A stretch of DNA of 64,000 nucleotides. It comes from Nitrosarchaeum sp. (GTDB lineage Archaea > Thermoproteota > Nitrososphaeria > Nitrososphaerales > Nitrosopumilaceae). Positions 1 to 64,000 of the stretch are shown piece after piece. Position 1 is the first letter of the stretch; every line of letters begins with the position of its first letter. The position numbers and the translations under genes were made by a program. The stretch lies in assembly GCA_025699025.1 (NCBI GenBank), contig JAILWJ010000002.1, positions 248,001 through 312,000 of the forward strand, written 5' to 3'. Under the pieces are notes generated by a model. That model worked only from the letters and a program-made list of their open reading frames with translations, was not told the DNA's origin and did no database searches.

Positions 1-2076
1 GACACAATTAGTGGAAATAATAAAATCATCATAAAAGAGAAATTTGGAGATGGAATGACATATGAACAAATCAAAAATGATTTTTTAGTCATAGGGACTT
101 ATGCTAAACAAGCAATAAAAGGAAGACCAAAAAAAACTAGGAGGTTAAAAAGACCAATGATGGGTCAAAAAGGAGTTGGTCGATTTGCATTGGAAAAATT
201 AGGTAGCAAGGCAACAATTATCTCAAAACCAATTGGAACATTAGATAAATTTACGTTTACAATTGATTGGGATAGATTTGAGCCTGAAAATGTTACTGTA
301 GATATGATTCCAATTACCATACACAAAGATAAAAGAATAGATAAAAAAGATTCAGGACTAGAAATTGAAATAAAAGGGTTAAGAGACAATTGGACATCTC
401 AAAAAATTAAAGAATTAATTACTTATTTACAAAGTTTCATATTACCGAGACAACTTCAACCAAGAAATTCATTCAATATTGAGTTAGAAGCTCCAGCTCA
501 AGGAATAGAAAAAAGAGAGATAGATCCTCAATTAGATGAGAAAGCATTTTTTAGTTTATCCGTTAACTATGCAAAAAATGCAGATCATTTTCTAATTAGC
601 GCAGAAAAAATGGGAAGATCATACATCAAAAAACAAAAAAGAGAAACATTTCGTTCTCATTTAACTGGAGAGATAAGAAATGTTTCAGATCTAAAATGTG
701 GACCTGTGAAATTGTATGTTTATTATTTTCCAACATTTAAAAAAGCTGAAAAATATCCACAACTAGAAGAGGAGTATTATAGAAAAGCCATTGACTACTA
801 CACAGAAATGTTTTATAATCAAATACCTGAAATCATGCAAGATAAACAGGGAGTCAAAATTTATCGTGCTGCAGGTATAAGAGAGTTCCAATATGGAGAT
901 CCCGGGAATGATTGGGTCGATAGAGGAAAAATTAGCAGAAATCTAGCAGGAACTATGCAAGCAGATAGGATTATTGGATTTTGTATTTTACCGAATAATC
1001 CAGAAATTATTGCAACTACGAATAGAAGAGAAGCTGTTGAGAATGAGGCTTTCTTAGATTTAAAAGATTTAGTAATTTCATCCATGAAGATTTTAGATCA
1101 AAAAATTAGTGATGATAGAGCCAAATTATATGCTGAAGCAAAAGAAGAAGATGAAAAAAATAAAGAAAAATTAAAAAATGAATTAACAGAAATTTTAGAA
1201 ACCAAAACAGATGAGTCAGAAAAAACACAACAATATAAAAATGAAATTCTTACTAAAGCAAAAAAAGTCATAGATGAAAGTCTTAATGAGGAAGAAACGG
1301 AGACTACAATTAGAGAAATAGAATTAGCTCATGCAATTGTTGGACATTTTATTTCAAAATTATATCATGATTTTGTTGCATCAGGAATTCAAACAATTAC
1401 TAATCAAATTGGAATTTTAGAAGATCATGTTAAGGGAGTTAGTCCTAGAACTCCTGATAAATTAGAATCAGTGATAGAGAAATTAAGAAAAAAATGGGAT
1501 AAAATTTCAATAATTTTTGATGCACTTGATAATATAGAACGTGGTGTAGGTGTTGAAAATTACTATAAAAGAGAAAAAGTGGACATTCTGGTAAAAGATG
1601 AAATCCAGACAATTTTTGAAGATTTACAAGAGCTTACAGGATTTGATAATATTTTATTGGAGAACAAGATAAATAGAAATTTAGAAATTTGGACATATGG
1701 ACCAATATTTTATTCAATTGTGTATAATCTATTAACAAATTCATTGAAAGCATTAATGAAAAGTAAGCCAAAAGATAGAGAAAATTGGATTTTTGTAAAA
1801 TCAGAAGTTGATGAAAAACATCTAAAATTAATTTTTGCAGATAATTCTACAATTCCAATTCCTGAAAATAGATGGAAAGTGGTTTTTGATCCCTGGATTT
1901 CTACCACTACAAGAATTGATAATAAGAAATTCAGAGGTAAAGGAATTGGTTTATCAATATGTAAAGAAATTTTGAAATTTGTAAAAGGGGAAATTAGTAT
2001 AGAAGAACCAATTTTAGTAGGTGGTACAACTTTTGTTGTTAGATTTCCAAGGACATTAATAAATCCAGAAAAATAA
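1..2076 (+). CDS. Dual GHKL-ATPase protein (Hsp90-like N-terminal plus histidine-kinase-like C-terminal ATPase), 5' truncated
   Basis: The reading frame is open from base 1, so the true start lies outside the window; the first in-frame ATG (55) is internal. The visible N-terminus carries an Hsp90/MutL-type ATPase half: a degenerate D-x-G-x-GM element (FGDGM, bases 40-57) and KGVGRFALEKLG (residues about 38-50 counted from base 55). A charged coiled-coil linker (about 358-422) leads to a helical DHp-like segment containing several His, then a second ATPase: N box IVYNLLTNSLKAL (about 554), a poor D box (FADNSTIPIP) and a clear G box GKGIGLSICKEI (about 627). Family knowledge: such proteins occur as uncharacterised ATP-binding proteins, often in accessory islands. 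The gene converges on a DNA methyltransferase with a 5-bp gap. Function is unknown; a defence or DNA-processing role is inference. Confidence 0.75.
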   Translation, partial: DTISGNNKIIIKEKFGDGMTYEQIKNDFLVIGTYAKQAIKGRPKKTRRLKRPMMGQKGVGRFALEKLGSKATIISKPIGTLDKFTFTIDWDRFEPENVTVDMIPITIHKDKRIDKKDSGLEIEIKGLRDNWTSQKIKELITYLQSFILPRQLQPRNSFNIELEAPAQGIEKREIDPQLDEKAFFSLSVNYAKNADHFLISAEKMGRSYIKKQKRETFRSHLTGEIRNVSDLKCGPVKLYVYYFPTFKKAEKYPQLEEEYYRKAIDYYTEMFYNQIPEIMQDKQGVKIYRAAGIREFQYGDPGNDWVDRGKISRNLAGTMQADRIIGFCILPNNPEIIATTNRREAVENEAFLDLKDLVISSMKILDQKISDDRAKLYAEAKEEDEKNKEKLKNELTEILETKTDESEKTQQYKNEILTKAKKVIDESLNEEETETTIREIELAHAIVGHFISKLYHDFVASGIQTITNQIGILEDHVKGVSPRTPDKLESVIEKLRKKWDKISIIFDALDNIERGVGVENYYKREKVDILVKDEIQTIFEDLQELTGFDNILLENKINRNLEIWTYGPIFYSIVYNLLTNSLKALMKSKPKDRENWIFVKSEVDEKHLKLIFADNSTIPIPENRWKVVFDPWISTTTRIDNKKFRGKGIGLSICKEILKFVKGEISIEEPILVGGTTFVVRFPRTLINPEK

Positions 2077-2081
2077 AGATT

Positions 2082-3095
2082 CTAGGCAGGGATTTTAATA
2101 TGTTCAGATGGTTTTAATGAGAATAATCTTTTTTGTATTAATTTAATTGCAGATTGATTTTTATCAATTCCTAAAAATTTTCGTCCAAGATTTTTTGCTG
2201 CAACTAAAGTTGTTCCACTTCCACACATTGGATCTAACACTATATCTTTCTCATTAGTTGAAACTTCAATGATTCTCTCTAACAATCTTACAGGTTTTTG
2301 TGTTGGATAATCGACTAATTCTTTTTTTGTAATTTGTACAGATTTTACATCATTCCAGACATCTTGTAACATTATTCCTGGCATTTCATCAAGATATCTT
2401 TTCATTACAGGGACATTTCCTTTCTTTGTTTGAATTATTTTTCCTTCTCTTTCTAATTTTTTCATATTTTCTTTACTAAATCTCCAGTAACGTGTTACAC
2501 CTTTAAATGAATATCTCGGATTTCCTTTAGAGCGTCCCCCTGGACCTGATAAATCCCCTTTTGCATAACGCCTACCAGTTTCAGGTTCAATATGTTTATA
2601 GTATTTTTGTACATATTCTTCTGGATATGGTGCATAGATAGGATTCCAGGTATAGTCTTTAGTTTTAGAATAAAATAAAATTACATCATGAACTCGACCA
2701 AATATTTTTGCTCCTTGCTTTGTATCATTGTGCGAATTATGTCTGCGCCAAACAATTTCATTTCTAAAATTATCATATCCAAAGATTTTATCTAATTCAA
2801 CTTTAAGATAATGAGATGCATGCCAGTCACAATGCACATACAGTGAGCCTTTCTTGTTTAAAACTCGATAACACTCTTGTAGGTTTTCTCTCATAAAATT
2901 AAGATATCCTTCTAAACCACCAGACCATTTGTCACCAAAGGAATTGATTTTACCATCTTTAGATACTGCCTCATAATTTCTATCAGAGAAAAATGGTGGA
3001 TCCATGTAGATCAGTTTGATATGATCTGATGGTAGTTTTTTTAGAAATTTGGTAGAATCAGCACAAAATATACGATTTTCAAATTTAGATATCAA
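2082..3095 (-). CDS. Site-specific DNA methyltransferase (N6-adenine/N4-cytosine, beta-type motif order)
   Basis: SAM-dependent DNA amino-methyltransferase, 337 aa. The catalytic motif IV DPPF (YMDPPFFSD) is near residue 32 and the SAM-binding motif I (DPMCGSGTT) near residue 290, the order of the beta group (IV, target recognition, X, I). TQKP before motif I is the usual motif X. The middle, about 95-250, with many basic residues, is the likely target-recognition region. The start is a TTG preceded 10 nt upstream by a strong ribosome-binding sequence GGAGG (complement of 3106-3110). No restriction endonuclease is visible; either this is an orphan methylase or its partner is the facing ATPase or lies left of the window. 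The family is clear; target base and site are not. Confidence 0.9.
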   Translation of the reverse strand: MISKFENRIFCADSTKFLKKLPSDHIKLIYMDPPFFSDRNYEAVSKDGKINSFGDKWSGGLEGYLNFMRENLQECYRVLNKKGSLYVHCDWHASHYLKVELDKIFGYDNFRNEIVWRRHNSHNDTKQGAKIFGRVHDVILFYSKTKDYTWNPIYAPYPEEYVQKYYKHIEPETGRRYAKGDLSGPGGRSKGNPRYSFKGVTRYWRFSKENMKKLEREGKIIQTKKGNVPVMKRYLDEMPGIMLQDVWNDVKSVQITKKELVDYPTQKPVRLLERIIEVSTNEKDIVLDPMCGSGTTLVAAKNLGRKFLGIDKNQSAIKLIQKRLFSLKPSEHIKIPA

Positions 3096-3197
3096 CCTGT
3101 TTCAACCTCCAAAATTTTTGTTTTAGTTGGCAGTGTGAATCATTTTTTGTCTGAAATAGATACATTATAGATCTATCTAACATGATTTAGTTAGTTT

Positions 3198-3250
3198 TAT
3201 CCCTTATTTATCCCTTAATTATCCATATATATAGGATAATTAAGGGATAA
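3198..3250. promoter_or_regulatory. Operator-like inverted repeat plus an extra half-site upstream of the RHH gene
   Basis: Bases 3208-3224 and 3234-3250 form a perfect 17-bp inverted repeat around a 9-bp AT spacer (ATATATATA). The arm begins TTATCCCTTA, and the same nine bases TATCCCTTA occur once more at 3198-3206, exactly 11 bp (one helical turn) before the copy at 3209-3217. The array lies directly upstream of a TATA-like box (TTTATATC, 3251-3258) that is about 27 bp before the ATG of the ribbon-helix-helix gene. Arrays of short half-sites on one helical face are what RHH dimers bind, so autoregulation is the likely role; this is inferred. Confidence 0.6.
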
Positions 3251-3281
3251 TTTATATCTCAGGTACAAAAATAATAGATCG

Positions 3282-3473
3282 ATGGACGGGGTTGACTACA
3301 GATTAAAACTACCTAGACGAATTGACAGAATAATACAGGCTACTGTAGATGAAGAAATTTTTGCTAGCAAAAATGATGTCGTAAAAGCTGCTGTGGTAAA
3401 ATATCTAGATGATATGCATCTGTTAGACCAAATTAAAGTATCTATAGAAACTCATCCTTTAGAAAAACAGTGA
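3282..3473 (+). CDS. Ribbon-helix-helix (CopG-like) transcriptional regulator
   Basis: Small 63-aa protein. Residues 5-12 (DYRLKLPR) form the expected beta strand, followed by two helices (about 13-26 and 28-44) with the SKNDVVKAAVVKYL pattern typical of RHH DNA-binding dimers; residues 45-63 are a short acidic tail. A TATA-like box at 3251-3258 places transcription start near the ATG, so the mRNA is probably leaderless. The perfect inverted repeat just upstream suggests that it controls its own promoter, and perhaps the divergent methyltransferase at 3095. It could instead be an antitoxin, but no toxin gene follows. Confidence 0.7.
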   Translation: MDGVDYRLKLPRRIDRIIQATVDEEIFASKNDVVKAAVVKYLDDMHLLDQIKVSIETHPLEKQ

Positions 3474-3487
3474 ATTTAGTCATGAAA

Positions 3488-3544
3488 TCGGGTCGTAAAT
3501 CAAACCCAGAAAGGTATATCAGTCCCACTAGACCCGCTTTTTTT
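3488..3544 (+). terminator. Hairpin with T-run after the RHH gene; weakly tRNA-like on the minus strand
   Basis: CGGGTC (3489-3494) pairs with GACCCG (3530-3535), enclosing about 35 nt, and is followed by eight T (3537-3544). On the plus strand this would end transcription of the RHH gene. Read on the minus strand the ends resemble a tRNA acceptor stem (GCGGGTC/GACCCG) with a D-arm-like GTCTAGTGG and a T-loop-like TTTGATT, but no anticodon arm fits. It is either a coincidental terminator hairpin or a decayed tRNA fragment. Confidence 0.4.
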
Positions 3545-3559
3545 AAACTTTTGAAAAAT

Positions 3560-3791
3560 CTATTCTGTGTTTAATTCTGACAAACTTTCTAAATCTGATT
3601 CAATCTCTTTTGGCATTCCCTTCCACCAGTTATTTGTCATGATGATGGTGACTGGATCTCTGCTTATAGATCTTTCTGAGATGGTTGAACTTTCATTTCA
3701 ACCACTTTTTGCATCTGTGGCGTCTTGTTATGTCTCGTTTTACAATAATGAGAGCAATTTGTCTTCATTGATTTTATTTTCTCAGACGTGA
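3560..3791 (-). pseudogene. Frameshifted remnant of a small zinc-finger-like protein
   Basis: The minus strand reads a cysteine/histidine segment (NCSHYCKTRHNKTPQM, then KVVEMKVQPSQKDL) that stops at 3664-3666. An overlapping frame opens at 3692 and continues as RDPVTIIMTNNWWKGMPKEI to a stop at 3560-3562, with an acidic C-terminus. The two pieces read like one protein of roughly 75-80 aa split by an indel in the overlap. No plus-strand gene is convincing here. A single-base or two-base insertion would restore the frame; sequencing error cannot be excluded. Confidence 0.4.
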
Positions 3792-3855
3792 TACCCGGAA
3801 AAAAATCTAAAAGACTTAACTCATAATGTGTGATTGTAGAATTGGAGGATTTGAG

Positions 3856-5652
3856 ATGAGCATGTTTGGCAACCTTTTTTCGAGTTATTCCAACAAATCG
3901 CTGATTCTCCTTGTTGCATCTCTGGTTTTCATAACTGCAGTTTACCAGTTTCGTTCGTTTTTAGATGACCAACAATTTGCATGGATCTCTGTCCTTTCAT
4001 ATTCTGTAATTCCGGCAGTCCTTGTTGTATTTTCATCAGTTCTTACAATAAAACTACACAAGATAAAGCACTTTCAAGCAAAAGCATTTTTGTTATTTGC
4101 CATAGGCGCATCAATGTGGTTTATAGCAGAACAGATCTGGGCTGTATATGATCACGTCTTTGATGAAGATCCATTTCCATCCATTGCGGACGTTTTCTTC
4201 ATCTCCTCGTATCCTTTTTACATTTCATTTCTAATGATTTCACTAAGGCCAATATGGAGATCCATTCCAAAGAAAGTTTGGTTGTTTGCAATAGTGTTTT
4301 CTTCATCTCTTTTAATCCCCTCAATTCTTGCCTGCATTGATGCGCTAGGCGATCAGGGTGCTTTTGATAAAACCATAGCTTTGGTATATCCGATTCTTTC
4401 CTCGATTCAGCTGGTTCCCGCATTGGTGGGAATAATGTTTCTTACCAAAAAAAAGGCCAGCTATACCTGGATGCTGCTTTTGTTTGGATTTCTGATGTTT
4501 AGCGCATCTGATACATTTTTCCTCTTTGCACAAATCAATGAATCTTACTATGACGGTCATCCCGTGGATCTGATGTTTCTTTTTAGTTTTATCCTGCTGA
4601 CATTCTCGTTGCACAGCCGTTTGAAGATAGTTGATTCTCCAGAGACAACAAATGAACTGTTCTTTACAGAAAATGTACAATTTGAAACAATAACTAGGTA
4701 TGGCATTCCGTTGTCTGTGGTAATTATTTCAATGATTGTCATGATCTTTTTGATCAGCGAAGTATACATTGTGCATAATGTCACTGAAATTTTACATGAA
4801 GATCATGACACCCTTGATGTCCTGATGATTGGAATTTTTGTAATACTTTTGATATTTTCTCTAGTAATACTGGTGCTAAACAACAGCCTGAGCAAGCTTG
4901 TGCAAATGAGAACCACAGAGCTTGAAAACCAAAAAAACAACCTGCAAAAAATTGTTCTAGAAAAACAAGAGGAGCTTTTGAAATCTGAGCGGCTCTCTGC
5001 AATAGGGGAACTTTCAGGACGTCTAGCTCATGATCTGCGAAACCCACTGTCTGTAATTAAGATGGCAGTTGATCTGATAAAGCAATATCCTGCACACACC
5101 AAAATCTCTGACGATGTAGTAACAAAGAGAATTGACTTGATTGAGAAAAGCATTCAAAGAATATCTCACCAGATTGATGATGTTCTAGGCTATGTCAGAA
5201 AGTCTCCGTTGGAATTGGCCTCGATATCAATCAAAGACACATTGCTAAATGCAATTGACAAAATCGACGTTCCTTCCAATGTTAAAATCATTCTATCTGA
5301 CAAAGATGCGCATATACCATGTGATGCCATCAAGATGGATGCCGTGTTCATCAACATTATCACAAATTCAATTCAGGCAATGGATGACGGTGGGACAATC
5401 ACTATTGATATCTCATCTCATGATGACTATGTAATGATTGAATTTACTGATACGGGTAGTGGTATTCCAGAGAATCAGATTGATAAGATATTTGAGCCTC
5501 TTTTTACAACAAAGCAGAAAGGAACGGGTCTGGGTCTTTCCATCTGCAAAAATATTGTTGAGCAGCATGGCGGACAGATTTCTGTTCGAAATAACCCTAC
5601 CACTTTTGTCATTACCTTACCCAAGAAGATCAACTCAGTTCCAGTTGGTTAG
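3856..5652 (+). CDS. Membrane sensor histidine kinase
   Basis: The start is taken as ATG 3856 because GGAGG (3844-3848) sits 7 nt before it; an in-frame ATG at 3826 would add 10 residues. Of 598 aa, the first ~240 contain about seven hydrophobic helices, followed by two more near 285-310 and 325-350, so the sensor is in the membrane. A coiled coil (about 355-385) joins the kinase: H box LAHDLRNPLSV with phospho-acceptor His392, N box INIITNSIQAM (about 499), DTGSGIP, the F box and GTGLGLSICKNI. It autophosphorylates and passes phosphate to a response regulator, but none is encoded nearby, so it is an orphan. The signal is unknown. Confidence 0.85.
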   Translation: MSMFGNLFSSYSNKSLILLVASLVFITAVYQFRSFLDDQQFAWISVLSYSVIPAVLVVFSSVLTIKLHKIKHFQAKAFLLFAIGASMWFIAEQIWAVYDHVFDEDPFPSIADVFFISSYPFYISFLMISLRPIWRSIPKKVWLFAIVFSSSLLIPSILACIDALGDQGAFDKTIALVYPILSSIQLVPALVGIMFLTKKKASYTWMLLLFGFLMFSASDTFFLFAQINESYYDGHPVDLMFLFSFILLTFSLHSRLKIVDSPETTNELFFTENVQFETITRYGIPLSVVIISMIVMIFLISEVYIVHNVTEILHEDHDTLDVLMIGIFVILLIFSLVILVLNNSLSKLVQMRTTELENQKNNLQKIVLEKQEELLKSERLSAIGELSGRLAHDLRNPLSVIKMAVDLIKQYPAHTKISDDVVTKRIDLIEKSIQRISHQIDDVLGYVRKSPLELASISIKDTLLNAIDKIDVPSNVKIILSDKDAHIPCDAIKMDAVFINIITNSIQAMDDGGTITIDISSHDDYVMIEFTDTGSGIPENQIDKIFEPLFTTKQKGTGLGLSICKNIVEQHGGQISVRNNPTTFVITLPKKINSVPVG

Positions 5653-5661
5653 ATTCTGAAC

Positions 5662-6255
5662 CTATAGTTTACGTAATAATGTAAAACGCGACTTGTCAGG
5701 TTCTATCTCTTCGTGCATGTCCACATTACTTATAATCTTGACCTTGTAATCCATCCACCACTTTTTCATGTTTCTATATTTTTGATTATGTGTAATTTGT
5801 TTTTCAGATTCTTCAAATTTTTCACAGTTCATGATGTATTTTCGTGCAACTCTATACATTTCTGAAACTCCTTTCTCAAGGGTCTTGTCATCAAGATAGT
5901 TTAACAGCTGATGAGTAAACACAAAGTCAATCGACGAGTCCTCAAACGGCAGACTTGTTATGTCTCCGTTCTTAAATGTAGAAGTTGGCATTTTTTGTCT
6001 GGCAATGCCAAGTGCCATCTCGTTAAGATCCACTCCAAAAACTCTGCATGATTCTGGAAACAGCCTCAAGTCAATTCCCGTCCCGCATCCAATCTCAAGT
6101 ATGCTGGTGCAGCCAAGCGACGATGCCAAATCCCTTACAAATTTTGCAAATTCCTCGTTGTACTTTGCTTCGTTTTCAGACGCATATGCATCCCAAAACT
6201 CCTTATCATAACTCACTGAGATGTTTCTCAACCTCTGATATTTGATACTAATCAT
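5662..6255 (-). CDS. Class I SAM-dependent methyltransferase
   Basis: 197 aa with a Rossmann-type methyltransferase core: motif I ILEIGCGTGID (about 54-64), the acidic end of strand 2 (FGVDLN), GDITSLPFEDSSIDFV (motif II/III) and a downstream FTHQLLNYLDD segment. The C-terminal 50 residues are basic with several Trp. The substrate cannot be told from sequence. The start ATG (6253-6255) directly abuts the stop codon of the upstream microprotein, so the two are translated from one message. Its 3' end lies 9 bp from the end of the convergent histidine kinase gene. Confidence 0.8.
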   Translation of the reverse strand: MISIKYQRLRNISVSYDKEFWDAYASENEAKYNEEFAKFVRDLASSLGCTSILEIGCGTGIDLRLFPESCRVFGVDLNEMALGIARQKMPTSTFKNGDITSLPFEDSSIDFVFTHQLLNYLDDKTLEKGVSEMYRVARKYIMNCEKFEESEKQITHNQKYRNMKKWWMDYKVKIISNVDMHEEIEPDKSRFTLLRKL

Positions 6256-6423
6256 CTAGTGCTGGCATTTGCACGGAATTAGTTTGGTGTCAAATGTACA
6301 GTCATGCGGTCCATCTGATCTGCCGTCTGTTGGAATCTCTTTCATACAGTCTTCATGGCGGCCTTTTCTGCAAAACCAGCAGATCTCTTGTGCATTGCCA
6401 GTGGAACATGACTCCATACCCAT
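6256..6423 (-). CDS. Cysteine-rich microprotein (putative zinc-binding), 55 aa
   Basis: A 55-aa open frame, too short for many gene callers: after MGMESCSTGNAQ come ICWFCRKGRHEDC, then HDC near residue 42 and CKCQH at the C-terminus. Eight Cys and three His in 55 residues suggest one or two zinc sites. The stop codon is immediately followed by the ATG of the methyltransferase, a tight coupling that supports it as real. It might present or stabilise the methyltransferase; the function is unknown. Confidence 0.65.
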   Translation of the reverse strand: MGMESCSTGNAQEICWFCRKGRHEDCMKEIPTDGRSDGPHDCTFDTKLIPCKCQH

Positions 6424-6458
6424 TTAGGTGCAATTTGGATGTAAAAAACTTCCCGAAT

Positions 6459-7373
6459 CTAGATAAATGTGAGCCAGTGCAGGAATCTCTCGTCCTTGCC
6501 CATCGTTGTATCTGAAAATGACTTTTGCAATGCTTTGGTGATGGTGCCCATCTTCCCACTTCCTATCTTGACTTTGTCGATTTGGGTCACTGATTTGACC
6601 TCTGCAGCAGTACCTGTCATAAATATCTCATCTGCTGCATAGAGATCGTCTCTGTCAAGATCTCTCTCTATTACAAACCCCCCGTTCTCTTCAATAATCT
6701 GAATGACGCTGTCCCTTGTAATGCCTTCCAATCCTCCCGCAGAAAGCGGTGGTGTCTGAATTATGTTGTCTTTTACTACAAAGATGTTCTCTGCACTTCC
6801 CTCTGCTATTTTTCCGCGATTGTTTAGCATGATTGCCTCGTCATATCCGTTGTCAAGTGCCTCCATTCTTGCTAGTGCGGCATTGGCATAGTTTGATGCA
6901 GCCTTTGCCTGCATTGGCTGGGATCTTGAATCTATCTTGATCCAGCTTGACACCTTGCATTTTGCACCAGAAAACTTTCCTGCCTTTGATTCTCCCATCT
7001 TCCATTCCCAACACGCAACAGAAACATCTACTTTATTCTGAGTTGGTGTTAATCCCATTGTTCCATACCCGTAATATGCCAAAGGCCTGATGTAGCATTC
7101 CTTTAACTTGCTTGCTCTCACTGTCTTGATAATTGCGTCTGTGATCTCCTTTTTTGTAAACTGCATCTTCATTGAGTACAGTTTTGCTGATTTGAAAAAC
7201 CTGTCAACATGTTCTGGCAGTCTAAATATTGCAGAGCCCTTTGGGGTGTCATAGCACCTGATTCCTTCAAAAATCGAGGTTGAATAATGCAATGCATGGG
7301 TCAAAACGTGAACCTTGGCATCCTTGAATGGGACAAGATTGCCGTTCATCCAAATCTTTCCCACTTCTTGCAT
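6459..7373 (-). CDS. ilvE: Branched-chain amino acid aminotransferase
   Basis: Fold-type IV PLP aminotransferase that makes Leu, Ile and Val from their 2-oxo acids with glutamate. 304 aa from the ATG at 7373 (MQEVGKIWMNG); an upstream in-frame ATG at 7391 is less likely because a TATA-like TTTAAAT lies about 27 bp before 7373, giving a leaderless start. Visible family marks: HALHYSTSIFEGIRCY (about 26-41), the PLP-lysine context QAKAASNYANA (about 155) and EGSAENIFVV. Length matches the family (about 300 aa). It follows the reverse direction of the small membrane protein gene at 7472, from which it diverges. Confidence 0.93.
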   Translation of the reverse strand: MQEVGKIWMNGNLVPFKDAKVHVLTHALHYSTSIFEGIRCYDTPKGSAIFRLPEHVDRFFKSAKLYSMKMQFTKKEITDAIIKTVRASKLKECYIRPLAYYGYGTMGLTPTQNKVDVSVACWEWKMGESKAGKFSGAKCKVSSWIKIDSRSQPMQAKAASNYANAALARMEALDNGYDEAIMLNNRGKIAEGSAENIFVVKDNIIQTPPLSAGGLEGITRDSVIQIIEENGGFVIERDLDRDDLYAADEIFMTGTAAEVKSVTQIDKVKIGSGKMGTITKALQKSFSDTTMGKDERFLHWLTFI

Positions 7374-7471
7374 AGGAGACGGAAAAAACACTACTAATTT
7401 AAAGAATTATCTTTAAAATCAGGCTGTTTTGTTTCTGTAAGGTACTTATTTCAATTAATCCTACTTTTGAC

Positions 7472-7678
7472 ATGGAATGGCTTTTGGGATTTCCTGCAAT
7501 TGCTTTGTTGGTTGTGGGTCTGGTTGGTCAGGCTTTTGAAATGAGAAAAATTCGGTTATCTACCTACAAAGACGACGAGTTGGCGTCTGCAAATATCTTC
7601 ATGAACAAGAGAAACTTCAAGTGGTACGGTATAATCGGGCTTGGAATAGTACTGTGGTATTTGGCTGAGCGTATGTGA
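7472..7678 (+). CDS. Small membrane protein, two TM segments
   Basis: 68 aa: hydrophobic helix at 3-21, a basic/acidic middle (KIRLSTYKDDE), and a second helix at 48-65 (YGIIGLGIVLWYLAE). No known domain recognised. It diverges from ilvE and is followed by a palindrome-rich intergenic segment. Real by composition, start context and lack of any competing frame; function unknown. Confidence 0.6.
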   Translation: MEWLLGFPAIALLVVGLVGQAFEMRKIRLSTYKDDELASANIFMNKRNFKWYGIIGLGIVLWYLAERM

Positions 7679-7681
7679 TTG

Positions 7682-7816
7682 GATCTATATAGATCAGCTC
7701 TAAATACTAGAAATTGTTAGTATACTTAGCGTGTTTTGGGTAACGCCGGGCTAAATCTAGATAATGGTCCATGAACAAACCCAGTTTGGCGGTACTGATG
7801 AAAATCAGTAACGCCT
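7682..7816. other. Palindrome-rich intergenic segment; possible structured RNA or bidirectional terminator
   Basis: Three structures follow one another between two convergent genes: a perfect 14-bp palindrome GATCTATATAGATC (7682-7695); ATACTA/TAGTAT arms around 8 nt (7704-7723); and a long hairpin at 7788-7815 with a 7-bp inner stem (TACTGAT/ATCAGTA), a GAAA tetraloop, one G-A mismatch and a 4-bp outer stem (GGCG/CGCC). TGGGT (7737-7741) can also pair with ACCCA (7779-7783). A GNRA-capped stem of this quality suggests a transcribed RNA, but no known family is recognised. Confidence 0.45.
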
Positions 7817-7822
7817 GTTCTC

Positions 7823-9238
7823 TTAAACAAAATTAATCTTTGATACCTCGTTGTGTACTGCACTGATTGCCTTTCTGATGTTTCCTTCCGAATCATCAAC
7901 TATGATAACTATCCTTGATGTCTCTTCCTGCGCATCCATGTTCAGTATGTTCAGGCCTGCCTCGCCAATCTTTGCACTGGTTCTGGATGCAACCTGCTGC
8001 ACCCTCCACATCTCGTCTCCAATCAACGTTATCACTCCTCGGTTGTATGTTATTGTTGCAAGAGAGTCAAACCCTAGAAAGTATTTCTCATTTCTCTTTA
8101 TGTAGTCGGCATCAAGAAACAGAATCCTTGAAAATTCCATTCCATCTTTGGTAAACGGTGACAAAATTATGAACTCGCTGTATCTCTTGTCTTTCTCAAG
8201 CGAAGTCAGCAGCCTCTGTACATTTGATGTCTCAATTCTAAAAATTGCGCAATTTTCTTTTCCTGTGACTATCTTGATTGGATGCCCGTTTTTCCTGTCT
8301 GGAATCCTCTTGATTGTTGTAGTTTTGGATGGATCTTTCATGTTTGTAACCATTATTGGCATGTCTACGCCGTTTTCTACAATTTCTTTGATCGCAATTG
8401 GATCTAAAATCTTCATGCCAAACATTCCTGCCAGCCTTGCCTCATTGTATGATAGTTGATCTACCTCAACTAGCTCACTGTCTACGATCTTAGGATCTGC
8501 TGAAACCACCGAACTATCCTTCTCAAAATCTATGCTTGTTTCATATTTTTTATGAAATAAAATGCCAAGATCTGCTGCTGTTCTATCCGACCCGCCCCTC
8601 TCATAGGTGGTAACCACGCCGTCTTCTGTCTTTCCAATAAACCCTCCAATCGTCACGACATCGTTTTCTCTGACCATCTCCTCTGTCTTCTCTAAATGAT
8701 CACGTGATTTTGTGGCAAGAAAATTAGTTGATTCTATGTTGTTATCTGTGATTATTGGCCACTCCTCATATCTTGCTGCCTCGCTCTTCATCCCTTTGCT
8801 TTTTAGGATGTAATTCATTACATGTGACATTAGAATTTCCCCTGAAAATGCCAATGCCTGTGATCTTGTCTCATTGGCAAACTCTTTTTTTTGATATGCC
8901 TCATCAAGTGCCGACTGGGCCATCTTTAGGAGCGAGTCTATCTTTTTTTTGCATTCATTCATGTTTTCCTGGCTCACAAAACTCAAAATTTTATCATATG
9001 TTGCCTTTACCACCTCAAGGCTTGGCTTTGTCCCGTCTTCGGCGTTTTTGCCTTGTTCCAAAACCACGTCTGTCAAAGAACGCTTCTTTCCATTGGTTAT
9101 TGTGAGAGGAGCTGAAAACACTGCGATAACCTTTGAATCTTTTTTCAGGTCATTTATTCTGTCAATGACTACTGGAATTGTATCCCCGTTTGGGCCAATA
9201 GCGCTTCCTCCAAACTTGGCTACAACTAATTTTGTCAT
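7823..9238 (-). CDS. lysC: Aspartate kinase
   Basis: Phosphorylates aspartate, the entry step to threonine, methionine, homoserine and lysine. 471 aa, the usual length. The N-terminal kinase domain begins VAKFGGSAIGP (KFGGS nucleotide motif) and includes TIGGFIGKTEDG and TYERGGSDRTAADLG near residues 195-225. The C-terminal ~150 residues are two ACT-type regulatory domains (FRIETSNVQRLL; then NRGVITLIGDEM and ASRTSAKIGEAGLNI), so feedback control by an amino acid is likely. It shares the minus strand with the glycosyltransferase gene at 9291, 52 bp upstream. Confidence 0.93.
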   Translation of the reverse strand: MTKLVVAKFGGSAIGPNGDTIPVVIDRINDLKKDSKVIAVFSAPLTITNGKKRSLTDVVLEQGKNAEDGTKPSLEVVKATYDKILSFVSQENMNECKKKIDSLLKMAQSALDEAYQKKEFANETRSQALAFSGEILMSHVMNYILKSKGMKSEAARYEEWPIITDNNIESTNFLATKSRDHLEKTEEMVRENDVVTIGGFIGKTEDGVVTTYERGGSDRTAADLGILFHKKYETSIDFEKDSSVVSADPKIVDSELVEVDQLSYNEARLAGMFGMKILDPIAIKEIVENGVDMPIMVTNMKDPSKTTTIKRIPDRKNGHPIKIVTGKENCAIFRIETSNVQRLLTSLEKDKRYSEFIILSPFTKDGMEFSRILFLDADYIKRNEKYFLGFDSLATITYNRGVITLIGDEMWRVQQVASRTSAKIGEAGLNILNMDAQEETSRIVIIVDDSEGNIRKAISAVHNEVSKINFV

Positions 9239-9290
9239 GGTAACTTAGAAAAATTATTGGCCATCTATTAAACATTGGTTCAAATCTTTC

Positions 9291-10307
9291 TCAGATTAAC
9301 TTCTTGATCAATTCGGCTGCTTTACTGGCACCGTCTGTTGCCACAGGCATTCTGTCTTGCTCTAATTTCTCAGAAATCAGTTCTTCCAATCTAAATATGT
9401 CATCAAACTCAAAGCCTTCTCTTTTTGCATTGTCCTCCTGCTCAAAATGTCCCTTGATTGGAATGAAGATTCCTGGTGTTCCATATGCTCTGGCTTCATC
9501 AATTGTAGACTTTCCTGCAAGTGAAACAAGAACATCTGCTGCAAAGATGGCTTCGTGAAGGTTGTTGACAAATCCCAAATTTCTTGTATTTTTACCAAAC
9601 TCTCTAGTCAGCGATGGACCTGAAACCAGAACAATCTCGACATCCTGGCCTAGTTTTGGTATTATTTGCAATATTTTTTTAATCAAGAACGAACCCGCAT
9701 CTGTTCCGCCAATAGATACTAGGACAATCTTCTTTTCAAATGATAATCTGTCTCGCAGTTCCTTTCTTGTATGAGGTGTACTCCTGACAATCGGCCCTAT
9801 TCTTTTTATGTTTACCTGACTATCACCTTTTTCTGGAAGTATTACCAAATCGCATTTTTGGATGATATTGTGCATTGACTTGTTCATTTTTTTTTCAATA
9901 AATGACCCAAATCCCCTGACAAAATGTGTTTCCAAAATATCTGTGATCAATACGGTTGGGATTTTCTTTTCCTGTGCTATTGCAAGTGATGCAAAGTCCT
10001 CATCGCTTACTATGATGTGTGGGTTGTCTTCCTGGATGATCTTCTTTGATGTTTTTTTGCATTCCTTGTAATACTGATAATAATTCCACAGCCATCTTGC
10101 TGATTTTTGCAGCACTCCGTCATCTACAATAAATCTCGGCGGATTGTAGACGTCTCTGACCTCAAAATCTGAGTTTACGATTATTTTTGCCGCCTCGCTT
10201 CCTGTGACAAACCTTGATGAGAACTCTCTCAAATTCTCTGCAATGGCAATGTCTCTTGTTGCATGTCCCAGTCCGATTGGGCTGGTAAAAAAATCAAGAT
10301 CAACCAT
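9291..10307 (-). CDS. GT-B glycosyltransferase (MurG/GT28-like)
   Basis: 338 aa. The N-terminus has the GLGHATRD glycine-rich loop of GT28/MurG-like enzymes; the C-terminal half has SIGGTDAGS (about 200) and the nucleotide-sugar site ADVLVSLAGKSTIDEARAYGTPGIFIPI with a following EQEDNA. It probably transfers a sugar from a nucleotide donor to a lipid or glycan acceptor at the inner face of the membrane; the acceptor is unknown. It stands apart from the glycan locus at 27-64 kb. It diverges from the tRNA-Val gene. Confidence 0.75.
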   Translation of the reverse strand: MVDLDFFTSPIGLGHATRDIAIAENLREFSSRFVTGSEAAKIIVNSDFEVRDVYNPPRFIVDDGVLQKSARWLWNYYQYYKECKKTSKKIIQEDNPHIIVSDEDFASLAIAQEKKIPTVLITDILETHFVRGFGSFIEKKMNKSMHNIIQKCDLVILPEKGDSQVNIKRIGPIVRSTPHTRKELRDRLSFEKKIVLVSIGGTDAGSFLIKKILQIIPKLGQDVEIVLVSGPSLTREFGKNTRNLGFVNNLHEAIFAADVLVSLAGKSTIDEARAYGTPGIFIPIKGHFEQEDNAKREGFEFDDIFRLEELISEKLEQDRMPVATDGASKAAELIKKLI

Positions 10308-10388
10308 GATCTTCTAAAAATGTAATCTACATTTCTAGATTGTTTTTCAGTCTCAAAGTTTAAATGGTTTTTAGCAAGGTAGGTTTTC

Positions 10389-10463
10389 GGGTCCATAGTC
10401 CAGGTCGGTTATGACGTCGCCCTTACACGGCGAAGATCCAGGGTTCAAATCCCTGTGGACCCA
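10389..10463 (+). tRNA. tRNA-Val (anticodon TAC)
   Basis: 75 nt. Acceptor stem GGGTCCA (10389-10395) pairs perfectly with TGGACCC (10456-10462), discriminator A10463, no CCA encoded. The anticodon stem CGCC/GGCG encloses a loop with TAC; the T arm AGGGTTCAAATCCCT is canonical. A TATA-like TTTAAATGG about 27 bp upstream gives the promoter. No intron. No partial copy that would mark an integration site was found in the window. Confidence 0.95.
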
Positions 10464-10509
10464 TTTTCTCCAAGGCGAAATTTATATTGACTGCAAGATG
10501 TGGCTAGTC

Positions 10510-10572
10510 GTGTCAACAAAAAGCTTTGCAGCATGTTTTGTGTCATCTGGTATCGTTTCTGTCATCCCTTAG
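10510..10572 (+). CDS. Possible 20-aa leader peptide upstream of sbtA
   Basis: A GTG at 10510 lies about 26 bp after a TATA-like box (TTTATATT, 10481-10488) and opens a 20-codon frame ending at 10572 (VSTKSFAACFVSSGIVSVIP), 20 bp before the sbtA ATG. An in-frame ATG at 10498 would precede the predicted transcription start. If transcription of sbtA begins here, the peptide would be a leaderless upstream ORF. It may equally be chance in an 80-nt leader. Confidence 0.25.
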   Translation: MSTKSFAACFVSSGIVSVIP

Positions 10573-10592
10573 ATTTTTTGAGTTGATTCAAT

Positions 10593-11693
10593 ATGGACAT
10601 TGTAGCACTAATTCAAGCCAATATTCTGACTCCAGTTGTATTATTCTTCATTTTGGGGATAGTAGCGGCGCGCATAAAGTCTGATCTAAGGATTCCAGAG
10701 GCAATATCTGAATTCCTGCCAATCTACCTTCTGGCAGCCATTGGTCTTCATGGCGGCCTGGAGATGAGAAAGACAGGTTTTGAAAGTATGCTTGTGCCCT
10801 TGTTGGTTGCAGTTGCTTTGTCCATACTTATGACACTATATCACTATCAAATTTTGCACAGGCTTGGAAAATTCAACATCTTTGACTCGTATGCATTAGC
10901 ATCTACATATGGTGCAGTAGGGGCTGTGACATTTTCTGTAGGTCTGTCATTTCTCAAAAGCCAGGGCATTGAATCAGAAGGATACATTGCAGCAATACTT
11001 GCAACACTAGAGCCTATTGCCTTCATTCTTGCAATATTTCTAACAAACATGGCCGTATCAAAACAGATGCGGACAAAAAAAGAACCGTTTGTCAAAAATG
11101 ATCTAGACAAACCAGTTTCCGGAGAAGAGTTTGGAATAGCGCTGGAACAGAGCAAAACTAAACTCCTTACCGTATTGCGGGAGTCAATTACCGGAAAAGC
11201 AATAATCATACTACTTGGAAGTATCTTTATTGGATATGTAATAGGCGAGCACGGGTTTGCGCCAATAAAGATTGTGTTTGAAGACATGTTCATTGCAGGA
11301 ATTGTCATATTTCTCATAGAGATGGGGATAATAGCTGGTCAAAGGCTGGATGATATTAAAAAAGGCGGGGCGTTTCTAATAGGTTTTGCACTTGCAGTGC
11401 CTACAATAAACGGGTTGATTGGAGTGTTGATTGCAACATATCTGGAATTGAGTGTAGGAGGTGCTGTGATGTATGGACTGTTGTTTGCAAGCGCGTCATT
11501 TATTGCGGCACCTGCTGTATTGCGACATACAATACCTCAAGCAAAACCCAGTCTTTACATCACGTCTGCGTTGGGGATAACATTTCCATACATCATAATA
11601 ATATTGTTGCCAGTAATGCTGATGGTATCTACTGCGTTGCACAATATGGATGCGATAAACTTAATGGGAATATTTGATCAGGTGTTGCAATGA
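10593..11693 (+). CDS. sbtA: Sodium-dependent bicarbonate transporter, SbtA family
   Basis: 366-aa integral membrane protein with about ten hydrophobic segments arranged as two inverted halves (about 10-165 and 200-365) separated by a polar, lysine-rich cytoplasmic loop (about 155-200). The N-terminus (ANILTPVVLFFILGIVAARIKSD..IPEAISEFLPIYLLAAIGLHGG, read in pieces) matches the SbtA/DUF897 pattern. In cyanobacteria SbtA imports bicarbonate with Na+ at high affinity. Here it would feed the bicarbonate-using acyl-CoA carboxylase of the 3HP/4HB cycle, an inference. Its last four bases overlap the start of the PII-like gene (ATGA), so the pair is translationally coupled. Confidence 0.85.
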   Translation: MDIVALIQANILTPVVLFFILGIVAARIKSDLRIPEAISEFLPIYLLAAIGLHGGLEMRKTGFESMLVPLLVAVALSILMTLYHYQILHRLGKFNIFDSYALASTYGAVGAVTFSVGLSFLKSQGIESEGYIAAILATLEPIAFILAIFLTNMAVSKQMRTKKEPFVKNDLDKPVSGEEFGIALEQSKTKLLTVLRESITGKAIIILLGSIFIGYVIGEHGFAPIKIVFEDMFIAGIVIFLIEMGIIAGQRLDDIKKGGAFLIGFALAVPTINGLIGVLIATYLELSVGGAVMYGLLFASASFIAAPAVLRHTIPQAKPSLYITSALGITFPYIIIILLPVMLMVSTALHNMDAINLMGIFDQVLQ

Positions 11694-11995
11694 AGCTATT
11701 TGATGTGAAATTGCTAACCATCACTTGTGAGATCCTTGCACAAAAAAACGTGCTTGACATTTTGGGAAAATACAATGTCTCTGGATACACTCTGTACGAG
11801 GTGGAAGGAGACGGCTCCAAGGGAATCAGGGGACAGGGATTCAAAAATGACAAGAACGTAAAGATTGAGGTGTTACTGCATCAAGACAAAGTGGAACAGA
11901 TTGCAGAAGAAATTGCACGAACGCTGTTTTCTGACTATGCAATAATATTGTATGTGACTGATGTCAATGTCCTAAGACCAGAAAAATTTTCATGA
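11690..11995 (+). CDS. sbtB: PII-like regulator of the bicarbonate transporter, SbtB family
   Basis: 101 aa with the PII ferredoxin-like fold pattern: beta strand KLLTITCEI, helix, then GYTLYEVEGDGSKGIRGQGF where the T-loop and its base lie (about 32-51), VKIEVLLHQDKVEQIAEEIA and a final strand YAIILYVTDVNVLRPEKF. In cyanobacteria SbtB binds adenine nucleotides and inhibits SbtA. The C-terminal Cys-containing R-loop of some cyanobacterial SbtB proteins is absent. Coupling to sbtA by an ATGA overlap supports the assignment. Confidence 0.8.
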   Translation: MKLFDVKLLTITCEILAQKNVLDILGKYNVSGYTLYEVEGDGSKGIRGQGFKNDKNVKIEVLLHQDKVEQIAEEIARTLFSDYAIILYVTDVNVLRPEKFS

Positions 11996-12109
11996 TTCAT
12001 TTTGAAATAAATCTGATGTATTACATTAACAAATGTTGTAACTTTCATGTTTATAATGTGGACGATATCATTTCATACCGTATGTTTTGAGATGATTTAT
12101 TTTTCAATC

Positions 12110-12484
12110 TCATTTGGACCATTTTCGCATCCAGTTAAGCAGGTCTGTGATTGATTCTATTAGCTCTTGACCTTTTTGTGTCAGTCTATACTCTACTCGT
12201 GGAGGAATCTCTGCAAATGTCTCTCTTTCCAATATTCCTTCTGATACAAGCTCAGACAGCCTTGTTGCCAGCGTCTTACTGCTTATTCCTTTGAGGGATT
12301 TTTTGAACTGCTTGTGTCTTACAGGTTCTGTTGTGCAGCACAACGGAAAGAGGATCTCAAGTGTTGCCCTTTTTGTTATTAGATCTCTGATCGTGGATGT
12401 TTCCTTTAGAAGTTTTGATACGTCATACCCCTCAAACCCACACTTGTCTGAAATTACAGGCAGTTTTTTTCCTTTGGTTTCCAT
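12110..12484 (-). CDS. HxlR-family winged-helix regulator, cysteine-containing
   Basis: 124 aa. The winged helix is clear: FKKSLKGISSKTLATRLSELVSEGILERE (read in pieces; recognition helix about 70-85) followed by the wing PPRVEYRLTQKGQEL. Residues about 48-52 (PLCCTTEP) hold an adjacent Cys pair and the N-terminus has SDKCGFEG, where many HxlR proteins have one sensing Cys, so thiol or arsenite sensing is plausible. It diverges from arsM; the 60-bp gap carries two small inverted repeats. Likely represses or activates the arsenic cluster. Confidence 0.8.
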   Translation of the reverse strand: METKGKKLPVISDKCGFEGYDVSKLLKETSTIRDLITKRATLEILFPLCCTTEPVRHKQFKKSLKGISSKTLATRLSELVSEGILERETFAEIPPRVEYRLTQKGQELIESITDLLNWMRKWSK

Positions 12485-12490
12485 AGTTAC

Positions 12491-12541
12491 ACTAACTTCA
12501 TTAGTTTCTACTTGACAACTTTAATAGTTTACCTAGTAAAC
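12491..12541. promoter_or_regulatory. Divergent promoter/operator between the HxlR gene and arsM
   Basis: ACTAA/TTAGT arms (12491-12495 and 12501-12505) and GTTTAC/GTAAAC arms around CTA (12527-12541) are two short inverted repeats. A TATA-like TTTAATAG (about 12519-12526) lies 26 bp before the arsM ATG at 12548, so the GTTTAC palindrome sits between TATA and start, a repressing position. Confidence 0.5.
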
Positions 12542-12547
12542 CATAAC

Positions 12548-13300
12548 ATGAAAAATCTAATCAAAGAGGAAATCAAGACAAGATATTCTGCAATAGCAAC
12601 ATCTGGAAACACTGATTGCTGTTGCATGCCTGGGGAATGCAAGCCTGGCGATTCTCCTATCGATGCAACAAAATTAATTGGCTATGATCAAAAAGACCTT
12701 GAATCAATACCTCAGGAAGCAATCTTGGGTGTAGGGTGTGGTGCACCATTGAACCACGCCAAACTACAAGAAGGCGAAGTTGTAGTGGATTTGGGCTCTG
12801 GTGCAGGAATTGATGTCTTTCTTGCAGCCAAAAAGGTCTCTGACTCTGGTAAGGCCATAGGAATTGACATGACAGACAAAATGCTGGAAAAAGCCAGAGA
12901 GAATGCAAGAAAGGGAGGCTTTTCCAATGTGGAGTTTAAGAAAGGCGACATTGAAGAAAGCATTCCATTAAGCCATAACTATGTCGATGTGGTGATTAGC
13001 AACTGTGTAATCAACCTCACGACAAACAAGACAAGTGCATTCAAGGAAGTCTTTAGGATTTTAAAACATAAAGGAAGAATGGTAATATCTGATCTGGTCA
13101 CTGACAAGGAAATTTCAGCACAACAAGTGAGTTCAGAGCAGTGGTGTGCATGCATAGATGGTGCGCTGACAAAAGAAAATTACGTTAGATGTATTGCAGA
13201 AGCAGGATTCTCCAATATCAACATCCTTGAGGAAAGAATCTATACAGAAGACAACAACGGACGAAAGATTACCAGCATTGTAATCAAAGCTGTAAAATGA
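12548..13300 (+). CDS. arsM: Arsenite S-adenosylmethionine methyltransferase
   Basis: Methylates As(III) using SAM and thiols. 250 aa from ATG 12548; the in-frame ATG at 12512 would lie upstream of the TATA box and is rejected. SAM motif I DLGSGAGID is at 81-89. The Cys residues that bind arsenic in ArsM are present: Cys64 (GVGCGAP), Cys153 (SNCVIN) and Cys200/Cys202 (WCACIDGAL). The N-terminus adds a CCC triplet at 24-26 and Cys31. It heads a plus-strand cluster followed after 7 bp by arsC. Confidence 0.92.
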   Translation: MKNLIKEEIKTRYSAIATSGNTDCCCMPGECKPGDSPIDATKLIGYDQKDLESIPQEAILGVGCGAPLNHAKLQEGEVVVDLGSGAGIDVFLAAKKVSDSGKAIGIDMTDKMLEKARENARKGGFSNVEFKKGDIEESIPLSHNYVDVVISNCVINLTTNKTSAFKEVFRILKHKGRMVISDLVTDKEISAQQVSSEQWCACIDGALTKENYVRCIAEAGFSNINILEERIYTEDNNGRKITSIVIKAVK

Positions 13301-13307
13301 CTCGAAT

Positions 13308-13703
13308 ATGAAAAAAGTTCTTTTTGTGTGCGTTGAGAATGCCGGCAGAAGTAAGATGGCAGAGGCATTCTTTAAGAGATATGCACAAAACAAATTTGAA
13401 GCAACTAGCGCAGGTACAAATCCAAGTCAAAAAACTAATCCCGCCGTAGTAAAAGCAATGAGTGAGATTGGGATTGATATTGATCATCAGACTCCACAAC
13501 GACTGTCAGATGAGATGCTGTCTGATTCTGTTGTTGTCAATATGGGTTGCATGGACCAAGAGTCATGTCCTGCGTTGTTTGTAAGGGATATCATTAATTG
13601 GAATATTCCAGATCCAAAGGGAAAATCAATTGATGAGATACGAATAATACGTGATACAATAGATCTCAAAGTAAAAGAGCTCATCAAAAAACTAGAAGAC
13701 TAG
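13308..13703 (+). CDS. arsC: Arsenate reductase, thioredoxin-coupled LMW-phosphatase type
   Basis: 131 aa. The P-loop CVENAGRS (Cys8, Arg14; CX5R) is at the N-terminus and the general-acid loop PDPKG holds Asp102. Cys81 and Cys87 (GCMDQESC) match the relay pair of the Staphylococcus/Bacillus ArsC family, in which a Cys triad forms a disulfide cascade regenerated by thioredoxin. It reduces arsenate to arsenite, which ArsM can methylate and the neighbouring channel can release. The next gene starts 5 bp downstream. Confidence 0.9.
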   Translation: MKKVLFVCVENAGRSKMAEAFFKRYAQNKFEATSAGTNPSQKTNPAVVKAMSEIGIDIDHQTPQRLSDEMLSDSVVVNMGCMDQESCPALFVRDIINWNIPDPKGKSIDEIRIIRDTIDLKVKELIKKLED

Positions 13704-13708
13704 ATGCA

Positions 13709-14383
13709 ATGCACAAATCAAATTTTGTAATATTTCTGGCAGAACTGGCTGGCACATTTGGCCTGCTTGTTGCAGCTGCGGGCTCTATTGTATATGATGA
13801 AAGACTTGGAGGAAACTTGGGAATTGGTTTTATTGCTATATCTCATTTTGTCGGTTTAGGAATCATGATATTTTTGTTTGGAAGGCATTCCATGGCTCAC
13901 TTTAATCCTGCAGTAACTATTGCGTATTTTATTTCTAGATATATCAGTGCAAAACAGATCCTTGTCTATGTCTCGGCCCAAGCTATTGGTGCGTTTTTGG
14001 GCATAATGTTTGTAAAACACTTCTTGGGTAACTATGCAAATCTTGGATTGAACTCCCCAAATTATGAGTATTCCATAGGAGAATTTTTTGGAATAGAGGT
14101 TCTTGCAACCATATTTTTGATGGGAAGCATATTGATTGCAGTTAACATAAAGGGATTACAAAAAATATTCATTAGCGCTATAATTGCCGGATCTGTTGCA
14201 TTGGATGTGTTTTTCTTTGGTAGCATATCTGGCGCATCTATGAATCCTATCCGTTCTCTTGCTCCTGCAATATTTGAAAATATGCTGGATGATTTGTGGC
14301 TGTATTGGACTGCTCCATTTATTGGCAGCATTATTGTCGCATTACTCTTTAATCAAATTAAAAAGAAACTACCTCAAGCGTGA
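13709..14383 (+). CDS. MIP/aquaporin-family channel, probable arsenite exit channel
   Basis: 224-aa membrane protein with six helices and two half-membrane loops. The first signature is intact (AHFNPAVTIAYF, about 64-75); the second reads SGASMNPIRSLAP, with NPI instead of NPA. Aquaglyceroporins in ars operons (AqpS in rhizobia) let arsenite leave the cell down its gradient, and the position behind arsC supports that. A glycerol or water channel cannot be ruled out. Confidence 0.8.
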   Translation: MHKSNFVIFLAELAGTFGLLVAAAGSIVYDERLGGNLGIGFIAISHFVGLGIMIFLFGRHSMAHFNPAVTIAYFISRYISAKQILVYVSAQAIGAFLGIMFVKHFLGNYANLGLNSPNYEYSIGEFFGIEVLATIFLMGSILIAVNIKGLQKIFISAIIAGSVALDVFFFGSISGASMNPIRSLAPAIFENMLDDLWLYWTAPFIGSIIVALLFNQIKKKLPQA

Positions 14384-14447
14384 CAGTAAATATTGGTTGA
14401 ACCTTACTTAGTCTGATTAAATATGCGAGATGATTATGATTATCATG

Positions 14448-15431
14448 TCCGTTCAGATGGGAGCAAAAAAGACTCTGATTTTTACAGCCTTTGTCATGTT
14501 TTCACTGATCTTTCTTGGCGGTATCTTTGCAGTCACAAATGACATTGCCATTGGTGCAGGTCATGAACTGTCATATCCTTCTTGGTTGATAATCTCGTAT
14601 CTTTCCGGACTATCTATGATAATTTTGCCCTGCACTCTTCCTTTGGTGTTTATCATAATTCCGCTTAGTATGGGCAAAGGTGGAAAGAAAGGACTACTCA
14701 TGGCATTGTTGTTTGGTGCAGGCATTACCATAACAATCTCAATTTATGGTATGGTTATTGGAGCTGTCGGGCAAACAGCTAATCTGGATCAAATCTCAAT
14801 CTACATGTTTTTGATTGCAGGCATTGCAGCTTTTCTTTTTGGTCTGTCTCAATTGAAATTGTTTGAGCTCAAAATTCCCACATACTCTGGAACGCCAAAA
14901 TTCATTCAAAACCGTGGCGATTACTCCAAGTCATTTTTTATGGGATTGCTGTTGGGCAACGCAGGAGTTGGATGTCCCAATCCGATGTTTTACTGGCTTT
15001 TGATCTATGCTGCAAGTACGGGAAGTATGGAGATTGGCTCAACACTGGGAGCGGTACATGGCATAGGACGGGCAATTCCGTTAATTTTGTTGTCCATTCT
15101 TGCAATAGTTGGAATAAATTACACAAAAAGAATTACTGCAAACCGACAAAACATTGAAAAGCTAACAGGGTGGATGCTTGTAGTTATTGGCGCATTTTTG
15201 ATTATCCAGGGAATTCCGGGAGGTCACGAATGGTACGAGAACACGATTATTCACATAGCATGGAACAATTTTGTCTCGATGACTTCACTTCCACCAGAGT
15301 TTCATGTCGGTCAACACATTCATCAGTATGATGTCTCAATGCCCCAAGAGTTTGTGCCTGTGTTGTTTGGAGTTTTGATTGCGATTCCAGCAGTATGGTA
15401 TTTTACTCGCAGAAACAAAGTGATATCATGA
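14448..15431 (+). CDS. CcdA/DsbD-like transmembrane thiol transporter
   Basis: 327 aa from ATG 14448 (MSVQMGAKK), chosen because a TATA-like ATTAAATA lies about 28 bp upstream; ATG 14430 would add six residues. About eight hydrophobic segments; Cys residues sit in LPCTLPLVF (second helix) and GVGCPNPMFYW, the positions of the redox pair of CcdA/DsbD membrane cores. It should carry reducing equivalents across the membrane. Its stop overlaps the start of the YHS microprotein (ATGA). It has its own promoter but lies in line with the arsenic genes. Confidence 0.75.
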   Translation, partial: SVQMGAKKTLIFTAFVMFSLIFLGGIFAVTNDIAIGAGHELSYPSWLIISYLSGLSMIILPCTLPLVFIIIPLSMGKGGKKGLLMALLFGAGITITISIYGMVIGAVGQTANLDQISIYMFLIAGIAAFLFGLSQLKLFELKIPTYSGTPKFIQNRGDYSKSFFMGLLLGNAGVGCPNPMFYWLLIYAASTGSMEIGSTLGAVHGIGRAIPLILLSILAIVGINYTKRITANRQNIEKLTGWMLVVIGAFLIIQGIPGGHEWYENTIIHIAWNNFVSMTSLPPEFHVGQHIHQYDVSMPQEFVPVLFGVLIAIPAVWYFTRRNKVIS

Positions 15432-15562
15432 AAGATCCTGTCTGTGGAATGGATGTTGAAAAGGGAGAATCATTGACACACAAAGGAAAGGAGTACAGGT
15501 TCTGTTGCGCTACATGCAGGTGGGCATTTGAGCAGAACCCTGACCAGTTTGCACAATCATGA
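15428..15562 (+). CDS. YHS-domain metal-binding microprotein, 44 aa
   Basis: Begins MKDPVCGMDVEKGES and continues HKGKEYRFCCATCRWAFEQNP: the complete YHS core with Cys6 and the CCATC cluster. YHS domains bind metals and often accompany copper ATPases or mercury/arsenic genes. Start and stop both overlap neighbours by four bases (ATGA at 15428 and at 15559), a tight three-gene coupling with the CcdA-like and thioredoxin-like genes. Confidence 0.85.
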   Translation: MKDPVCGMDVEKGESLTHKGKEYRFCCATCRWAFEQNPDQFAQS

Positions 15563-15789
15563 AGATTCAAATCCTCACCACCCCCGGATGCTCAAACTGC
15601 CATGTCTTAGAGAACATGCTGAAAAAACTTGGGGTAAAGTATGATCTAATTGATGTGACAGAAGAGCCGGAATACCTGGAAAAATATCCGATATTTACCG
15701 CTCCGGGATTGGTCATAAATGACAAACTGGAATTTACAGGAATCCCGAAAACTAGAGAACTGGAAGAGAGACTGTCATCTAGCAGGTAA
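15559..15789 (+). CDS. Small thioredoxin/glutaredoxin-like protein
   Basis: 76 aa with the active site TTPGCSNCHVLE (Cys11, Cys14) and a cis-Pro region (FTAPGLVIND), resembling the small archaeal redox proteins of the MTH895/TM0996 type. It likely takes electrons from, or gives them to, the CcdA-like protein, and may reduce ArsC; both are inferences from the operon. Confidence 0.8.
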   Translation: MKIQILTTPGCSNCHVLENMLKKLGVKYDLIDVTEEPEYLEKYPIFTAPGLVINDKLEFTGIPKTRELEERLSSSR

Positions 15790-15823
15790 ATGTTTTTTAC
15801 ACTCAATACGCTTGGGTTTTCAA

Positions 15824-16075
15824 ATGACGGATTTTTCAATGAATGAAAAGATGACTATCGTTCAATATGCGATAAAAAAATATGAAAACGAGCAAACAGT
15901 GATTGAAAAGCTCCAGTCGATTCTATCTGAAAAAGACATTCAAAGAAGCATTGATACACTAATTGGCACTCAAAGGGTTAGACGAATTGGTCCTGAAGTA
16001 ATTCAAAACAACGAGAGCCACACGGAGATTCCTGACTTGCCTGATAATCTAAAACCAATTGTCGATGCGCTGTGA
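15824..16075 (+). CDS. Uncharacterised small helical protein
   Basis: 83 aa starting MTDFSMNEKM. The frame extends upstream without a stop but overlaps the thioredoxin-like gene, so ATG 15824 is chosen. Predicted mostly helical and charged (KKYENEQTVIEKLQSILSE), then basic RVRRIGPEVIQ and an acidic Pro-rich end. A short DNA-binding helix pair is possible but no family is recognised. Confidence 0.6.
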   Translation: MTDFSMNEKMTIVQYAIKKYENEQTVIEKLQSILSEKDIQRSIDTLIGTQRVRRIGPEVIQNNESHTEIPDLPDNLKPIVDAL

Positions 16076-16109
16076 CAAATTTTTTAAGCAGCTTTGATTT
16101 GATGATATC

Positions 16110-16562
16110 ATGAATTTAAGACAAGTTTTTCTTGCAAGCATTTTGGTAGTGTTGTTGTTCTCGCTTACTTCGACTTTTGCATTTGCACATCCTCACTCCG
16201 GTCAAGTGATGATAAATGGTCATACTCACAAGCCTCAAACTGAAACCATACCATTGGGTGGAAAATTAGGATTGGAAAAGACAACAATCTATTTCCACAC
16301 TCCTGAGAATAACAAGCTGCCATGGGGGTTTGTTGAGGGAAACATAGAAAATCATGTAGAGGGATACCCTGTAATCATCCAAATCTTCAAAGGTGGTGAT
16401 GCAGTTCATTTTGCTCAAACAAATGTGGAGGAAAATGGCGACTATGAGTATAGATTCAGGGTTCTCAACTCAGAGAACGGTCATGTGACAAAACTCTTTG
16501 AAGGCGACTATTTGGTAAAGATCTTCAAGGTTGTATACCTTGGCAACCTCGATAATATTTAG
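16110..16562 (+). CDS. Secreted or membrane-anchored protein of unknown function
   Basis: 150 aa with a clear signal sequence (residues 4-26, LASILVVLLFSLTSTFAFA) followed directly by a His-rich stretch (HPHSGQ, NGHTH). The rest reads as a beta-sandwich (strand-rich, YPVIIQIFKGG, GDYEYRFRVLN). A TATA-like box about 26 bp upstream gives a leaderless start. A His-rich mature N-terminus could bind copper; that is inference. Its stop overlaps by 4 bp the 3' end of the convergent radical SAM gene. Confidence 0.65.
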   Translation: MNLRQVFLASILVVLLFSLTSTFAFAHPHSGQVMINGHTHKPQTETIPLGGKLGLEKTTIYFHTPENNKLPWGFVEGNIENHVEGYPVIIQIFKGGDAVHFAQTNVEENGDYEYRFRVLNSENGHVTKLFEGDYLVKIFKVVYLGNLDNI

Positions 16563-17440
16563 AATCCTCGCAATCCCTGAGGACGCACCATCTCTGGGTG
16601 CTGTTTCATCCATTCTATTTTCTCTAGCATGGCTTGCTTGTCTTGAGGAAATGTTCCCTTGATTGTATACGCGTTTGAGCCGTGGTTTGCTCTAAAAACA
16701 ATCTCGTCTGTGGTCTCTATCTGGCTAATCAGATCATGAAGCTCCTCTAGTGCCTCATCGTCATTAATTCTAACAAACGGCTCGCCAAACTTGTCAAGAA
16801 ATTCCTGCTTTATTCCATTTTCTAAATAAAGGGTCAGCGCACCGACATAATTTGGAGAGCATGCGCTTATGACCTCGGCGGTTCCCCTGATGTGTTCCTT
16901 TGAATATGTTCTTCCACCCAGTCCTAGAATTATCATGCATGACATGATATATCCCGCATCTTTTGCTTTGTTGACTGACTTGATTATTGTTTTTGCAACA
17001 GCGCCCTTTGTGACTTTTTTTAAAATTATATCTGAGCCGCTTTCAATTCCCAGATACAGCATGTCTAGTCCTGCATCATACATCATCTTTAGCTCCTCAG
17101 GTGTTTTTTTCAAAATATTCATTGGCATTGCATAGCAAGATATTCTCTCAAGGCTGGGAAATTTTTCTCGCAAATATTTTAGAATCTTAACCATGTATTG
17201 TGTGTCCAGGTTCAACGCATCTCCGTCTGCCAGGAAAATCCTCCTTGTCTCTGGAAGGTGCCTTGCCATCAAGTCAATCTCCAGCTTGACTTCATCCCAC
17301 GGTCTTTCAGAGTATTCCTTTGATCTATACATGTCACAAAAAGAGCACTCATTAAAAGAGCAGCCCAGCGTCACTTGAAATATCAATGATCTGGCTTCAG
17401 ATGGCGGCCTGTATAGCGGAGCATCATAGTTTAGCATCAT
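16559..17440 (-). CDS. Radical SAM enzyme of unknown substrate
   Basis: 293 aa. The cluster motif is CSFNECSFC (Cys27, Cys32, Cys35; CX4CX2C), a variant of the usual CX3CX2C. Downstream are RIFLADGDALNL, YLGIESGSDIILKKVTKG (the SAM-binding GxE-like region) and a stretch MIILGLGGRTYSKEH typical of Elp3/HemN-like radical SAM proteins. No extra iron-sulfur domain at the C-terminus. The reaction is unknown. Confidence 0.8.
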   Translation of the reverse strand: MMLNYDAPLYRPPSEARSLIFQVTLGCSFNECSFCDMYRSKEYSERPWDEVKLEIDLMARHLPETRRIFLADGDALNLDTQYMVKILKYLREKFPSLERISCYAMPMNILKKTPEELKMMYDAGLDMLYLGIESGSDIILKKVTKGAVAKTIIKSVNKAKDAGYIMSCMIILGLGGRTYSKEHIRGTAEVISACSPNYVGALTLYLENGIKQEFLDKFGEPFVRINDDEALEELHDLISQIETTDEIVFRANHGSNAYTIKGTFPQDKQAMLEKIEWMKQHPEMVRPQGLRGF

Positions 17441-17538
17441 GTTGTTTCCATGGTAATATCATGACTATCTTTTTTATACTTTCTAATGTCAGATGATTCC
17501 AAAATACCTTTTAGTGCAGACATGCGAGAACATGATTT

Positions 17539-17841
17539 ATGGCAAATGATCCTGACGCCAAGAGATTATTGTGGTTTGTCTTTGCAGGCTCGCGTGGGGG
17601 ACTAAATCGCCTGAAAATCATAGTCATTCTAAAAAAAAGACCACAAAATACAAACCAACTTTCCAAAGAATTGGGCATGGATTACAAAGCCATCCAGCAT
17701 CACATTAGAGTCCTTGAGAAAAACAATCTGATTACCGGTGTCGGGGAAAAATATGGAATCATGTATTTTCCGTCTACTTTTTTACAAGTCAACATGGAGA
17801 CATTTGAAGAAATTGAAGGAAACTTGGATAAAAGTAAATAA
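17539..17841 (+). CDS. ArsR-like winged-helix DNA-binding protein
   Basis: 100 aa. After a conserved-looking lead (LLWFVFAGSRGGLNRLKII) comes the helix-turn-helix TNQLSKELGMDYKAIQHHIRVLEKNNLI and a short wing. This arrangement is common among small archaeal regulators. The adjacent membrane-protein genes downstream could be its targets; there is no direct evidence. Confidence 0.75.
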   Translation: MANDPDAKRLLWFVFAGSRGGLNRLKIIVILKKRPQNTNQLSKELGMDYKAIQHHIRVLEKNNLITGVGEKYGIMYFPSTFLQVNMETFEEIEGNLDKSK

Positions 17842-17866
17842 ACACTCAAGATGTGTTCATCACTAA

Positions 17867-18151
17867 ATGGAGTCTACATCTCTGGTATTGTCAGTAGTGT
17901 CTTTTGCAAACATGGCAGTTCTGGGAATTCTGATTTGCACCTTTGGAAAAATGTATGCAAAGACAAGAGCGCAGCTACCTCTTGGCATGATTGTTGTGGC
18001 AGGAATGTTGTTTCTGCACAACATAATCGGTGCACTGGCATATTTTTCCATGGACCAGTTATTCTCACATGAAATATTTCCATACATGCTTGGGGTTGGC
18101 ATAGCAGAGCTTGTAGGTCTGTTGATATTCTTAAAGATTGCACTTGACTAG
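17867..18151 (+). CDS. Small membrane protein, three TM segments
   Basis: 94 aa with hydrophobic helices at about 7-27, 39-59 and 72-92 and short polar loops. A TATA-like GTAAATAA about 28 bp before the ATG suggests a leaderless message separate from the upstream wHTH gene. No family recognised. Confidence 0.6.
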   Translation: MESTSLVLSVVSFANMAVLGILICTFGKMYAKTRAQLPLGMIVVAGMLFLHNIIGALAYFSMDQLFSHEIFPYMLGVGIAELVGLLIFLKIALD

Positions 18152-18188
18152 TCTTTAGTTTAATTGTGACAGGAAATTGTTCTTTCCT

Positions 18189-18641
18189 GTGGATCAAAAG
18201 TACGGTGAATATTTCAAACTAAACAAGAACATCATAATTGCTTTTACCTTATCAATTATATTCTCAGCAATAATTGCTCAGATGCTATCTGAACAGTCTG
18301 CCTATCTTAACACAACTTGGACTCTTGTTGCAGACTATGTGGTCTACTTTACAGCATTTGGCGGCCTGTACTATCTTGATAATCGCAAAAAATACTTGCT
18401 GCAGACAGGCAAGACTGACAAAGCACGACTCAGACGTGATCTGACCAAAATTGTCACCTCCCTTGGAGTTGCCGAAGTAATTTACACCATTGCCAGATGG
18501 CTTTTGCAGTATCACTTTCTTACAATGGAATATGATGCTTATCTGGCCTCCATACTGTCACAAATTATATCAACTATAATCTACATGATAGTAGTAAATC
18601 TGAGTGTAAAGATGACGAGGTTGTACAAAAATGCGAATTAA
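18189..18641 (+). CDS. Uncharacterised membrane protein, four TM segments
   Basis: 150 aa from a GTG at 18189, preferred over the upstream TTG because a TATA-like AGTTTAATT lies about 28 bp before it. Four hydrophobic helices with a basic cytoplasmic loop (DNRKKYLLQTGKTDKARLRRD). Its end overlaps the start of the RNase H-like gene by 11 bp, suggesting co-translation. Function unknown. Confidence 0.6.
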   Translation: MDQKYGEYFKLNKNIIIAFTLSIIFSAIIAQMLSEQSAYLNTTWTLVADYVVYFTAFGGLYYLDNRKKYLLQTGKTDKARLRRDLTKIVTSLGVAEVIYTIARWLLQYHFLTMEYDAYLASILSQIISTIIYMIVVNLSVKMTRLYKNAN

Positions 18642-18987
18642 TATCTATGTTGACGGCTCTGGTGGATCCAACGGCGGGTATGGGTTTTTTGTCAAGGAGA
18701 CAGGGGAGTCATTTTATGAAAAAAAGCCTGACATTACAAACAATCAGGCCGAATACATGGCAATAATATCGGCGCTAAAGAAGTTTGCAGGCTCTGAAAA
18801 TGAAATCGTACTGCTAAGCGACTCTAAAAATACTGTATCGCAACTAAACCATGAATTTGCAATAAACAATGAAAAACTGCGTGAACTGGCACGCGAAGCT
18901 TGGGCATTGATCGGAAAAATTTCAAACATTACAATATCCTGGATTCCAAGGAAGGAAAACCTTGCTGGAAAAATGCTTGGAAGCTGA
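18631..18987 (+). CDS. Ribonuclease HI-like protein lacking the last catalytic Asp
   Basis: 118 aa. The RNase H fold is clear: Asp8 in YVDGSGG, Glu41 in TNNQAEYMAI and Asp64 in LLSDSKN are the first three metal ligands. The C-terminal signature, usually REENxxAD, reads RKENLAGKML: Asn110 is present but residue 113 is Gly where the fourth acidic ligand is expected, and the protein ends five residues later. It may still cut RNA-DNA hybrids at reduced rate or have another role. Confidence 0.75.
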   Translation: MRINIYVDGSGGSNGGYGFFVKETGESFYEKKPDITNNQAEYMAIISALKKFAGSENEIVLLSDSKNTVSQLNHEFAINNEKLRELAREAWALIGKISNITISWIPRKENLAGKMLGS

Positions 18988-19040
18988 TCAGCTATCTATA
19001 TGAATAGCTTTATTATACAAAATTCTTAATCACCTCTTAG

Positions 19041-21137
19041 ATGGCAGAATCCGTCTTTTTATCACCAAAATCAATTGCAGTTATCGGCGCATCTGACAAG
19101 AGGGGAAGTGTTGGTGCAACTATTACATCAAATATCATGAACGGGTTTAAGGGAGTAGTATTTCCAATAAGCCCTACCAGGGAGACTGTATTTTACAAAA
19201 AAGCATACAAGAGCGTCTTGGATGTTCCAAAACCTATAGACCTTGCCGTTATTGTCATCAAAAACACGCTAGTTGCAGATGTCTTAGAAGAATGTGGAAA
19301 GAAAAAAGTAAAAGGAGTCATCATCATCACTGCAGGCTTTAAGGAAGTAGACGAGGAAGGCGCAAAGCGAGAACAGCAAATCAAAGACATTGCCAAAAAA
19401 TACAAAATCCAAATCATTGGTCCAAACTGTCTTGGAGTAATGAACCTTGATCCAAAGACAATGATGAACTCTACATTTCTCAAAGTTACGCCAAAGTCTG
19501 GCAAAATTGCCCTTGTATCGCAAAGCGGTGCAATATGTGCAGCACTGGTGGAAGATGCCAGTGCGCAAGGAATTGGATTCTCAGCTGTCGTCAGCCTGGG
19601 AAACAAGGCTGCAATGAGCGAGGTTGATGTTCTTAAGATGCTGGCAGAGCACAAACAGACGCAAGTGATAGTCATGTATCTTGAGGATATGGGGGATGGA
19701 CAGGAGTTCCTCAAGGTGTGCAAGAATATAACTAAAAAACTCAAAAAGCCAGTACTTGTTCTAAAATCAGGGCGAAGTCCGGAAGGTGCCAAGGCTGCAA
19801 TGTCTCACACTGGCGCATTGATGGGCTCTGATGAAATTTATGATGCACTGCTCAAACAGTCAGGTGCCATCCGAGTTGATACCATGGAGGAACTCTTTGA
19901 CTATGCTACGGCATTTTCAAAACAGCCGCTTCCGTCCGGAGGGGATCTCGTCATTGTATCTAATGCAGGAGGTCCTGCAATAATCTCAACTGATGCTTGC
20001 TCTAAGATGAAGATAAAGATGGCAAACATTGACTCCATACGACCAAAGATTGACAGCGTCATTCCTCCGTGGGGGAGCTCTAGGAATCCAGTCGACATTG
20101 TAGGAGATGCTGATTTTAATCGATTTAGAAATGTCTTGGATCGCGTCCTTGCACATCCAAAAGTAGGCTCTGTAATCTCAATGTGCACTCCCTCAGGCAC
20201 TCTAGACTATGACAAGCTTGCCGAAGTGATTGTAGAGATGTCAAAAAAACACAAAAAGACAATGCTTGCAAGCTTGATGGGTCTTGATGAAGGAATTACA
20301 AACAGGGAAATTTTAGCTAAAGGTGACGTACCTTATTACAATTATGCAGAAGGCGCAATCAGGACCTTGGCTGCAATGATCAAATTCTCAAACTGGATAA
20401 AATCCCCCGAAGGCAGGATTCAACAATTCAAAGTAAACAAAGCTGCAGCAAAAAAAGTCTTTGACAAAGTCAAAAAAGAAAAGAGGCCCAACTTGCTTGA
20501 GGAGGAGGGTCAGGAAATTCTTCGCGCATATGGTTTGCCACTGCCCAAGAGCACACTTGCAAAAACCGAAGACGAGGCAGTAAAGGCCGCAAAGAAAATC
20601 GGATATCCTGTTGTAATGAAGATTGCCTCGCCACAGATTGTCCACAAATCTGATGCAGGCGGCGTCAAAGTCAACCTTACAAATGACGATTCAATAAGGG
20701 ATGCCTTTAAGACCATACTCAAGAATGCAAAAAAGTACAATAAGGATGCCGAGATCAAAGGAGTCTTAATTGTCGAGATGGTCAAGGGTGGCAAAGAGAT
20801 GATTATAGGCTCAAAACTAGAGCCTGGATTTGGTTCTGTGATAATGCTTGGAATGGGGGGAATCTATGTCGAAGTTCTAAAAGATGTCACATTCAAGCTT
20901 ACCCCGGTAACTGACAAGGAAGCAGATGACATGATTAGTTCAATCAAAACACAAAAGCTTCTCCAGGGCGTAAGGGGAGAAAAACCGTCAGACATCACAA
21001 GACTTTCTGAATGCATCCAAAGACTATCACAGCTTGTGTCTGACTTTGAAGAAATAAAGGAGCTTGACATGAACCCTGTACTGGTATTGGAGAAGGGCAA
21101 GGGATGCAAAATTCTAGATGTTAGAATTGGCCTCTGA
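19041..21137 (+). CDS. 4-Hydroxybutyrate-CoA ligase (ADP-forming), acetyl-CoA synthetase (NDP-forming) family
   Basis: Activates an acid to its CoA ester with ATP, releasing ADP and Pi. 698 aa in one chain: CoA-binding domain (AVIGASDKRGSVGAT, about 13-27), succinyl-CoA synthetase-like alpha/ligase domains (SQSGAICAALVEDA about 159; MSHTGALMGSDEIYDALLKQSG about 253, with the expected phospho-His region), and a C-terminal ATP-grasp domain from about 480 (VMKIASPQIVHKSDAGGVK). The neighbour is 4-hydroxybutyryl-CoA dehydratase; in Nitrosopumilus maritimus the same pair (Nmar_0206-0207) carries out this step. A 3-hydroxypropionate-specific paralogue exists in that lineage, so the substrate is assigned by context. 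Confidence 0.85.
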   Translation: MAESVFLSPKSIAVIGASDKRGSVGATITSNIMNGFKGVVFPISPTRETVFYKKAYKSVLDVPKPIDLAVIVIKNTLVADVLEECGKKKVKGVIIITAGFKEVDEEGAKREQQIKDIAKKYKIQIIGPNCLGVMNLDPKTMMNSTFLKVTPKSGKIALVSQSGAICAALVEDASAQGIGFSAVVSLGNKAAMSEVDVLKMLAEHKQTQVIVMYLEDMGDGQEFLKVCKNITKKLKKPVLVLKSGRSPEGAKAAMSHTGALMGSDEIYDALLKQSGAIRVDTMEELFDYATAFSKQPLPSGGDLVIVSNAGGPAIISTDACSKMKIKMANIDSIRPKIDSVIPPWGSSRNPVDIVGDADFNRFRNVLDRVLAHPKVGSVISMCTPSGTLDYDKLAEVIVEMSKKHKKTMLASLMGLDEGITNREILAKGDVPYYNYAEGAIRTLAAMIKFSNWIKSPEGRIQQFKVNKAAAKKVFDKVKKEKRPNLLEEEGQEILRAYGLPLPKSTLAKTEDEAVKAAKKIGYPVVMKIASPQIVHKSDAGGVKVNLTNDDSIRDAFKTILKNAKKYNKDAEIKGVLIVEMVKGGKEMIIGSKLEPGFGSVIMLGMGGIYVEVLKDVTFKLTPVTDKEADDMISSIKTQKLLQGVRGEKPSDITRLSECIQRLSQLVSDFEEIKELDMNPVLVLEKGKGCKILDVRIGL

Positions 21138-21177
21138 TCGCGATTCATTCCTGAATTTCTCTTGTTATTAATCTAGA

Positions 21178-21187
21178 ATATTTATAC
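21178..21187 (+). promoter_or_regulatory. TATA box of the 4-hydroxybutyryl-CoA dehydratase gene
   Basis: ATATTTATAC is centred 25 bp before the ATG at 21208, predicting a transcript that starts at or next to the start codon. A GAGGGA at 21194-21199 could act as ribosome-binding site only if transcription began further upstream. The gene therefore has a promoter of its own despite following the CoA ligase. Confidence 0.6.
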
Positions 21188-21207
21188 AACCTTGAGGGAA
21201 ATCAATC

Positions 21208-22740
21208 ATGGCAAATGTTGAGAGTTTTAAGACCATCAGAACAGGCGAAGATTACATTCAGAGCCTTCGTGGTCGAGACCTCAAAGTATACTTGTTTGGC
21301 GAATTAATCAAAGAGCCAGTTGATCATCCTATTATTAGACCATCCATTAATGCAGTGGCTGAAACTTATGACTTGGCAGTTAGAGAGGAGGCACTTGCAT
21401 CTGCAAAATCATCCATTACTGGATTGCAGGTAAATAGATTCTTGCACATTGCAGAGAGTGCCGAAGATCTGGTCTTGCAAAACAAGATGCAGAGAAAACT
21501 CGGGCAAAACACCGGTACATGCTTTCAGCGATGCGTAGGAATGGATGCCCTAAACTCATTGCATTCAACAACATTTGAGATTGATGAAAAATACGGGACA
21601 AAGTACCATCAACGATTCTTGGACTTTGTCAAGATGGTTCAAAAAGAGAACCTCGTTATTGGTGGCGCCATGACTGATCCTAAAGGCGACAGGAGCAAAG
21701 GCCCCTCAGAGCAAGACGATCCTGACTTGTTTACACGAGTTGTAGACAAGGACGAAAAAGGAATCTATGTCTCAGGTGCAAAGGCGCACCAGACAGGATG
21801 CATCAACTCCCACTGGATTATTCTAATGCCTACAATCAGACTTACAGATGCTGACAAAGACTGGGCAGTTGTAGGCGCAATTCCTGCTGATGCAAAGGGT
21901 GTCACTTACATTTACGGCAGGCAATCATGCGACACAAGAAGCATGGAGGAAGGCGACATTGATGCAGGCAATGCAAAGTATGGCGGCCAGGAGGCCCTGA
22001 TAATCTTAGACAGAGTGTTCATCCCATGGGATAAAGTATTCATGTATGGCGAATACGAGTTTGCATCCATGCTTGTAGAAAGATTCACCTGCTATCACAG
22101 AAGGAGCTATGTTTGCAAGACCGGGCTTGGCGATGTCCTAATTGGCGCTGCCGCAACGATTGCAGATTATAACGGAATTCCAAATGTTTCTCACATCAAA
22201 GACAAGATTGTAGAGATGACCCACCTTAATGAGACTATATTTGCAGCAGGTATTGCATCATCATTTCAGGGACATCCGATGAAGTCAGGCGTTTACCTTA
22301 ATGATGACATGCTTGCCCAAGTCTGCAAACATAACGTGACTAGATTCCCATATGAAATCAGCAGGCTGGCACAAGACATTGCAGGCGGACTGGTAGTTAC
22401 ATTGCCATCTGAGAAAGATTTCAGGCATCCCGAAGCCGGTCCATTGCTAAAGAAATACCTTGCAGGAAGAAAAGGAGCTGATGTGGAAAACAGAATGAGA
22501 ATTCTCAGGCTGATTGAAAACATGACTCTGGGAAGAAATGCAGTTGGATACCTTACAGAGTCTATGCATGGCGCAGGATCTCCTCAGGCCCAGAGAATTC
22601 AGATTCAAAGACAGATGCAGATTGGATACAAAAAGAACCTTGCCAAGAACCTGGCTGGAATCAAAAATGATTTAGAAGAGCCCAGAGAGTCCTCTGAATA
22701 CTTCAAGCGTGTATTCAAAACCCGAGATTCTGTTCTATAG
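21208..22740 (+). CDS. abfD: 4-Hydroxybutyryl-CoA dehydratase
   Basis: Converts 4-hydroxybutyryl-CoA to crotonyl-CoA by a radical mechanism using a [4Fe-4S] cluster and FAD; key enzyme of the 3HP/4HB cycle. 510 aa, the family length. Cluster ligands can be placed at Cys105 and Cys109 (GTCFQRCVG, spacing as in the Clostridium enzyme Cys99/Cys103), His297 and Cys303 (HRRSYVCKTG; one residue closer than His292/Cys299 in the clostridial enzyme). Also visible are GGAMTDPKGDRSKGPSEQ and KAHQTGCINSHW in the substrate/FAD region. Confidence 0.96.
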   Translation: MANVESFKTIRTGEDYIQSLRGRDLKVYLFGELIKEPVDHPIIRPSINAVAETYDLAVREEALASAKSSITGLQVNRFLHIAESAEDLVLQNKMQRKLGQNTGTCFQRCVGMDALNSLHSTTFEIDEKYGTKYHQRFLDFVKMVQKENLVIGGAMTDPKGDRSKGPSEQDDPDLFTRVVDKDEKGIYVSGAKAHQTGCINSHWIILMPTIRLTDADKDWAVVGAIPADAKGVTYIYGRQSCDTRSMEEGDIDAGNAKYGGQEALIILDRVFIPWDKVFMYGEYEFASMLVERFTCYHRRSYVCKTGLGDVLIGAAATIADYNGIPNVSHIKDKIVEMTHLNETIFAAGIASSFQGHPMKSGVYLNDDMLAQVCKHNVTRFPYEISRLAQDIAGGLVVTLPSEKDFRHPEAGPLLKKYLAGRKGADVENRMRILRLIENMTLGRNAVGYLTESMHGAGSPQAQRIQIQRQMQIGYKKNLAKNLAGIKNDLEEPRESSEYFKRVFKTRDSVL

Positions 22741-22748
22741 TTTGTTTT

Positions 22749-22880
22749 TTAGCATATAATTTCTACCTGCTTGATAAATGATGCTACTCTTGGGACTGAG
22801 AATTTCTCAGGATCCTTTTTTAGTTTAAATCGCGTAATTATGCCACAATGCAAACAGGACGATCTGGTGCATTCATCCAT
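22749..22880 (-). CDS. Zinc-finger-like microprotein, 43 aa
   Basis: Begins MDECTRSSCLHCGIITRF, so three or four Cys and a His lie in the first 13 residues, followed by a basic linker (KLKKDPEKF) and SVPRVASFIKQVEIIC. It lies 29 bp downstream of the signal peptidase gene on the same strand. The C-terminal Cys could complete the zinc site. No family recognised. Confidence 0.5.
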   Translation of the reverse strand: MDECTRSSCLHCGIITRFKLKKDPEKFSVPRVASFIKQVEIIC

Positions 22881-22909
22881 GCAGTATGTGAACCTGTTTG
22901 CTTGATGAA

Positions 22910-23584
22910 TCACTCTTTATCTTTTTCAGGTTCCTTTGGCTCTTGAGAATTTGTATCTAAACTCTCATCATGTTTGGAATATTCATCGTCTTTTTTGAGC
23001 GTCTCCAAACCCGGAATCTCTACTGATGATTCTTTTGATTCACTTTTGGGTCCAAACGGATCTTCCAAAGTCAGTTCCTTTTCTCTCTTCTTTTTTACCA
23101 TCTGCTTTACAATCATTATCCCTACAACGATTGCAATTATGATATAGTTAGTTGGTGGCTTGAGAATCTGCGTGACATATCCTATTTGCGGAATTACATA
23201 TGCTACCTTTCCAATGTACTCCTCTTCTGTAATGGGAAAGTCTGTTCCTGGAATTGATGCTGGATTTGCGTCTCCTTTTGTTCTTAATGTTCTTGGGTCA
23301 TCATCAATTATTGATGCCACCCTGTGAACAATCACCCTGTTATGATCAGATGGGCGGTCAAATACGATGATATCGCCTACCTGAATGTTCTCAAATGGTT
23401 CGTGTCCTTGTACAATTAGAACATCATATACTAGCAGCTCTGGGATCATGCTGCCGCTTGCAACCACATAAAACGGATTCTGAGTTCCAAATGCCACCTG
23501 CAAGCCAATCCAAATCACGACCACGCCTACTGCTACAATTAGTATGTCCTTGATGACTCCCTTTGAGATAGAACTCTTAGCCAA
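22910..23584 (-). CDS. Signal peptidase I, archaeal type
   Basis: Cleaves signal peptides on the outer face of the membrane. 224 aa: N-terminal TM helix (about 11-31), catalytic Ser45 in SGSMIPE, His87 in VIVHRV replacing the Lys general base of bacterial enzymes, and the TKGDANP segment (Asp near 113) expected in archaeal/ER-type enzymes. A second TM helix (about 150-170) is followed by a highly charged 55-residue tail (Glu/Lys/Ser-rich), longer than usual. Confidence 0.9.
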   Translation of the reverse strand: MAKSSISKGVIKDILIVAVGVVVIWIGLQVAFGTQNPFYVVASGSMIPELLVYDVLIVQGHEPFENIQVGDIIVFDRPSDHNRVIVHRVASIIDDDPRTLRTKGDANPASIPGTDFPITEEEYIGKVAYVIPQIGYVTQILKPPTNYIIIAIVVGIMIVKQMVKKKREKELTLEDPFGPKSESKESSVEIPGLETLKKDDEYSKHDESLDTNSQEPKEPEKDKE

Positions 23585-23620
23585 TCATTTCATCGCCTAT
23601 TTTGCCATTGATTAAATTTA

Positions 23621-24376
23621 CTAACTAATCTTTGTACCGCACTCTTCACAGAACTTGGAGCCGTCTTTATTTGAAAATCCGCAACTTGGACATTTTCCTG
23701 GTTGATCTTGAGTGGGTACGTTGGGGCTTCCTAATAGAATTATTTCTCCTACTTTTCTGATGCTGTTCCAAGGAATGCTGCCTTCAGTTCCGTCATTTTT
23801 TATAATTAGCAATACTACTGATTGATTGGAATCGATTCCAACCTGCTTTGCAGTTCCAATCTTCTTTGCATTTTCATCATACACTGCCAGTCCCTCAATG
23901 GAGCTAATAGATCCTGTCTGCGTGACTTGAGTTGGTGCTGGTTGTGATGGTGTGGTTGTCTGTGGTGATGCAGGTTGCGGAATTTGTTGAGTTGTTTGTG
24001 GCTTGACTGTCTGGGCAGTTTCCAATGGCTTTGCATTTCCAATCTCGCCTGCCTCATTTTGTTTTTTAAATTGTCTGTATTCTGCTATAGTTGAATTACA
24101 TGCAGAACAAATGTACTGGCCTTTTTCTGCCAAGATCAAATTCTCTGCGACTTCTTCATTTGGATTTTCAAATTCGATTTTTGGTGCGCCTTCAAATTCT
24201 TTTTCACAGGTATTGCAAAAATGCTTTGTAATCTTTGAATTTTCAAGTCTTCCAATCGGTGCCAAGAAAAGATCCGGACCGCCCAAGTTCCCTTTCATTT
24301 GTTGTTCGTCAGTAACATTGGCCATGACATAGCCCCCAGAACCCCTTAATTTTTTGAGTCTAAGCTCGGCACTCAT
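23621..24376 (-). CDS. PRC-barrel protein with two zinc ribbons
   Basis: 251 aa. A first zinc site is formed by CNTCEKEF (about 55) and ICSAC (about 92). A Pro/Gln/Thr-rich linker (about 118-155) leads to a PRC-barrel-like domain (GLAVYDENAKKIGTAKQVG, then GSIPWNSIRKVGEIILLG). The C-terminus is a classic double-CXXC ribbon (CPSCGFSNKDGSKFCEECG). A TATA-like TTAAAT 26 bp before the ATG at 24376 supports this start over ATG 24325. It probably recognises proteins or RNA via its ribbons; unknown role. Confidence 0.7.
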   Translation of the reverse strand: MSAELRLKKLRGSGGYVMANVTDEQQMKGNLGGPDLFLAPIGRLENSKITKHFCNTCEKEFEGAPKIEFENPNEEVAENLILAEKGQYICSACNSTIAEYRQFKKQNEAGEIGNAKPLETAQTVKPQTTQQIPQPASPQTTTPSQPAPTQVTQTGSISSIEGLAVYDENAKKIGTAKQVGIDSNQSVVLLIIKNDGTEGSIPWNSIRKVGEIILLGSPNVPTQDQPGKCPSCGFSNKDGSKFCEECGTKIS

Positions 24377-24500
24377 AATTCTGTTTTACCAAAATGTCAT
24401 TTAAGTATGTATCACTGAATCATGCATGCAATCTTTCCCAAAAAACACGGTGGAGATTTCGGTGAACCTTTTTAGGTATGGTAAATAAATTATCAATGAA

Positions 24501-24827
24501 ATGGGAATTACACAAATTTCAGATGCAAAATCGTGGGAAATCGACGTCATCAACTCTGACGTACCTGTATTTGTTGACTTTTGGGCCGAATGGTGTGGTC
24601 CGTGCAGAATGGTTGGCCCTGTAGTCGAAGAGCTGGCAAGTGACTATGAAGGCAAAGTCAAATTTGTCAAGGTCAACGTTGATGAAGCCAACGAATTAGC
24701 ATCAAAATACAATGTCTTTAGTATTCCAACCCTAGTTCTCCTTAACAAAGGTGAAATTATAGCCCAGCAAGTTGGTGCCGCATCTAAAGAATCATACAAA
24801 AATATGATTGATAGAGCACTTGCATAA
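24501..24827 (+). CDS. trxA: Thioredoxin
   Basis: 108 aa, canonical single-domain thioredoxin: FWAEWCGPCRM with Cys32 and Cys35, KVNVDEANELASKYNVFSIPTLVL with the cis-Pro after Ile, and the C-terminal helix. Reduces protein disulfides; a candidate electron donor to the thioredoxin-type ArsC. A TATA-like GTAAATAAATTA precedes the ATG. An out-of-frame ATG at 24496 is ignored. Confidence 0.93.
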   Translation: MGITQISDAKSWEIDVINSDVPVFVDFWAEWCGPCRMVGPVVEELASDYEGKVKFVKVNVDEANELASKYNVFSIPTLVLLNKGEIIAQQVGAASKESYKNMIDRALA

Positions 24828-24892
24828 ACTCTACACGTTCTTCTCTTTTTTGATCCTAAAGTAATTAATATTCCAAAAGCGGTAGGTTTGTC

Positions 24893-25420
24893 ATGTCATT
24901 TGGCGAAGTCGACACTCTGAACATGCTATTTGACAAACTTGATAGTTTGTTTAACGAATCGCAAGGGTACTATGAGTCATTTCTTGACACAAACAACATG
25001 TACAAGAAAGGCCAAATCGGCGACAAGGAATTCTTTCAGAGGCTGGGTGACTATGTTGTGGCATATTCTGCCTTGGAGTTTTTGGCAATCAAAGTAATCT
25101 TTGAGATGAGAAAATCAATGCGCTCAGGCTCTGGCAATACACAATCGCCTGGATTGATGCCGGGAATGGGACAACCTGGAATGATGGCAGGCGGAATGGG
25201 AATGCCACCTAGATCTGGCACAGCTCAGAATCCTGTTGGAGGACCGCCCGGAATTGTTTCAGCAAAGGAGGCATTTGGCGACGTGGGAACTCTGCCATCA
25301 CCTGACCCTTCATTGATGCCAAGACAAAAAGTTCAACCAGCAAATGATGGCTGTTCGTCATGCGGTTCCCCCTTGCGACCAAATGCAAAATTCTGTACAA
25401 AATGTGGAACCAAAGTATAA
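24893..25420 (+). CDS. Helical protein with Gly/Met-rich linker and C-terminal zinc ribbon
   Basis: 175 aa. The first ~75 residues are helical (FDKLDSLFNESQGYYESFLDT). Residues about 80-125 form a low-complexity Gly/Met/Pro segment (GMGQPGMMAGGMGMPPRSG). The last 25 residues are a zinc ribbon (CSSCGSPLRPNAKFCTKCG). This architecture recurs in thaumarchaeal genomes without known function. It shares the ribbon type with the neighbouring minus-strand proteins. Confidence 0.65.
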   Translation: MSFGEVDTLNMLFDKLDSLFNESQGYYESFLDTNNMYKKGQIGDKEFFQRLGDYVVAYSALEFLAIKVIFEMRKSMRSGSGNTQSPGLMPGMGQPGMMAGGMGMPPRSGTAQNPVGGPPGIVSAKEAFGDVGTLPSPDPSLMPRQKVQPANDGCSSCGSPLRPNAKFCTKCGTKV

Positions 25421-25425
25421 AAAAA

Positions 25426-25521
25426 TTAAGAGATTTCTAGCGAACACTTGTCAGAACAAATTCTTCTGTTAAACACGTCTTCGTATTCTCTGCCACAATG
25501 GGCGCATTTTCTAAAACTCAT
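25426..25521 (-). CDS. Zinc-ribbon microprotein, 31 aa
   Basis: Begins MSFRKCAHCGREYEDVF and continues NRRICSDKCSLEIS: two CXXC/CXXXC knuckles 15 residues apart, a complete small treble-clef-type finger. A TATA-like CTTAAATA lies about 27 bp before the ATG, giving a leaderless start, and supports a real gene despite its size. Function unknown. Confidence 0.6.
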   Translation of the reverse strand: MSFRKCAHCGREYEDVFNRRICSDKCSLEIS

Positions 25522-25558
25522 GATTCTATTACGCGTTTTTTGTATTTAAGTGATAAAA

Positions 25559-25918
25559 TCATTCTTGCGTTGATCCGCACTCTGGACAGAACTTTGCCGT
25601 AGATGAAAGACCTGAACCGCACTCTGAGCAAAACTTTCCAGAAGAGCCTTGTTCCTTTACTGCATTTCCATACACTGCAGAGTTTCTGACCGCACCTGTT
25701 GGCACATACTTGTCATCATCAATTAAAACTGGTGCAAAGTCTTGCTCGGTCATAAATGTCATCATTCTGGGTACTGCCTCCTCTTTGTTCTCCGGATCTG
25801 GCACAGAGTCTCCCAGCCAAAATGCAAACCTCATCAAGGTAAGCTCTGGGGTTGAGAATGCCAGGGTATGCTTTGACATGTACTCGTTTGCCGCCTTTTT
25901 TCCATCAAAGACTTTCAT
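25559..25918 (-). CDS. Uncharacterised protein with C-terminal zinc ribbon
   Basis: 119 aa. The first ~85 residues form an alpha/beta domain (STPELTLMRFAFWLGDSVPDPENKEE, read in part) of no recognised family; the end is a double-CXXC ribbon (FCSECGSGLSSTAKFCPECG), nearly the same as in the proteins at 23621 and 24893. It lies between the 31-aa ribbon protein and tRNA-Ala on the same strand. Confidence 0.65.
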   Translation of the reverse strand: MKVFDGKKAANEYMSKHTLAFSTPELTLMRFAFWLGDSVPDPENKEEAVPRMMTFMTEQDFAPVLIDDDKYVPTGAVRNSAVYGNAVKEQGSSGKFCSECGSGLSSTAKFCPECGSTQE

Positions 25919-25964
25919 GGAAATCTGTTATCTCTGTTTATGTATAATAGTTTCTGGGCATTGG

Positions 25965-26036
25965 TGGACCGGGGGGGAATTGAACCCCCGACATCCTCGT
26001 TGCGAACGAGGCATTATACCACTAAACCACCGGCCC
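25965..26036 (-). tRNA. tRNA-Ala (anticodon CGC)
   Basis: 72 nt on the minus strand: acceptor GGGCCGG paired with CCGGTCC (one G-T pair), anticodon stem CCTCG/CGAGG with loop TTCGCAA (CGC, reading GCG), T arm GGGGGTTCAATTCCCCC, discriminator A. CCA follows in the DNA (complement of 25962-25964). A TATA-like AATAAAAAC lies about 25 bp upstream. No intron. Confidence 0.93.
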
Positions 26037-26179
26037 CTGCATACCTGATTTTGAAGAGTTTTTATTCATTTTCTAAACATGATTTTTGATGATTATTTTG
26101 ATGATTATGTCATTTGGTATATCAAAACTTGGTAATAACCCATAAAACTAATTATCTGCATGTGTCATGGTTATTCTAA

Positions 26180-26620
26180 ATGAGACGGATTGTGTTTTTA
26201 TTATCTGCTTTGCTTCTGATTCCAGTTGGCATCTCTTTTGGAATAACCCAGACAGAGTTTGGCGACAATGTCTTTGTTTTTGTTCAAAGTACAATTAGGG
26301 ACTCTGATGGCACTCTGGTGGCATACCTTGAATCAACCAAATTCTCTGATCTGAATCTTCCTGCACTCAAATCATTTTTGGACTATGAGGCATCAAATGG
26401 AAACGACCCAATAATTACCATCAATGGGGAAAAATTTCAGGTAATCAGGAGAGTACAAACACAAGAGTTTAGCTCTGACGGATTGGTTGCAAGCAATGTA
26501 CTGTTTGACAACGTGGATGGCAAGCCAATCATGCTTGCAAGATTTGCACACGATGGCTACACTACAGTTGCGGGTGATACCATAGAGTCAATGTGGACAT
26601 TTGTCAGACCTGTCTCTTAG
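26180..26620 (+). CDS. Secreted protein of unknown function
   Basis: 146 aa with an N-terminal signal peptide (residues 4-21, IVFLLSALLLIPVGISFG). The mature part is strand-rich (FVFVQSTIRDSDGTLVAYLE; GEKFQVIRRVQTQEFSS) and acidic, a composition frequent in thaumarchaeal exported proteins. Its 3' end overlaps the convergent membrane glycosyltransferase gene by 17 bp. Confidence 0.65.
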   Translation: MRRIVFLLSALLLIPVGISFGITQTEFGDNVFVFVQSTIRDSDGTLVAYLESTKFSDLNLPALKSFLDYEASNGNDPIITINGEKFQVIRRVQTQEFSSDGLVASNVLFDNVDGKPIMLARFAHDGYTTVAGDTIESMWTFVRPVS

Positions 26621-27938
26621 AAAGCAATACTCCTACACCCATTGCAAAAAACACCACCAGCGGCACAAACCTGTATGGCTGGTTTGTCTGCGTCGTGAAT
26701 CCTGTCAGTATTGGGGCAATGAGCAGCATCCCTGCAATAAAGACCATCATTGATTCCCCGTGCTTGATTCCTTTTCTTGATGCAATGAACAGTCCCACCA
26801 TAAGCGGTATCATAAACAGCATCACCAATCCGTCAAACCTTAGCTGGTACGCAAAGGACGTAAAGCCCATCTGGAACTCTTTTCCATCAAAGCTTTCTTG
26901 GGTTTCTTCTATTACAGAAAAACTAACCGCCACAATTAATCCAGCTAGAACTATCCCGGCAGTAATTCCAGATAGTATTATTTTCTGCCTTCTTGGGATT
27001 TGGCTTCGCAAAATAAAATATATGGACATTGGCAGAAATGCTGCAGTTACTGCCTTTGCAGGGATTGATAACAAGTATGACACTGGTGAGAGTGGCCAGA
27101 ATCTGTATATCGCATATAGGGAAACAAGATAGAAAAGAATCCAAAAATTTGTGTAGGATATGGTAGTGTCATATGATAAAAACACAGAACTCTGCATCAG
27201 GATTACCGTGGCTACAATTCCTGCAAATCTCTTGTGGGTGATTGTTTTTGTAATGAAATATGTTGTGATTAGTAGTGCGATGCTTGCAAGAAATGGAATT
27301 ACCTTGAGATTCCCAAATACTTTCTCTGAAATCAAAAGTAAGGTGTAATTTACGTGTGGTTCAAACCTTGAATAATTGGGATTGTTGCTTATAGCATCCT
27401 CTATGGTCCATCTGTTTGCTATGGTGGCATCATCCAGTCTCTTTTTTATTCCAGCGTAGTCGCCAAGGGTCTCTTCGGTTGTCAATTCTCCTGTGGATGC
27501 GGCAACATAGATTGACAAAATAACTATCATTACAATTAGTGATTTCTTCTTTGAAATCTCAAATGCAAATATCTTCTCAAACAGCCTTGATAGCTGTGGA
27601 ATCTTTTTTTTGTGATGCAAAAACGCCAGACCAAAAACAATTGCACTTGATGCAATGACGCCGCCTGACCATGCACCCGCCTCAAACGGATCAGGTATTA
27701 CCGGCTCGATTCCCGGTATCCTGACAGTATCTGATGCCAAAACCAATGCGGGAAATATCACTGAAACAAAACTGATCAATACTATACTTATTGAAACAAG
27801 AAACACTATCCATGGAATAACAGTTGATCTTGTGCCCGAGCCTGTTTTTTCAACACTTTTGTTCTTTTTCAAGCCTACTACTTGGATATTGTACTTGAAT
27901 AAAATTTGAACGGCAGCCTCACAGTTTGGTGTTTCCAA
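26604..27938 (-). CDS. Polytopic membrane protein, probable GT39/ArnT-like glycosyltransferase
   Basis: 444 aa with about eleven hydrophobic helices. After the first TM pair comes a loop with DDATIANRWTIEDAISNNPNYSRFEPHVNYTL, which includes the acidic and FEPH residues seen in lipid-linked-sugar mannosyltransferases of the PMT superfamily. Such enzymes use dolichyl-phosphate sugars to glycosylate proteins or lipids outside the cell. It opens the glycan locus. The start could lie a few codons further in. Confidence 0.65.
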   Translation of the reverse strand: METPNCEAAVQILFKYNIQVVGLKKNKSVEKTGSGTRSTVIPWIVFLVSISIVLISFVSVIFPALVLASDTVRIPGIEPVIPDPFEAGAWSGGVIASSAIVFGLAFLHHKKKIPQLSRLFEKIFAFEISKKKSLIVMIVILSIYVAASTGELTTEETLGDYAGIKKRLDDATIANRWTIEDAISNNPNYSRFEPHVNYTLLLISEKVFGNLKVIPFLASIALLITTYFITKTITHKRFAGIVATVILMQSSVFLSYDTTISYTNFWILFYLVSLYAIYRFWPLSPVSYLLSIPAKAVTAAFLPMSIYFILRSQIPRRQKIILSGITAGIVLAGLIVAVSFSVIEETQESFDGKEFQMGFTSFAYQLRFDGLVMLFMIPLMVGLFIASRKGIKHGESMMVFIAGMLLIAPILTGFTTQTNQPYRFVPLVVFFAMGVGVLLSKRQV

Positions 27939-27959
27939 ATTATTATATGGTTTTGAAAG

Positions 27960-28991
27960 ATGGAGATGCTATTGCTAGACGTCAAAAAAATGAACGAGAT
28001 TGACACTCAGGGAATGTACAAAGTATACGATAGATGGCCTGAGATTGCGCGAAAAGCATACGAGTCTGATCTAGAGCCTGCACACTTTGATGGTATAGAC
28101 CACATTGTCTTTGCTGGAATGGGCGGTTCTGGCGCAATTGGTGATCTGTTTGCCTCCATACTCTCAAAGACCAACATTCATGTCAATGTTGTAAAGGGGT
28201 ATCTGCTACCAAAGACAGTTGGCAAAAACTCTTTGGTTGTTTGTACAAGCATTTCGGGAAATACCGTGGAGACTCTTACAGTTTTAGAGTCAGCCAAGAA
28301 GCTTGGCTGCAAGATTATCGCCTTTTCTTCTGGTGGTAAGATGGAATCATTTTGTAATCAAAACTCTATAGAATACAGAAAAATTCCTATGGTTCATTCG
28401 CCGCGCGCATCTTTTGTAAGTTTTGTATATGCAATTTTGCATGTGTTGGATTCGATTTTGCCAATCCAAAAAAATGACGTACTTGACTCTATTGAAGAGC
28501 TAGACAAGACATCCCAGAACATATCGTCATTAAATCTTAGCAAGAGCAACCCCTCGCTAAACTTGGCCATGTTTCTTGATGGTCCTCCTTGCATCTATTA
28601 CCCATACGGTCTGGTTGCTGCTGCAACTCGTTTCAAGAACTCCTTGCAGGAAAATACCAAGATGCATGCGTTTGTGGAAGATATCATTGAGGCGTGTCAT
28701 AACGGAATTGTATCCTGGGAGATAACGTCTAACATCAGACCGGTATTACTTCGAGGTACAGAAGACTTTGTTAAAACCAAAGAAAGATGGGAAATTGTAA
28801 AGCAATATTTTGATGAAAACAAAATTGACTTTGTGGAAATTGTTTCTATACAAGGAAATATTTTATCAAAACTCTTGCATCTGATATATCTGCTAGATTT
28901 TGCTTCAATCTATAGGTCCATCTTGTCTGACATAGATCCGTCTACAATCTCATCAATTGATTATATAAAGAAAAAACTAGATCATAAATGA
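27960..28991 (+). CDS. Bifunctional phosphoglucose/phosphomannose isomerase
   Basis: 343 aa with two SIS folds. The first has the phosphosugar loop AGMGGSGAIGDLFASIL (about 52-68) and TSISGNTVETLT (about 98); the second half carries the catalytic Glu/His region typical of archaeal PGI/PMI (EDIIEACHNGIVSWE). Interconverts Fru-6-P with Glc-6-P and Man-6-P, supplying precursors for GDP-mannose sugars made by the downstream Gmd. A GT2 gene follows after 12 bp. Confidence 0.87.
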   Translation: MEMLLLDVKKMNEIDTQGMYKVYDRWPEIARKAYESDLEPAHFDGIDHIVFAGMGGSGAIGDLFASILSKTNIHVNVVKGYLLPKTVGKNSLVVCTSISGNTVETLTVLESAKKLGCKIIAFSSGGKMESFCNQNSIEYRKIPMVHSPRASFVSFVYAILHVLDSILPIQKNDVLDSIEELDKTSQNISSLNLSKSNPSLNLAMFLDGPPCIYYPYGLVAAATRFKNSLQENTKMHAFVEDIIEACHNGIVSWEITSNIRPVLLRGTEDFVKTKERWEIVKQYFDENKIDFVEIVSIQGNILSKLLHLIYLLDFASIYRSILSDIDPSTISSIDYIKKKLDHK

Positions 28992-29003
28992 GTTTGAATA
29001 CAC

Positions 29004-29891
29004 ATGACTAATTATGATGATAAAGTTTCAATTGTACTTCCAGTGTATAATTCTGAGAAATTTCTTCAGGAATCAATAGAGTCTGTGTTGAACCAGTCCT
29101 ATGAAAACACTGAAATCATTGCAGTAAATGACGGCTCTACTGACAAGTCCCTTGAAATCCTGAATCAATACTCTGATAGAATCACCATCATGTCTCAGGA
29201 AAACCAAGGGCTGGCATCTGCGTTAATGCGAGGCATTGGCAGGATTAGTGGAAAGTGGTTTAAATGGTTCTCACCTGATGATCTCTTGTTTTCAGATTCG
29301 ATTCGCATTCTTGTCGAAGAGTCTCACAAGGTAGAGCCAAACACTGTATTGTATTCTGATTGGGAGATTATTGATTCCAATGGGGATCACGTCAGAGATT
29401 TCCATGAATCAAACCACAACAAACTGTCAAAATTTGACTATAATGTGAGACTCTTGGATGGGCAACTGATTAATGTCAATACGGCGCTTATTCCCTCTGA
29501 GATTTTCAAGAAAGGAATTGTTTTTGCAAACTTGGATGACCCTGTTGCAATAGATTACGATTTCTTTTTACGCTGTGCGATTCTAAATGAAACTCGTTTC
29601 CATCTAATACCCAAACCTCTGGTAAAATACAGAATGCATTCCAATCAACTGTCCCACAAGTCTATTTTGCAAACACTGGATTACATTGAAACAATAAAGT
29701 CTCAACTCCTCTCAAGCATCCCAGAGGAAGAAAAAACAAAATATCTTGATGCGTTAAAAAAATACCAGCAGTCAAAATCAGTTACTCAAAAAACAATGAA
29801 TCTGGGACTAAGAATGCTTTCCAAAAGTCCACCTTGGTTATCTGATAGAATTTTAAATCTGTATCTTGCCAAAATTAGGCGCAGTAGATAA
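29004..29891 (+). CDS. GT2-family glycosyltransferase
   Basis: 295 aa. GT-A fold: SIVLPVYNSEKFLQESIESVLNQSY, then AVNDGSTDKS (first Asp motif), GKWFKWFSPDDLL (DxD-like, metal binding) and a C-terminal KYRMHSNQLS. Transfers a nucleotide-activated sugar to a growing glycan on the cytoplasmic face. Overlap with the next gene depends on the start chosen there. Confidence 0.9.
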   Translation: MTNYDDKVSIVLPVYNSEKFLQESIESVLNQSYENTEIIAVNDGSTDKSLEILNQYSDRITIMSQENQGLASALMRGIGRISGKWFKWFSPDDLLFSDSIRILVEESHKVEPNTVLYSDWEIIDSNGDHVRDFHESNHNKLSKFDYNVRLLDGQLINVNTALIPSEIFKKGIVFANLDDPVAIDYDFFLRCAILNETRFHLIPKPLVKYRMHSNQLSHKSILQTLDYIETIKSQLLSSIPEEEKTKYLDALKKYQQSKSVTQKTMNLGLRMLSKSPPWLSDRILNLYLAKIRRSR

Positions 29892-29907
29892 AAACATCTT
29901 TTATGGT

Positions 29908-30921
29908 ATGGATGATAGAAAAATGTCTCAACCGCTAGTTTCAGTAATAATCATCAACTATAACGGACGGGATTTGCTGAAAAACTGCTTTGAGTCCCTT
30001 TCCAAAATAATGTATCCTAATGTGGAAATAATCCTGATCGACAACAATTCCTCTGATGGCAGCGTTGCATTTACCAAAGAAAACTTTCCTAAAATCATCG
30101 TTCACAAGCTAGATGATAACAAGGGGTTTGCAGAACCAAATAATATCGGCGCAAGTCTGGCAACGGGAAAATACCTGCTATTTTTAAATAATGATACAAC
30201 AGTGACTGAAAATTTCATCACAGAATTGGTTGATGTTATTGAAAACGATGAAACAATTGGAATCTGCCAAAGTCTATTGCTAAAGCCTGACGGAAGCATT
30301 GATTCAAGCGGTGACTTTATTGATGATTTGGGGGTTGTGTACAATTCAAAAACACAAGTTGATACGATAAGAGAGATCTCCAGTGCCAGAGGAGCATCTA
30401 TGTTAATTCGTAAAACCCTCTTTGATGAACTTGGAGGATTCGATGAAAAATTTTTTGTGTCATTTGAAGATGTTGATCTTGGATGGCGTGCCTGGATACT
30501 GGGATATAGGACTGTCATAGTCCCAAAATCAATTGTTTATCATTTAGGAGGCTCTACAATTAAAAAAATTAATCTAAACATTGCGTTTCATGGATTCAAG
30601 AATCAGCTGGCCATGAAAATAACAAATTTTGAGCCATCTCTGGCAATTAAAAATACAATAGTCTTTTTTGTAATATACGGCTTGCGAGAGATACGAATTT
30701 TGCTAGACTATGCAATTTCTGGGACTACAAAGATGTCTTCAACAAAATATGAGAAAAACATAGCCTGCAAACCAAGTATCAAAGTAATTGTAAAAAGTTT
30801 AGCTTGGATAATGTCTAACCCTAAATATCTATATCAAAAACAACGGATAGTTAACCAGAACCGTGTTAATAGTACCCGCGATCTTAAAAAAATGAATATT
30901 CTGAGTAATATGGCAAGATGA
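29908..30921 (+). CDS. GT2-family (rhamnosyltransferase-like) glycosyltransferase
   Basis: 337 aa from ATG 29908 (MDDRKMSQPLVS); an alternative TTG at 29866 overlaps the upstream gene. GT-A motifs: SVIIINYNGRDLLKNCFESL, LIDNNSSDGS, GKYLLFLNNDTTV (NDD-type metal site) and FDEKFFVSFEDVDLGWRAW, the ED-containing acceptor region of rhamnosyltransferase-like GT2 enzymes. It ends 7 bp from the convergent wecB. Confidence 0.88.
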   Translation: MDDRKMSQPLVSVIIINYNGRDLLKNCFESLSKIMYPNVEIILIDNNSSDGSVAFTKENFPKIIVHKLDDNKGFAEPNNIGASLATGKYLLFLNNDTTVTENFITELVDVIENDETIGICQSLLLKPDGSIDSSGDFIDDLGVVYNSKTQVDTIREISSARGASMLIRKTLFDELGGFDEKFFVSFEDVDLGWRAWILGYRTVIVPKSIVYHLGGSTIKKINLNIAFHGFKNQLAMKITNFEPSLAIKNTIVFFVIYGLREIRILLDYAISGTTKMSSTKYEKNIACKPSIKVIVKSLAWIMSNPKYLYQKQRIVNQNRVNSTRDLKKMNILSNMAR

Positions 30922-30928
30922 AGAAAGA

Positions 30929-32005
30929 CTACTTTTGCAGTGTCTTTACTATTCTCTTTGCAGAATCCCCTTTTCCATAGGGGGATATTTTTACTTTTAC
31001 TGGTTTCTTGTCCCATTCTGCTTTAATTGTGTCTTTGATTTTTTGATATTCTAAAGGAACAAGCTCAGCAATTTTCATGCTGATTGCTTCTGGACGCTCT
31101 GAGGATGTTCTTAAAACTAGCACTCTTTTAGATAATAATGGCGATGTGCATTCTTCTTGTATTCCGCCAGAATCTGTTATGATGAATCTGCAATTTTTCA
31201 TCAACGAAAGAAAATCTAGGTATCCCTGTGGGTTTAGAATCTGAATATGCTTTTCATTTTTCAATCTGTCTAATAGGTTGTATTTCTTTAACATTTTTCT
31301 AGTTCTTGGATGTAGTGGAATAACTGTACAAATTTTTGAACTGATAATTCCCTTTATTATCTTGTTTAAAACTACTTCATTATCCACATTTTCTGCCCTA
31401 TGTAATGTTCCAAGAGCATACTCTGAAAATCTTATCTTTTGCATAACTGTAGATTTCTTGTCTGCCAATGGCAAATGCTCTCTAATTGCATCCATTACTG
31501 TATTTCCAGAAATGAATGTTTTTCCACTAACTTTTTCATTGATCAGGTTTTGGTATGAAGTTTTTGTTGGCGCAAATAAAAAGTCTGATACGTGATCTAC
31601 CATTCTTCTATTGTGTTCTTCTGCCATTCTCCAGTCATAGCTTCTTAGTCCTGCTTCAACATGTGCAATTTTCTTTTTGAGTTTTATTGCTAGTAATGCT
31701 GTAGCAAGTACACTGTTGGTATCACCCTGAACTATGATGATGTCATTTTTTCCTTTTACTTGATTTTCAAGTTTTGTCATTATCTCTGCTATTTGTGAAG
31801 CAGGCGTCTTTGATTGTAGCTTTAAACTAAAGTCTGGCTCTGCAATCTCCAAGTCTTGAATAATCTGAGTTGATAGCTGATAATCATAATGTTGACCGGT
31901 GTAAATGAATTTGTGTTCTATTTTATTGTCTACCATGTGGCGAATGATTGGTGCTATCTTGATAATCTCTGGTCTGGTACCAGCTACAATAACAAATCTT
32001 TTCAT
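30929..32005 (-). CDS. wecB: UDP-N-acetylglucosamine 2-epimerase (non-hydrolysing)
   Basis: 358 aa. Converts UDP-GlcNAc to UDP-ManNAc. Family marks: VAGTRPEIIKIAPII, YTGQHYDYQLS, VQGDTNSVLATALLA, HVEAGLRSYDWRMAEEHNRRMVDH, and the C-terminal TDSGGIQEECTSPLLSKRVLVLRTSSERPEA (read in pieces). It follows wecC by 16 bp on the same strand, so both steps to UDP-ManNAcA are co-transcribed. Confidence 0.95.
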   Translation of the reverse strand: MKRFVIVAGTRPEIIKIAPIIRHMVDNKIEHKFIYTGQHYDYQLSTQIIQDLEIAEPDFSLKLQSKTPASQIAEIMTKLENQVKGKNDIIIVQGDTNSVLATALLAIKLKKKIAHVEAGLRSYDWRMAEEHNRRMVDHVSDFLFAPTKTSYQNLINEKVSGKTFISGNTVMDAIREHLPLADKKSTVMQKIRFSEYALGTLHRAENVDNEVVLNKIIKGIISSKICTVIPLHPRTRKMLKKYNLLDRLKNEKHIQILNPQGYLDFLSLMKNCRFIITDSGGIQEECTSPLLSKRVLVLRTSSERPEAISMKIAELVPLEYQKIKDTIKAEWDKKPVKVKISPYGKGDSAKRIVKTLQK

Positions 32006-32021
32006 GATGATACGAAACAGA

Positions 32022-33380
32022 TTATTTTAATAAACTATAGTTATTCTTGATGCCTTTGTTGTTATATCCAATAGATACGTAAGTAAATCCCACATTTTCT
32101 GCAATCTCCTTATCAAAAATTCTTCTTGTATCAATTAATATTGGATCATCATTCATGTCTTTTTTCATCTCTTGCAAGTTGATATTTTTGTATTCGTCAT
32201 GATCTGTCAAAATGACTACTACATCTGAGTTTTTGATAGCCTTTGATATGTTTTCTTCATATTTTGCACCAAAGCTAATTTTTGAATGTGGATCGTTAAT
32301 CTTTACATTACTGCATGTCTCCAAAAGGAGACTTGCAATTTTTTCTGAGGGTGAATAACGCGTATCGCTAACATTTCCTTTGTAGGCAGTTCCTAAAATT
32401 GTAATTGTTGAATTTTTAATCTCTTTGTTCTGTTCTTTTAGAGTGTTTTCAATCAAATGAAATACATGACTTGGCATGTAGTCGTTTATCTTTCTTGCAT
32501 TGGAAATAATTTTGGAATCTATCTGTTCTGAGTCTTGAGGATTTAATAACAAATATGGATCTTTTGGAAGGCATGGCCCTCCCACTCCTGGTCCGGGCGT
32601 TAGCAGATTAACTCTGGGATGCGAATTGCATATCTTTTGAATCTCTAGTACGTCTATATCATATCTTTCACATATCATAGCTATCTCATTGGCTAGTGCA
32701 ATGTTGACATCTCTAAATGTATTTTCTACTAGTTTACAAGTTTCAGCTACAATTGGACTGGTTTTGAAAATGTCTGCTTTGATGATTTTTTTGTATAAAT
32801 CATATGTAACGTCCCTTGATTTCTGATCCCTAGCTCCTATCACGCGTGGTGTTGTATTGATCTCCTCAAATGCCTGACCTGGCGATAATCTTTCTGGTAC
32901 ATAACTTGCAAAAATGTTCGTCGTTTTATCTCCAGACAGACTGGGCAAAATCATTGACTCAAATGTCTTTGGCGGTATCGAGCTTTCTATCACTATTAAT
33001 TTATTTTTCAATTCAAACCTTGATATTGTATCACACGCATTTTTTAGAAGGGAAAGATCCGGCTTGATCTCTTTTGAGATTGGGGTTGGCACACATACAA
33101 TAATTACATCTGATTCTGCTATTGCATTTTGATCCAATGTCGGAAAGAATCTCTCTTCTTTACGAGATTTGATCAACATCTCTTCAAGTATGGGTTCTTC
33201 AAATGGTGATTTCCCATTTTTTAAGAGTTCAATGTGATCTTTATCTACGTCTAACCCCCTTACAACAAATCCAACATTGCAGAAAGACAGTGCAACAGGA
33301 AGGCCTACTTGGCCCAATCCAACTACGCATATCTGAGCTTTACTAGAATTGATTCTCTCTTGCAGCTCCTCTTGCATCAT
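32022..33380 (-). CDS. wecC: UDP-N-acetyl-D-mannosamine dehydrogenase
   Basis: 452 aa. NAD-binding VVGLGQVGLPVALSF at the N-terminus, catalytic-Cys segment GGPCLPKDPYLL in the middle (about 255), and the C-terminal UDP-sugar domain (ILGTAYKGNVSDTRYSPS). Oxidises UDP-ManNAc at C6 to UDP-ManNAcA, a sugar acid of archaeal surface glycans. First gene of the wecC-wecB pair; diverges from the DUF4214 protein gene. Confidence 0.93.
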   Translation of the reverse strand: MMQEELQERINSSKAQICVVGLGQVGLPVALSFCNVGFVVRGLDVDKDHIELLKNGKSPFEEPILEEMLIKSRKEERFFPTLDQNAIAESDVIIVCVPTPISKEIKPDLSLLKNACDTISRFELKNKLIVIESSIPPKTFESMILPSLSGDKTTNIFASYVPERLSPGQAFEEINTTPRVIGARDQKSRDVTYDLYKKIIKADIFKTSPIVAETCKLVENTFRDVNIALANEIAMICERYDIDVLEIQKICNSHPRVNLLTPGPGVGGPCLPKDPYLLLNPQDSEQIDSKIISNARKINDYMPSHVFHLIENTLKEQNKEIKNSTITILGTAYKGNVSDTRYSPSEKIASLLLETCSNVKINDPHSKISFGAKYEENISKAIKNSDVVVILTDHDEYKNINLQEMKKDMNDDPILIDTRRIFDKEIAENVGFTYVSIGYNNKGIKNNYSLLK

Positions 33381-33506
33381 GTCTATGCCTAGCTTTAATC
33401 AATATAAACAATCTTTTGTTTTAGTTAATTTCATTGATGCTGGTTATTCTTGTATGGCTCAATAATTTTAGTATAAGAAATATACTGTTTATTACATCAT
33501 TGATCA

Positions 33507-34601
33507 GTGCGTCTAAAAAAAGGAGACAAAATTATTGTTGGATTTTATATTTTTCTTTCAATCTCTTTTACTGTTGGTATACTTTACATAGGTACAACTT
33601 TTGATGATTTACCCAAGCCTGATTGGGTAATTGAACAACTCAAAGAAATTAAATCCGAAAAAATACTTGATATTCAACAAGAAAAGCTCTTCTTGACAAT
33701 GACTGATGTCAAAAATTATCCTAAAATTCTGCCCAGAAACTTTGTTTCTGTTAATGTCTTAGAAACTGATGATAACGTACTTGTTGCAGAAGAAGAAATT
33801 ATTGAAAAAGGCATTAAAATTAAACTGTTGGTTAAGCATGTTTTTAATCCGTATTCGGAGCATACTATTGAAATTTTAGATGGCGATGCTAAAGGAACAA
33901 AAATTCACCAATTATTCTCTACTGAAGGAAACTATACTAAACTAGTAACTACTGTTAATGTGAATTTTCAGGGATTGCTAATCCCATTTAGTTATCTGCC
34001 CAAATCAAATGTCTATCATGCTATGGATACTGTCACAACAAGTTTTTTCAATTATGCACAAGGTCATGATTCTCCGGAAAAAAATCAAATTGATCAACTT
34101 TATCGGGAAATACTTTTGCGCCCAGCTGACAAGGAGGGATTGGAATACTTTGCAAAACTATTGGAAAGTGGAGAAATGGGAATCGATGACATACGAAATC
34201 AATTGCTAAATTCTGATGAAGCAAAATACATTGTAAAACCCAACGAATTAAAACAGATCAACGAGTTACAGCCAGAAACAAAATCACAAATTGATCAACT
34301 TTATCGGGAAATACTTTTGCGCCCAGCTGACGAAGCGGGTCTAAAATCATACGGCACGTTATTGGAACTGGGAAGACTCTCCCTTGAAGAAATCGAGCAG
34401 TCTCTTTTTAATTCTGATGAGGCACTTGCGTTAAGAATTTCTTTGCCTAACATGAAATTAATCGATGACTTGTACATGGAAGTTACTGGCAAACATGCCG
34501 ATTGGGAGACTCTGTATTATTATAGGGATCTTCTTGAGAAACATGATCTGAGTCCGGAAGAAATTAAGCAAGATATGCAAAACAAACAAAATGATTCTTA
34601 G
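33507..34601 (+). CDS. Membrane-anchored SRPBCC-like protein with three DUF4214-type repeats
   Basis: 364 aa starting at GTG 33507. One TM helix (about 8-30) anchors it. Residues about 55-190 read like a START/SRPBCC domain (MTDVKNYPKILPRNFVSV, ending VTTSFFNYAQ). Three repeats follow (about 196-245, 263-312 and 318-360), each starting IDxLY and containing a DUF4214-like LRPAD..GL..Y pattern; the first two contain a DNA stretch identical over 45 bp. DUF4214 repeats occur in S-layer-associated and exported bacterial proteins. Role unknown. Confidence 0.7.
   Translation: MRLKKGDKIIVGFYIFLSISFTVGILYIGTTFDDLPKPDWVIEQLKEIKSEKILDIQQEKLFLTMTDVKNYPKILPRNFVSVNVLETDDNVLVAEEEIIEKGIKIKLLVKHVFNPYSEHTIEILDGDAKGTKIHQLFSTEGNYTKLVTTVNVNFQGLLIPFSYLPKSNVYHAMDTVTTSFFNYAQGHDSPEKNQIDQLYREILLRPADKEGLEYFAKLLESGEMGIDDIRNQLLNSDEAKYIVKPNELKQINELQPETKSQIDQLYREILLRPADEAGLKSYGTLLELGRLSLEEIEQSLFNSDEALALRISLPNMKLIDDLYMEVTGKHADWETLYYYRDLLEKHDLSPEEIKQDMQNKQNDS
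34086..34331 (+). repeat. 45-bp identical direct repeat inside the DUF4214 gene
   Basis: Bases 34086-34130 and 34287-34331 are identical over 45 bp and lie 201 bp (67 codons) apart, so recombination between them would add or remove one protein repeat unit in frame. The flanking sequence differs, indicating a recent gene-conversion or slippage event limited to this part, or strong constraint. Confidence 0.9.
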
Positions 34602-34642
34602 TATGTTTTTAATTAAAGTACCAATATAGAATTGATAATTAT

Positions 34643-35326
34643 ATGAAATCAATTTGTTTTATTGGAGCTAGGGGAGGTTCTAAGGGTGTTAAAAGAAAGA
34701 ACATCAAATTGCTTGGTGGCAAACCTCTAATCTCCTATACGATAGAATCGGCATTAGATTCCAAATGCTTTACTAACGTGATTGTCTCTACAGAAGATAA
34801 GGAAATTGCATCAATTGCAAGACAATATGGCGCAGACGTTCCTTTTATGAGGCCAAAAAAATTAGCCACTGACTCTTCCGGAATGAGTGACGTGTTGATT
34901 CATGGAATTCTAAAACTGCGTTCATTAGGATACGATGTTGACATTATTGTCAACCGTGACTGTACTGTTCCTTTCATAGGATCTAAAGAAATCCAAAATG
35001 CAATAACGCTATTTAAAAAATCCAAATGCAATGGCGTTTATTCTGTTTTTCGACAACATCAAAACCCCTATTTCAATATGATGGAGCCTGATTCAAACGG
35101 CTATCTTCAACTAAGTAAAAAGCCAAAACATAAGATTCTTAGACGTCAGGACGCGCCTGTAGTGTATCAATTAAACGGTTTGTTTGTAATTAATCCTGAA
35201 AAACTGATGAAATACAAATCTACAATCATGCCCAAAATTCTTCCTTTTGAGATTTCTCCTGAACAGGGATTCATGATTGATACCGAATTAGAATTCAAAC
35301 TGGCAGAGCTAATGCTGAAAGAATAA
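34643..35326 (+). CDS. CMP-nonulosonate (acylneuraminate) cytidylyltransferase
   Basis: 227 aa. The nucleotide loop is FIGARGGSKGVKRKNIKLLGGKPLI (read in part), with VNRDCTVPF where the second substrate region lies and SPEQGFMIDTELEF at the C-terminus. Charges a sialic, legionaminic or pseudaminic-type sugar with CTP. It opens the nonulosonic-acid part of the locus. Confidence 0.85.
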   Translation: MKSICFIGARGGSKGVKRKNIKLLGGKPLISYTIESALDSKCFTNVIVSTEDKEIASIARQYGADVPFMRPKKLATDSSGMSDVLIHGILKLRSLGYDVDIIVNRDCTVPFIGSKEIQNAITLFKKSKCNGVYSVFRQHQNPYFNMMEPDSNGYLQLSKKPKHKILRRQDAPVVYQLNGLFVINPEKLMKYKSTIMPKILPFEISPEQGFMIDTELEFKLAELMLKE

Positions 35327-35398
35327 TGTTGCGTATTGTGGTTCTAGTCACCGTTTAACTAACTTAAACATTATAGATGAGTCATTAACATCTTCCTT

Positions 35399-36370
35399 AT
35401 GGCATACAATATCTTGTTAATTGGAAGTGGGAATGTCGGAAGCCGTCACTTGCAAGCTCTGGTGAAAATCCCTTTTAAAATTCAAATTGATATTATCGAG
35501 CCAAAAAAGTCTGCAAAAGAACTAAGCATTTCTAGATTAAATGAAATCAACTATGATGAAAAGACAAAATTAATTGTATGGCATGACTCGTACAATTCCA
35601 AGATTCCAAAAAGCAGTGTTGTCATAGTCTCGACTCTTTCAAAAGGACGCTCAGATTTATTGAATCAATTGATAATGGACGGTCATACTCGAATTCTGTC
35701 TGAAAAGACCCTCTGCCAGTCAAAAAGTGAGTTTGACAAAATAATCAAAACCTGCAAAAAATATGGTGCAAAAATATGGGTAAATACTAACCCCAGATGC
35801 TTTGCCTCGTATAAAAAATTAAAAAAACTAATTCCAAAACAATCGCAAGTAAACATGGTTGTTAATTCAAATCCAGAACTTGGTATGGGTACTAACGCAA
35901 TTCATTATATCGACTTGTTTTCATGGCTAAATGATGATTATGACATAAAATTAGACGGAGCACATTTGCTAGATCTGCTATCAAATAAAAGAGGCACGGA
36001 TTTTATTGAATTTTCTGGAACTGTTATGGGAATTTTGAAAAACCATGCAATTTTTGTCATGTCGTTCTTAGACAATTATCCTAAAAGCGTAACTGTAAAA
36101 ATTTCCACAAACACGTCTGATTTCTATATCGATGAGACTGCTGGTACACTATTGCAAATTAAAAAAAATAAATGCAAATCCGAGAAATTTACTTTTGAGC
36201 ATGTAAGCTCTTTGACAAAAAAAATAATCATGGATATCATCGCATCTGATTCTTGTTGTCTTCCAACAATTCTTGAATCATACAACGGACATCTTGAGCT
36301 TTTCAGAATATTCAACCATCATATTTTCAAAAAAACAAAAAAGAGAGTAAATCTATGTCCAATAACATAA
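35399..36370 (+). CDS. Gfo/Idh/MocA-type oxidoreductase
   Basis: 323 aa. N-terminal NAD(P) fold LLIGSGNVGSRHLQAL; the usual EKP motif is LSEKTLCQS (about 100) and the following VNTNPRCFASYKKL replaces the common VGFNRR. The C-terminal half is the alpha/beta sheet domain with NAIHYIDLFSWL. Likely acts on a nucleotide sugar or nonulosonate precursor. Its end overlaps the next gene by 16 bp. Confidence 0.75.
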   Translation: MAYNILLIGSGNVGSRHLQALVKIPFKIQIDIIEPKKSAKELSISRLNEINYDEKTKLIVWHDSYNSKIPKSSVVIVSTLSKGRSDLLNQLIMDGHTRILSEKTLCQSKSEFDKIIKTCKKYGAKIWVNTNPRCFASYKKLKKLIPKQSQVNMVVNSNPELGMGTNAIHYIDLFSWLNDDYDIKLDGAHLLDLLSNKRGTDFIEFSGTVMGILKNHAIFVMSFLDNYPKSVTVKISTNTSDFYIDETAGTLLQIKKNKCKSEKFTFEHVSSLTKKIIMDIIASDSCCLPTILESYNGHLELFRIFNHHIFKKTKKRVNLCPIT

Positions 36371-37362
36371 CTGAATTATCGCCATATGATATCATTTCAG
36401 ATTTGCCTGTTAACAAATTTGAAAATGTCTCTGTAACAATAATTGGAGGTGGATACATGGGTCAGGAATATGCCAAGGCGTTGGAATGCCTGAATATCTC
36501 TAATGTCAAAATTATCACAAACTCCAAAAAAGATCCTAAACTGTTTAGTACAAAGTTTGAGTATGATGTATTGTCTGGAGGATTTTCAAAACACATTAAA
36601 TCATTGAACAAGCAAGATCTTGTAATAATCGCAACTCCTACAGAGTTATTAGACCAAGCATGCAGTTTGTGTGTAGATTGTGGCCAGACAAATATTTTAA
36701 TTGAAAAACCAGGCTCTCTCTTCTCTGAAAACCTGAAACTTTTAATCCAAAAATCAAAAAACTGTAGAATCCGTGTTGCCTATAACCGACTGTGTTATCC
36801 GAACGTATATCTTTTAAAAGAATTATGCAAAAAAGAAGGCGTTCTTTCATGCAAGTTTGATTTTACTGAATGGGTTCATAAAATTCCATTTAATGTTTAC
36901 ACTGATGACGAATACAAATTATGGGGAATAAGTAATTCATTACATGTCATTTCCTTAGCATTTGAATTAATTGGAATGCCAAAAAACATTGCATGTTTTA
37001 CTGCTGGTTCTTTAGCATGGCACCCTTCAGGCTCAATTTTTGTGGGAAGCGGGATATCTGAGAACGACATTCCGTTTTCATATCATGCAAATTGGGAATC
37101 ATCTGGCAGATGGATGGTAGAAATTATGACCAAATCCAATTCATATCGATTAATGCCCTTGGAGACAATCTCTGTTTGCAAAAAGGGCACCGTAGACTGG
37201 AACCCAATTGATTTTAGTTCCACATATTCTAAAACAAAACCGGGAATTCTAGAACAAGTAGTCATAATGTTGGATAAAAACTTGGAACAATCATGTCCAT
37301 TGATCACGTTGGAGAAAGCACTAGACTATAACGAACTTGCAAGAAAAATTCTCAACTATTAG
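36355..37362 (+). CDS. Gfo/Idh/MocA-type oxidoreductase
   Basis: 335 aa. After ~20 residues comes the Rossmann motif TIIGGGYMGQEYAKALE; ILIEKPGSLFSEN (EKP) and VAYNRLCYPN (for VGFNRR) are present near 110-145. Partner or paralogue of the upstream gene, with which it overlaps. Substrate unknown; the operon suggests a role in nonulosonic-acid synthesis. Its last bases overlap the 3' end of the acyltransferase on the other strand by 4 bp. Confidence 0.75.
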   Translation: MSNNITELSPYDIISDLPVNKFENVSVTIIGGGYMGQEYAKALECLNISNVKIITNSKKDPKLFSTKFEYDVLSGGFSKHIKSLNKQDLVIIATPTELLDQACSLCVDCGQTNILIEKPGSLFSENLKLLIQKSKNCRIRVAYNRLCYPNVYLLKELCKKEGVLSCKFDFTEWVHKIPFNVYTDDEYKLWGISNSLHVISLAFELIGMPKNIACFTAGSLAWHPSGSIFVGSGISENDIPFSYHANWESSGRWMVEIMTKSNSYRLMPLETISVCKKGTVDWNPIDFSSTYSKTKPGILEQVVIMLDKNLEQSCPLITLEKALDYNELARKILNY

Positions 37363-37748
37363 AGATTTTTTTTAAATTTGGCTGGTACTCCTGCCCATAA
37401 CTGATTTGAGGGTATATTACAATTTACAAAAGAATATGCAGCAACCACAGAGTTTTCTCCTACTGTTACATTGGGCATAACTGTACTATGTGTGCCGATT
37501 TTACAATTCTTTTTAAGAACTACCTTTCCACTCTTATTGTCAATTGTTGAATTTGAGTAAATTGAACAATGCGAACCGATCTGCACGTTGTCCTGAATTT
37601 CTACACCTTCTTTACAATTTATGTATGAAAATGAGCCAATATCAAAATTCTTCCCGGTTCTAAGATTTTTAACATATTGTACTATGTAGTTGTATTTGGT
37701 TAATTTTGAATCTTTTATTATTGGCTTTCGCCATTTTTTATTTGCCAT
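37359..37748 (-). CDS. Left-handed beta-helix (hexapeptide) acyltransferase
   Basis: 129 aa of hexapeptide repeats (IGSFSYINCKEGVEIQDNVQIGSHCSIY, read in part; then GTHSTVMPNVTVGENSVVAAYSFV) ending AGVPAKFKKN, as in WbbJ/NeuD/LegH-like transferases. Expected to add an acetyl (or similar) group to an amino or hydroxyl group of a sugar. One base separates it from the 2-epimerase gene, so they are co-translated. Confidence 0.8.
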   Translation of the reverse strand: MANKKWRKPIIKDSKLTKYNYIVQYVKNLRTGKNFDIGSFSYINCKEGVEIQDNVQIGSHCSIYSNSTIDNKSGKVVLKKNCKIGTHSTVMPNVTVGENSVVAAYSFVNCNIPSNQLWAGVPAKFKKNL

Positions 37749-37749
37749 T

Positions 37750-38892
37750 TTAATACGCTAACTCCTTTTTTATAATGCTGTCTAAATTTATTTTTTCTAA
37801 AATGTTTGAAATCTTTTTTGAGGCTTTTTGATTACCATAAATCTTGCTAATTTTTAGATCTGATCTTCTTTTATCTAACGCAGAAAGTATTGCCCTTTTG
37901 ATTTTTTCATGTGAAAACTCTGATACGTTGATTACATTAGGTCCCTGCTCTCTATTTTTCTGCCTGCTTCCTATGTTTATTACAGGTATTCTAAACAGAC
38001 TTGCCTCAATAATGCCACTGCTGGAGTTGCCAATTAGTACCCCGCAATTCTCTAAAAAACCCAGAAAATCTTGTCTTGGAATATTGCTAAAAAATTTTAC
38101 ATTGGGGTTTTTCTCTTTGAATCTTTTCATCTTTTCAAAAATTAACTTGTTACCTGCATCAAAATTTGGACCGATAATGATGATGTCTGTTTTAATTTTT
38201 GACAGTGCCTGTATGGTCTCTGATATCTGTTTGTTTACATTGGAAACTTCTGTAGTTACAGGATGTTGAACCGCAAGAATACTTTTCTGAGTTAGTGTTA
38301 TGTCGTATTTCTTTTCAAGCGTTTCTTTTTTTGTGATATTCTTATTCAGAATTTCGTCTATGCTTAAGGAACCTGTATAGAAAATATTTTTTGGGCACTC
38401 TCCCATTTTTTTTATTCTTTCCGCACTCTTTTTTGTTGCTGCAAAATGTATGTTTGAAATCTTGGTAATGGCATGTCTTGTATACTCGTCTAACCCACCA
38501 GATTTATCTCCTCCATGAATGTGTGCATTTGGGATACTCATTTGGTATGCTGCTATGGCTGAAGCAAACATCTCGTATCTGTCTCCCAATACTACATTGA
38601 TTTGCGGCTTGAATTTCCTAAAAAATTCTGCAAAACTTGAAACCAGTTTTCCCATCGCAATAGTAGAATCAAACAATGTATCACATTTCTGATCTATTTT
38701 GATTCTTGAAGTTATCTTGAATCCGTCACTTTCAATTTCTTTGACGGTCATCCCGTGTTTTTTTGACAGATGTGAGCCTGTCACTACCAAGAGCAGTTCT
38801 AATTTTTTATTTTTAGTAATCTCTTGCAACAAGGGCCTAAGAATACCATATTCTGCCCTTGTACCTGTAGTCACAGCTATTTTTCTCTTCAT
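37750..38892 (-). CDS. neuC: UDP-sugar 2-epimerase, hydrolysing (NeuC/LegG-like)
   Basis: 380 aa. Begins KIAVTTGTRAEYGILRPLLQEI, the NeuC form of the start; VLGDRYEMFASAIAAYQMSIPNAHIHGGDKSGGLDEYTRHAITKISN (read in part) is diagnostic, with IGNSSSGIIEASLFRIPVINIG at the C-terminal site. It hydrolyses UDP-GlcNAc or a UDP-diacetamido sugar to the free ManNAc-type sugar used by NeuB. Lies between acyltransferase and amidotransferase with gaps of 1 and 3 bp. Confidence 0.92.
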   Translation of the reverse strand: MKRKIAVTTGTRAEYGILRPLLQEITKNKKLELLLVVTGSHLSKKHGMTVKEIESDGFKITSRIKIDQKCDTLFDSTIAMGKLVSSFAEFFRKFKPQINVVLGDRYEMFASAIAAYQMSIPNAHIHGGDKSGGLDEYTRHAITKISNIHFAATKKSAERIKKMGECPKNIFYTGSLSIDEILNKNITKKETLEKKYDITLTQKSILAVQHPVTTEVSNVNKQISETIQALSKIKTDIIIIGPNFDAGNKLIFEKMKRFKEKNPNVKFFSNIPRQDFLGFLENCGVLIGNSSSGIIEASLFRIPVINIGSRQKNREQGPNVINVSEFSHEKIKRAILSALDKRRSDLKISKIYGNQKASKKISNILEKINLDSIIKKELAY

Positions 38893-38895
38893 GAT

Positions 38896-40017
38896 TTAGA
38901 TTACTAAACCCGTGCCTACCTTAAATTTTGGATGCCATACACCATCATTGTCTTGCTCAAAGAGATCTCGATTGTACCACTTGTCCATAATATCCCAAAA
39001 CTCTTTTTTGCTCAATCCTGTAAAATCACAGAATTTTTGCACTATTCCTTGATCTAATTTTCCGTCTCTTTCTTCTACGATTGGGATCATCTCTTCTCTG
39101 GTTTTTATTCCATACCTGATCCATCTAGAGGCATTGTCTGTTGCAACAGAATGACCAAACTTTAAGAATTTCAGATATGGATTCAACATGTAGCTTAACG
39201 AATCAATCTGGTCATACTCGTCAATTGATCCCTCCCTTTCATATTCGTGGTTAAGATGCTTAAAGCCCCATCTTTGTGCAACTTGATAATTATGTACGGA
39301 ATTCCATGGTACAAAATAACTTAGGTAGATTGGATCTAACCCAAATTCCTTGCATTCTTCATATGTTGGAAATTTTGTTGGTTCCAAGTCTTTTTCTGAA
39401 ATTTCTTTATCGAACCATTCTTTCCATACGGGCTTTACAACATCATTGTCAAACTGATTTAATGCCGATGGCGTTTCCTCATCATGTTTTCCACCATAAG
39501 TATAGTTGACATCTTCACCGTACACTAGAAGTTTTGTATCTAATTTCATTGCCATTTTTGCAGGAAATGCATAGATTAAAGCATCTAGATACCATGATGG
39601 TGAACCGATCTGCTCAAAGGCTTTACGAAACATTTTTTTTGCGATTTTTCGATTAGGTTGAAATTGTATTATGTCGCAACCAAAAGACTCTGAAATATTT
39701 TCCAAATTTTCCCTTCCTGTATTTGTCCAATCAATATTGCCAACACTGAGCAAAACTGGATTCATCTTCAATTTTTCTTTCATTATGTATGTCTGAAAAT
39801 GTGAATCCTTTCCACCTGAAACAGCTATTGCACAATCATAACCGTCCCCATTAATGCCTCTGTATTTCTCACAAATTTTCTTTAATTCTTCAAATCTATC
39901 CTTCCAATTTGTTTTGGATTGTTTTTCAAAATTTATGCATGCCTTGCAAATTCCCTTATCATTGAACACTAATCCTGGCCTTGTGTCTGGCATCAGGCAT
40001 ATTTTGCAATATTTCAT
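38896..40017 (-). CDS. N-acetyl sugar amidotransferase (WbpG/PseA-like)
   Basis: 373 aa from ATG 40017 (MKYCKICLMPDTRPG), the conserved family N-terminus; the frame extends upstream to 40080. A CXXC pair (KYCKIC; then CKACINF) forms a zinc-like site and AVSGGKDSHFQTYI is the PP-loop that adenylates the acetamido group. Family members turn an acetamido group into an acetamidino group using ammonia from HisH/HisF-like partners, which are not encoded in this window. Confidence 0.88.
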   Translation of the reverse strand: MKYCKICLMPDTRPGLVFNDKGICKACINFEKQSKTNWKDRFEELKKICEKYRGINGDGYDCAIAVSGGKDSHFQTYIMKEKLKMNPVLLSVGNIDWTNTGRENLENISESFGCDIIQFQPNRKIAKKMFRKAFEQIGSPSWYLDALIYAFPAKMAMKLDTKLLVYGEDVNYTYGGKHDEETPSALNQFDNDVVKPVWKEWFDKEISEKDLEPTKFPTYEECKEFGLDPIYLSYFVPWNSVHNYQVAQRWGFKHLNHEYEREGSIDEYDQIDSLSYMLNPYLKFLKFGHSVATDNASRWIRYGIKTREEMIPIVEERDGKLDQGIVQKFCDFTGLSKKEFWDIMDKWYNRDLFEQDNDGVWHPKFKVGTGLVI

Positions 40018-40123
40018 ACCAAGACTAAATGTTCTGATAAATATAAATCCGATTTTAGTTACCTTGCAATAAAAATTCAAGTTTGTCTGCTATGTTTAAA
40101 AAGACATTCTCTTTTGGTACATT

Positions 40124-40816
40124 ATGGTGTTTCTAATTGGTGAAATTGGTGTAAATTGGAACGGTGATCTTGATATTGCCAGGCAACTTATGGTTGTTGC
40201 AAAGCAAAACAATCTGAATTCTGTAAAATTTCAATCATTCTCCAAAGAGATTGTCAAGGATCACCCCTTATCTGAAACACTTCTAGAATCTTCAATTTCT
40301 GAAAAAAACATTCAACAAATTGATGATCTTGCCAAAGAAATTGGAATTGATTGGTTTGCAACACCTATGTATCCCGAGGCTGTAAGTTTACTAGAGCCCT
40401 ATGTTAAAAGGTATAAAATCAGAGAATACGATGGGCGAGTTTTGGCCAAAAACAGCACCAGCAAACTCATAGACGCCATTCTTGAGACAGGCAAAGATGT
40501 CATCATTAGCAGCCAAGCATTACCATCAAAACTAAATTCAACTGGCAAAGTTGATTGGATTTACTGCGTGCCAAAATACCCGTGTAGTTTAGGAGATCTT
40601 GATTTTACAAAACTGTCTTTTTTCAAGGGCTTTTCTAATCACTGTCCGCACATAATAGCACCGCTATGTGCTTCAATCTTGGGTGCAAAAATTATTGAAG
40701 TTCACATGACACTAAACAAAAACGGAAATTTTGTGGACAATAATGTAAGCTTTGATCCGTCTGATTTGCAACAATTATCCAATCTGATATCGTCCTCAGA
40801 AAAAATAAAAAAATAA
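40124..40816 (+). CDS. NeuB-like nonulosonate synthase, catalytic barrel only
   Basis: 230 aa. Begins IGEIGVNWNGDLDIARQLM and NSVKFQSF, the NeuB start; both metal-binding His regions are there, FSNHCPHI (in GxSDHT position) and IEVHMTL (EKHFTL position), as is SFDPSDLQQL. Normal NeuB/LegI/PseI proteins are about 340 aa with a C-terminal SAF (antifreeze-like) domain, which is missing. No frameshifted SAF remnant follows before 40838. A TATA-like TTTAAAAAG 26 bp upstream gives a leaderless start. Condenses PEP with a ManNAc-like sugar, if active. Confidence 0.75.
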   Translation: MVFLIGEIGVNWNGDLDIARQLMVVAKQNNLNSVKFQSFSKEIVKDHPLSETLLESSISEKNIQQIDDLAKEIGIDWFATPMYPEAVSLLEPYVKRYKIREYDGRVLAKNSTSKLIDAILETGKDVIISSQALPSKLNSTGKVDWIYCVPKYPCSLGDLDFTKLSFFKGFSNHCPHIIAPLCASILGAKIIEVHMTLNKNGNFVDNNVSFDPSDLQQLSNLISSSEKIKK

Positions 40817-40837
40817 AACATTACACTCTGGTATTTT

Positions 40838-41647
40838 CTACCATGCGGTCCATCCGCCATCAATGATTAAATTTGAACCTGTCATGTATTTTGAGGAATC
40901 TGATGCCAAAAATAATATTGCACCATCATAGTCGTTTGGATTTGCCATCCTTCCTAACATTGTTCTCTTGGAATAATTCTTTACAAATTCTGAATTACCA
41001 TGGAGTTTTTTATCATAAACTCCTCCCAATGTCAAAGTATTCACTCTTACATTGTATTTTCCCCACTCTGATGCAAGATGTCTTGTCAGGTTGACGACTG
41101 CACCCTTGGTGGCTGAATAAAATGATGGTGAATTCAGTCTTGATTTTCCGTAAATTCTTTGATCAGGCCCTACAATTCCATAGATTGATGATACGTTAAT
41201 GATAGATCCAAATTTTTGTTTGATCATCGTTCTTCCTACCTCTCTACAACACAAGAAAATATTATTCAGATTGCTCTGGATGGTTTTCTCCCACAAGCTT
41301 AATGGGAACTTTTCAAATTTTGCATCAATGTTTGGATCACCTCTTGGAACATAGTGTGCATTGTTCACCAACACATCAATTGTTTTGAATTCCTGTCTGA
41401 TTTCTTTTACCATGTTTTTTACATTTTGTTCGTCTGAAACGTCTGTTGATTTTACAACAATTTTTCCTTTGGATTTGTCTTTTAATTTTTTTCTTAGTTT
41501 GGTGTTTTTTTCTTCCTCAGTATCTACTAGAATTAAATTCGCATTTGTAGATGCAAATGTCTCTGCAAAATGTGATCCGAGCCTGCCTGCAGACCCCGTA
41601 AGAATTACCGTTTTTCCTTCCAAGTGAAATCTATCTGTATCAGTCAT
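40838..41647 (-). CDS. SDR-family oxidoreductase
   Basis: 269 aa. TGSAGRLGSHFAETFA (cofactor loop), NNAHYVPRG (NNAG-like), catalytic Ser in INVSSIYGIVGP, Tyr-x-x-x-Lys in FYSATKGAV and a C-terminal GSNLIIDGGWTAW. Several nonulosonic-acid loci contain an SDR of this kind (PtmA in Campylobacter). Its ATG overlaps the stop of the Gfo/Idh gene (ATGA). Confidence 0.87.
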   Translation of the reverse strand: MTDTDRFHLEGKTVILTGSAGRLGSHFAETFASTNANLILVDTEEEKNTKLRKKLKDKSKGKIVVKSTDVSDEQNVKNMVKEIRQEFKTIDVLVNNAHYVPRGDPNIDAKFEKFPLSLWEKTIQSNLNNIFLCCREVGRTMIKQKFGSIINVSSIYGIVGPDQRIYGKSRLNSPSFYSATKGAVVNLTRHLASEWGKYNVRVNTLTLGGVYDKKLHGNSEFVKNYSKRTMLGRMANPNDYDGAILFLASDSSKYMTGSNLIIDGGWTAW

Positions 41648-42654
41648 CCAATCAACTTCATCTGTGATGATTTTTTTGCATCCAATGCCATTTTTAAAAT
41701 TTGATAATTTTGTTTCAAGTTATTCATGCTTTGCTTCCTTTTTGCTACACATTTTAAAAAATACTTTATTTCACTAGTATATGCATTATTGATATCAGCA
41801 TTCTCAACCTTGATTTTCACCCATTTGTTTTTTCTATTTGAGAAATATCTTATGGTGTTTTTGATTATGTCTAATTCTAAAATTCCTTCCGTACCTACAA
41901 TCTTCAATTTCCTTGACTTTGCTTTTTGAAAATAGCTCAGACTGATCTGCACTGTGAACAGATTTTTGTAAAATAGTATTATTTTTGCAAAATCTTCTGC
42001 CTGTATTTTTAAATTACTTATCTTTTTAATATCTGCACTAATTTTGGTTGGACTCCCAAATAACCAATAAACATAATCCATCTCATGAATGCACGTTAAT
42101 ACCACCCCTCCTCCCAATCTTGAATTTGCTGCATAACTTTTTGTATAATCTTCGTTAGGATGCCAATCAGGCAAGAATGAAAGATTTTCTATTTCGACAT
42201 CTAAAATCTTTCCAATTTTTTTACGTTTTAGCATTTTTTTAATCATTATGATTCCTGGATGAAATCTTAATACGCAACCTACATGCGTTACAAGCCGTTT
42301 GTTCTCAGCTGTTTTTATTAAATTTTTTACACCTGCAAAATTATTGGATAGCGGTTTTTCTATGAACAAATCTATTCCTGATTTTGATAATTTTGTTGCT
42401 ATTGGTATGTGTTGATTTGTTGGTGTGCAAATGATTGCAGCTTTTGGTTTTTGCTCCATTGCAAAATCAACCGAATCTGTTATGATGCAATTTTTATTTT
42501 TCAAGTGATCAATTTTTTGTTTTGTCAAAACAACAACTGGATGTTTTTTCATTAACAAAATATTGTTAACATGTCGTTTACCAATTGAACCATATCCGAC
42601 AACAAGAATCTTCAAACATTCTTTTTCCAAGTGACATGGAATATTAGTCTTCAT
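41644..42654 (-). CDS. Gfo/Idh/MocA-type oxidoreductase
   Basis: 336 aa from ATG 42654 (MKTNIPCHLEKECLKIL), preferred because the shared TATA box (42683-42690) would place transcription start after the upstream ATG at 42681. Rossmann motif VVGYGSIGKRHVNNI, EKP motif in LFIEKPLSNN (about 110) and THVGCVLRFHPG; HEMDYVYWLFG is in the sheet domain. Coupled to the SDR gene; probably acts with it on the same sugar. Confidence 0.82.
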   Translation of the reverse strand: MKTNIPCHLEKECLKILVVGYGSIGKRHVNNILLMKKHPVVVLTKQKIDHLKNKNCIITDSVDFAMEQKPKAAIICTPTNQHIPIATKLSKSGIDLFIEKPLSNNFAGVKNLIKTAENKRLVTHVGCVLRFHPGIIMIKKMLKRKKIGKILDVEIENLSFLPDWHPNEDYTKSYAANSRLGGGVVLTCIHEMDYVYWLFGSPTKISADIKKISNLKIQAEDFAKIILFYKNLFTVQISLSYFQKAKSRKLKIVGTEGILELDIIKNTIRYFSNRKNKWVKIKVENADINNAYTSEIKYFLKCVAKRKQSMNNLKQNYQILKMALDAKKSSQMKLIG

Positions 42655-42682
42655 TAGTTTTTCAACAAGGTTATGATACATT

Positions 42683-42690
42683 TTTAAATA
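42683..42690. promoter_or_regulatory. Shared TATA region of two divergent glycan genes
   Basis: TTTAAATA is centred 25 bp before the TTG at 42712 (plus) and about 33 bp before the ATG at 42654 (minus). The near-symmetrical element can serve both directions. The plus-strand spacing predicts a leaderless message beginning with TTG. Confidence 0.5.
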
Positions 42691-42711
42691 TGGATAAAAA
42701 ATCGAATTTGC

Positions 42712-43572
42712 TTGAAAAGTACTGCCAACACGAAGACTCTTTTAAAAAATAAAACTGTTTTAGTTACTGGCGGTGCGGGGAGTATTGGCTCTGCCTTAGT
42801 TAGAAGGCTGTTGGATTTTCCAATAAAGGCCGTTAGAGTTCTTGATATTGATGAACATGGACTGTTCAAACTCAATCGCTCTATAGATGATAAACGCTTT
42901 AGACCGTTGTTAGGAAGTGTCATGGATCGTGAGAGAGTTGACATGGCAATGCAAAATGTGGATATAGTTTTTCATTTAGCTGCTGTCAAAAATATTGAAA
43001 TCACCGAATTTAACCCGATAGAAACTATTGATGTAATCATTAATGGAACCGTCAATGTGATCAAGTCCACCATTACCCACAAGCCTGGTTTTTTCATAAA
43101 CATCAGTACCGATAAGGCAGCTGATGCCTCTACACTGTATGGCTCTACCAAGCAGTTGGCAGAAAAACTTACCAGCTGGGCTGGATTTCATGTTGAATCT
43201 ACAAACTTCGGTACCGTCAGACTGGGTAACGTTTTGGAAACTAGGGGAAACGTGTTTGAAATTTGGAATGATGAAAATAACGAGGGCAAACCATTATCCA
43301 TTACGGATCCCCTGATGACTAGGTATTATTTTTCAGTTAATGAAGCCGTGGATTTTATTCTGCTATCCATGTCAAAAATCAAGCTAGGCGAAATTTGCAT
43401 TCCAAAAATGAAAAAATATAACATGATAGACCTTGCGTCAAAAATCTCAAAGAAACATAAAATAATTGGAATACGCCGTGGTGAAAAACTAGACGAGATA
43501 TTGCTTACTGAAGACGAGAAGGCACACTCTCAGGAACTGAGCAACATGTGGATCATAAAAACTAATTCTTAG
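42712..43572 (+). CDS. NAD-dependent UDP-sugar 4,6-dehydratase-like (FlaA1/PseB/CapD type)
   Basis: 286 aa from TTG 42712. TVLVTGGAGSIGSALVRRLL is the cofactor loop; NISTDKAADASTLYGSTKQLAEKL holds the SxDKA and YGSTK catalytic motifs of the PseB/FlaA1 branch, and the end has GIRRGEKLDEILLTEDE. It should remove water from UDP-GlcNAc to give a 4-keto-6-deoxy sugar, the substrate for the facing aminotransferase. About 40 residues shorter than PseB. Confidence 0.85.
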   Translation: MKSTANTKTLLKNKTVLVTGGAGSIGSALVRRLLDFPIKAVRVLDIDEHGLFKLNRSIDDKRFRPLLGSVMDRERVDMAMQNVDIVFHLAAVKNIEITEFNPIETIDVIINGTVNVIKSTITHKPGFFINISTDKAADASTLYGSTKQLAEKLTSWAGFHVESTNFGTVRLGNVLETRGNVFEIWNDENNEGKPLSITDPLMTRYYFSVNEAVDFILLSMSKIKLGEICIPKMKKYNMIDLASKISKKHKIIGIRRGEKLDEILLTEDEKAHSQELSNMWIIKTNS

Positions 43573-44723
43573 TTTTTTGTCTCAAAAAAGCCTGCTATTG
43601 ATTCTATCATGTAATCCATCTCTTCTAGAGTCATATTTGGAAACATTGGCAGTGTCAAAATTTTCTCGGAGATTTCCGTAGTAACTGGGAGAGAATCGTT
43701 ATTGCTCTCTGATTGTTTTTTGTAAAACTCTGTCATGTGTATTGGATTGAAATACACTTTGCACAAAATGCTTTTGCCTAGCAGGAATTTCTGCAGTTCG
43801 TCACGCGTTTTTTTATCTTGGAGTTTTATTGTATAGAACTGATAGGTATGCTCTGATCCGTATTTTGGGTCAGGAACCTCTATTGGAAATCGCTTTATCC
43901 TCTTGGAAATATACTCTGCATTGTTTTTTCGTTTAGAAATTAGAAAATCCAATTTTCTTAACTGTGACAAGCCCAAGGCCGCAGTAATTGAGGAAATTCT
44001 CCAATTGTATCCTACGCTTAAATATGATGCTTCATCTGGATTGCTAAAATAATTTACAGTATCCACACGACCGTGTGATCTTATTAGTTTTAGTTTCTCA
44101 TAGACTTCCTTTGACTGTGTTGCTACTGCCCCACCTTCTCCTGTGGTCAACACCTTGTTACCACAAAAGCTAAAAATTGTAGTCTCTGAAACACTTCCAA
44201 TCTTTCTACCGTTTATGCTGGATCCTAAACTCTCTGCCGCATCCTCGATAACTTTTATTTTATTATCTTGAGCAATCTTTGTTATCTCAAAAATATCGCA
44301 TGCTGCCCCAGCATAGTCCATTGGGATTATCGCCGTGGTTTTTGGCGAAATTTTTTTAGCTACTGATACCGGGTCTAACCCAAAATTGTGCCTTTCAATA
44401 TCTGCAAAGATCGGCTTTGCCCCTACAAACAATACTGAATTTGCCGTTGCAATAAATGAAAATGATGGCACTATCACCTCGGTATTTTTTTGAATGTTGT
44501 TTGCTAGCAGTGCTGCATGTAATGAAGATGTGCCTGAGTTCATTACACAGCAATAGTCGGCATTTATTTTACTGCATAACTCGTTTTCAAACTCTTCAAT
44601 TTCTGGCCCGAGTGCCCAATTACTTCCACGTTTGATTATTTTTGCAATTGACTGTACATCTTCGTCGTCTGTGTATATCCTATACAGCGGAATTTTCCAT
44701 TTCTCAAGGTTCTGCTCCTTCAA
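43569..44723 (-). CDS. DegT/DnrJ/EryC1-type sugar aminotransferase
   Basis: 384 aa. PLP enzyme converting a keto-sugar to an amino-sugar. Marks: NSGTSSLHAALLAN (about 61), VIEDAAESLGSSINGRKIGS (Asp/Gln region), FSFCGNKVLTTGEGG with the PLP-binding Lys, and YNWRISSITAALGLSQL. The facing dehydratase supplies the 4-keto substrate; together these give a UDP-4-amino-4,6-dideoxy sugar on the route to legionaminic/pseudaminic-type acids. Its end overlaps that gene by 4 bp. Confidence 0.9.
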   Translation of the reverse strand: MKEQNLEKWKIPLYRIYTDDEDVQSIAKIIKRGSNWALGPEIEEFENELCSKINADYCCVMNSGTSSLHAALLANNIQKNTEVIVPSFSFIATANSVLFVGAKPIFADIERHNFGLDPVSVAKKISPKTTAIIPMDYAGAACDIFEITKIAQDNKIKVIEDAAESLGSSINGRKIGSVSETTIFSFCGNKVLTTGEGGAVATQSKEVYEKLKLIRSHGRVDTVNYFSNPDEASYLSVGYNWRISSITAALGLSQLRKLDFLISKRKNNAEYISKRIKRFPIEVPDPKYGSEHTYQFYTIKLQDKKTRDELQKFLLGKSILCKVYFNPIHMTEFYKKQSESNNDSLPVTTEISEKILTLPMFPNMTLEEMDYMIESIAGFFETKN

Positions 44724-44776
44724 TTATTTTCATCTTTTCAAAAACGTCGTGTTATAAAAATTCATTATTCTTTATC

Positions 44777-46069
44777 CTAGCATGATCTGCTTTTTGCAAT
44801 CCTTACCAGTTCTTTTGCAATTCTTTCAGATGCTTTTCCGTCCAATCTGTAAAAATAGTCTTCAATAAACTCTTTCAAATTTTGATCGTTTTCAAATTCT
44901 TTATTTTTTGCATCTAAAACAGAATTGATTACCTCCTTTTCATTTTTGCATGCAAGAACAACTTTTCTATCTACGAATATGTCATTTTTTAAATTGTAAA
45001 AATTGCATACTATGATTGGTTTCTTGCACATTAGTGCGTAAACCAGTGATGATGCGCCCGAGTATGTTATTATGATATCAGAGTTTACAATGTATTCTAA
45101 AATGTCCCCTTTCTGGAATATTTCTATTGAATTGTCTATGTTGTGTATCAGTGATTCATAGTCTGACAGTTGTTCGCTTGACGGATGAATCTTAACTGTA
45201 ATTGAAAGCTTGTCTTTGTGTTTTGATAGTTCTGTGATGACTTTTTTCACCAGTGAGTCTCGTTGCTCCTTGGTCCAAATGCCATGCTCATACATTGCAT
45301 GAGTTAGAAATAGGACGCTTGTCTTTGAGTTTTTTTGTTTGACTTTTTCTAATTCCTGAATCTGTTTTGCTGCTGAATCATACATCGGAATTCCTGTAAC
45401 GATTAGCTTTTCTTTATCATACCCCTTTGAGATTAATGTATTAAGTAACTTTTCAGTCTCAACAAAATGGACATCGCATGAAAACACAGGATTGTGTAAA
45501 TTTTTGTAAACAGTAAGATGTGATTTGACCAAAATACAAAAGTACTTTAGAATTTTAAAAAAACTCCATCCTACTGCTTTTTGTGTTTTTAGCAAGAAAA
45601 ATAATTTGTAGAGGAAAAATCTGCCCCTTCGCATGAATTTTTTTTCCTCTTTGCCGCTATCTGTTGGAACTGAGCTCTCAAAAAAATGTGTCAAATATGT
45701 TTTAAACAATTCTAGCTCGTTGTCTTTGATGAATATCTCATTTACAAGCTCGCCTACCACTGGAATCCCCAGTTTCTTACCTGCAATGGATATGGCAAAA
45801 TCTGGAAGATTCAAAGTTGGTGCTGCCCAAACTATGTCCGGCTCATATTTTTTTATAGCCTCAACGGCATTGTGAAAGTCATGGATGTCTATTACAATGT
45901 TGTTTTTGTCAGTATATTTTCCAGTATCGATTCTTTCTGGTTTGTAGACTAGCCAAATTATTTGTAGCTCTTCGCTATTATTCATACAACGGGAAATATT
46001 CTCAAAAGAATGTGTCCTGTATGATCTAATGTCTGGAGTCGTGTGCAAAGCTGTCAAAATTTTTATCAT
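44777..46069 (-). CDS. Probable GT-B glycosyltransferase
   Basis: 430 aa. The C-terminal half resembles GT-B or CDP-glycerol/polysialyltransferase-like proteins: SVLFLTHAMYEHG, ITVKIHPSSEQLSDYESL and SDIIITYSGASSLVYALMCKKPIIVC, where an acceptor/nucleotide loop is expected. The N-terminus reads as a first Rossmann fold (LHTTPDIRSYR; PDIVWAAPTLNLPDF). No sure family assignment; the context suggests it attaches the sugars made here. Confidence 0.6.
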   Translation of the reverse strand: MIKILTALHTTPDIRSYRTHSFENISRCMNNSEELQIIWLVYKPERIDTGKYTDKNNIVIDIHDFHNAVEAIKKYEPDIVWAAPTLNLPDFAISIAGKKLGIPVVGELVNEIFIKDNELELFKTYLTHFFESSVPTDSGKEEKKFMRRGRFFLYKLFFLLKTQKAVGWSFFKILKYFCILVKSHLTVYKNLHNPVFSCDVHFVETEKLLNTLISKGYDKEKLIVTGIPMYDSAAKQIQELEKVKQKNSKTSVLFLTHAMYEHGIWTKEQRDSLVKKVITELSKHKDKLSITVKIHPSSEQLSDYESLIHNIDNSIEIFQKGDILEYIVNSDIIITYSGASSLVYALMCKKPIIVCNFYNLKNDIFVDRKVVLACKNEKEVINSVLDAKNKEFENDQNLKEFIEDYFYRLDGKASERIAKELVRIAKSRSC

Positions 46070-46201
46070 TTCTATTTCGTATTAAAAACCCCCTCTTATT
46101 CAATTTTAAATGGTATTTTTAAAATTCTTGATTGAATTAAATTTTTTATCTTCTTTTTTATCCAAAAAGTTAATAGATCTTTGAAGATAAAATGTCTGTA
46201 A

Positions 46202-47176
46202 TTGAAATTTATAGATAAACCTAGTGGTTGCTTTTGTGACAGATTAGCCTCCGAACCTATGCTGGAACCTGTTGATATTATAATGATGACACTAGACGCA
46301 GAGTTTTTTCTTGAAAAATCACTCTATACTATTTACAAAGAAATTCCTGTAAATAGACTAATAGTTTGTGACGGTGGTTCAAAAGACTCCACAATCAAAT
46401 TACTTGAAAATTTTCCTAGAACTGAAGTTCATATCAAATCTGAATTGAAAACCGGTGCAAAATCTCTTGAATTCTTAATATCTCAGGTAAAGACAGATTG
46501 GTTTGTCTTAATTGATTCTGATATTGAAATTCCATCTGGATGGTATGATGAAATGGCAAAAAACAAGGAACAGTATGATGCAATTGAAAATGGCAAGGTG
46601 TATCTTGCCTATCATAAATATAAAATCGATGAGGAAAAATTACAAGATGATACTAGAGCAGGCACTCAATGCCATTTGTTAAAAACCAACGCTCTAAAGA
46701 ATTTTCATTGCGATGACGATTTTATGTGGCGTCACACCGATTTTCTTTTACAACAAACAATAGAACAATCAGGCTTCAAATATGGCAAAGTCAATTCAAC
46801 CTATCACGTTCATAATGAAACAGAAAGAATACCCTATTCTTCTGATGAAACTAAAGCATACAGAATTATTGTTATCGATGAGCCCAAGTATATCATCTTG
46901 GATAAGAAAAAAGCCAGACAAAAGGATCTTGATAATGCTAGAGCGATCGTAAAATATCTTGATCCTGACTATCACCTAGTCAAACGATATCCTGGATTTG
47001 ATTTTGTTATTAGGATTTTAGATCGAAATTGGATCAAAAAATCAAATCCCAAATGGCTAAAACGCTATGATCATTCAAAATCATTCCCTTTCTTTTTCAA
47101 GTATTTGATATACAAGTACGTAATAACAAAAAATAATAAAATTCGCAATTATGTTATGAAAAAATACCGTCAATGA
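46202..47176 (+). CDS. GT2-like glycosyltransferase
   Basis: 324 aa from a TTG (46202); ATG 46259 (MLEPVDIIMM) is the alternative, just before the first strand. GT-A motifs: DIIMMTLDAEFFLEKSLYTI, VCDGGSKDSTIKLLENF and WFVLIDSDIEIPSGW (DSD metal site). The C-terminal region is rich in basic residues and may touch the membrane. Starts a long plus-strand run with gmd and downstream genes. Confidence 0.78.
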   Translation: MKFIDKPSGCFCDRLASEPMLEPVDIIMMTLDAEFFLEKSLYTIYKEIPVNRLIVCDGGSKDSTIKLLENFPRTEVHIKSELKTGAKSLEFLISQVKTDWFVLIDSDIEIPSGWYDEMAKNKEQYDAIENGKVYLAYHKYKIDEEKLQDDTRAGTQCHLLKTNALKNFHCDDDFMWRHTDFLLQQTIEQSGFKYGKVNSTYHVHNETERIPYSSDETKAYRIIVIDEPKYIILDKKKARQKDLDNARAIVKYLDPDYHLVKRYPGFDFVIRILDRNWIKKSNPKWLKRYDHSKSFPFFFKYLIYKYVITKNNKIRNYVMKKYRQ

Positions 47177-47219
47177 ACGTACTCTTATATTTGCCACTCC
47201 TTTTTTGATGATATAAAAT

Positions 47220-48302
47220 ATGAAACGTGCTCTGATTACAGGCGTTACCGGACAAGATGGGGCTTATCTGAGTAAGCTGTTACTTGATAAAGGCTATGAC
47301 GTTTATGGCACTTTTAGACGTTCATCAACACCTAATTTTTGGCGACTGCAAAGCTTGGGAATTTTTTCAAGACTTCATCTGATTCCGTCTGATTTGGTAG
47401 ATATGGGTTCATTGATGGAAGCTGTAAAAGTTTCAAGACCTGATGAAATTTACAATTTAGCTGCATCAAGTTTTGTAAGTACTGCGTTTGAGCAACCAGT
47501 GGGAAATGCAGAAATTACAGGAATAGCTGTCACCAAACTACTTGAAACTATCAGATTTCTAAATCCAAAAATAAAATTTTATCAGGCGTCAACAAGTGAG
47601 ATGTATGGCAATTCTAGTGATTCTTCCTTGTCTGAAACCACTCCGTTTCATCCTGCCAGTCCTTATGCAATCTCCAAATTATACGGGCATTGGATGACTG
47701 ATGTTTATAGAAAGGCATATGGGATTTTTGCCTGTACAGGAATTCTATTTAATCATGAATCACCACTTCGTGGGCTTGAATTTGTTTCTAGAAAAATCAC
47801 AAATGGTGTTGCCAAAATCAAACTGGGTCTTGAAAAAAAACTAGTTTTGGGAAACCTCAATGCTCAACGTGATTGGGGACTTGCGTCTGAATATATGGAA
47901 GGAATATACAAAATCATGCATTACAAATATCCTGAAACGTTTGTACTCAGCACTAATGAATCACACAGTGTAAAAGAATTTGCCCAACTTGCTTTTGAAT
48001 CCGTTGATTTAGATTGGAAAAAATATGTTAAAATTGATAAAAGGTTCATGCGTCCATTGGAAGTAAATTATCTCAGAGGTAACAACTCTAAAGCGGTAAA
48101 AAAACTAAAATGGAAACCAAAAATCAAATTTGAAAAACTTGTTGATATTATGCTTAAAGAAGACTTGACCCGGTGGGAAAATTTCTTGCAGGGCAGGTCT
48201 TTTCCTTGGGATGCTCCGTTATACCCAGATGAAAATAAGATCATAACTAGGAATAGCCTAGAGAATAAAACCTCTACCAAGCTATCTAGAAAAACAAAGT
48301 GA
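47220..48302 (+). CDS. gmd: GDP-mannose 4,6-dehydratase
   Basis: 360 aa. Makes GDP-4-keto-6-deoxymannose. TGVTGQDGAYLSKLLLDKGYDVYGTFRRSS (read in part) is the unmistakable N-terminus; QASTSEMYGNS and PYAISKLYGHWMTDVYR give the catalytic Tyr-x-x-x-Lys; LFNHESPLRG and LGNLNAQRDWG are diagnostic. TATA-like TTATATTT lies 26 bp upstream. Its stop overlaps the GTG start of the next gene, indicating coupling. Confidence 0.95.
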   Translation: MKRALITGVTGQDGAYLSKLLLDKGYDVYGTFRRSSTPNFWRLQSLGIFSRLHLIPSDLVDMGSLMEAVKVSRPDEIYNLAASSFVSTAFEQPVGNAEITGIAVTKLLETIRFLNPKIKFYQASTSEMYGNSSDSSLSETTPFHPASPYAISKLYGHWMTDVYRKAYGIFACTGILFNHESPLRGLEFVSRKITNGVAKIKLGLEKKLVLGNLNAQRDWGLASEYMEGIYKIMHYKYPETFVLSTNESHSVKEFAQLAFESVDLDWKKYVKIDKRFMRPLEVNYLRGNNSKAVKKLKWKPKIKFEKLVDIMLKEDLTRWENFLQGRSFPWDAPLYPDENKIITRNSLENKTSTKLSRKTK

Positions 48303-49579
48303 GACAAATGTATCCTGCAGATATGAAGTCAATTAGCAGATGCAGAGTCTGTGAAAATACGAATCTGAAAAAAATTCTCTCTCTGGGGGATCAACATCTG
48401 GTGGATTTTGTAGAAAATAACCACGATGAAAAACTAATTGCTCCGTTGGAGTTGGTTTTATGTAACAAGAATAACGGCGGATGTGGTTTGCTGCAGCTTT
48501 ATCATACGGTTCCCGCAGACTTGCTATACAGGAGATTTTGGTACAAAAGCGGAGTCAATCAAACCATTAGAAATGATCTAGAAAACATTGTAAGAAATGC
48601 AGAAAAAAGAATCAGCTTAACTGATCAGGACTTTGTGATAGACATTGGAGCAAATGATGGAACACTTTTGCGATTTTACACAAACCGTGCCTTGAATCTA
48701 ATAGGGTTTGAACCTGCCAAAAATTTGGTTGATGAAGCAAAGAAGGAAAATACTGCAATTATAAATAATTATTTTAATTCAAATGACTTTGTACAAAAAT
48801 TTGGCAGCAAGAAAGCAAAAATTATTACCAGCATCTCGATGTTTTACGATTTAGACAATCCAGACAATTTTGTTGATGACATTTCAAAAATATTGGATGA
48901 TGATGGCATTTGGATTGTCCAAATGAATTATCTTGTAACAATGTTAGAAAATAATGCATTTGACAACATTGTCCATGAACACCTAGAGTATTATTCTTTA
49001 CAATCATTGGAATTTTTATTACAAAAACATGATCTGGAAGTATTTGATATTGAGTTTAACAATATCAATGGCGGAAGCATGAGGACATACATTAAGCGCA
49101 TTGGCTGTAAAAAATTCCCTGTTTCTGATAATGTGCAAGAGACTAGAAACTATGAAAAGAATCTTGGTTTGGACACAGAAAAACCGTATGTGGATTTTGC
49201 CTCGAGAATTCAAAAGCTAAAAAATGAAACTGTATCTTTTATTCAAGACGAGGTAAAAAGCGGGCAAAAAATCCATGTTTATGGCGCATCCACCAGAGGC
49301 AATACTCTTTTGCAATATTATGAATTAAACTCATCACTTGTACAGGCTGCATCTGAAAGAAATCCCGACAAATGGGGCAAGCATACAGTAGGCACCAACA
49401 TAGTGATCATTTCTGAGGAGGAATCCAGAAAAGCAAAGCCTGATTATTATTTAATTCTCCCGTGGTATTTTCTTGATGAGTTCTTGGAAAGAGAAAAGCC
49501 ATTTCTTTTACAAGGTGGAAAATTTATTGTCCCTTTGCCCGAATTAAAAATTATTAAGTACGATGATATTCCTAACTAA
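48299..49579 (+). CDS. Zinc-containing sugar C-methyltransferase (TylCIII/NovU-like)
   Basis: 426 aa starting at GTG 48299. The N-terminal zinc-binding part CRVCENTNLKKILSLGDQHLVD and CGLLQL, the SAM domain VIDIGANDGTLLRFY (about 118), HEHLEYYSLQSLEFLL with the catalytic His/Glu/Tyr region, and C-terminal GASTRGNTLLQYY together match NDP-keto-sugar C-3 methyltransferases. The donor could be the GDP-keto-sugar from Gmd or the CDP-keto-sugar from RfbG. Confidence 0.85.
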   Translation: MRQMYPADMKSISRCRVCENTNLKKILSLGDQHLVDFVENNHDEKLIAPLELVLCNKNNGGCGLLQLYHTVPADLLYRRFWYKSGVNQTIRNDLENIVRNAEKRISLTDQDFVIDIGANDGTLLRFYTNRALNLIGFEPAKNLVDEAKKENTAIINNYFNSNDFVQKFGSKKAKIITSISMFYDLDNPDNFVDDISKILDDDGIWIVQMNYLVTMLENNAFDNIVHEHLEYYSLQSLEFLLQKHDLEVFDIEFNNINGGSMRTYIKRIGCKKFPVSDNVQETRNYEKNLGLDTEKPYVDFASRIQKLKNETVSFIQDEVKSGQKIHVYGASTRGNTLLQYYELNSSLVQAASERNPDKWGKHTVGTNIVIISEEESRKAKPDYYLILPWYFLDEFLEREKPFLLQGGKFIVPLPELKIIKYDDIPN

Positions 49580-49596
49580 AATCTAGAGGTATTTCA

Positions 49597-50514
49597 GTGC
49601 ATTTTTTGATTACAGGTGGTTCTGGGTTTATTGGAAGTGCGTTTGCAAAAAGACTGCTATCCCTTGGCCATCATGTGACTATTTTTGATGACAAGCCATT
49701 GGAACAATCATTTCGTCTGGAACCAATAAAAAATCAAATTAGTTATAAACAAATTGACTTTACAAAACTATCTGCGTTAAAGTCTGAAGTTGTTGGCTTT
49801 GATGTCGTTGCTCACTTTTATTTCAGGGCAAACACGTCAGTTAAAGATCCAAATGATGATTTTGAAAAAAGTATGTTATCCACATTCAACCTTCTTGAAT
49901 CCATACGTGCAAATAAAATTAAAAAAATAGTTTTTTTATCAGGCGCCGCTGTCTATGGAAACCCATCGGTATTTCCTACAAGTGAAACTTATGGCCCCTT
50001 GACTCCAGTTTCCCTTTATGGCGCATTTAAAATCTCAAGTGAGGCACTATTGTCTGCATATTCTGCACTATTTGACATTGATGTGTTGGTCTTTCGACTG
50101 GGAAATGTTGTTGGCCCTCATATGACAAGAGGAATTATTTTTGATCTAATTAAAAAGCTAAAGAATAATTTTGACTTTGTTGAAATATTGGGCAACGGTG
50201 AGCAAATTAAAGACTTTATTTATCTAGATGACTGCATCGATGGAATTTTACATGTCTTGAATAACTCCAAGGAGAAATTCTCGCTCTTTAATCTCAGTTC
50301 TGGCACCACCATTTCTGTAAATGACATTGCAAAAATTGTAAAACAAGAGATGAATCTAGCACACATAACAAACAGATACTCAAATTCTGAACTAGGATGG
50401 GTTGGAGACGTTCAAAAAGTTCATTTTGATATATCCAAAATACGACAATTTGGATGGTCTCCTAAATTTGATTCAAAGCAGGCCATAGTATCTGCAACAA
50501 AAGACCTACTTTGA
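49597..50514 (+). CDS. NAD-dependent epimerase/dehydratase
   Basis: 305 aa starting at GTG 49597, with GAGGT 10 nt upstream. FLITGGSGFIGSAFAKRLL is the cofactor loop; FLSGAAVYGNPSVFPTSE and SLYGAFKISSEALL contain the SSA/YxxxK-type catalytic groups; QIKDFIYLDDCIDGILHVL is typical of sugar epimerases. It probably finishes the sugar modified by the upstream methyltransferase. Confidence 0.87.
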   Translation: MHFLITGGSGFIGSAFAKRLLSLGHHVTIFDDKPLEQSFRLEPIKNQISYKQIDFTKLSALKSEVVGFDVVAHFYFRANTSVKDPNDDFEKSMLSTFNLLESIRANKIKKIVFLSGAAVYGNPSVFPTSETYGPLTPVSLYGAFKISSEALLSAYSALFDIDVLVFRLGNVVGPHMTRGIIFDLIKKLKNNFDFVEILGNGEQIKDFIYLDDCIDGILHVLNNSKEKFSLFNLSSGTTISVNDIAKIVKQEMNLAHITNRYSNSELGWVGDVQKVHFDISKIRQFGWSPKFDSKQAIVSATKDLL

Positions 50515-50595
50515 ACTTCTTTCTAATGATTACCATGCATATGATAATTATTTAATAATTCATATTATGTGCAATAATATTTTGTGTGTTTATCC

Positions 50596-51498
50596 ATGAA
50601 AAATGTCTCTTTATTGGATTATCTTCTAGCTTTCAGGTATTCTTTTTATAACTTTTTCAAATTATTTTTATTTGATTATGTAAAAACCTACAAAAATTTC
50701 TCTCACGTGTTATCTTCTACTTTCATTAAAAAACAGTTTCCAGTGAAAGTGGTGCTGAAATCTGGTAAAACATATTCTCTTCAAGATGCACACCAAGTGC
50801 GGTTTTTGTCTTCAAACAATTCTTGGAAGTTTTGTACTATAGAAGATTCAGTTATCACCATTTTACCAAAATCATTACCTCCTGTAAAATTCTCTAATTG
50901 GGAACATGGGGGTGATTTAATTGGAGTATTTCTAATTGAGGAGTACAAAACTTTACCTGTGAAAAACAGTATTGTGATTGATATAGGCGGAAATGTTGGC
51001 GATTCTGCAATCTATTTTGCTTTGAAAGGTGCAAAAAAAGTAATTTCTTTTGAGCCTTCAATTAAAAACTCTGAGTTTGCCAAAAAAAATATTGAATTAA
51101 ATAATTTAAATGATAAAATTATTTTTAACTTGAAGGCTGTTACAGCTAATACGGGTTTTATTAAAATTGATCCAGATATGTCTGGTAACCAAGGAAAAAT
51201 AACTCATCATGAAAACGGCATTGAAATTCCTTCAATAACATTGGATGATATTGTAAAAAACCATGTTTCAGAAAATGCGGTATTAAAAATTGATTGCGAA
51301 GGATGTGAATACGACATTATTAATCAAACATCTGATTCAACTTTGAAATATTTTAGTCACATTCAAATCGAATATCATCATGGATACAAAGATCTTAAAA
51401 CAAAATTAGAAAAAATAGGCTTTGTTGTAAAGATCTCCCGTCCTATTCGTTTTAAGAAAAACATGTTTGTGGGACATATTTATGCATATCAAAAATAA
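50596..51498 (+). CDS. FkbM-family methyltransferase
   Basis: 300 aa from ATG 50596; a GTG at 50584 would add four residues. SAM motif IVIDIGGNVGDSAIYFALKGA, acidic strand VISFEPS, then VLKIDCEGCEYDII, the hallmark of FkbM enzymes, and IQIEYHHGY. O-methylates a hydroxyl, here probably on a glycan. The first 100 residues are an extra domain without recognised fold. Confidence 0.88.
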   Translation: MKNVSLLDYLLAFRYSFYNFFKLFLFDYVKTYKNFSHVLSSTFIKKQFPVKVVLKSGKTYSLQDAHQVRFLSSNNSWKFCTIEDSVITILPKSLPPVKFSNWEHGGDLIGVFLIEEYKTLPVKNSIVIDIGGNVGDSAIYFALKGAKKVISFEPSIKNSEFAKKNIELNNLNDKIIFNLKAVTANTGFIKIDPDMSGNQGKITHHENGIEIPSITLDDIVKNHVSENAVLKIDCEGCEYDIINQTSDSTLKYFSHIQIEYHHGYKDLKTKLEKIGFVVKISRPIRFKKNMFVGHIYAYQK

Positions 51499-51526
51499 TA
51501 TCTTTCATACTCTTAAGTGAAAGAAG

Positions 51527-53017
51527 TTGTCAGAAATCCGTGTTACCTATTCTGGTTTAATCTCGTTTGTAATTGGTATTGTTGGAATTTTTACAGGCTT
51601 GATTTTTACTCTCGTAATTACACGTAATCTAAATTCATTAGAATTTGGAACTTGGAATTTGATAAATAATTTCTTTGGTTATGTTATAATCCTAGAACCA
51701 ATTGTTTCATATTGGGCTACTCGAGAAGTTTCCAGAAAGATTTCTTCAGGAACAACTGCAATAATTACAAGCGGAATTATGTCTTGTTTAGGCATACTAT
51801 TTTACATATTAATTGTATATTTTGTTGGAAATAATACAGATGCAAATGTTGAAGTTTTAACATGGGGAATAATACTTATTCCGTTCATTTTCATCACAAG
51901 AACTTTATCTGCAATAAATTTGGGGTATAAACCTCAGATAATTAGTTATGGATTATTAACATACAGCTCTGTTCAAATTCCTACTATCTTATATTTTATT
52001 TATTATCTTGACATGGGAGTTATTGGAATAATTTTTAGTTCTCTTTGTGCTTACATTTCAAATATTTTAGTTCAAGCATATCTTGGAAAAACTCAGATAA
52101 AAAATAATTTTAATTACAAATTCATAAAAAAATGGTTTAAGCTTTCATGGATACCTCTTTTTCCTGGATTATACACTTTCATTTCCCTTTTAGACGTAAC
52201 AATTTTCTCACTATTGACTAATTCTGTCATTGGTCTGGCCTTTTGGGGAGCTTGTATGGCTATAGCAACTATGATTTCACAATCTGGAAATATCTCCAGA
52301 TCTGTTTATCCCAAAATTCTAAGTAATGACAATTCCAGCTATCTTAAAGATAATTTTAGCTTGTTGTTGTACTTTGCAATTCCCTTGACTCTTTTGGGTA
52401 TTTATTTTTCAAAACCTCTTTTATTTGCCTTAAATCCAGAATATGTGATCGCATCTCCAGTTTTGTTTTTTATTAGTATTTTTGTATTATTTAATACTCT
52501 CAATACGACATTTTATTCAATTCTTTTAGGAACAGAAAAAATTGATCTTAATGAAAATGTGAAATCTACAAATTATCTTAAAAGTAAATTGTTTTCTCTA
52601 CCGCTGATTTTGATGTTTCAATATGGTTCGTACATTTCAATTCTCACTATTACTTTATTTTTCTTGATTTCGTCTAACTATTCACAAATTGATTTAGTAA
52701 TAATTTGGTCAATTATTGCTTTAATAACACATTTTCCATTTACCGTTTATTTTATTCTTCAATTGAAAAAGACAGTTGATTTTAACATTGATTATTTGAG
52801 AATTATTAAATTTTTGATGATAGGAATTTTCTCGTTTGGAAGCATTTCTTTATTGTTTGATAATTTTCTAGATTATGATCAAAATTTATTTAATTTCATT
52901 CCTCATATTCTTACATTTGTTTTTATGGGATTGACAGTCTATTTCATTCTGACGTTAATTACGGATCCTTTGACACGGTTATTAGTGAAAAATATTATAA
53001 AAGAAATCAGGCATTGA
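51527..53017 (+). CDS. Polysaccharide/oligosaccharide flippase (Wzx/RfbX-like)
   Basis: 496 aa beginning at TTG 51527 (no in-frame ATG near). About 12-14 hydrophobic helices, starting YSGLISFVIGIVGIFTGLIFTLVITRNLNSLEFGTWNLI (read in part), typical of the MATE-like polysaccharide transporter family. Moves lipid-linked glycan across the membrane. The codons of this gene are very AT-rich. Confidence 0.85.
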   Translation: MSEIRVTYSGLISFVIGIVGIFTGLIFTLVITRNLNSLEFGTWNLINNFFGYVIILEPIVSYWATREVSRKISSGTTAIITSGIMSCLGILFYILIVYFVGNNTDANVEVLTWGIILIPFIFITRTLSAINLGYKPQIISYGLLTYSSVQIPTILYFIYYLDMGVIGIIFSSLCAYISNILVQAYLGKTQIKNNFNYKFIKKWFKLSWIPLFPGLYTFISLLDVTIFSLLTNSVIGLAFWGACMAIATMISQSGNISRSVYPKILSNDNSSYLKDNFSLLLYFAIPLTLLGIYFSKPLLFALNPEYVIASPVLFFISIFVLFNTLNTTFYSILLGTEKIDLNENVKSTNYLKSKLFSLPLILMFQYGSYISILTITLFFLISSNYSQIDLVIIWSIIALITHFPFTVYFILQLKKTVDFNIDYLRIIKFLMIGIFSFGSISLLFDNFLDYDQNLFNFIPHILTFVFMGLTVYFILTLITDPLTRLLVKNIIKEIRH

Positions 53018-53025
53018 TTTTAATT

Positions 53026-53865
53026 TCAATCCTTTACACATAATATGTTTGTAGACTCGTTCTTCATTTCTAATTTCTGAATGTATCCATCAATGTCTGT
53101 CAATGGCGACTCTTTTTCTTTTGAAATTTTATAAATTTTAAAATTATGTTTTAATAAAAATTTCAAATAATTTTCTGCACTACCGCCGTATTTTTTAATA
53201 AGGTGTGGGAAAAACTCAGACAATATTTTGATGTTCTTGTTGTTTTCTATTGTTGACTCCATCCCTTGAAAAACCCCTTCTTCTGAACCTTCCACATCAA
53301 TTTTTACAAAATCAATTTTCATATTCATGTCTCTAAATTCCTCATCAATGCTTGTGGCATCTATTTCAATTGAATTACTCGTATCGTTTAGTTGAGCATC
53401 ATAGATTCTGTTCGTTGCTCTATCTTCATCACTCAAATACAGTTTAATTTTTGATTTCTTTTCTGTGACTGCCTTTTGAATTAATTTCACGTTACTGCAT
53501 TTGTTGATATCGACGTTTTTTTTCAGCAATTCAAAATTCTCAGGATCTGGCTCAAAAGAATAAACCTTTCCGTGTTCGCCTACCAACTCTGAAAACAATA
53601 ACGTATAATATCCTATGTGAGCCCCAATGTCTATTACCACATCTCCTTTTTTCACATATTTTTTTACAATCTCAGTCTCCACTGGCTCGTATATTTTAAA
53701 AATTGACAGAGCTAATCCATCATTTCCATGACAAAACATTTTCCTGCCTTCGATTTCTACATATTTTGTCTTTGAGAGAGAACGCAGTTTTCGTCCTATG
53801 GAAATGACTGTTTTTGATCTTACTATGGGCGATTTTAGTAAATATGTTATTATTTTGTCTTTCAT
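53026..53865 (-). CDS. FkbM-family methyltransferase
   Basis: 279 aa. VVIDIGAHIGYYTLLFSELVG (SAM loop, about 75), VYSFEPDPENFELLKKNV, IDFVKIDVEGSEEGVFQGM (FkbM signature) and ILSEFFPHLIKKYG. Second enzyme of this family in the locus, shorter and without the N-terminal domain of the first. Converges on the flippase with an 8-bp gap. Confidence 0.9.
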   Translation of the reverse strand: MKDKIITYLLKSPIVRSKTVISIGRKLRSLSKTKYVEIEGRKMFCHGNDGLALSIFKIYEPVETEIVKKYVKKGDVVIDIGAHIGYYTLLFSELVGEHGKVYSFEPDPENFELLKKNVDINKCSNVKLIQKAVTEKKSKIKLYLSDEDRATNRIYDAQLNDTSNSIEIDATSIDEEFRDMNMKIDFVKIDVEGSEEGVFQGMESTIENNKNIKILSEFFPHLIKKYGGSAENYLKFLLKHNFKIYKISKEKESPLTDIDGYIQKLEMKNESTNILCVKD

Positions 53866-53982
53866 TTTGGTTTCTTTATATTATTCGTGTTAGTAATAAT
53901 CTTGTTTTATTGTCTTTCGATTGGTAAATTTATCTCAGACAAAACTTAATCAAGTACCTTAATAAAAAAAATATGAATATAA

Positions 53983-54753
53983 TTGAAATGCGTAATTTTA
54001 GCAGGTGGCTACGGAACACGAATTTCCGAAGAGACGTACCTTAAACCAAAACCCATGGTTGAGATTGGAAATATGCCATTGTTATGGCATATTATGAAAA
54101 TTTATTCTCATTATAAAATAAATGACTTTGTAATATGCTGTGGCTATAAAGGATATATGATAAAAGAATATTTTGCCAATTACTTTCTTCACACTTCTGA
54201 TGTAACTATAGATATAAAAAACAATAATCTTGAAGTTCACCAAAAATATGCAGAACCTTGGAGGGTGACAATGATTGATACTGGAATTGACACTATGACA
54301 GGCGGTAGACTAAAAAAAATCAAAAAATACGTTGACAATGAGACATTTTGTTTTACCTATGGAGATGGTCTTAGTGACATCAACATATCACAATTATTAA
54401 AATTTCATGAAAAGAATAATGTCCATGCTACAACTACTGCTGTTCAACCACCTGGTCGTTACGGTGAATTACAAATAAAAAATAAGCAAATAATCAAATT
54501 TGTTGAAAAACCATCTGGTGATGGTTCTTGGGTTAATGGTGGTTATTTTGTTTTAGAACCTGATGTCTTTGATTATCTGAAAGGTGATAATACTATATGG
54601 GAGAAAGAACCTTTAGAAAATCTTGCTTCTGCCAAACAACTGAATGCATTTATGCATAGAGGATTTTGGCATGCAGTTGACACACTAAGAGATAAAAATC
54701 ATTTGGAAGATCTATGGAATTCTAAAAATGCTCCGTGGAAAGTCTGGAAATGA
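53983..54753 (+). CDS. rfbF: Glucose-1-phosphate cytidylyltransferase
   Basis: 256 aa starting at TTG 53983, matching the usual N-terminus MKxVILAGGxGTRxSEET. Other marks: KPKPMVEIGNMPLLWHIMKIY, TYGDGLSDINI, WVNGGYFVLEPDVFDYL and FWHAVDTLRDKNHLEDLW. Forms CDP-glucose from CTP and Glc-1-P. Overlaps rfbG by four bases (ATGA). Confidence 0.95.
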   Translation: MKCVILAGGYGTRISEETYLKPKPMVEIGNMPLLWHIMKIYSHYKINDFVICCGYKGYMIKEYFANYFLHTSDVTIDIKNNNLEVHQKYAEPWRVTMIDTGIDTMTGGRLKKIKKYVDNETFCFTYGDGLSDINISQLLKFHEKNNVHATTTAVQPPGRYGELQIKNKQIIKFVEKPSGDGSWVNGGYFVLEPDVFDYLKGDNTIWEKEPLENLASAKQLNAFMHRGFWHAVDTLRDKNHLEDLWNSKNAPWKVWK

Positions 54754-55802
54754 ATTCTTTTTGGAAAAATAAGCATGTTTTAATAACTGGACATACTGGA
54801 TTTAAGGGAAGTTGGCTAACTATATGGCTAACAAAACTTGGTGCCAAAGTTATTGGTTTTTCCAACTCTATTCCTACCGATCCAAGCCTGTATGAGTTGT
54901 CTGGAATAAACTCTGATATCACTTCAGTCGTTGGGGATATTCGTGATTTACCTGCATTACAAAATACTCTTTCTGAATACAAACCTGAAATAATCTTTCA
55001 TTTGGCTGCACAATCTCTTGTAAAAAATTCCTATGCTGATCCAGTTGAAACATATTCTACAAACGTAATGGGAGCTGTTAACCTATTTGAGTCCGTCAGA
55101 CAATCCGATGATGTCTCTGTGATAGTCAATGTTACAAGTGACAAATGTTATGAAAACAGAGAAACTTTACGTGGCTATGTTGAAACTGATGTTCTTGGCG
55201 GGCATGACCCTTACAGCAACAGCAAAGCATGTTCTGAACTGATAACGTCTTCTTTTCGAAGCTCTTTTTTCAAGAACGGCTCACCTAAAAAAAACTTGGC
55301 CTCGGCAAGAGCAGGAAACATCATTGGTGGCGGAGATTGGTCCGAAAACCGATTAATTCCAGACATAATAAAATCACTATATCATGATCTTCCTCTTGTC
55401 ATTAGGAATCCTAATGGCGTAAGGCCATGGCAACATGTACTTGATCCTCTTCATGGATACTTGATTTTGGCAGAAAAACTATGGGATGGAGAGGCAAAGT
55501 TTTCAGAAGCATGGAATTTTGGTCCTGACTTGGATAGTCTAAAACCGGTTTCTTGGATTGTTGAAAAAATTTCTGATTACTTGGATAATCCAATTAAATG
55601 GAATAAAAGTGAGCAGACTTTTCATGAGACAGGCGTTTTATCTCTAGACTGCACAAAAGCTAAATCAGAACTAAACTGGAATCCAAAATTACGCTTGACT
55701 GATTCCATAAAATGGACAGTTGACTGGTATAGGGAATTTTATGCCAAGTCTGATATGAGAAAAGTCACTGAACAACAAATCGCTGATTTTGCTTCATTGT
55801 GA
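54750..55802 (+). CDS. rfbG: CDP-glucose 4,6-dehydratase
   Basis: 350 aa from ATG 54750, which overlaps the rfbF stop. VLITGHTGFKGSWLTIWL, HLAAQSLVKNSY, NVTSDKCYEN and DPYSNSKACSELI (Tyr-x-x-x-Lys) are family-specific; ARAGNIIGGGDWSENRLIPDI and RPWQHVLDPLHGY follow. Produces CDP-4-keto-6-deoxyglucose. The usual next enzyme for 3,6-dideoxy sugars (RfbH) is not in the window, so the product may instead be methylated or reduced. Confidence 0.95.
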   Translation: MNSFWKNKHVLITGHTGFKGSWLTIWLTKLGAKVIGFSNSIPTDPSLYELSGINSDITSVVGDIRDLPALQNTLSEYKPEIIFHLAAQSLVKNSYADPVETYSTNVMGAVNLFESVRQSDDVSVIVNVTSDKCYENRETLRGYVETDVLGGHDPYSNSKACSELITSSFRSSFFKNGSPKKNLASARAGNIIGGGDWSENRLIPDIIKSLYHDLPLVIRNPNGVRPWQHVLDPLHGYLILAEKLWDGEAKFSEAWNFGPDLDSLKPVSWIVEKISDYLDNPIKWNKSEQTFHETGVLSLDCTKAKSELNWNPKLRLTDSIKWTVDWYREFYAKSDMRKVTEQQIADFASL

Positions 55803-55804
55803 TT

Positions 55805-57016
55805 CTACTCTTTGATTGTTCTTTTGATTATTTCTGATAACTGCTCTCCTATTCTTCCAATGTCGTGAAATTCTTCAATATTTTTTCTACCTTGCATTCC
55901 CAGTTTCCTGCATAGCTCCTCGTCTTTCATCAATTTTGTTATTGCCTCAACAAAATCATCTACGTTCTCATGCTCAGTTCTAATGCCAGAACCAGTGCTT
56001 TCTATGTATTTCCCAATAGCTCCGTTTGATGAGCATACAATCGGCCTTCCAACGGATTGATACTCCAAAATTTTAGTAGGCAATGAAAAATTCAGGTGCT
56101 TTCCTTTGCCCATTGGAGATAAAAGTACATCTGCTTTTGCCAATGTCTCTGACAATTCTCTTAACGGAATAAAATCTGTATCCAAAACCACATTTTTTAC
56201 CTGAAGTTTTTTTATCAGATCTTCAATGTATGGCAAAAGTTTTCCTTTTCCCCTTATGATGAATTTTATTTTTTCATTTTCTAATTTTTTTGCAGCATTA
56301 ATAATAATATCAAAATCATATGATTCTACAAGAGAACCAGAATACATCGCGATAAACTCTTCTTTTCTTTTGTATTCATGATATTGAAAAATTTTTGTAT
56401 CTATTCCATGTGAAATGCTTTTAATTTTCTCTTCTGGAGTATTATGATCTTTACAAATCACCTGTTTTACCTCTTCATTTAATGGAATCAAATATTTGGG
56501 AAATTCATATGAAAGTCTAGTTAGACGATCTAGCACCCATCTTGAAAATTTTGATTTTACGTATCCTCTTTCATACAATATCTCAGGCCATAAATCATCC
56601 ACAACTCTGATTATCTTTCCCCCTCTACATTTTGAATAGATATACCCTGGAATTATTGAAAAAAGATTGGGCTCAAACAGAATTATTATGTCCGGTCTGG
56701 TTCTAAATAATGGGAATAATGAGGTAAGCAAAAATGTTGAAAGCAAAATCAAATTATTTCTTATTGATGTATGTAGCAGTGACGGTATCCAAACTCTAAA
56801 AAGAGTCAGATTTTCCATTTTTTCCTTTACCCTAAGTTTCCATTTGTACTCTTTTGGGACTGGGCCGTGCTGATGAGGATATGCAGTAATCACCGTCACG
56901 TCGTATCCTTGCTCAGATATGGATTTACAATAATTGTACGCCCTTGTGCTTCCCCCCGAAATATCTGGAGGGAAATATTGAGTTATTGCCAAAATTTTTA
57001 ATTGATCTTTTTTCAT
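55805..57016 (-). CDS. GT4-family glycosyltransferase
   Basis: 403 aa. YFPPDISGGSTRAYNYCKSIS at the N-terminus, FIAMYSGSLVESYDFDIIINA and the C-terminal ADVLLSPMGKGKHLNFSLPTKILEYQSVGRPIVCSSNG (read in part) are classic GT-B/GT4 features. Two N-terminal hydrophobic stretches (LLSTFLLTSLFPLF) probably touch the membrane. Last gene of the five-gene minus-strand operon beginning at 63454. Confidence 0.9.
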   Translation of the reverse strand: MKKDQLKILAITQYFPPDISGGSTRAYNYCKSISEQGYDVTVITAYPHQHGPVPKEYKWKLRVKEKMENLTLFRVWIPSLLHTSIRNNLILLSTFLLTSLFPLFRTRPDIIILFEPNLFSIIPGYIYSKCRGGKIIRVVDDLWPEILYERGYVKSKFSRWVLDRLTRLSYEFPKYLIPLNEEVKQVICKDHNTPEEKIKSISHGIDTKIFQYHEYKRKEEFIAMYSGSLVESYDFDIIINAAKKLENEKIKFIIRGKGKLLPYIEDLIKKLQVKNVVLDTDFIPLRELSETLAKADVLLSPMGKGKHLNFSLPTKILEYQSVGRPIVCSSNGAIGKYIESTGSGIRTEHENVDDFVEAITKLMKDEELCRKLGMQGRKNIEEFHDIGRIGEQLSEIIKRTIKE

Positions 57017-57034
57017 GCTTTCTGTTCATACCAC

Positions 57035-58915
57035 TTAATTTATCACAATTTCTCTCTTTTCCATTTCCTTGAACCATGCCTCAAGGCATATGATGTTCCA
57101 TATCTTCATGTAATTCTGTTTTTTTCCTTCTTTGAACTTGGAAAAAATCTTCTCAATTTCATCATATTCAATTATTTTTCTTCTTTTAATCTCGTCTTTT
57201 ATGATGTATTTTGATTCTAATTCCCTGATATTTTTATTCAGCCAATTAATTAATGGCGGAGTAAACCCTCGCTTTTTCCTACTCAATACTTCTTTTGGAA
57301 TTATATCTTTTACAGCTTGTTTTAAAACATATTTTGTTGTTCCATTTTTTATTTTGAGATTAAATGGAATGTTAGCTGAAAATTCAACTATTTTGTGATC
57401 TAATAGCGGTTCCCTTGTCTCCAATGATACTGCCATGCTGGTTTTGTCTGTATATTCTAAAATATTGTTTGGAAGATAGCTTTTGCATTCTACATAAAAC
57501 ATTTTTTTAAAAAAATCCTGCGCGCCTTGCTCTTCTGCTTTTTTGAACATTTCTTTAATTTTATTTTCATATGGCCTGTTGACTTTTCCTATGATCTTCT
57601 CCTTCTCCTTATCTGAAAAATATGTGACAAACGAAATGTATTGATCAATCTGGTTTTTTTTCCATGAATCAAAAAATCTCTTTGCTTTAACTATATTCTC
57701 CCCTGATGAATCAGGAAGTTTTTGTATCAGCATATTCAGATCTTTTATAATGAAATTTGGGACTTTAGAAAAGTCATCAAATATTTTTAATGCCTTGTAT
57801 TTGGGATAGCCCCCAAACATTTCGTCTCCCCCGACTCCTGAGAGTACTACTTTTGATGTTTTGCTTGCAAATTCTGAAATAATGTAATTTAGTGTTGTAG
57901 TGGGATTACTAAATGGCTCATCTAATTGCCATACCACGTTATCTAATTGTTTTAATGCATCCTGCGAGTCGACAATAATCTCATTGTGGTTTGTGCCTAA
58001 TTGTTCTGCAAATTCTCTAGATTCTTTCAACTCATCATATGACTTGTCATCACTATCCTCGAATCCTACCGTATACGTATTGATTTCATATGGGGATTTT
58101 TTAGCTGCTAATGTGGCAACAATAGATGAATCCAATCCACTACTAAGTAAAACCCCTACTGGAACATCGCTGACCATTCTTAATTGGGTGGATTCTTCTA
58201 ATAGTTCTCGAAGTCTTTTTGTGTATTTTTCTTCTGTATCATGATAATTTGAAAATTCTATATCCCAATATTTTTGTAATGTGTGTTTTCCATTCTGCTC
58301 AAAAATTAAAATTTCTCCCGGTAGTAGTTTGTAAATATCCTGAAAGATTGTTTGTGGTGCTGGTACATACAAAAATGAAAGATAGTCGTTTACTGCATTT
58401 TTATTAATAAATAATTTGATCTCATCGCATTCTAACAATGCTTTAAGCTCAGAAGAAAATAGCAACTTATTTTCTTTAATCCAATAATACAGTGGCTTTA
58501 TTCCTATTCTGTCTCTAACAAGAACAATCTTGTTTTTTCTATAATCCCAAATGGCTATAGCAAACATTCCTCGTAGAACTTTCACAAAATCCAATCCATA
58601 TTCTTCATATGCATGTACTATGGTCTCTGTATCGCTGTTTGTTTGAAATTTGTGACCTTTTTTGATTAATTCTGATTGTATTTCCCTGTAATTGTAAATC
58701 TCCCCATTAAACACTGTCCATATATCGTGTGTTTCATTGCTGATTGGCTGTTTTCCTCCATCAATATCAATAATGCTTAATCTTCTAATTCCTAGGCCGA
58801 TGTTTTCTTCTTTGAAAATTCCTTCTTCGTCTGGACCTCTGTGTGCTATGTTTTCGCACATTTTATGCAGGAGACTCTCATCTCCTACGTTCAATGCACC
58901 TATGATTCCACACAT
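57035..58915 (-). CDS. asnB: Asparagine synthase (glutamine-hydrolysing)
   Basis: 626 aa. MCGIIGA with catalytic Cys2, NIAHRGPDEEG, GIRRLSIID and FNGEIYNYREI form the glutaminase domain; LLSSGLDSSIVATLAAKK is the PP-loop of the synthetase domain. Makes Asn from Asp, or in glycan loci amidates sugar acids or carboxyl groups; the position between a GT4 and a bi-domain oxidoreductase gene supports a glycan role (for example, amidation of ManNAcA), an inference. Confidence 0.92.
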   Translation of the reverse strand: MCGIIGALNVGDESLLHKMCENIAHRGPDEEGIFKEENIGLGIRRLSIIDIDGGKQPISNETHDIWTVFNGEIYNYREIQSELIKKGHKFQTNSDTETIVHAYEEYGLDFVKVLRGMFAIAIWDYRKNKIVLVRDRIGIKPLYYWIKENKLLFSSELKALLECDEIKLFINKNAVNDYLSFLYVPAPQTIFQDIYKLLPGEILIFEQNGKHTLQKYWDIEFSNYHDTEEKYTKRLRELLEESTQLRMVSDVPVGVLLSSGLDSSIVATLAAKKSPYEINTYTVGFEDSDDKSYDELKESREFAEQLGTNHNEIIVDSQDALKQLDNVVWQLDEPFSNPTTTLNYIISEFASKTSKVVLSGVGGDEMFGGYPKYKALKIFDDFSKVPNFIIKDLNMLIQKLPDSSGENIVKAKRFFDSWKKNQIDQYISFVTYFSDKEKEKIIGKVNRPYENKIKEMFKKAEEQGAQDFFKKMFYVECKSYLPNNILEYTDKTSMAVSLETREPLLDHKIVEFSANIPFNLKIKNGTTKYVLKQAVKDIIPKEVLSRKKRGFTPPLINWLNKNIRELESKYIIKDEIKRRKIIEYDEIEKIFSKFKEGKKQNYMKIWNIICLEAWFKEMEKREIVIN

Positions 58916-58917
58916 TG

Positions 58918-61062
58918 CTATACCTGTATTGGCATTCCTTTTTTTAGGGATTCTAGTGCGGCTATAGTTGCCTTTGATGAATTCAGCGATAACTCAAACT
59001 CATCAGCCATTCTATTGCCATTTTTTAAATTTGTAATCATGTACTCTATTTCGTTTTCATGCCCTTTGTTCTGTGAGAAATAGCTACGCTTTGCAATGTC
59101 TTTTTTATTGCTAAATATTCTTAATGATTGAAAATTATCAATTACTGCTGTTTTTTCATCTGAAAAGAATTCCACCCTTTCCTTTGATGACTTTTTGCTG
59201 CCTTTTGATGTATATGTTATTGTTCCCAATGAGCCGTCTTCATAGTTGATTATTATTGAAAAATTATCTAATCTATCTTCTGTTGCTGTCTTATCTATTG
59301 AAGCGGCATATACCTGGATAATTTTTGAATTTGTAACATATGAAATATAGTCTATGAAATGGCATGCTTCGCTGATAATTCTTCCCCCTCCTTCTGATTT
59401 GTCATAAACCCAATGATCCTTTGGTATCTTCTCTGCATTAATTCTATAATGTGCAATCATTGGAGATGTTCTATTTTTAAAAGTCCGCTTAATCTCCCTT
59501 GTAAATGGAGCATGTCTTCTATTGAATCCAACCATAACTGTCTTATCACTATCTTTCCATTTGTTCTCAATTTCTTTTAATTGCTCATACGTAACTGCAA
59601 GCGGTTTTTCAACGAACACATTCTTGTTATTTTCTAATGCATCCAGTGTAATTTGTGCATGAGAACTATTTCTGGTTGTAATAAAAACAAGATCAACTGA
59701 TTTCTCTTTTATCATCTCTTTGTAATCTGAGAATATGTTTGGAATTTTATACTTGTCAGCTACTGATCTAGAATTTATTCCATTCAATGTGGAAATACAA
59801 TTCACAGAAATATCATTAATGTTATGTAATGTTGGTAGCAATGTTGATGTGGTAAATATTCCCGCCCCGATTATCACGCAATTGATTTTGTTTTTTGTTG
59901 GTCTGCTGTCTTTAAGTTTTATTGCTGAATCCTGTCTGTTTTCTGTTTTATACTCAATTACTGTCCCGATAGCTAAATCTGATGAATTGTTTATCTCATT
60001 GTAAATTTGTGGTGCTTCTTCTAATGAGATTTTTTTTGTTATAATTTCACCTATCTTTATTTTCCCCACATTCATTAAATTCAATACTGTTTCCATGTTT
60101 CTTGAAATTGTCCATCTCACAAATCCTACAGGATAGTCATATCCTAATTCTTCATATTTTCTATCATATCTTCCTGGACCGTATGATGAAGGAATTTTTA
60201 CACTAAGTTCTTTTTTGTAGAACTCCTCTCTGGGAATGTCAAGTTTTATTGAGCCTACGATCGCTACTTTGCCTCTGTTTCTAGCAATCTTGCCTGCCAA
60301 TTCTATTGAGTCGTTATCTGAGGATGCCGCTGTAATAATTACCGAATCTGAACCTACCCCATTTGTAAACTCTAAGATTTCTTGGCTATTTTGTGAATTT
60401 CTTAGAATAGCCAAATCTATCCCTAGTTCTTTGGCAACTCTAATTTTTCTTTCATCAACATCAATTCCAATTACTTTACATCCTGCAGATTTGGCAATTT
60501 GAACAGTTAACAAACCAATCAATCCTAAACCAATAACCGTAACCACCTCTCCAATTTCTGGCTCTACACATCTTACTCCGTTTAATGCTATTGATCCTAA
60601 CGTTGTAAATGCAGCCTCATTAAAGGTAACATCTTTTGGAACCTTTGCTGCCATGTTTTTTGGAACGAATATTTTCTCTGCATGCCATGCATACTCTGCA
60701 CCTGCACATGCCACTCTGTCTCCGATTTTGAATTCATCCACATCATCAGCAACTGCAACAACTATTCCAGAAGAGCTATATCCTACAGGAAAATATTTTT
60801 CTAATCTCTTTTGTGCTTGCTTGAACGCTAAAAGGTAACCGTCCCGTTTTGCTTTGTCTAAAAATGCTTTTAGCAAGTCTGGCCTGTCTTTGGCCTTTCC
60901 AATCAGATTTTTTTTTGCAAATTCAATTAGCATTTTTTCTGTTCCAAGACTAATTACAGAGGAATAATTTTTTACAATAATTCCACCTGATCTTAATACA
61001 GGATCTGGAATTTCAACAACTTTGGTGTTTCCCGATGTTAAATCTAATATCAATTGATTCAT
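58918..61062 (-). CDS. Bi-domain oxidoreductase: zinc-type alcohol dehydrogenase fused to Gfo/Idh/MocA
   Basis: 714 aa. Residues 1-365 form a medium-chain dehydrogenase (GYSSSGIVVAVADDV, VTVIGLGLIGLLTVQIAKSAG, IGIDVDERKIRVAKELG); residues about 390-714 are a Gfo/Idh domain (VIIGAGIFTTSTLLPTLHN, VFVEKPLAVTYEQL, VGFNRRHAPFTREI). The same fusion is found in bacterial exopolysaccharide loci beside AsnB and GT4 genes. Reaction unknown. Stop and start of neighbouring genes overlap or abut (4-bp overlap upstream, 2-bp gap downstream). Confidence 0.88.
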   Translation of the reverse strand: MNQLILDLTSGNTKVVEIPDPVLRSGGIIVKNYSSVISLGTEKMLIEFAKKNLIGKAKDRPDLLKAFLDKAKRDGYLLAFKQAQKRLEKYFPVGYSSSGIVVAVADDVDEFKIGDRVACAGAEYAWHAEKIFVPKNMAAKVPKDVTFNEAAFTTLGSIALNGVRCVEPEIGEVVTVIGLGLIGLLTVQIAKSAGCKVIGIDVDERKIRVAKELGIDLAILRNSQNSQEILEFTNGVGSDSVIITAASSDNDSIELAGKIARNRGKVAIVGSIKLDIPREEFYKKELSVKIPSSYGPGRYDRKYEELGYDYPVGFVRWTISRNMETVLNLMNVGKIKIGEIITKKISLEEAPQIYNEINNSSDLAIGTVIEYKTENRQDSAIKLKDSRPTKNKINCVIIGAGIFTTSTLLPTLHNINDISVNCISTLNGINSRSVADKYKIPNIFSDYKEMIKEKSVDLVFITTRNSSHAQITLDALENNKNVFVEKPLAVTYEQLKEIENKWKDSDKTVMVGFNRRHAPFTREIKRTFKNRTSPMIAHYRINAEKIPKDHWVYDKSEGGGRIISEACHFIDYISYVTNSKIIQVYAASIDKTATEDRLDNFSIIINYEDGSLGTITYTSKGSKKSSKERVEFFSDEKTAVIDNFQSLRIFSNKKDIAKRSYFSQNKGHENEIEYMITNLKNGNRMADEFELSLNSSKATIAALESLKKGMPIQV

Positions 61063-62291
61063 TGTACTCTGTCTCTTTCTAGTGTTGACGCTATTGCATC
61101 CAAAGCTTGAGTTGTCATGTACAGATCTGGATAATTTGTGCTGGATTCCACAGTAGACAAAATTGCACTGTATCCTATTTTTACTCTTGTCACTTTACTT
61201 GGTATCATTTTTGAATTTTCTCTTAATCTTGAAATTTCTCTATGCATCCTATGCATAATTCTTAGTATTTTAAAATTAATTGAATACTTTCCAATAAATC
61301 CACCTTTAAACGAAAATAATAGACCTTGAATCATTTTTCCCATCGAGGATTTTTCCCATCTCAACAATAATCCTTCCCTGTATTGCTGATTTAATATCAA
61401 TATTGTATTCTCTATTCTTGATTTGTCTACATAACTGCTGTAAATACAATATAAAAAAATTGCAAATGCATATGTTGCAGTTAGGTATAAAGCAAAATTT
61501 AATCCACTATTGTCCCACTTAAATTCGCCTGTGTTTTTTTGATTGTTTAACAACCATCTTACTCCATCGTGTATTGATTTTTCAAGTTCTCTATTTTGAA
61601 TTATTTCATTACACTTGTGCAAATAATACAAAGTAACTGATTGATAATGAATACATGGAACATCTAAATGATGCTTGTATGGGTATTGAACAACTTTACT
61701 TCCATACGGAAATCCACCGTCCTCTTTTTGTTGTGAAATAATATTTTTTATTCCTCTTTTGGCTGCCTCTATGAATTCCTGAGCATTCTGTTTTGTTCCG
61801 TATTTTATTAAAAATGCCGATACCATTGCATCCGCATTTAACACATCTGCATGATAATACTCTGATTTTTTAAAATGACCATTTTTAATTTCTTGTTTTA
61901 TTAAAAAATTAGCCGTTTTGGATAATACCTCTTCTGGAATTTTTATGTCTGGAAGTTCTTCGGTTACTTCAAGCAAAGTTAATCCGCATATGGACGTGAA
62001 CACTGAAGATGGATTATCATAATTTACATGTGTTTCGTTCCATGACCCGTCTTCGTTTTGTTTAGTTATGATCCAATTTGTGATTTTTTCAATTGTATCT
62101 CTGTAATTTTTTTTATTTAATTTCTGCATTTTTATTAGTGCAGAGCATAATTCCGCAGTTGTTCTTGTTCTAACAACGCCTGTGAATTTATCCTCTAAAA
62201 ATGCCATACCATCATCTAGCTTTAGATGTTGCATTGTTTCATTTAGTGAATTCAAAAATATTTTTTCAATTTGGTTTTTAATTTCTACCAT
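61059..62291 (-). CDS. Alpha/alpha-toroid protein (prenyltransferase/squalene-cyclase-like repeats)
   Basis: 410 aa. Repeats of the type WIITKQNEDGSWNET, ISQQKEDGGFPYG and LLNNQKNTGEFKW (about 90, 195, 265) are QW-like motifs of alpha-toroid enzymes. The catalytic DxDD of squalene-hopene cyclases is not seen. In bacteria a heparinase-like alpha-toroid protein holds this place in the operon, so it may bind or cleave the glycan. It is bounded by tight junctions on both sides. Confidence 0.65.
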   Translation of the reverse strand: MVEIKNQIEKIFLNSLNETMQHLKLDDGMAFLEDKFTGVVRTRTTAELCSALIKMQKLNKKNYRDTIEKITNWIITKQNEDGSWNETHVNYDNPSSVFTSICGLTLLEVTEELPDIKIPEEVLSKTANFLIKQEIKNGHFKKSEYYHADVLNADAMVSAFLIKYGTKQNAQEFIEAAKRGIKNIISQQKEDGGFPYGSKVVQYPYKHHLDVPCIHYQSVTLYYLHKCNEIIQNRELEKSIHDGVRWLLNNQKNTGEFKWDNSGLNFALYLTATYAFAIFLYCIYSSYVDKSRIENTILILNQQYREGLLLRWEKSSMGKMIQGLLFSFKGGFIGKYSINFKILRIMHRMHREISRLRENSKMIPSKVTRVKIGYSAILSTVESSTNYPDLYMTTQALDAIASTLERDRVQ

Positions 62292-62293
62292 GC

Positions 62294-63454
62294 TTATTCC
62301 TCTAGAAATGCAAAATGGTTTTGTTTCATTAAAAACGCACGTCCATTTTTTTTATATGCTTCCATTAGTTCTTGATCTTTTAATAACATGGCAATTTTCT
62401 CGGCCAATTTATCGTGTTTACCTTCTACCAACATGCCTGCACTTGCATCTGATAGGACTCTTTTTAGCTCATCTGATGTCCCATATGCAATTATTGGTAT
62501 TTCACATGCAAGATATTCAAATGTCTTAGTTGGTATTGCATATGCCAATTTTTTGTTATCTGCAAGCGGAACAATTCCAATCATTGATTTTGAAAGAATG
62601 GTGGGTATCTGCTCCCTAGACACTGGTTTATGCATGAAAATATTCTGATTTAATTTCAATTCTTCAATATCTCTCCTGATTTTATCTTCCTCATCTCCAC
62701 CGCCATAAATCTCAAGTCTTATTTTTGGCCATTCTTTTACCAAAATTGAAACTGCATGGATTAGTTTTGTCAGGTTTTGTGCCGTACCGATATTTCCTAT
62801 GTATACAAGTTCATTTTCAATCTTGTTTTGTATCTTTCTAAACTCTACTAGATTGACATTAAATGGAACGTATTTGATTTTTTTTTGTGGATGCTCTTCT
62901 GATAGCTTTTTCTGAATATACATACTATTTGTGATTATTATTTCCGAGTTAACCAAACAATACTTTTCAAATTTTTTTAAACATGAAATTATGAATTTGT
63001 TTTTGATAAAACCCAATGATACGGCCGCATCTATCCAAAAATCTCTCATATCTATGATTGTTTTTTTTCTAAACATTCTTGAAACTAATGTTGAAATTAA
63101 CAGTGTAGGGGGTGGATTTGTCACAATCACTACTGTATCCCCTCTAATTCTTCTCATCAAGTATAATGATGACAAAATTGAATGAAACGTGTAATACATG
63201 ATCCGTTGTAATAGTGTTGGAGATTTTTTTCTTGGCTGGTATGTCCAAATTCTGTGTACTGCAATCCCGTTCAAATCTTCATGTTGAATTATTTTATTTG
63301 ATAATGGAAATTTTGTAAAAGGATATGTTGGTGGCGAACAGATCACTTCCACCTGAGATGATCTTTGCAGTTCTCTAGCCATTTCATATATTCTTGATGC
63401 TCCTCCAACTGCCTCTGGAGGAAAATTTTGTGTAACTATGACAATTTTTTTCAA
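62294..63454 (-). CDS. GT4-family glycosyltransferase
   Basis: 386 aa starting at a TTG (63454), followed by KKIVIVTQNFPPEAVGGASRIYEMA. VYIGNIGTAQNLTKLIHAV, PVSREQIPTILSKSMIGIVPL and TKTFEYLACEIPIIAYGTSDEL give the GT-B nucleotide-sugar site. First gene of the operon; the TATA box at 63474-63482 is 24 bp before the TTG, so the message is leaderless. Confidence 0.9.
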   Translation of the reverse strand: MKKIVIVTQNFPPEAVGGASRIYEMARELQRSSQVEVICSPPTYPFTKFPLSNKIIQHEDLNGIAVHRIWTYQPRKKSPTLLQRIMYYTFHSILSSLYLMRRIRGDTVVIVTNPPPTLLISTLVSRMFRKKTIIDMRDFWIDAAVSLGFIKNKFIISCLKKFEKYCLVNSEIIITNSMYIQKKLSEEHPQKKIKYVPFNVNLVEFRKIQNKIENELVYIGNIGTAQNLTKLIHAVSILVKEWPKIRLEIYGGGDEEDKIRRDIEELKLNQNIFMHKPVSREQIPTILSKSMIGIVPLADNKKLAYAIPTKTFEYLACEIPIIAYGTSDELKRVLSDASAGMLVEGKHDKLAEKIAMLLKDQELMEAYKKNGRAFLMKQNHFAFLEE

Positions 63455-63473
63455 TAAGCCATATGTAATTCTT

Positions 63474-63482
63474 TTATATATA
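63474..63482 (-). promoter_or_regulatory. TATA box of the minus-strand GT4/toroid/AsnB operon
   Basis: TTATATATA on both strands (read TATATATAA on the minus strand) is centred 24 bp from the TTG at 63454. Genes 63454 down to 55805 follow with gaps of 2-18 bp or 4-bp overlaps, so this single promoter probably drives all five. Confidence 0.55.
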
Positions 63483-63568
63483 ATCCAAATAATAATTTTT
63501 AGTGACTAATTGTAATTAATTCATTTTTACATTGTACTATTTTTAAGAAAATCTGTTCATAATACTTC

Positions 63569-64000
63569 TTAATTTTCCCAATTAATTTTGTAAACAACAG
63601 TTCCAGTGTTATTTGACTTGAAAATCATTTCAAAATTATTTGGTATTTTTATATTTTTTGGATCTTCTAAAACTTTTAATTCTAAGATCTGTGTTTCATT
63701 TTTTATCTTTTCATCTATCAATTCTTCTTTTATTGGCGTATAAATCAAATAATTTGGTACTTTCTCATATTTGTTAAATTTGTCTGCAGGAGTACTAAGT
63801 ACGTTAGACGCATACAATTCAAATGGAGTCCAATTTTCCCTTGTAACGTATTCAATTATGGATTCTCCTTTAACACCTTCAGTAAAAAAAGCATATACTG
63901 TTTTAGCATTTGTATAATATGAATATGCCACATTATTTGACATAATATAACTTTCTTCAATATTTTGTTCTTCTTTTAGAATTTCTGATATCTGTTTTAT
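63569..64000 (-). CDS. C-terminal part of a probable membrane glycosyltransferase (partial at right edge)
   Basis: The frame is open for 19 codons upstream of the first ATG (63943) up to base 64000, so the N-terminal part lies outside the window. The visible 143 residues (KQISEILKEEQNI, ESYIMSNNVAYSYYTNAKTVY) resemble the soluble C-terminal domain of GT39/PMT-type or ArnT-like enzymes, where the sequence after the last helix reads AYxYYTxxK. Strand-rich C-terminus (GTVVYKINWEN). Assignment is by pattern only. Confidence 0.5.
   Translation of the reverse strand: MKQISEILKEEQNIEESYIMSNNVAYSYYTNAKTVYAFFTEGVKGESIIEYVTRENWTPFELYASNVLSTPADKFNKYEKVPNYLIYTPIKEELIDEKIKNETQILELKVLEDPKNIKIPNNFEMIFKSNNTGTVVYKINWEN

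Follow-up and report, generated by a model that had tools for sequence, protein, structure and literature searches.

A NeuB-family barrel without the SAF domain as the sole NeuB of an ammonia-oxidizing archaeon

Introduction

Among the described relatives of the protein considered here, NmeNeuB (SiaC of Neisseria meningitidis; structure 1xuu) and PseI of Campylobacter jejuni (8h2c) both bear a C-terminal SAF domain. As reported for NmeNeuB, the SAF domain of one subunit caps the active site of the other subunit, where Arg314 is its sole direct contribution; this residue is essential, the R314A variant being inactive and R314K, active (PMC6795526). In homology models of NeuB3 from C. jejuni, F129, the neighbor of the loop serine, is placed at the C2 N-acetyl group (PMC7371886).

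NeuB-family proteins without SAF are already on record elsewhere. The N-acetylneuraminic acid synthetase of Leptospira borgpetersenii (6ncs) is a 290-residue chain with the barrel aligned over residues 26–264, and hence has no space for SAF. Fusion proteins encoded in nonulosonic-acid clusters, namely a Leptospira NeuB with a C-terminal phosphatase-like domain (PMC3438082) and the NeuB–CTP transferase and NeuB–hexapeptide fusions of Fusobacterium (PMC4045943), have no SAF among the domains listed for them in these sources. Compared by listed domains, these synthases are fused to other domains, whereas the protein described below is a barrel alone. One more set, class C, found in archaea, Hymenobacter and a large phage, also combines the NeuB barrel with the absence of SAF. 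KDO8P and type I-beta DAH7P synthases are likewise PEP-condensing barrels without SAF.

Some marine ammonia-oxidizing archaea were previously noted to carry NeuA and NeuB genes (PMC8397731). In the literature searched for SAF-less NeuB and for nonulosonic acids in these archaea, with most subscription papers outside its scope, we found no discussion of a SAF-less NeuB, and no description of the lineage formed by clades A and B defined below, of genomes relying on these clades alone, or of their barrel arginine.

Here, we analyze a 64,000-nt stretch of Nitrosarchaeum sp. DNA (referred to as the window), corresponding to positions 248001–312000 of contig C2 in genome G000, an assembly of 1.7 Mb in four contigs with 99.99% completeness.

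Results

The Protein and Its Fold

The studied gene encodes a protein matching the Pfam family NeuB (PF03102) with 82.5 bits (cut-off 22.1), the match covering profile positions 13–234 of 241. NeuB is the only family found in this protein at E ≤ 0.001; the Pfam scan reveals no SAF domain, nor any match to the KDO8P and DAH7P synthase families at the same threshold. The scores are far under the cut-offs of both relevant equivalog models, that is, TIGR03569 (NeuB_NnaB, N-acetylneuraminate synthase; 92.4 of 399.65 bits) and TIGR03586 (PseI; 72.5 of 340.25 bits).

The AlphaFold2 model, obtained with ten clade A sequences as input (mean pLDDT 89.7, pTM 0.88), contains eight barrel strands, and the chain terminates directly after them. 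The closest solved structure, as compared with VIA-align, is 6ncs (Z 29.6, 1.9 Å, 224 residues, 27% identity); NmeNeuB (1xuu) aligns with Z 27.3 and 2.2 Å over 224 residues at 22% identity, and the matches to both structures span model residues 1–230. For PseI (8h2c) Z is 25.5. The KDO8P and type I-beta DAH7P synthases come after the NeuB structures, with Z about 20 and mostly 10–15% identity.

The open reading frame, the Pfam scan and the model agree with the original prediction that the synthase ends at 230 aa, just past the barrel, and has no SAF domain. The absence of a frameshift remnant, also predicted, is confirmed: the convergent SDR gene on the opposite strand ends at 40838 and leaves a gap of just 21 bases, so that a lost SAF domain has no space downstream, and both the start and the end of the reading frame match those of relatives. 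Frameshift or truncation is ruled out by these ends and this gap, and the protein is a complete NeuB-family (alpha/beta)8 barrel. That SAF was removed by a sequencing or assembly error has a negligible probability, given the same short gap and the SAF-less ends of all 11 complete clade A proteins from independent genomes.

An A/T-rich stretch approximately 25 bases upstream of the start codon looks, by eye, like an archaeal TATA box. Scans for sigma-70 promoters, terminators and repeats yielded no useful result.

SAF in the Host Genome

The PF03102 search of the host genome identifies one NeuB only, the window gene. A SAF domain encoded elsewhere in this genome is ruled out with two profiles: PF08666 has no match at E ≤ 1, and profile A3, built from 11 SAF-region C-termini of SAF-bearing relatives, finds no SAF either. 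PF08666 failed on the SAF domain of G215, one of four genomes with full-length NeuB, and A3 detected it. As A3 includes rows from all five genomes where it is positive (G013, G237, G135, G215, G214), its positives arise by construction, and only its negatives are informative.

Relatives and Phylogeny

NeuB homologs are present in 80 of the 250 genomes scanned in the window's family. Clade A is constituted by 12 genes in ten of these genomes (the window gene and 11 others at 47–58% identity), and one further locus, SAT139 (L061), belongs to it. In a phylum-wide scan (398 genomes), this clade is confined to the window's family, and all its hosts are ammonia-oxidizing archaea. The contig scan with the single window protein produced no match, while the scan with profile A1 produced 11 loci; viral sequences scanned with profile A1 have no match.

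The complete clade A rows (n = 11) are 230–247 aa long, and all of them finish at a common point or no more than 11 residues from it. Clade B comprises 20 rows of 235–251 aa, all SAF-less and mostly 30–36% identical to the query, whereas in the SAF-bearing class a longer C-terminus is seen in 34/34 rows. Hence, the SAF-less state is shared by all 11 complete clade A rows and all clade B rows, which is not what would be seen if a sequencing error had hidden the SAF domain or if every close homolog had it, the two cases named as capable of overturning the original prediction.

In the tree of 74 rows, the branch of clade A is supported with 100/100, that of clade B with 100/99, and that of A and B together with 98/92; the two clades with a 232-aa Azospirillum protein (L089) are separate from 42 others with 99/98. 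Left out of the tree were the clade A contig-edge fragments G030 and G235, L062, and one 165-aa fragment. Following the removal of three long rows, A and B still occupy one side of a branch with SH-aLRT 99. In this phylogeny, A and B are sister clades, together making up a SAF-less lineage distinct from SAF-bearing NeuB. The placement of L089 is unsure, as the row is long, oddly composed, and resembles plasmid-borne NeuB (with up to 37% identity), including SAF-bearing ones.

Class C proteins (274–299 aa) are placed in the tree beside the SAF-bearing proteins, apart from A and B. A constraint uniting all SAF-less rows gives p-AU of 0.057, which falls short of a firm rejection of their common origin.

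Co-occurrence With the Cytidylyltransferase

Out of the 250 genomes, NeuB is found in 80, a strong cytidylyltransferase match (E ≤ 1e-12) in 80, and both in 73 (Fisher 3.7e-46). Eleven genomes have been confirmed with PF03102 as holding only SAF-less NeuB of clade A or B; a cytidylyltransferase is encoded in nine of these, compared to seven of 170 NeuB-free genomes (Fisher p 1.2e-9), both p-values overstating independence, given the relatedness among genomes and the location of the genes in common sugar islands. Among SAF-less-only genomes with completeness of at least 96%, all five have the cytidylyltransferase (G000 and G236 with clade A; G022, G039, and G179 with clade B). Three more genomes (G064, G080, G098) are apparently SAF-less-only and all have the enzyme; they are excluded from the eleven, being without the PF03102 check. 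The direction is clear: genomes with a SAF-less protein as their sole NeuB retain the next pathway step, the CMP-activating enzyme.

Full-length NeuB is additionally present in six of the ten clade A genomes. In five genomes (G237, G013, G215, G135, G229) clade A and full-length NeuB are encoded on one contig, each with its own nearby cytidylyltransferase. Strong expansion of such cassettes is observed in G229, with seven NeuB-family matches, and in L061, where one clade A frame and two other NeuB frames lie within 16 kb.

Gene Neighborhood

The genes surrounding NeuB are listed in Table 1.

Table 1. NeuB and neighboring genes in the window, with the supporting matches and the number of clade A loci containing the respective family.
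Position	Strand	Predicted product	Evidence	Clade A loci
34643–35326	+	CMP-ulosonate cytidylyltransferase, PseF/NeuA type, likely next enzyme	PF02348, 84.4 bits; PseF, 157.9 bits (under cut-off 205.7); unique in the genome (E ≤ 1e-12)	7/13 (PseF-like group)
35399–36370	+	Gfo/Idh-type oxidoreductase	PF01408, 27.8 bits	3/13
36355–37362	+	Gfo/Idh-type oxidoreductase	PF01408, 29.5 bits	3/13
37359–37748	–	NeuD-like hexapeptide acetyltransferase, 129 aa	Hexapep, 53 bits; NeuD_NnaD, 66.4 bits (under cut-off)	10/13
37750–38892	–	NeuC, hydrolyzing UDP-GlcNAc 2-epimerase	TIGR03568, 417.5 bits (above cut-off 235.9)	10/13
38896–40080	–	WbuX-type N-acetyl sugar amidotransferase	TIGR03573, 335.5 bits (above cut-off 203.2)	5/13
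40124–40816	+	SAF-less NeuB-family barrel, clade A, 230 aa	Pfam NeuB; model; sole NeuB of the genome	13/13
40838–41647	–	SDR oxidoreductase, convergent to NeuB	adh_short_C2, 170 bits; PtmA model, 150 bits (under cut-off)	4/13
41644–42681	–	Gfo/Idh/MocA oxidoreductase	PF01408, PF22725	3/13
42712–43572	+	PseB-like UDP-GlcNAc 4,6-dehydratase	PF02719, 237 bits; PseB, 225.9 bits (under cut-off 407.75)	9/13
43569–44723	–	PseC/LegC-like sugar aminotransferase	PseC, 298.7 bits (under cut-off 423.5)	10/13

No gene family besides NeuB itself is common to all 13 clade A loci, with the reservation that contig ends truncate several loci and that families were joined at ≥33% identity, so that a fast-evolving small partner could escape. 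The best partners, NeuC and the NeuD-like acetyltransferase, are enzymes, and the separate lid protein suggested in the original prediction finds no support here; nor are the Gfo/Idh and SDR proteins, which it named as neighbors, constant in these loci (Table 1). One of the three loci where NeuC is absent, L041, is a short contig.

A cytidylyltransferase identified by PF02348, which also detects enzymes outside the PseF-like group, is located within 6 kb of nine of the 12 clade A genes in the ten genomes. For the other three, one PF02348 match lies approximately 16 kb away, and two contig-edge genes have none on the contig. In locus L040 the cytidylyltransferase best matches the KDO cytidylyltransferase models, with 71.5 bits, below the cut-off.

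The same sugar island contains, at 30929–33380, WecB (above cut-off) adjoining a UDP-ManNAc-dehydrogenase-like protein, that is, a second UDP-ManNAc route. Elsewhere, a single chain of 576 aa with NeuB, SAF and CTP_transf_3 domains is encoded in L043 (8658–10385), and more fusions of this type are suggested by G089 and G173, in which frames of 580 and 585 aa match cytidylyltransferases.

Active-Site Residues

Residue numbers are those of NmeNeuB, taken from the 1xuu alignment, with Sinorhizobium NeuB as the reference row. Eleven positions, E25, K53, Q55, K129, S154, Y186, S213, H215, E234, H236, and D247, are invariant in 11/11 clade A and 20/20 clade B rows. The metal-binding histidines H215 and H236 correspond to H173 and H194 of the window protein, so both are retained, as originally predicted. 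The accompanying claim, that the PEP/phosphate regions are kept, holds for the PEP-side lysines (K35 and K98 of the window protein) but not for S132, G131, N/S184, and G156, which are altered. The barrel, the metal histidine pair, the PEP-side lysines, Glu25, Gln55, Tyr186, Ser213, Glu234, and Asp247 are thus common to the window protein, NmeNeuB and PseI, whereas clade A differs from the two SAF-bearing enzymes by the changed S132 and N184.

In clade A, S132 is replaced by Glu in eight of 11 rows and by Met, Val, or Asn in one row each. The PEP pocket has N/S184 substituted by Pro, and G156, by Gln, Glu, or Asn, while the basic residue 235 becomes Val, Ile, or Phe, with loss of the charge. 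Other changes are H30 to Trp, F112 to Met, E134 to Asp, D214 to Asn, and I248 to Asn. On the contrary, S132, G156, and the basic residue 235 (Lys or Arg) are kept in 34/34 SAF-bearing and 20/20 clade B rows. As clade A alters residues that are invariant in both SAF-bearing NeuB and clade B, its donor or chemistry may differ. In clade B we observe replacements of H30 by Trp, T110 by Ser, and E134 by Thr. The K53–T110 stretch has a median length of 45 residues in clade A and 47 in clade B, compared to 59 in SAF-bearing rows.

Moreover, an arginine appears in the loop of both SAF-less clades. It replaces G131 in 11/11 clade A rows, being Arg100 in the window protein, and G133 in 19/20 clade B rows (Trp in the remaining one) and in the Azospirillum row. 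Neither position carries Arg in the 34 SAF-bearing rows, 27 of which have Arg at the aligned position of Arg314. Both positions are likewise free of Arg in 6/6 class C rows (counted without L020, cut by a contig end), which have S-G-H rather than S-N-H. The structure 6ncs keeps the usual KIAS loop start and, as aligned, has no Arg there, whereas clade A does.

Discussion

The window protein is probably a working nonulosonic-acid (sialic/legionaminic-type) synthase that dispenses with the cap provided by a partner subunit, an arginine in cis being the favored substitute. The metal-dependent barrel would join phosphoenolpyruvate to a ManNAc-type sugar, likely supplied by the neighboring NeuC, and the cytidylyltransferase at 34643 would then activate the ulosonic product. 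The barrel Arg, at the G131 site in clade A and at the G133 site in clade B, would replace the sugar- or PEP-binding role of Arg314 from SAF. We infer both the activity on such a substrate and this role of the arginine. As the short protein is the sole NeuB of its genome and the cytidylyltransferase is kept, it is most likely a working synthase, not a relic. Replacement in cis is suggested by the emergence of Arg in clades A and B, whose proteins have no SAF, in the loop of S132, where the residue adjoining the serine was modeled at the C2 N-acetyl group (PMC7371886); it is favored but unproven. Judging from the alignment, it is not a general rule, since class C proteins and 6ncs are SAF-less and have no such Arg.

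A tentative extension, possible but doubtful, is that clade A represents its own type of ulosonic-acid synthase, which lost or never acquired the SAF cap, bears the essential Arg in the barrel, and, with a rebuilt PEP-phosphate pocket, makes an unrecognized sugar or reaches a surface CMP-ulosonate of ammonia-oxidizing archaea by an unrecognized route.

The original prediction also raised a different aldol-type synthase. In this reading, which we consider rather unlikely, clade A would be an aldol synthase or lyase that depends on PEP or pyruvate and has the same metal site with an altered donor or a non-ManNAc acceptor; its product could be some other ulosonic acid, with CMP activation afterwards. 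The replacement of S132, G131, G156, and N184 of the PEP pocket in 11/11 clade A rows, together with the uncharged residue 235, is consistent with such an enzyme, as are the proximity of the fold to SAF-less KDO8P and DAH7P synthases and the KDO-like cytidylyltransferase of L040. However, both lysines, the metal histidines, and E25, Q55, Y186, S213, E234, and D247 are retained, and a NeuC scoring above the cut-off is situated 1.2 kb from the window NeuB and recurs in most clade A loci.

The loss of several otherwise invariant active-site residues in clade A could also be expected from a non-catalytic or regulatory NeuB paralog or a decaying remnant. This is improbable, as all 11 rows keep the metal ligands and 11 catalytic residues unchanged although relatives are just 51–58% identical, the frames are open and stop-free, and the genome has a cytidylyltransferase but no other NeuB.

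The lid could conceivably be provided in trans, either by SAF as a protein of its own or by some other small partner, since SAF in NmeNeuB acts on the other subunit (PMC6795526) and most clade A genomes also encode full-length NeuB. Such provision is nevertheless very unlikely: five genomes (G000, G236, G022, G039, G179) have no SAF by either PF08666 or A3, and no family accompanies NeuB in all clade A loci. Hence, the overall interpretation given in the original prediction is partly supported, its SAF-less synthase surviving both objections raised against it and its separate lid being the part without support.

Cells with only SAF-less NeuB probably close the reaction otherwise than by the SAF cap. 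Complete genomes in which SAF-less NeuB stands alone but the CMP-activating enzyme is kept offer a natural test of the cap's purpose. SAF-less NeuB also bears on surface decoration by ammonia-oxidizing archaea, and a missing full-length NeuB is no ground for calling a genome nonulosonic-acid-negative.

Several further observations concern NeuB proteins outside clades A and B. A 730-aa frame of Nonomuraea gerenzanensis (L090, 3633–5822) appears to combine a putative cytidylyltransferase-like domain, a HAD-like domain, and class C NeuB, and a 299-aa class C SAF-less NeuB is encoded in a 484-kb record of an uncultured phage (L091, 4920–5816). On two Azospirillum plasmids (L089, 5140–7693; L093, 2438–5338) asnB adjoins NeuB, one of the two NeuB proteins being SAF-less and the other, full-length.
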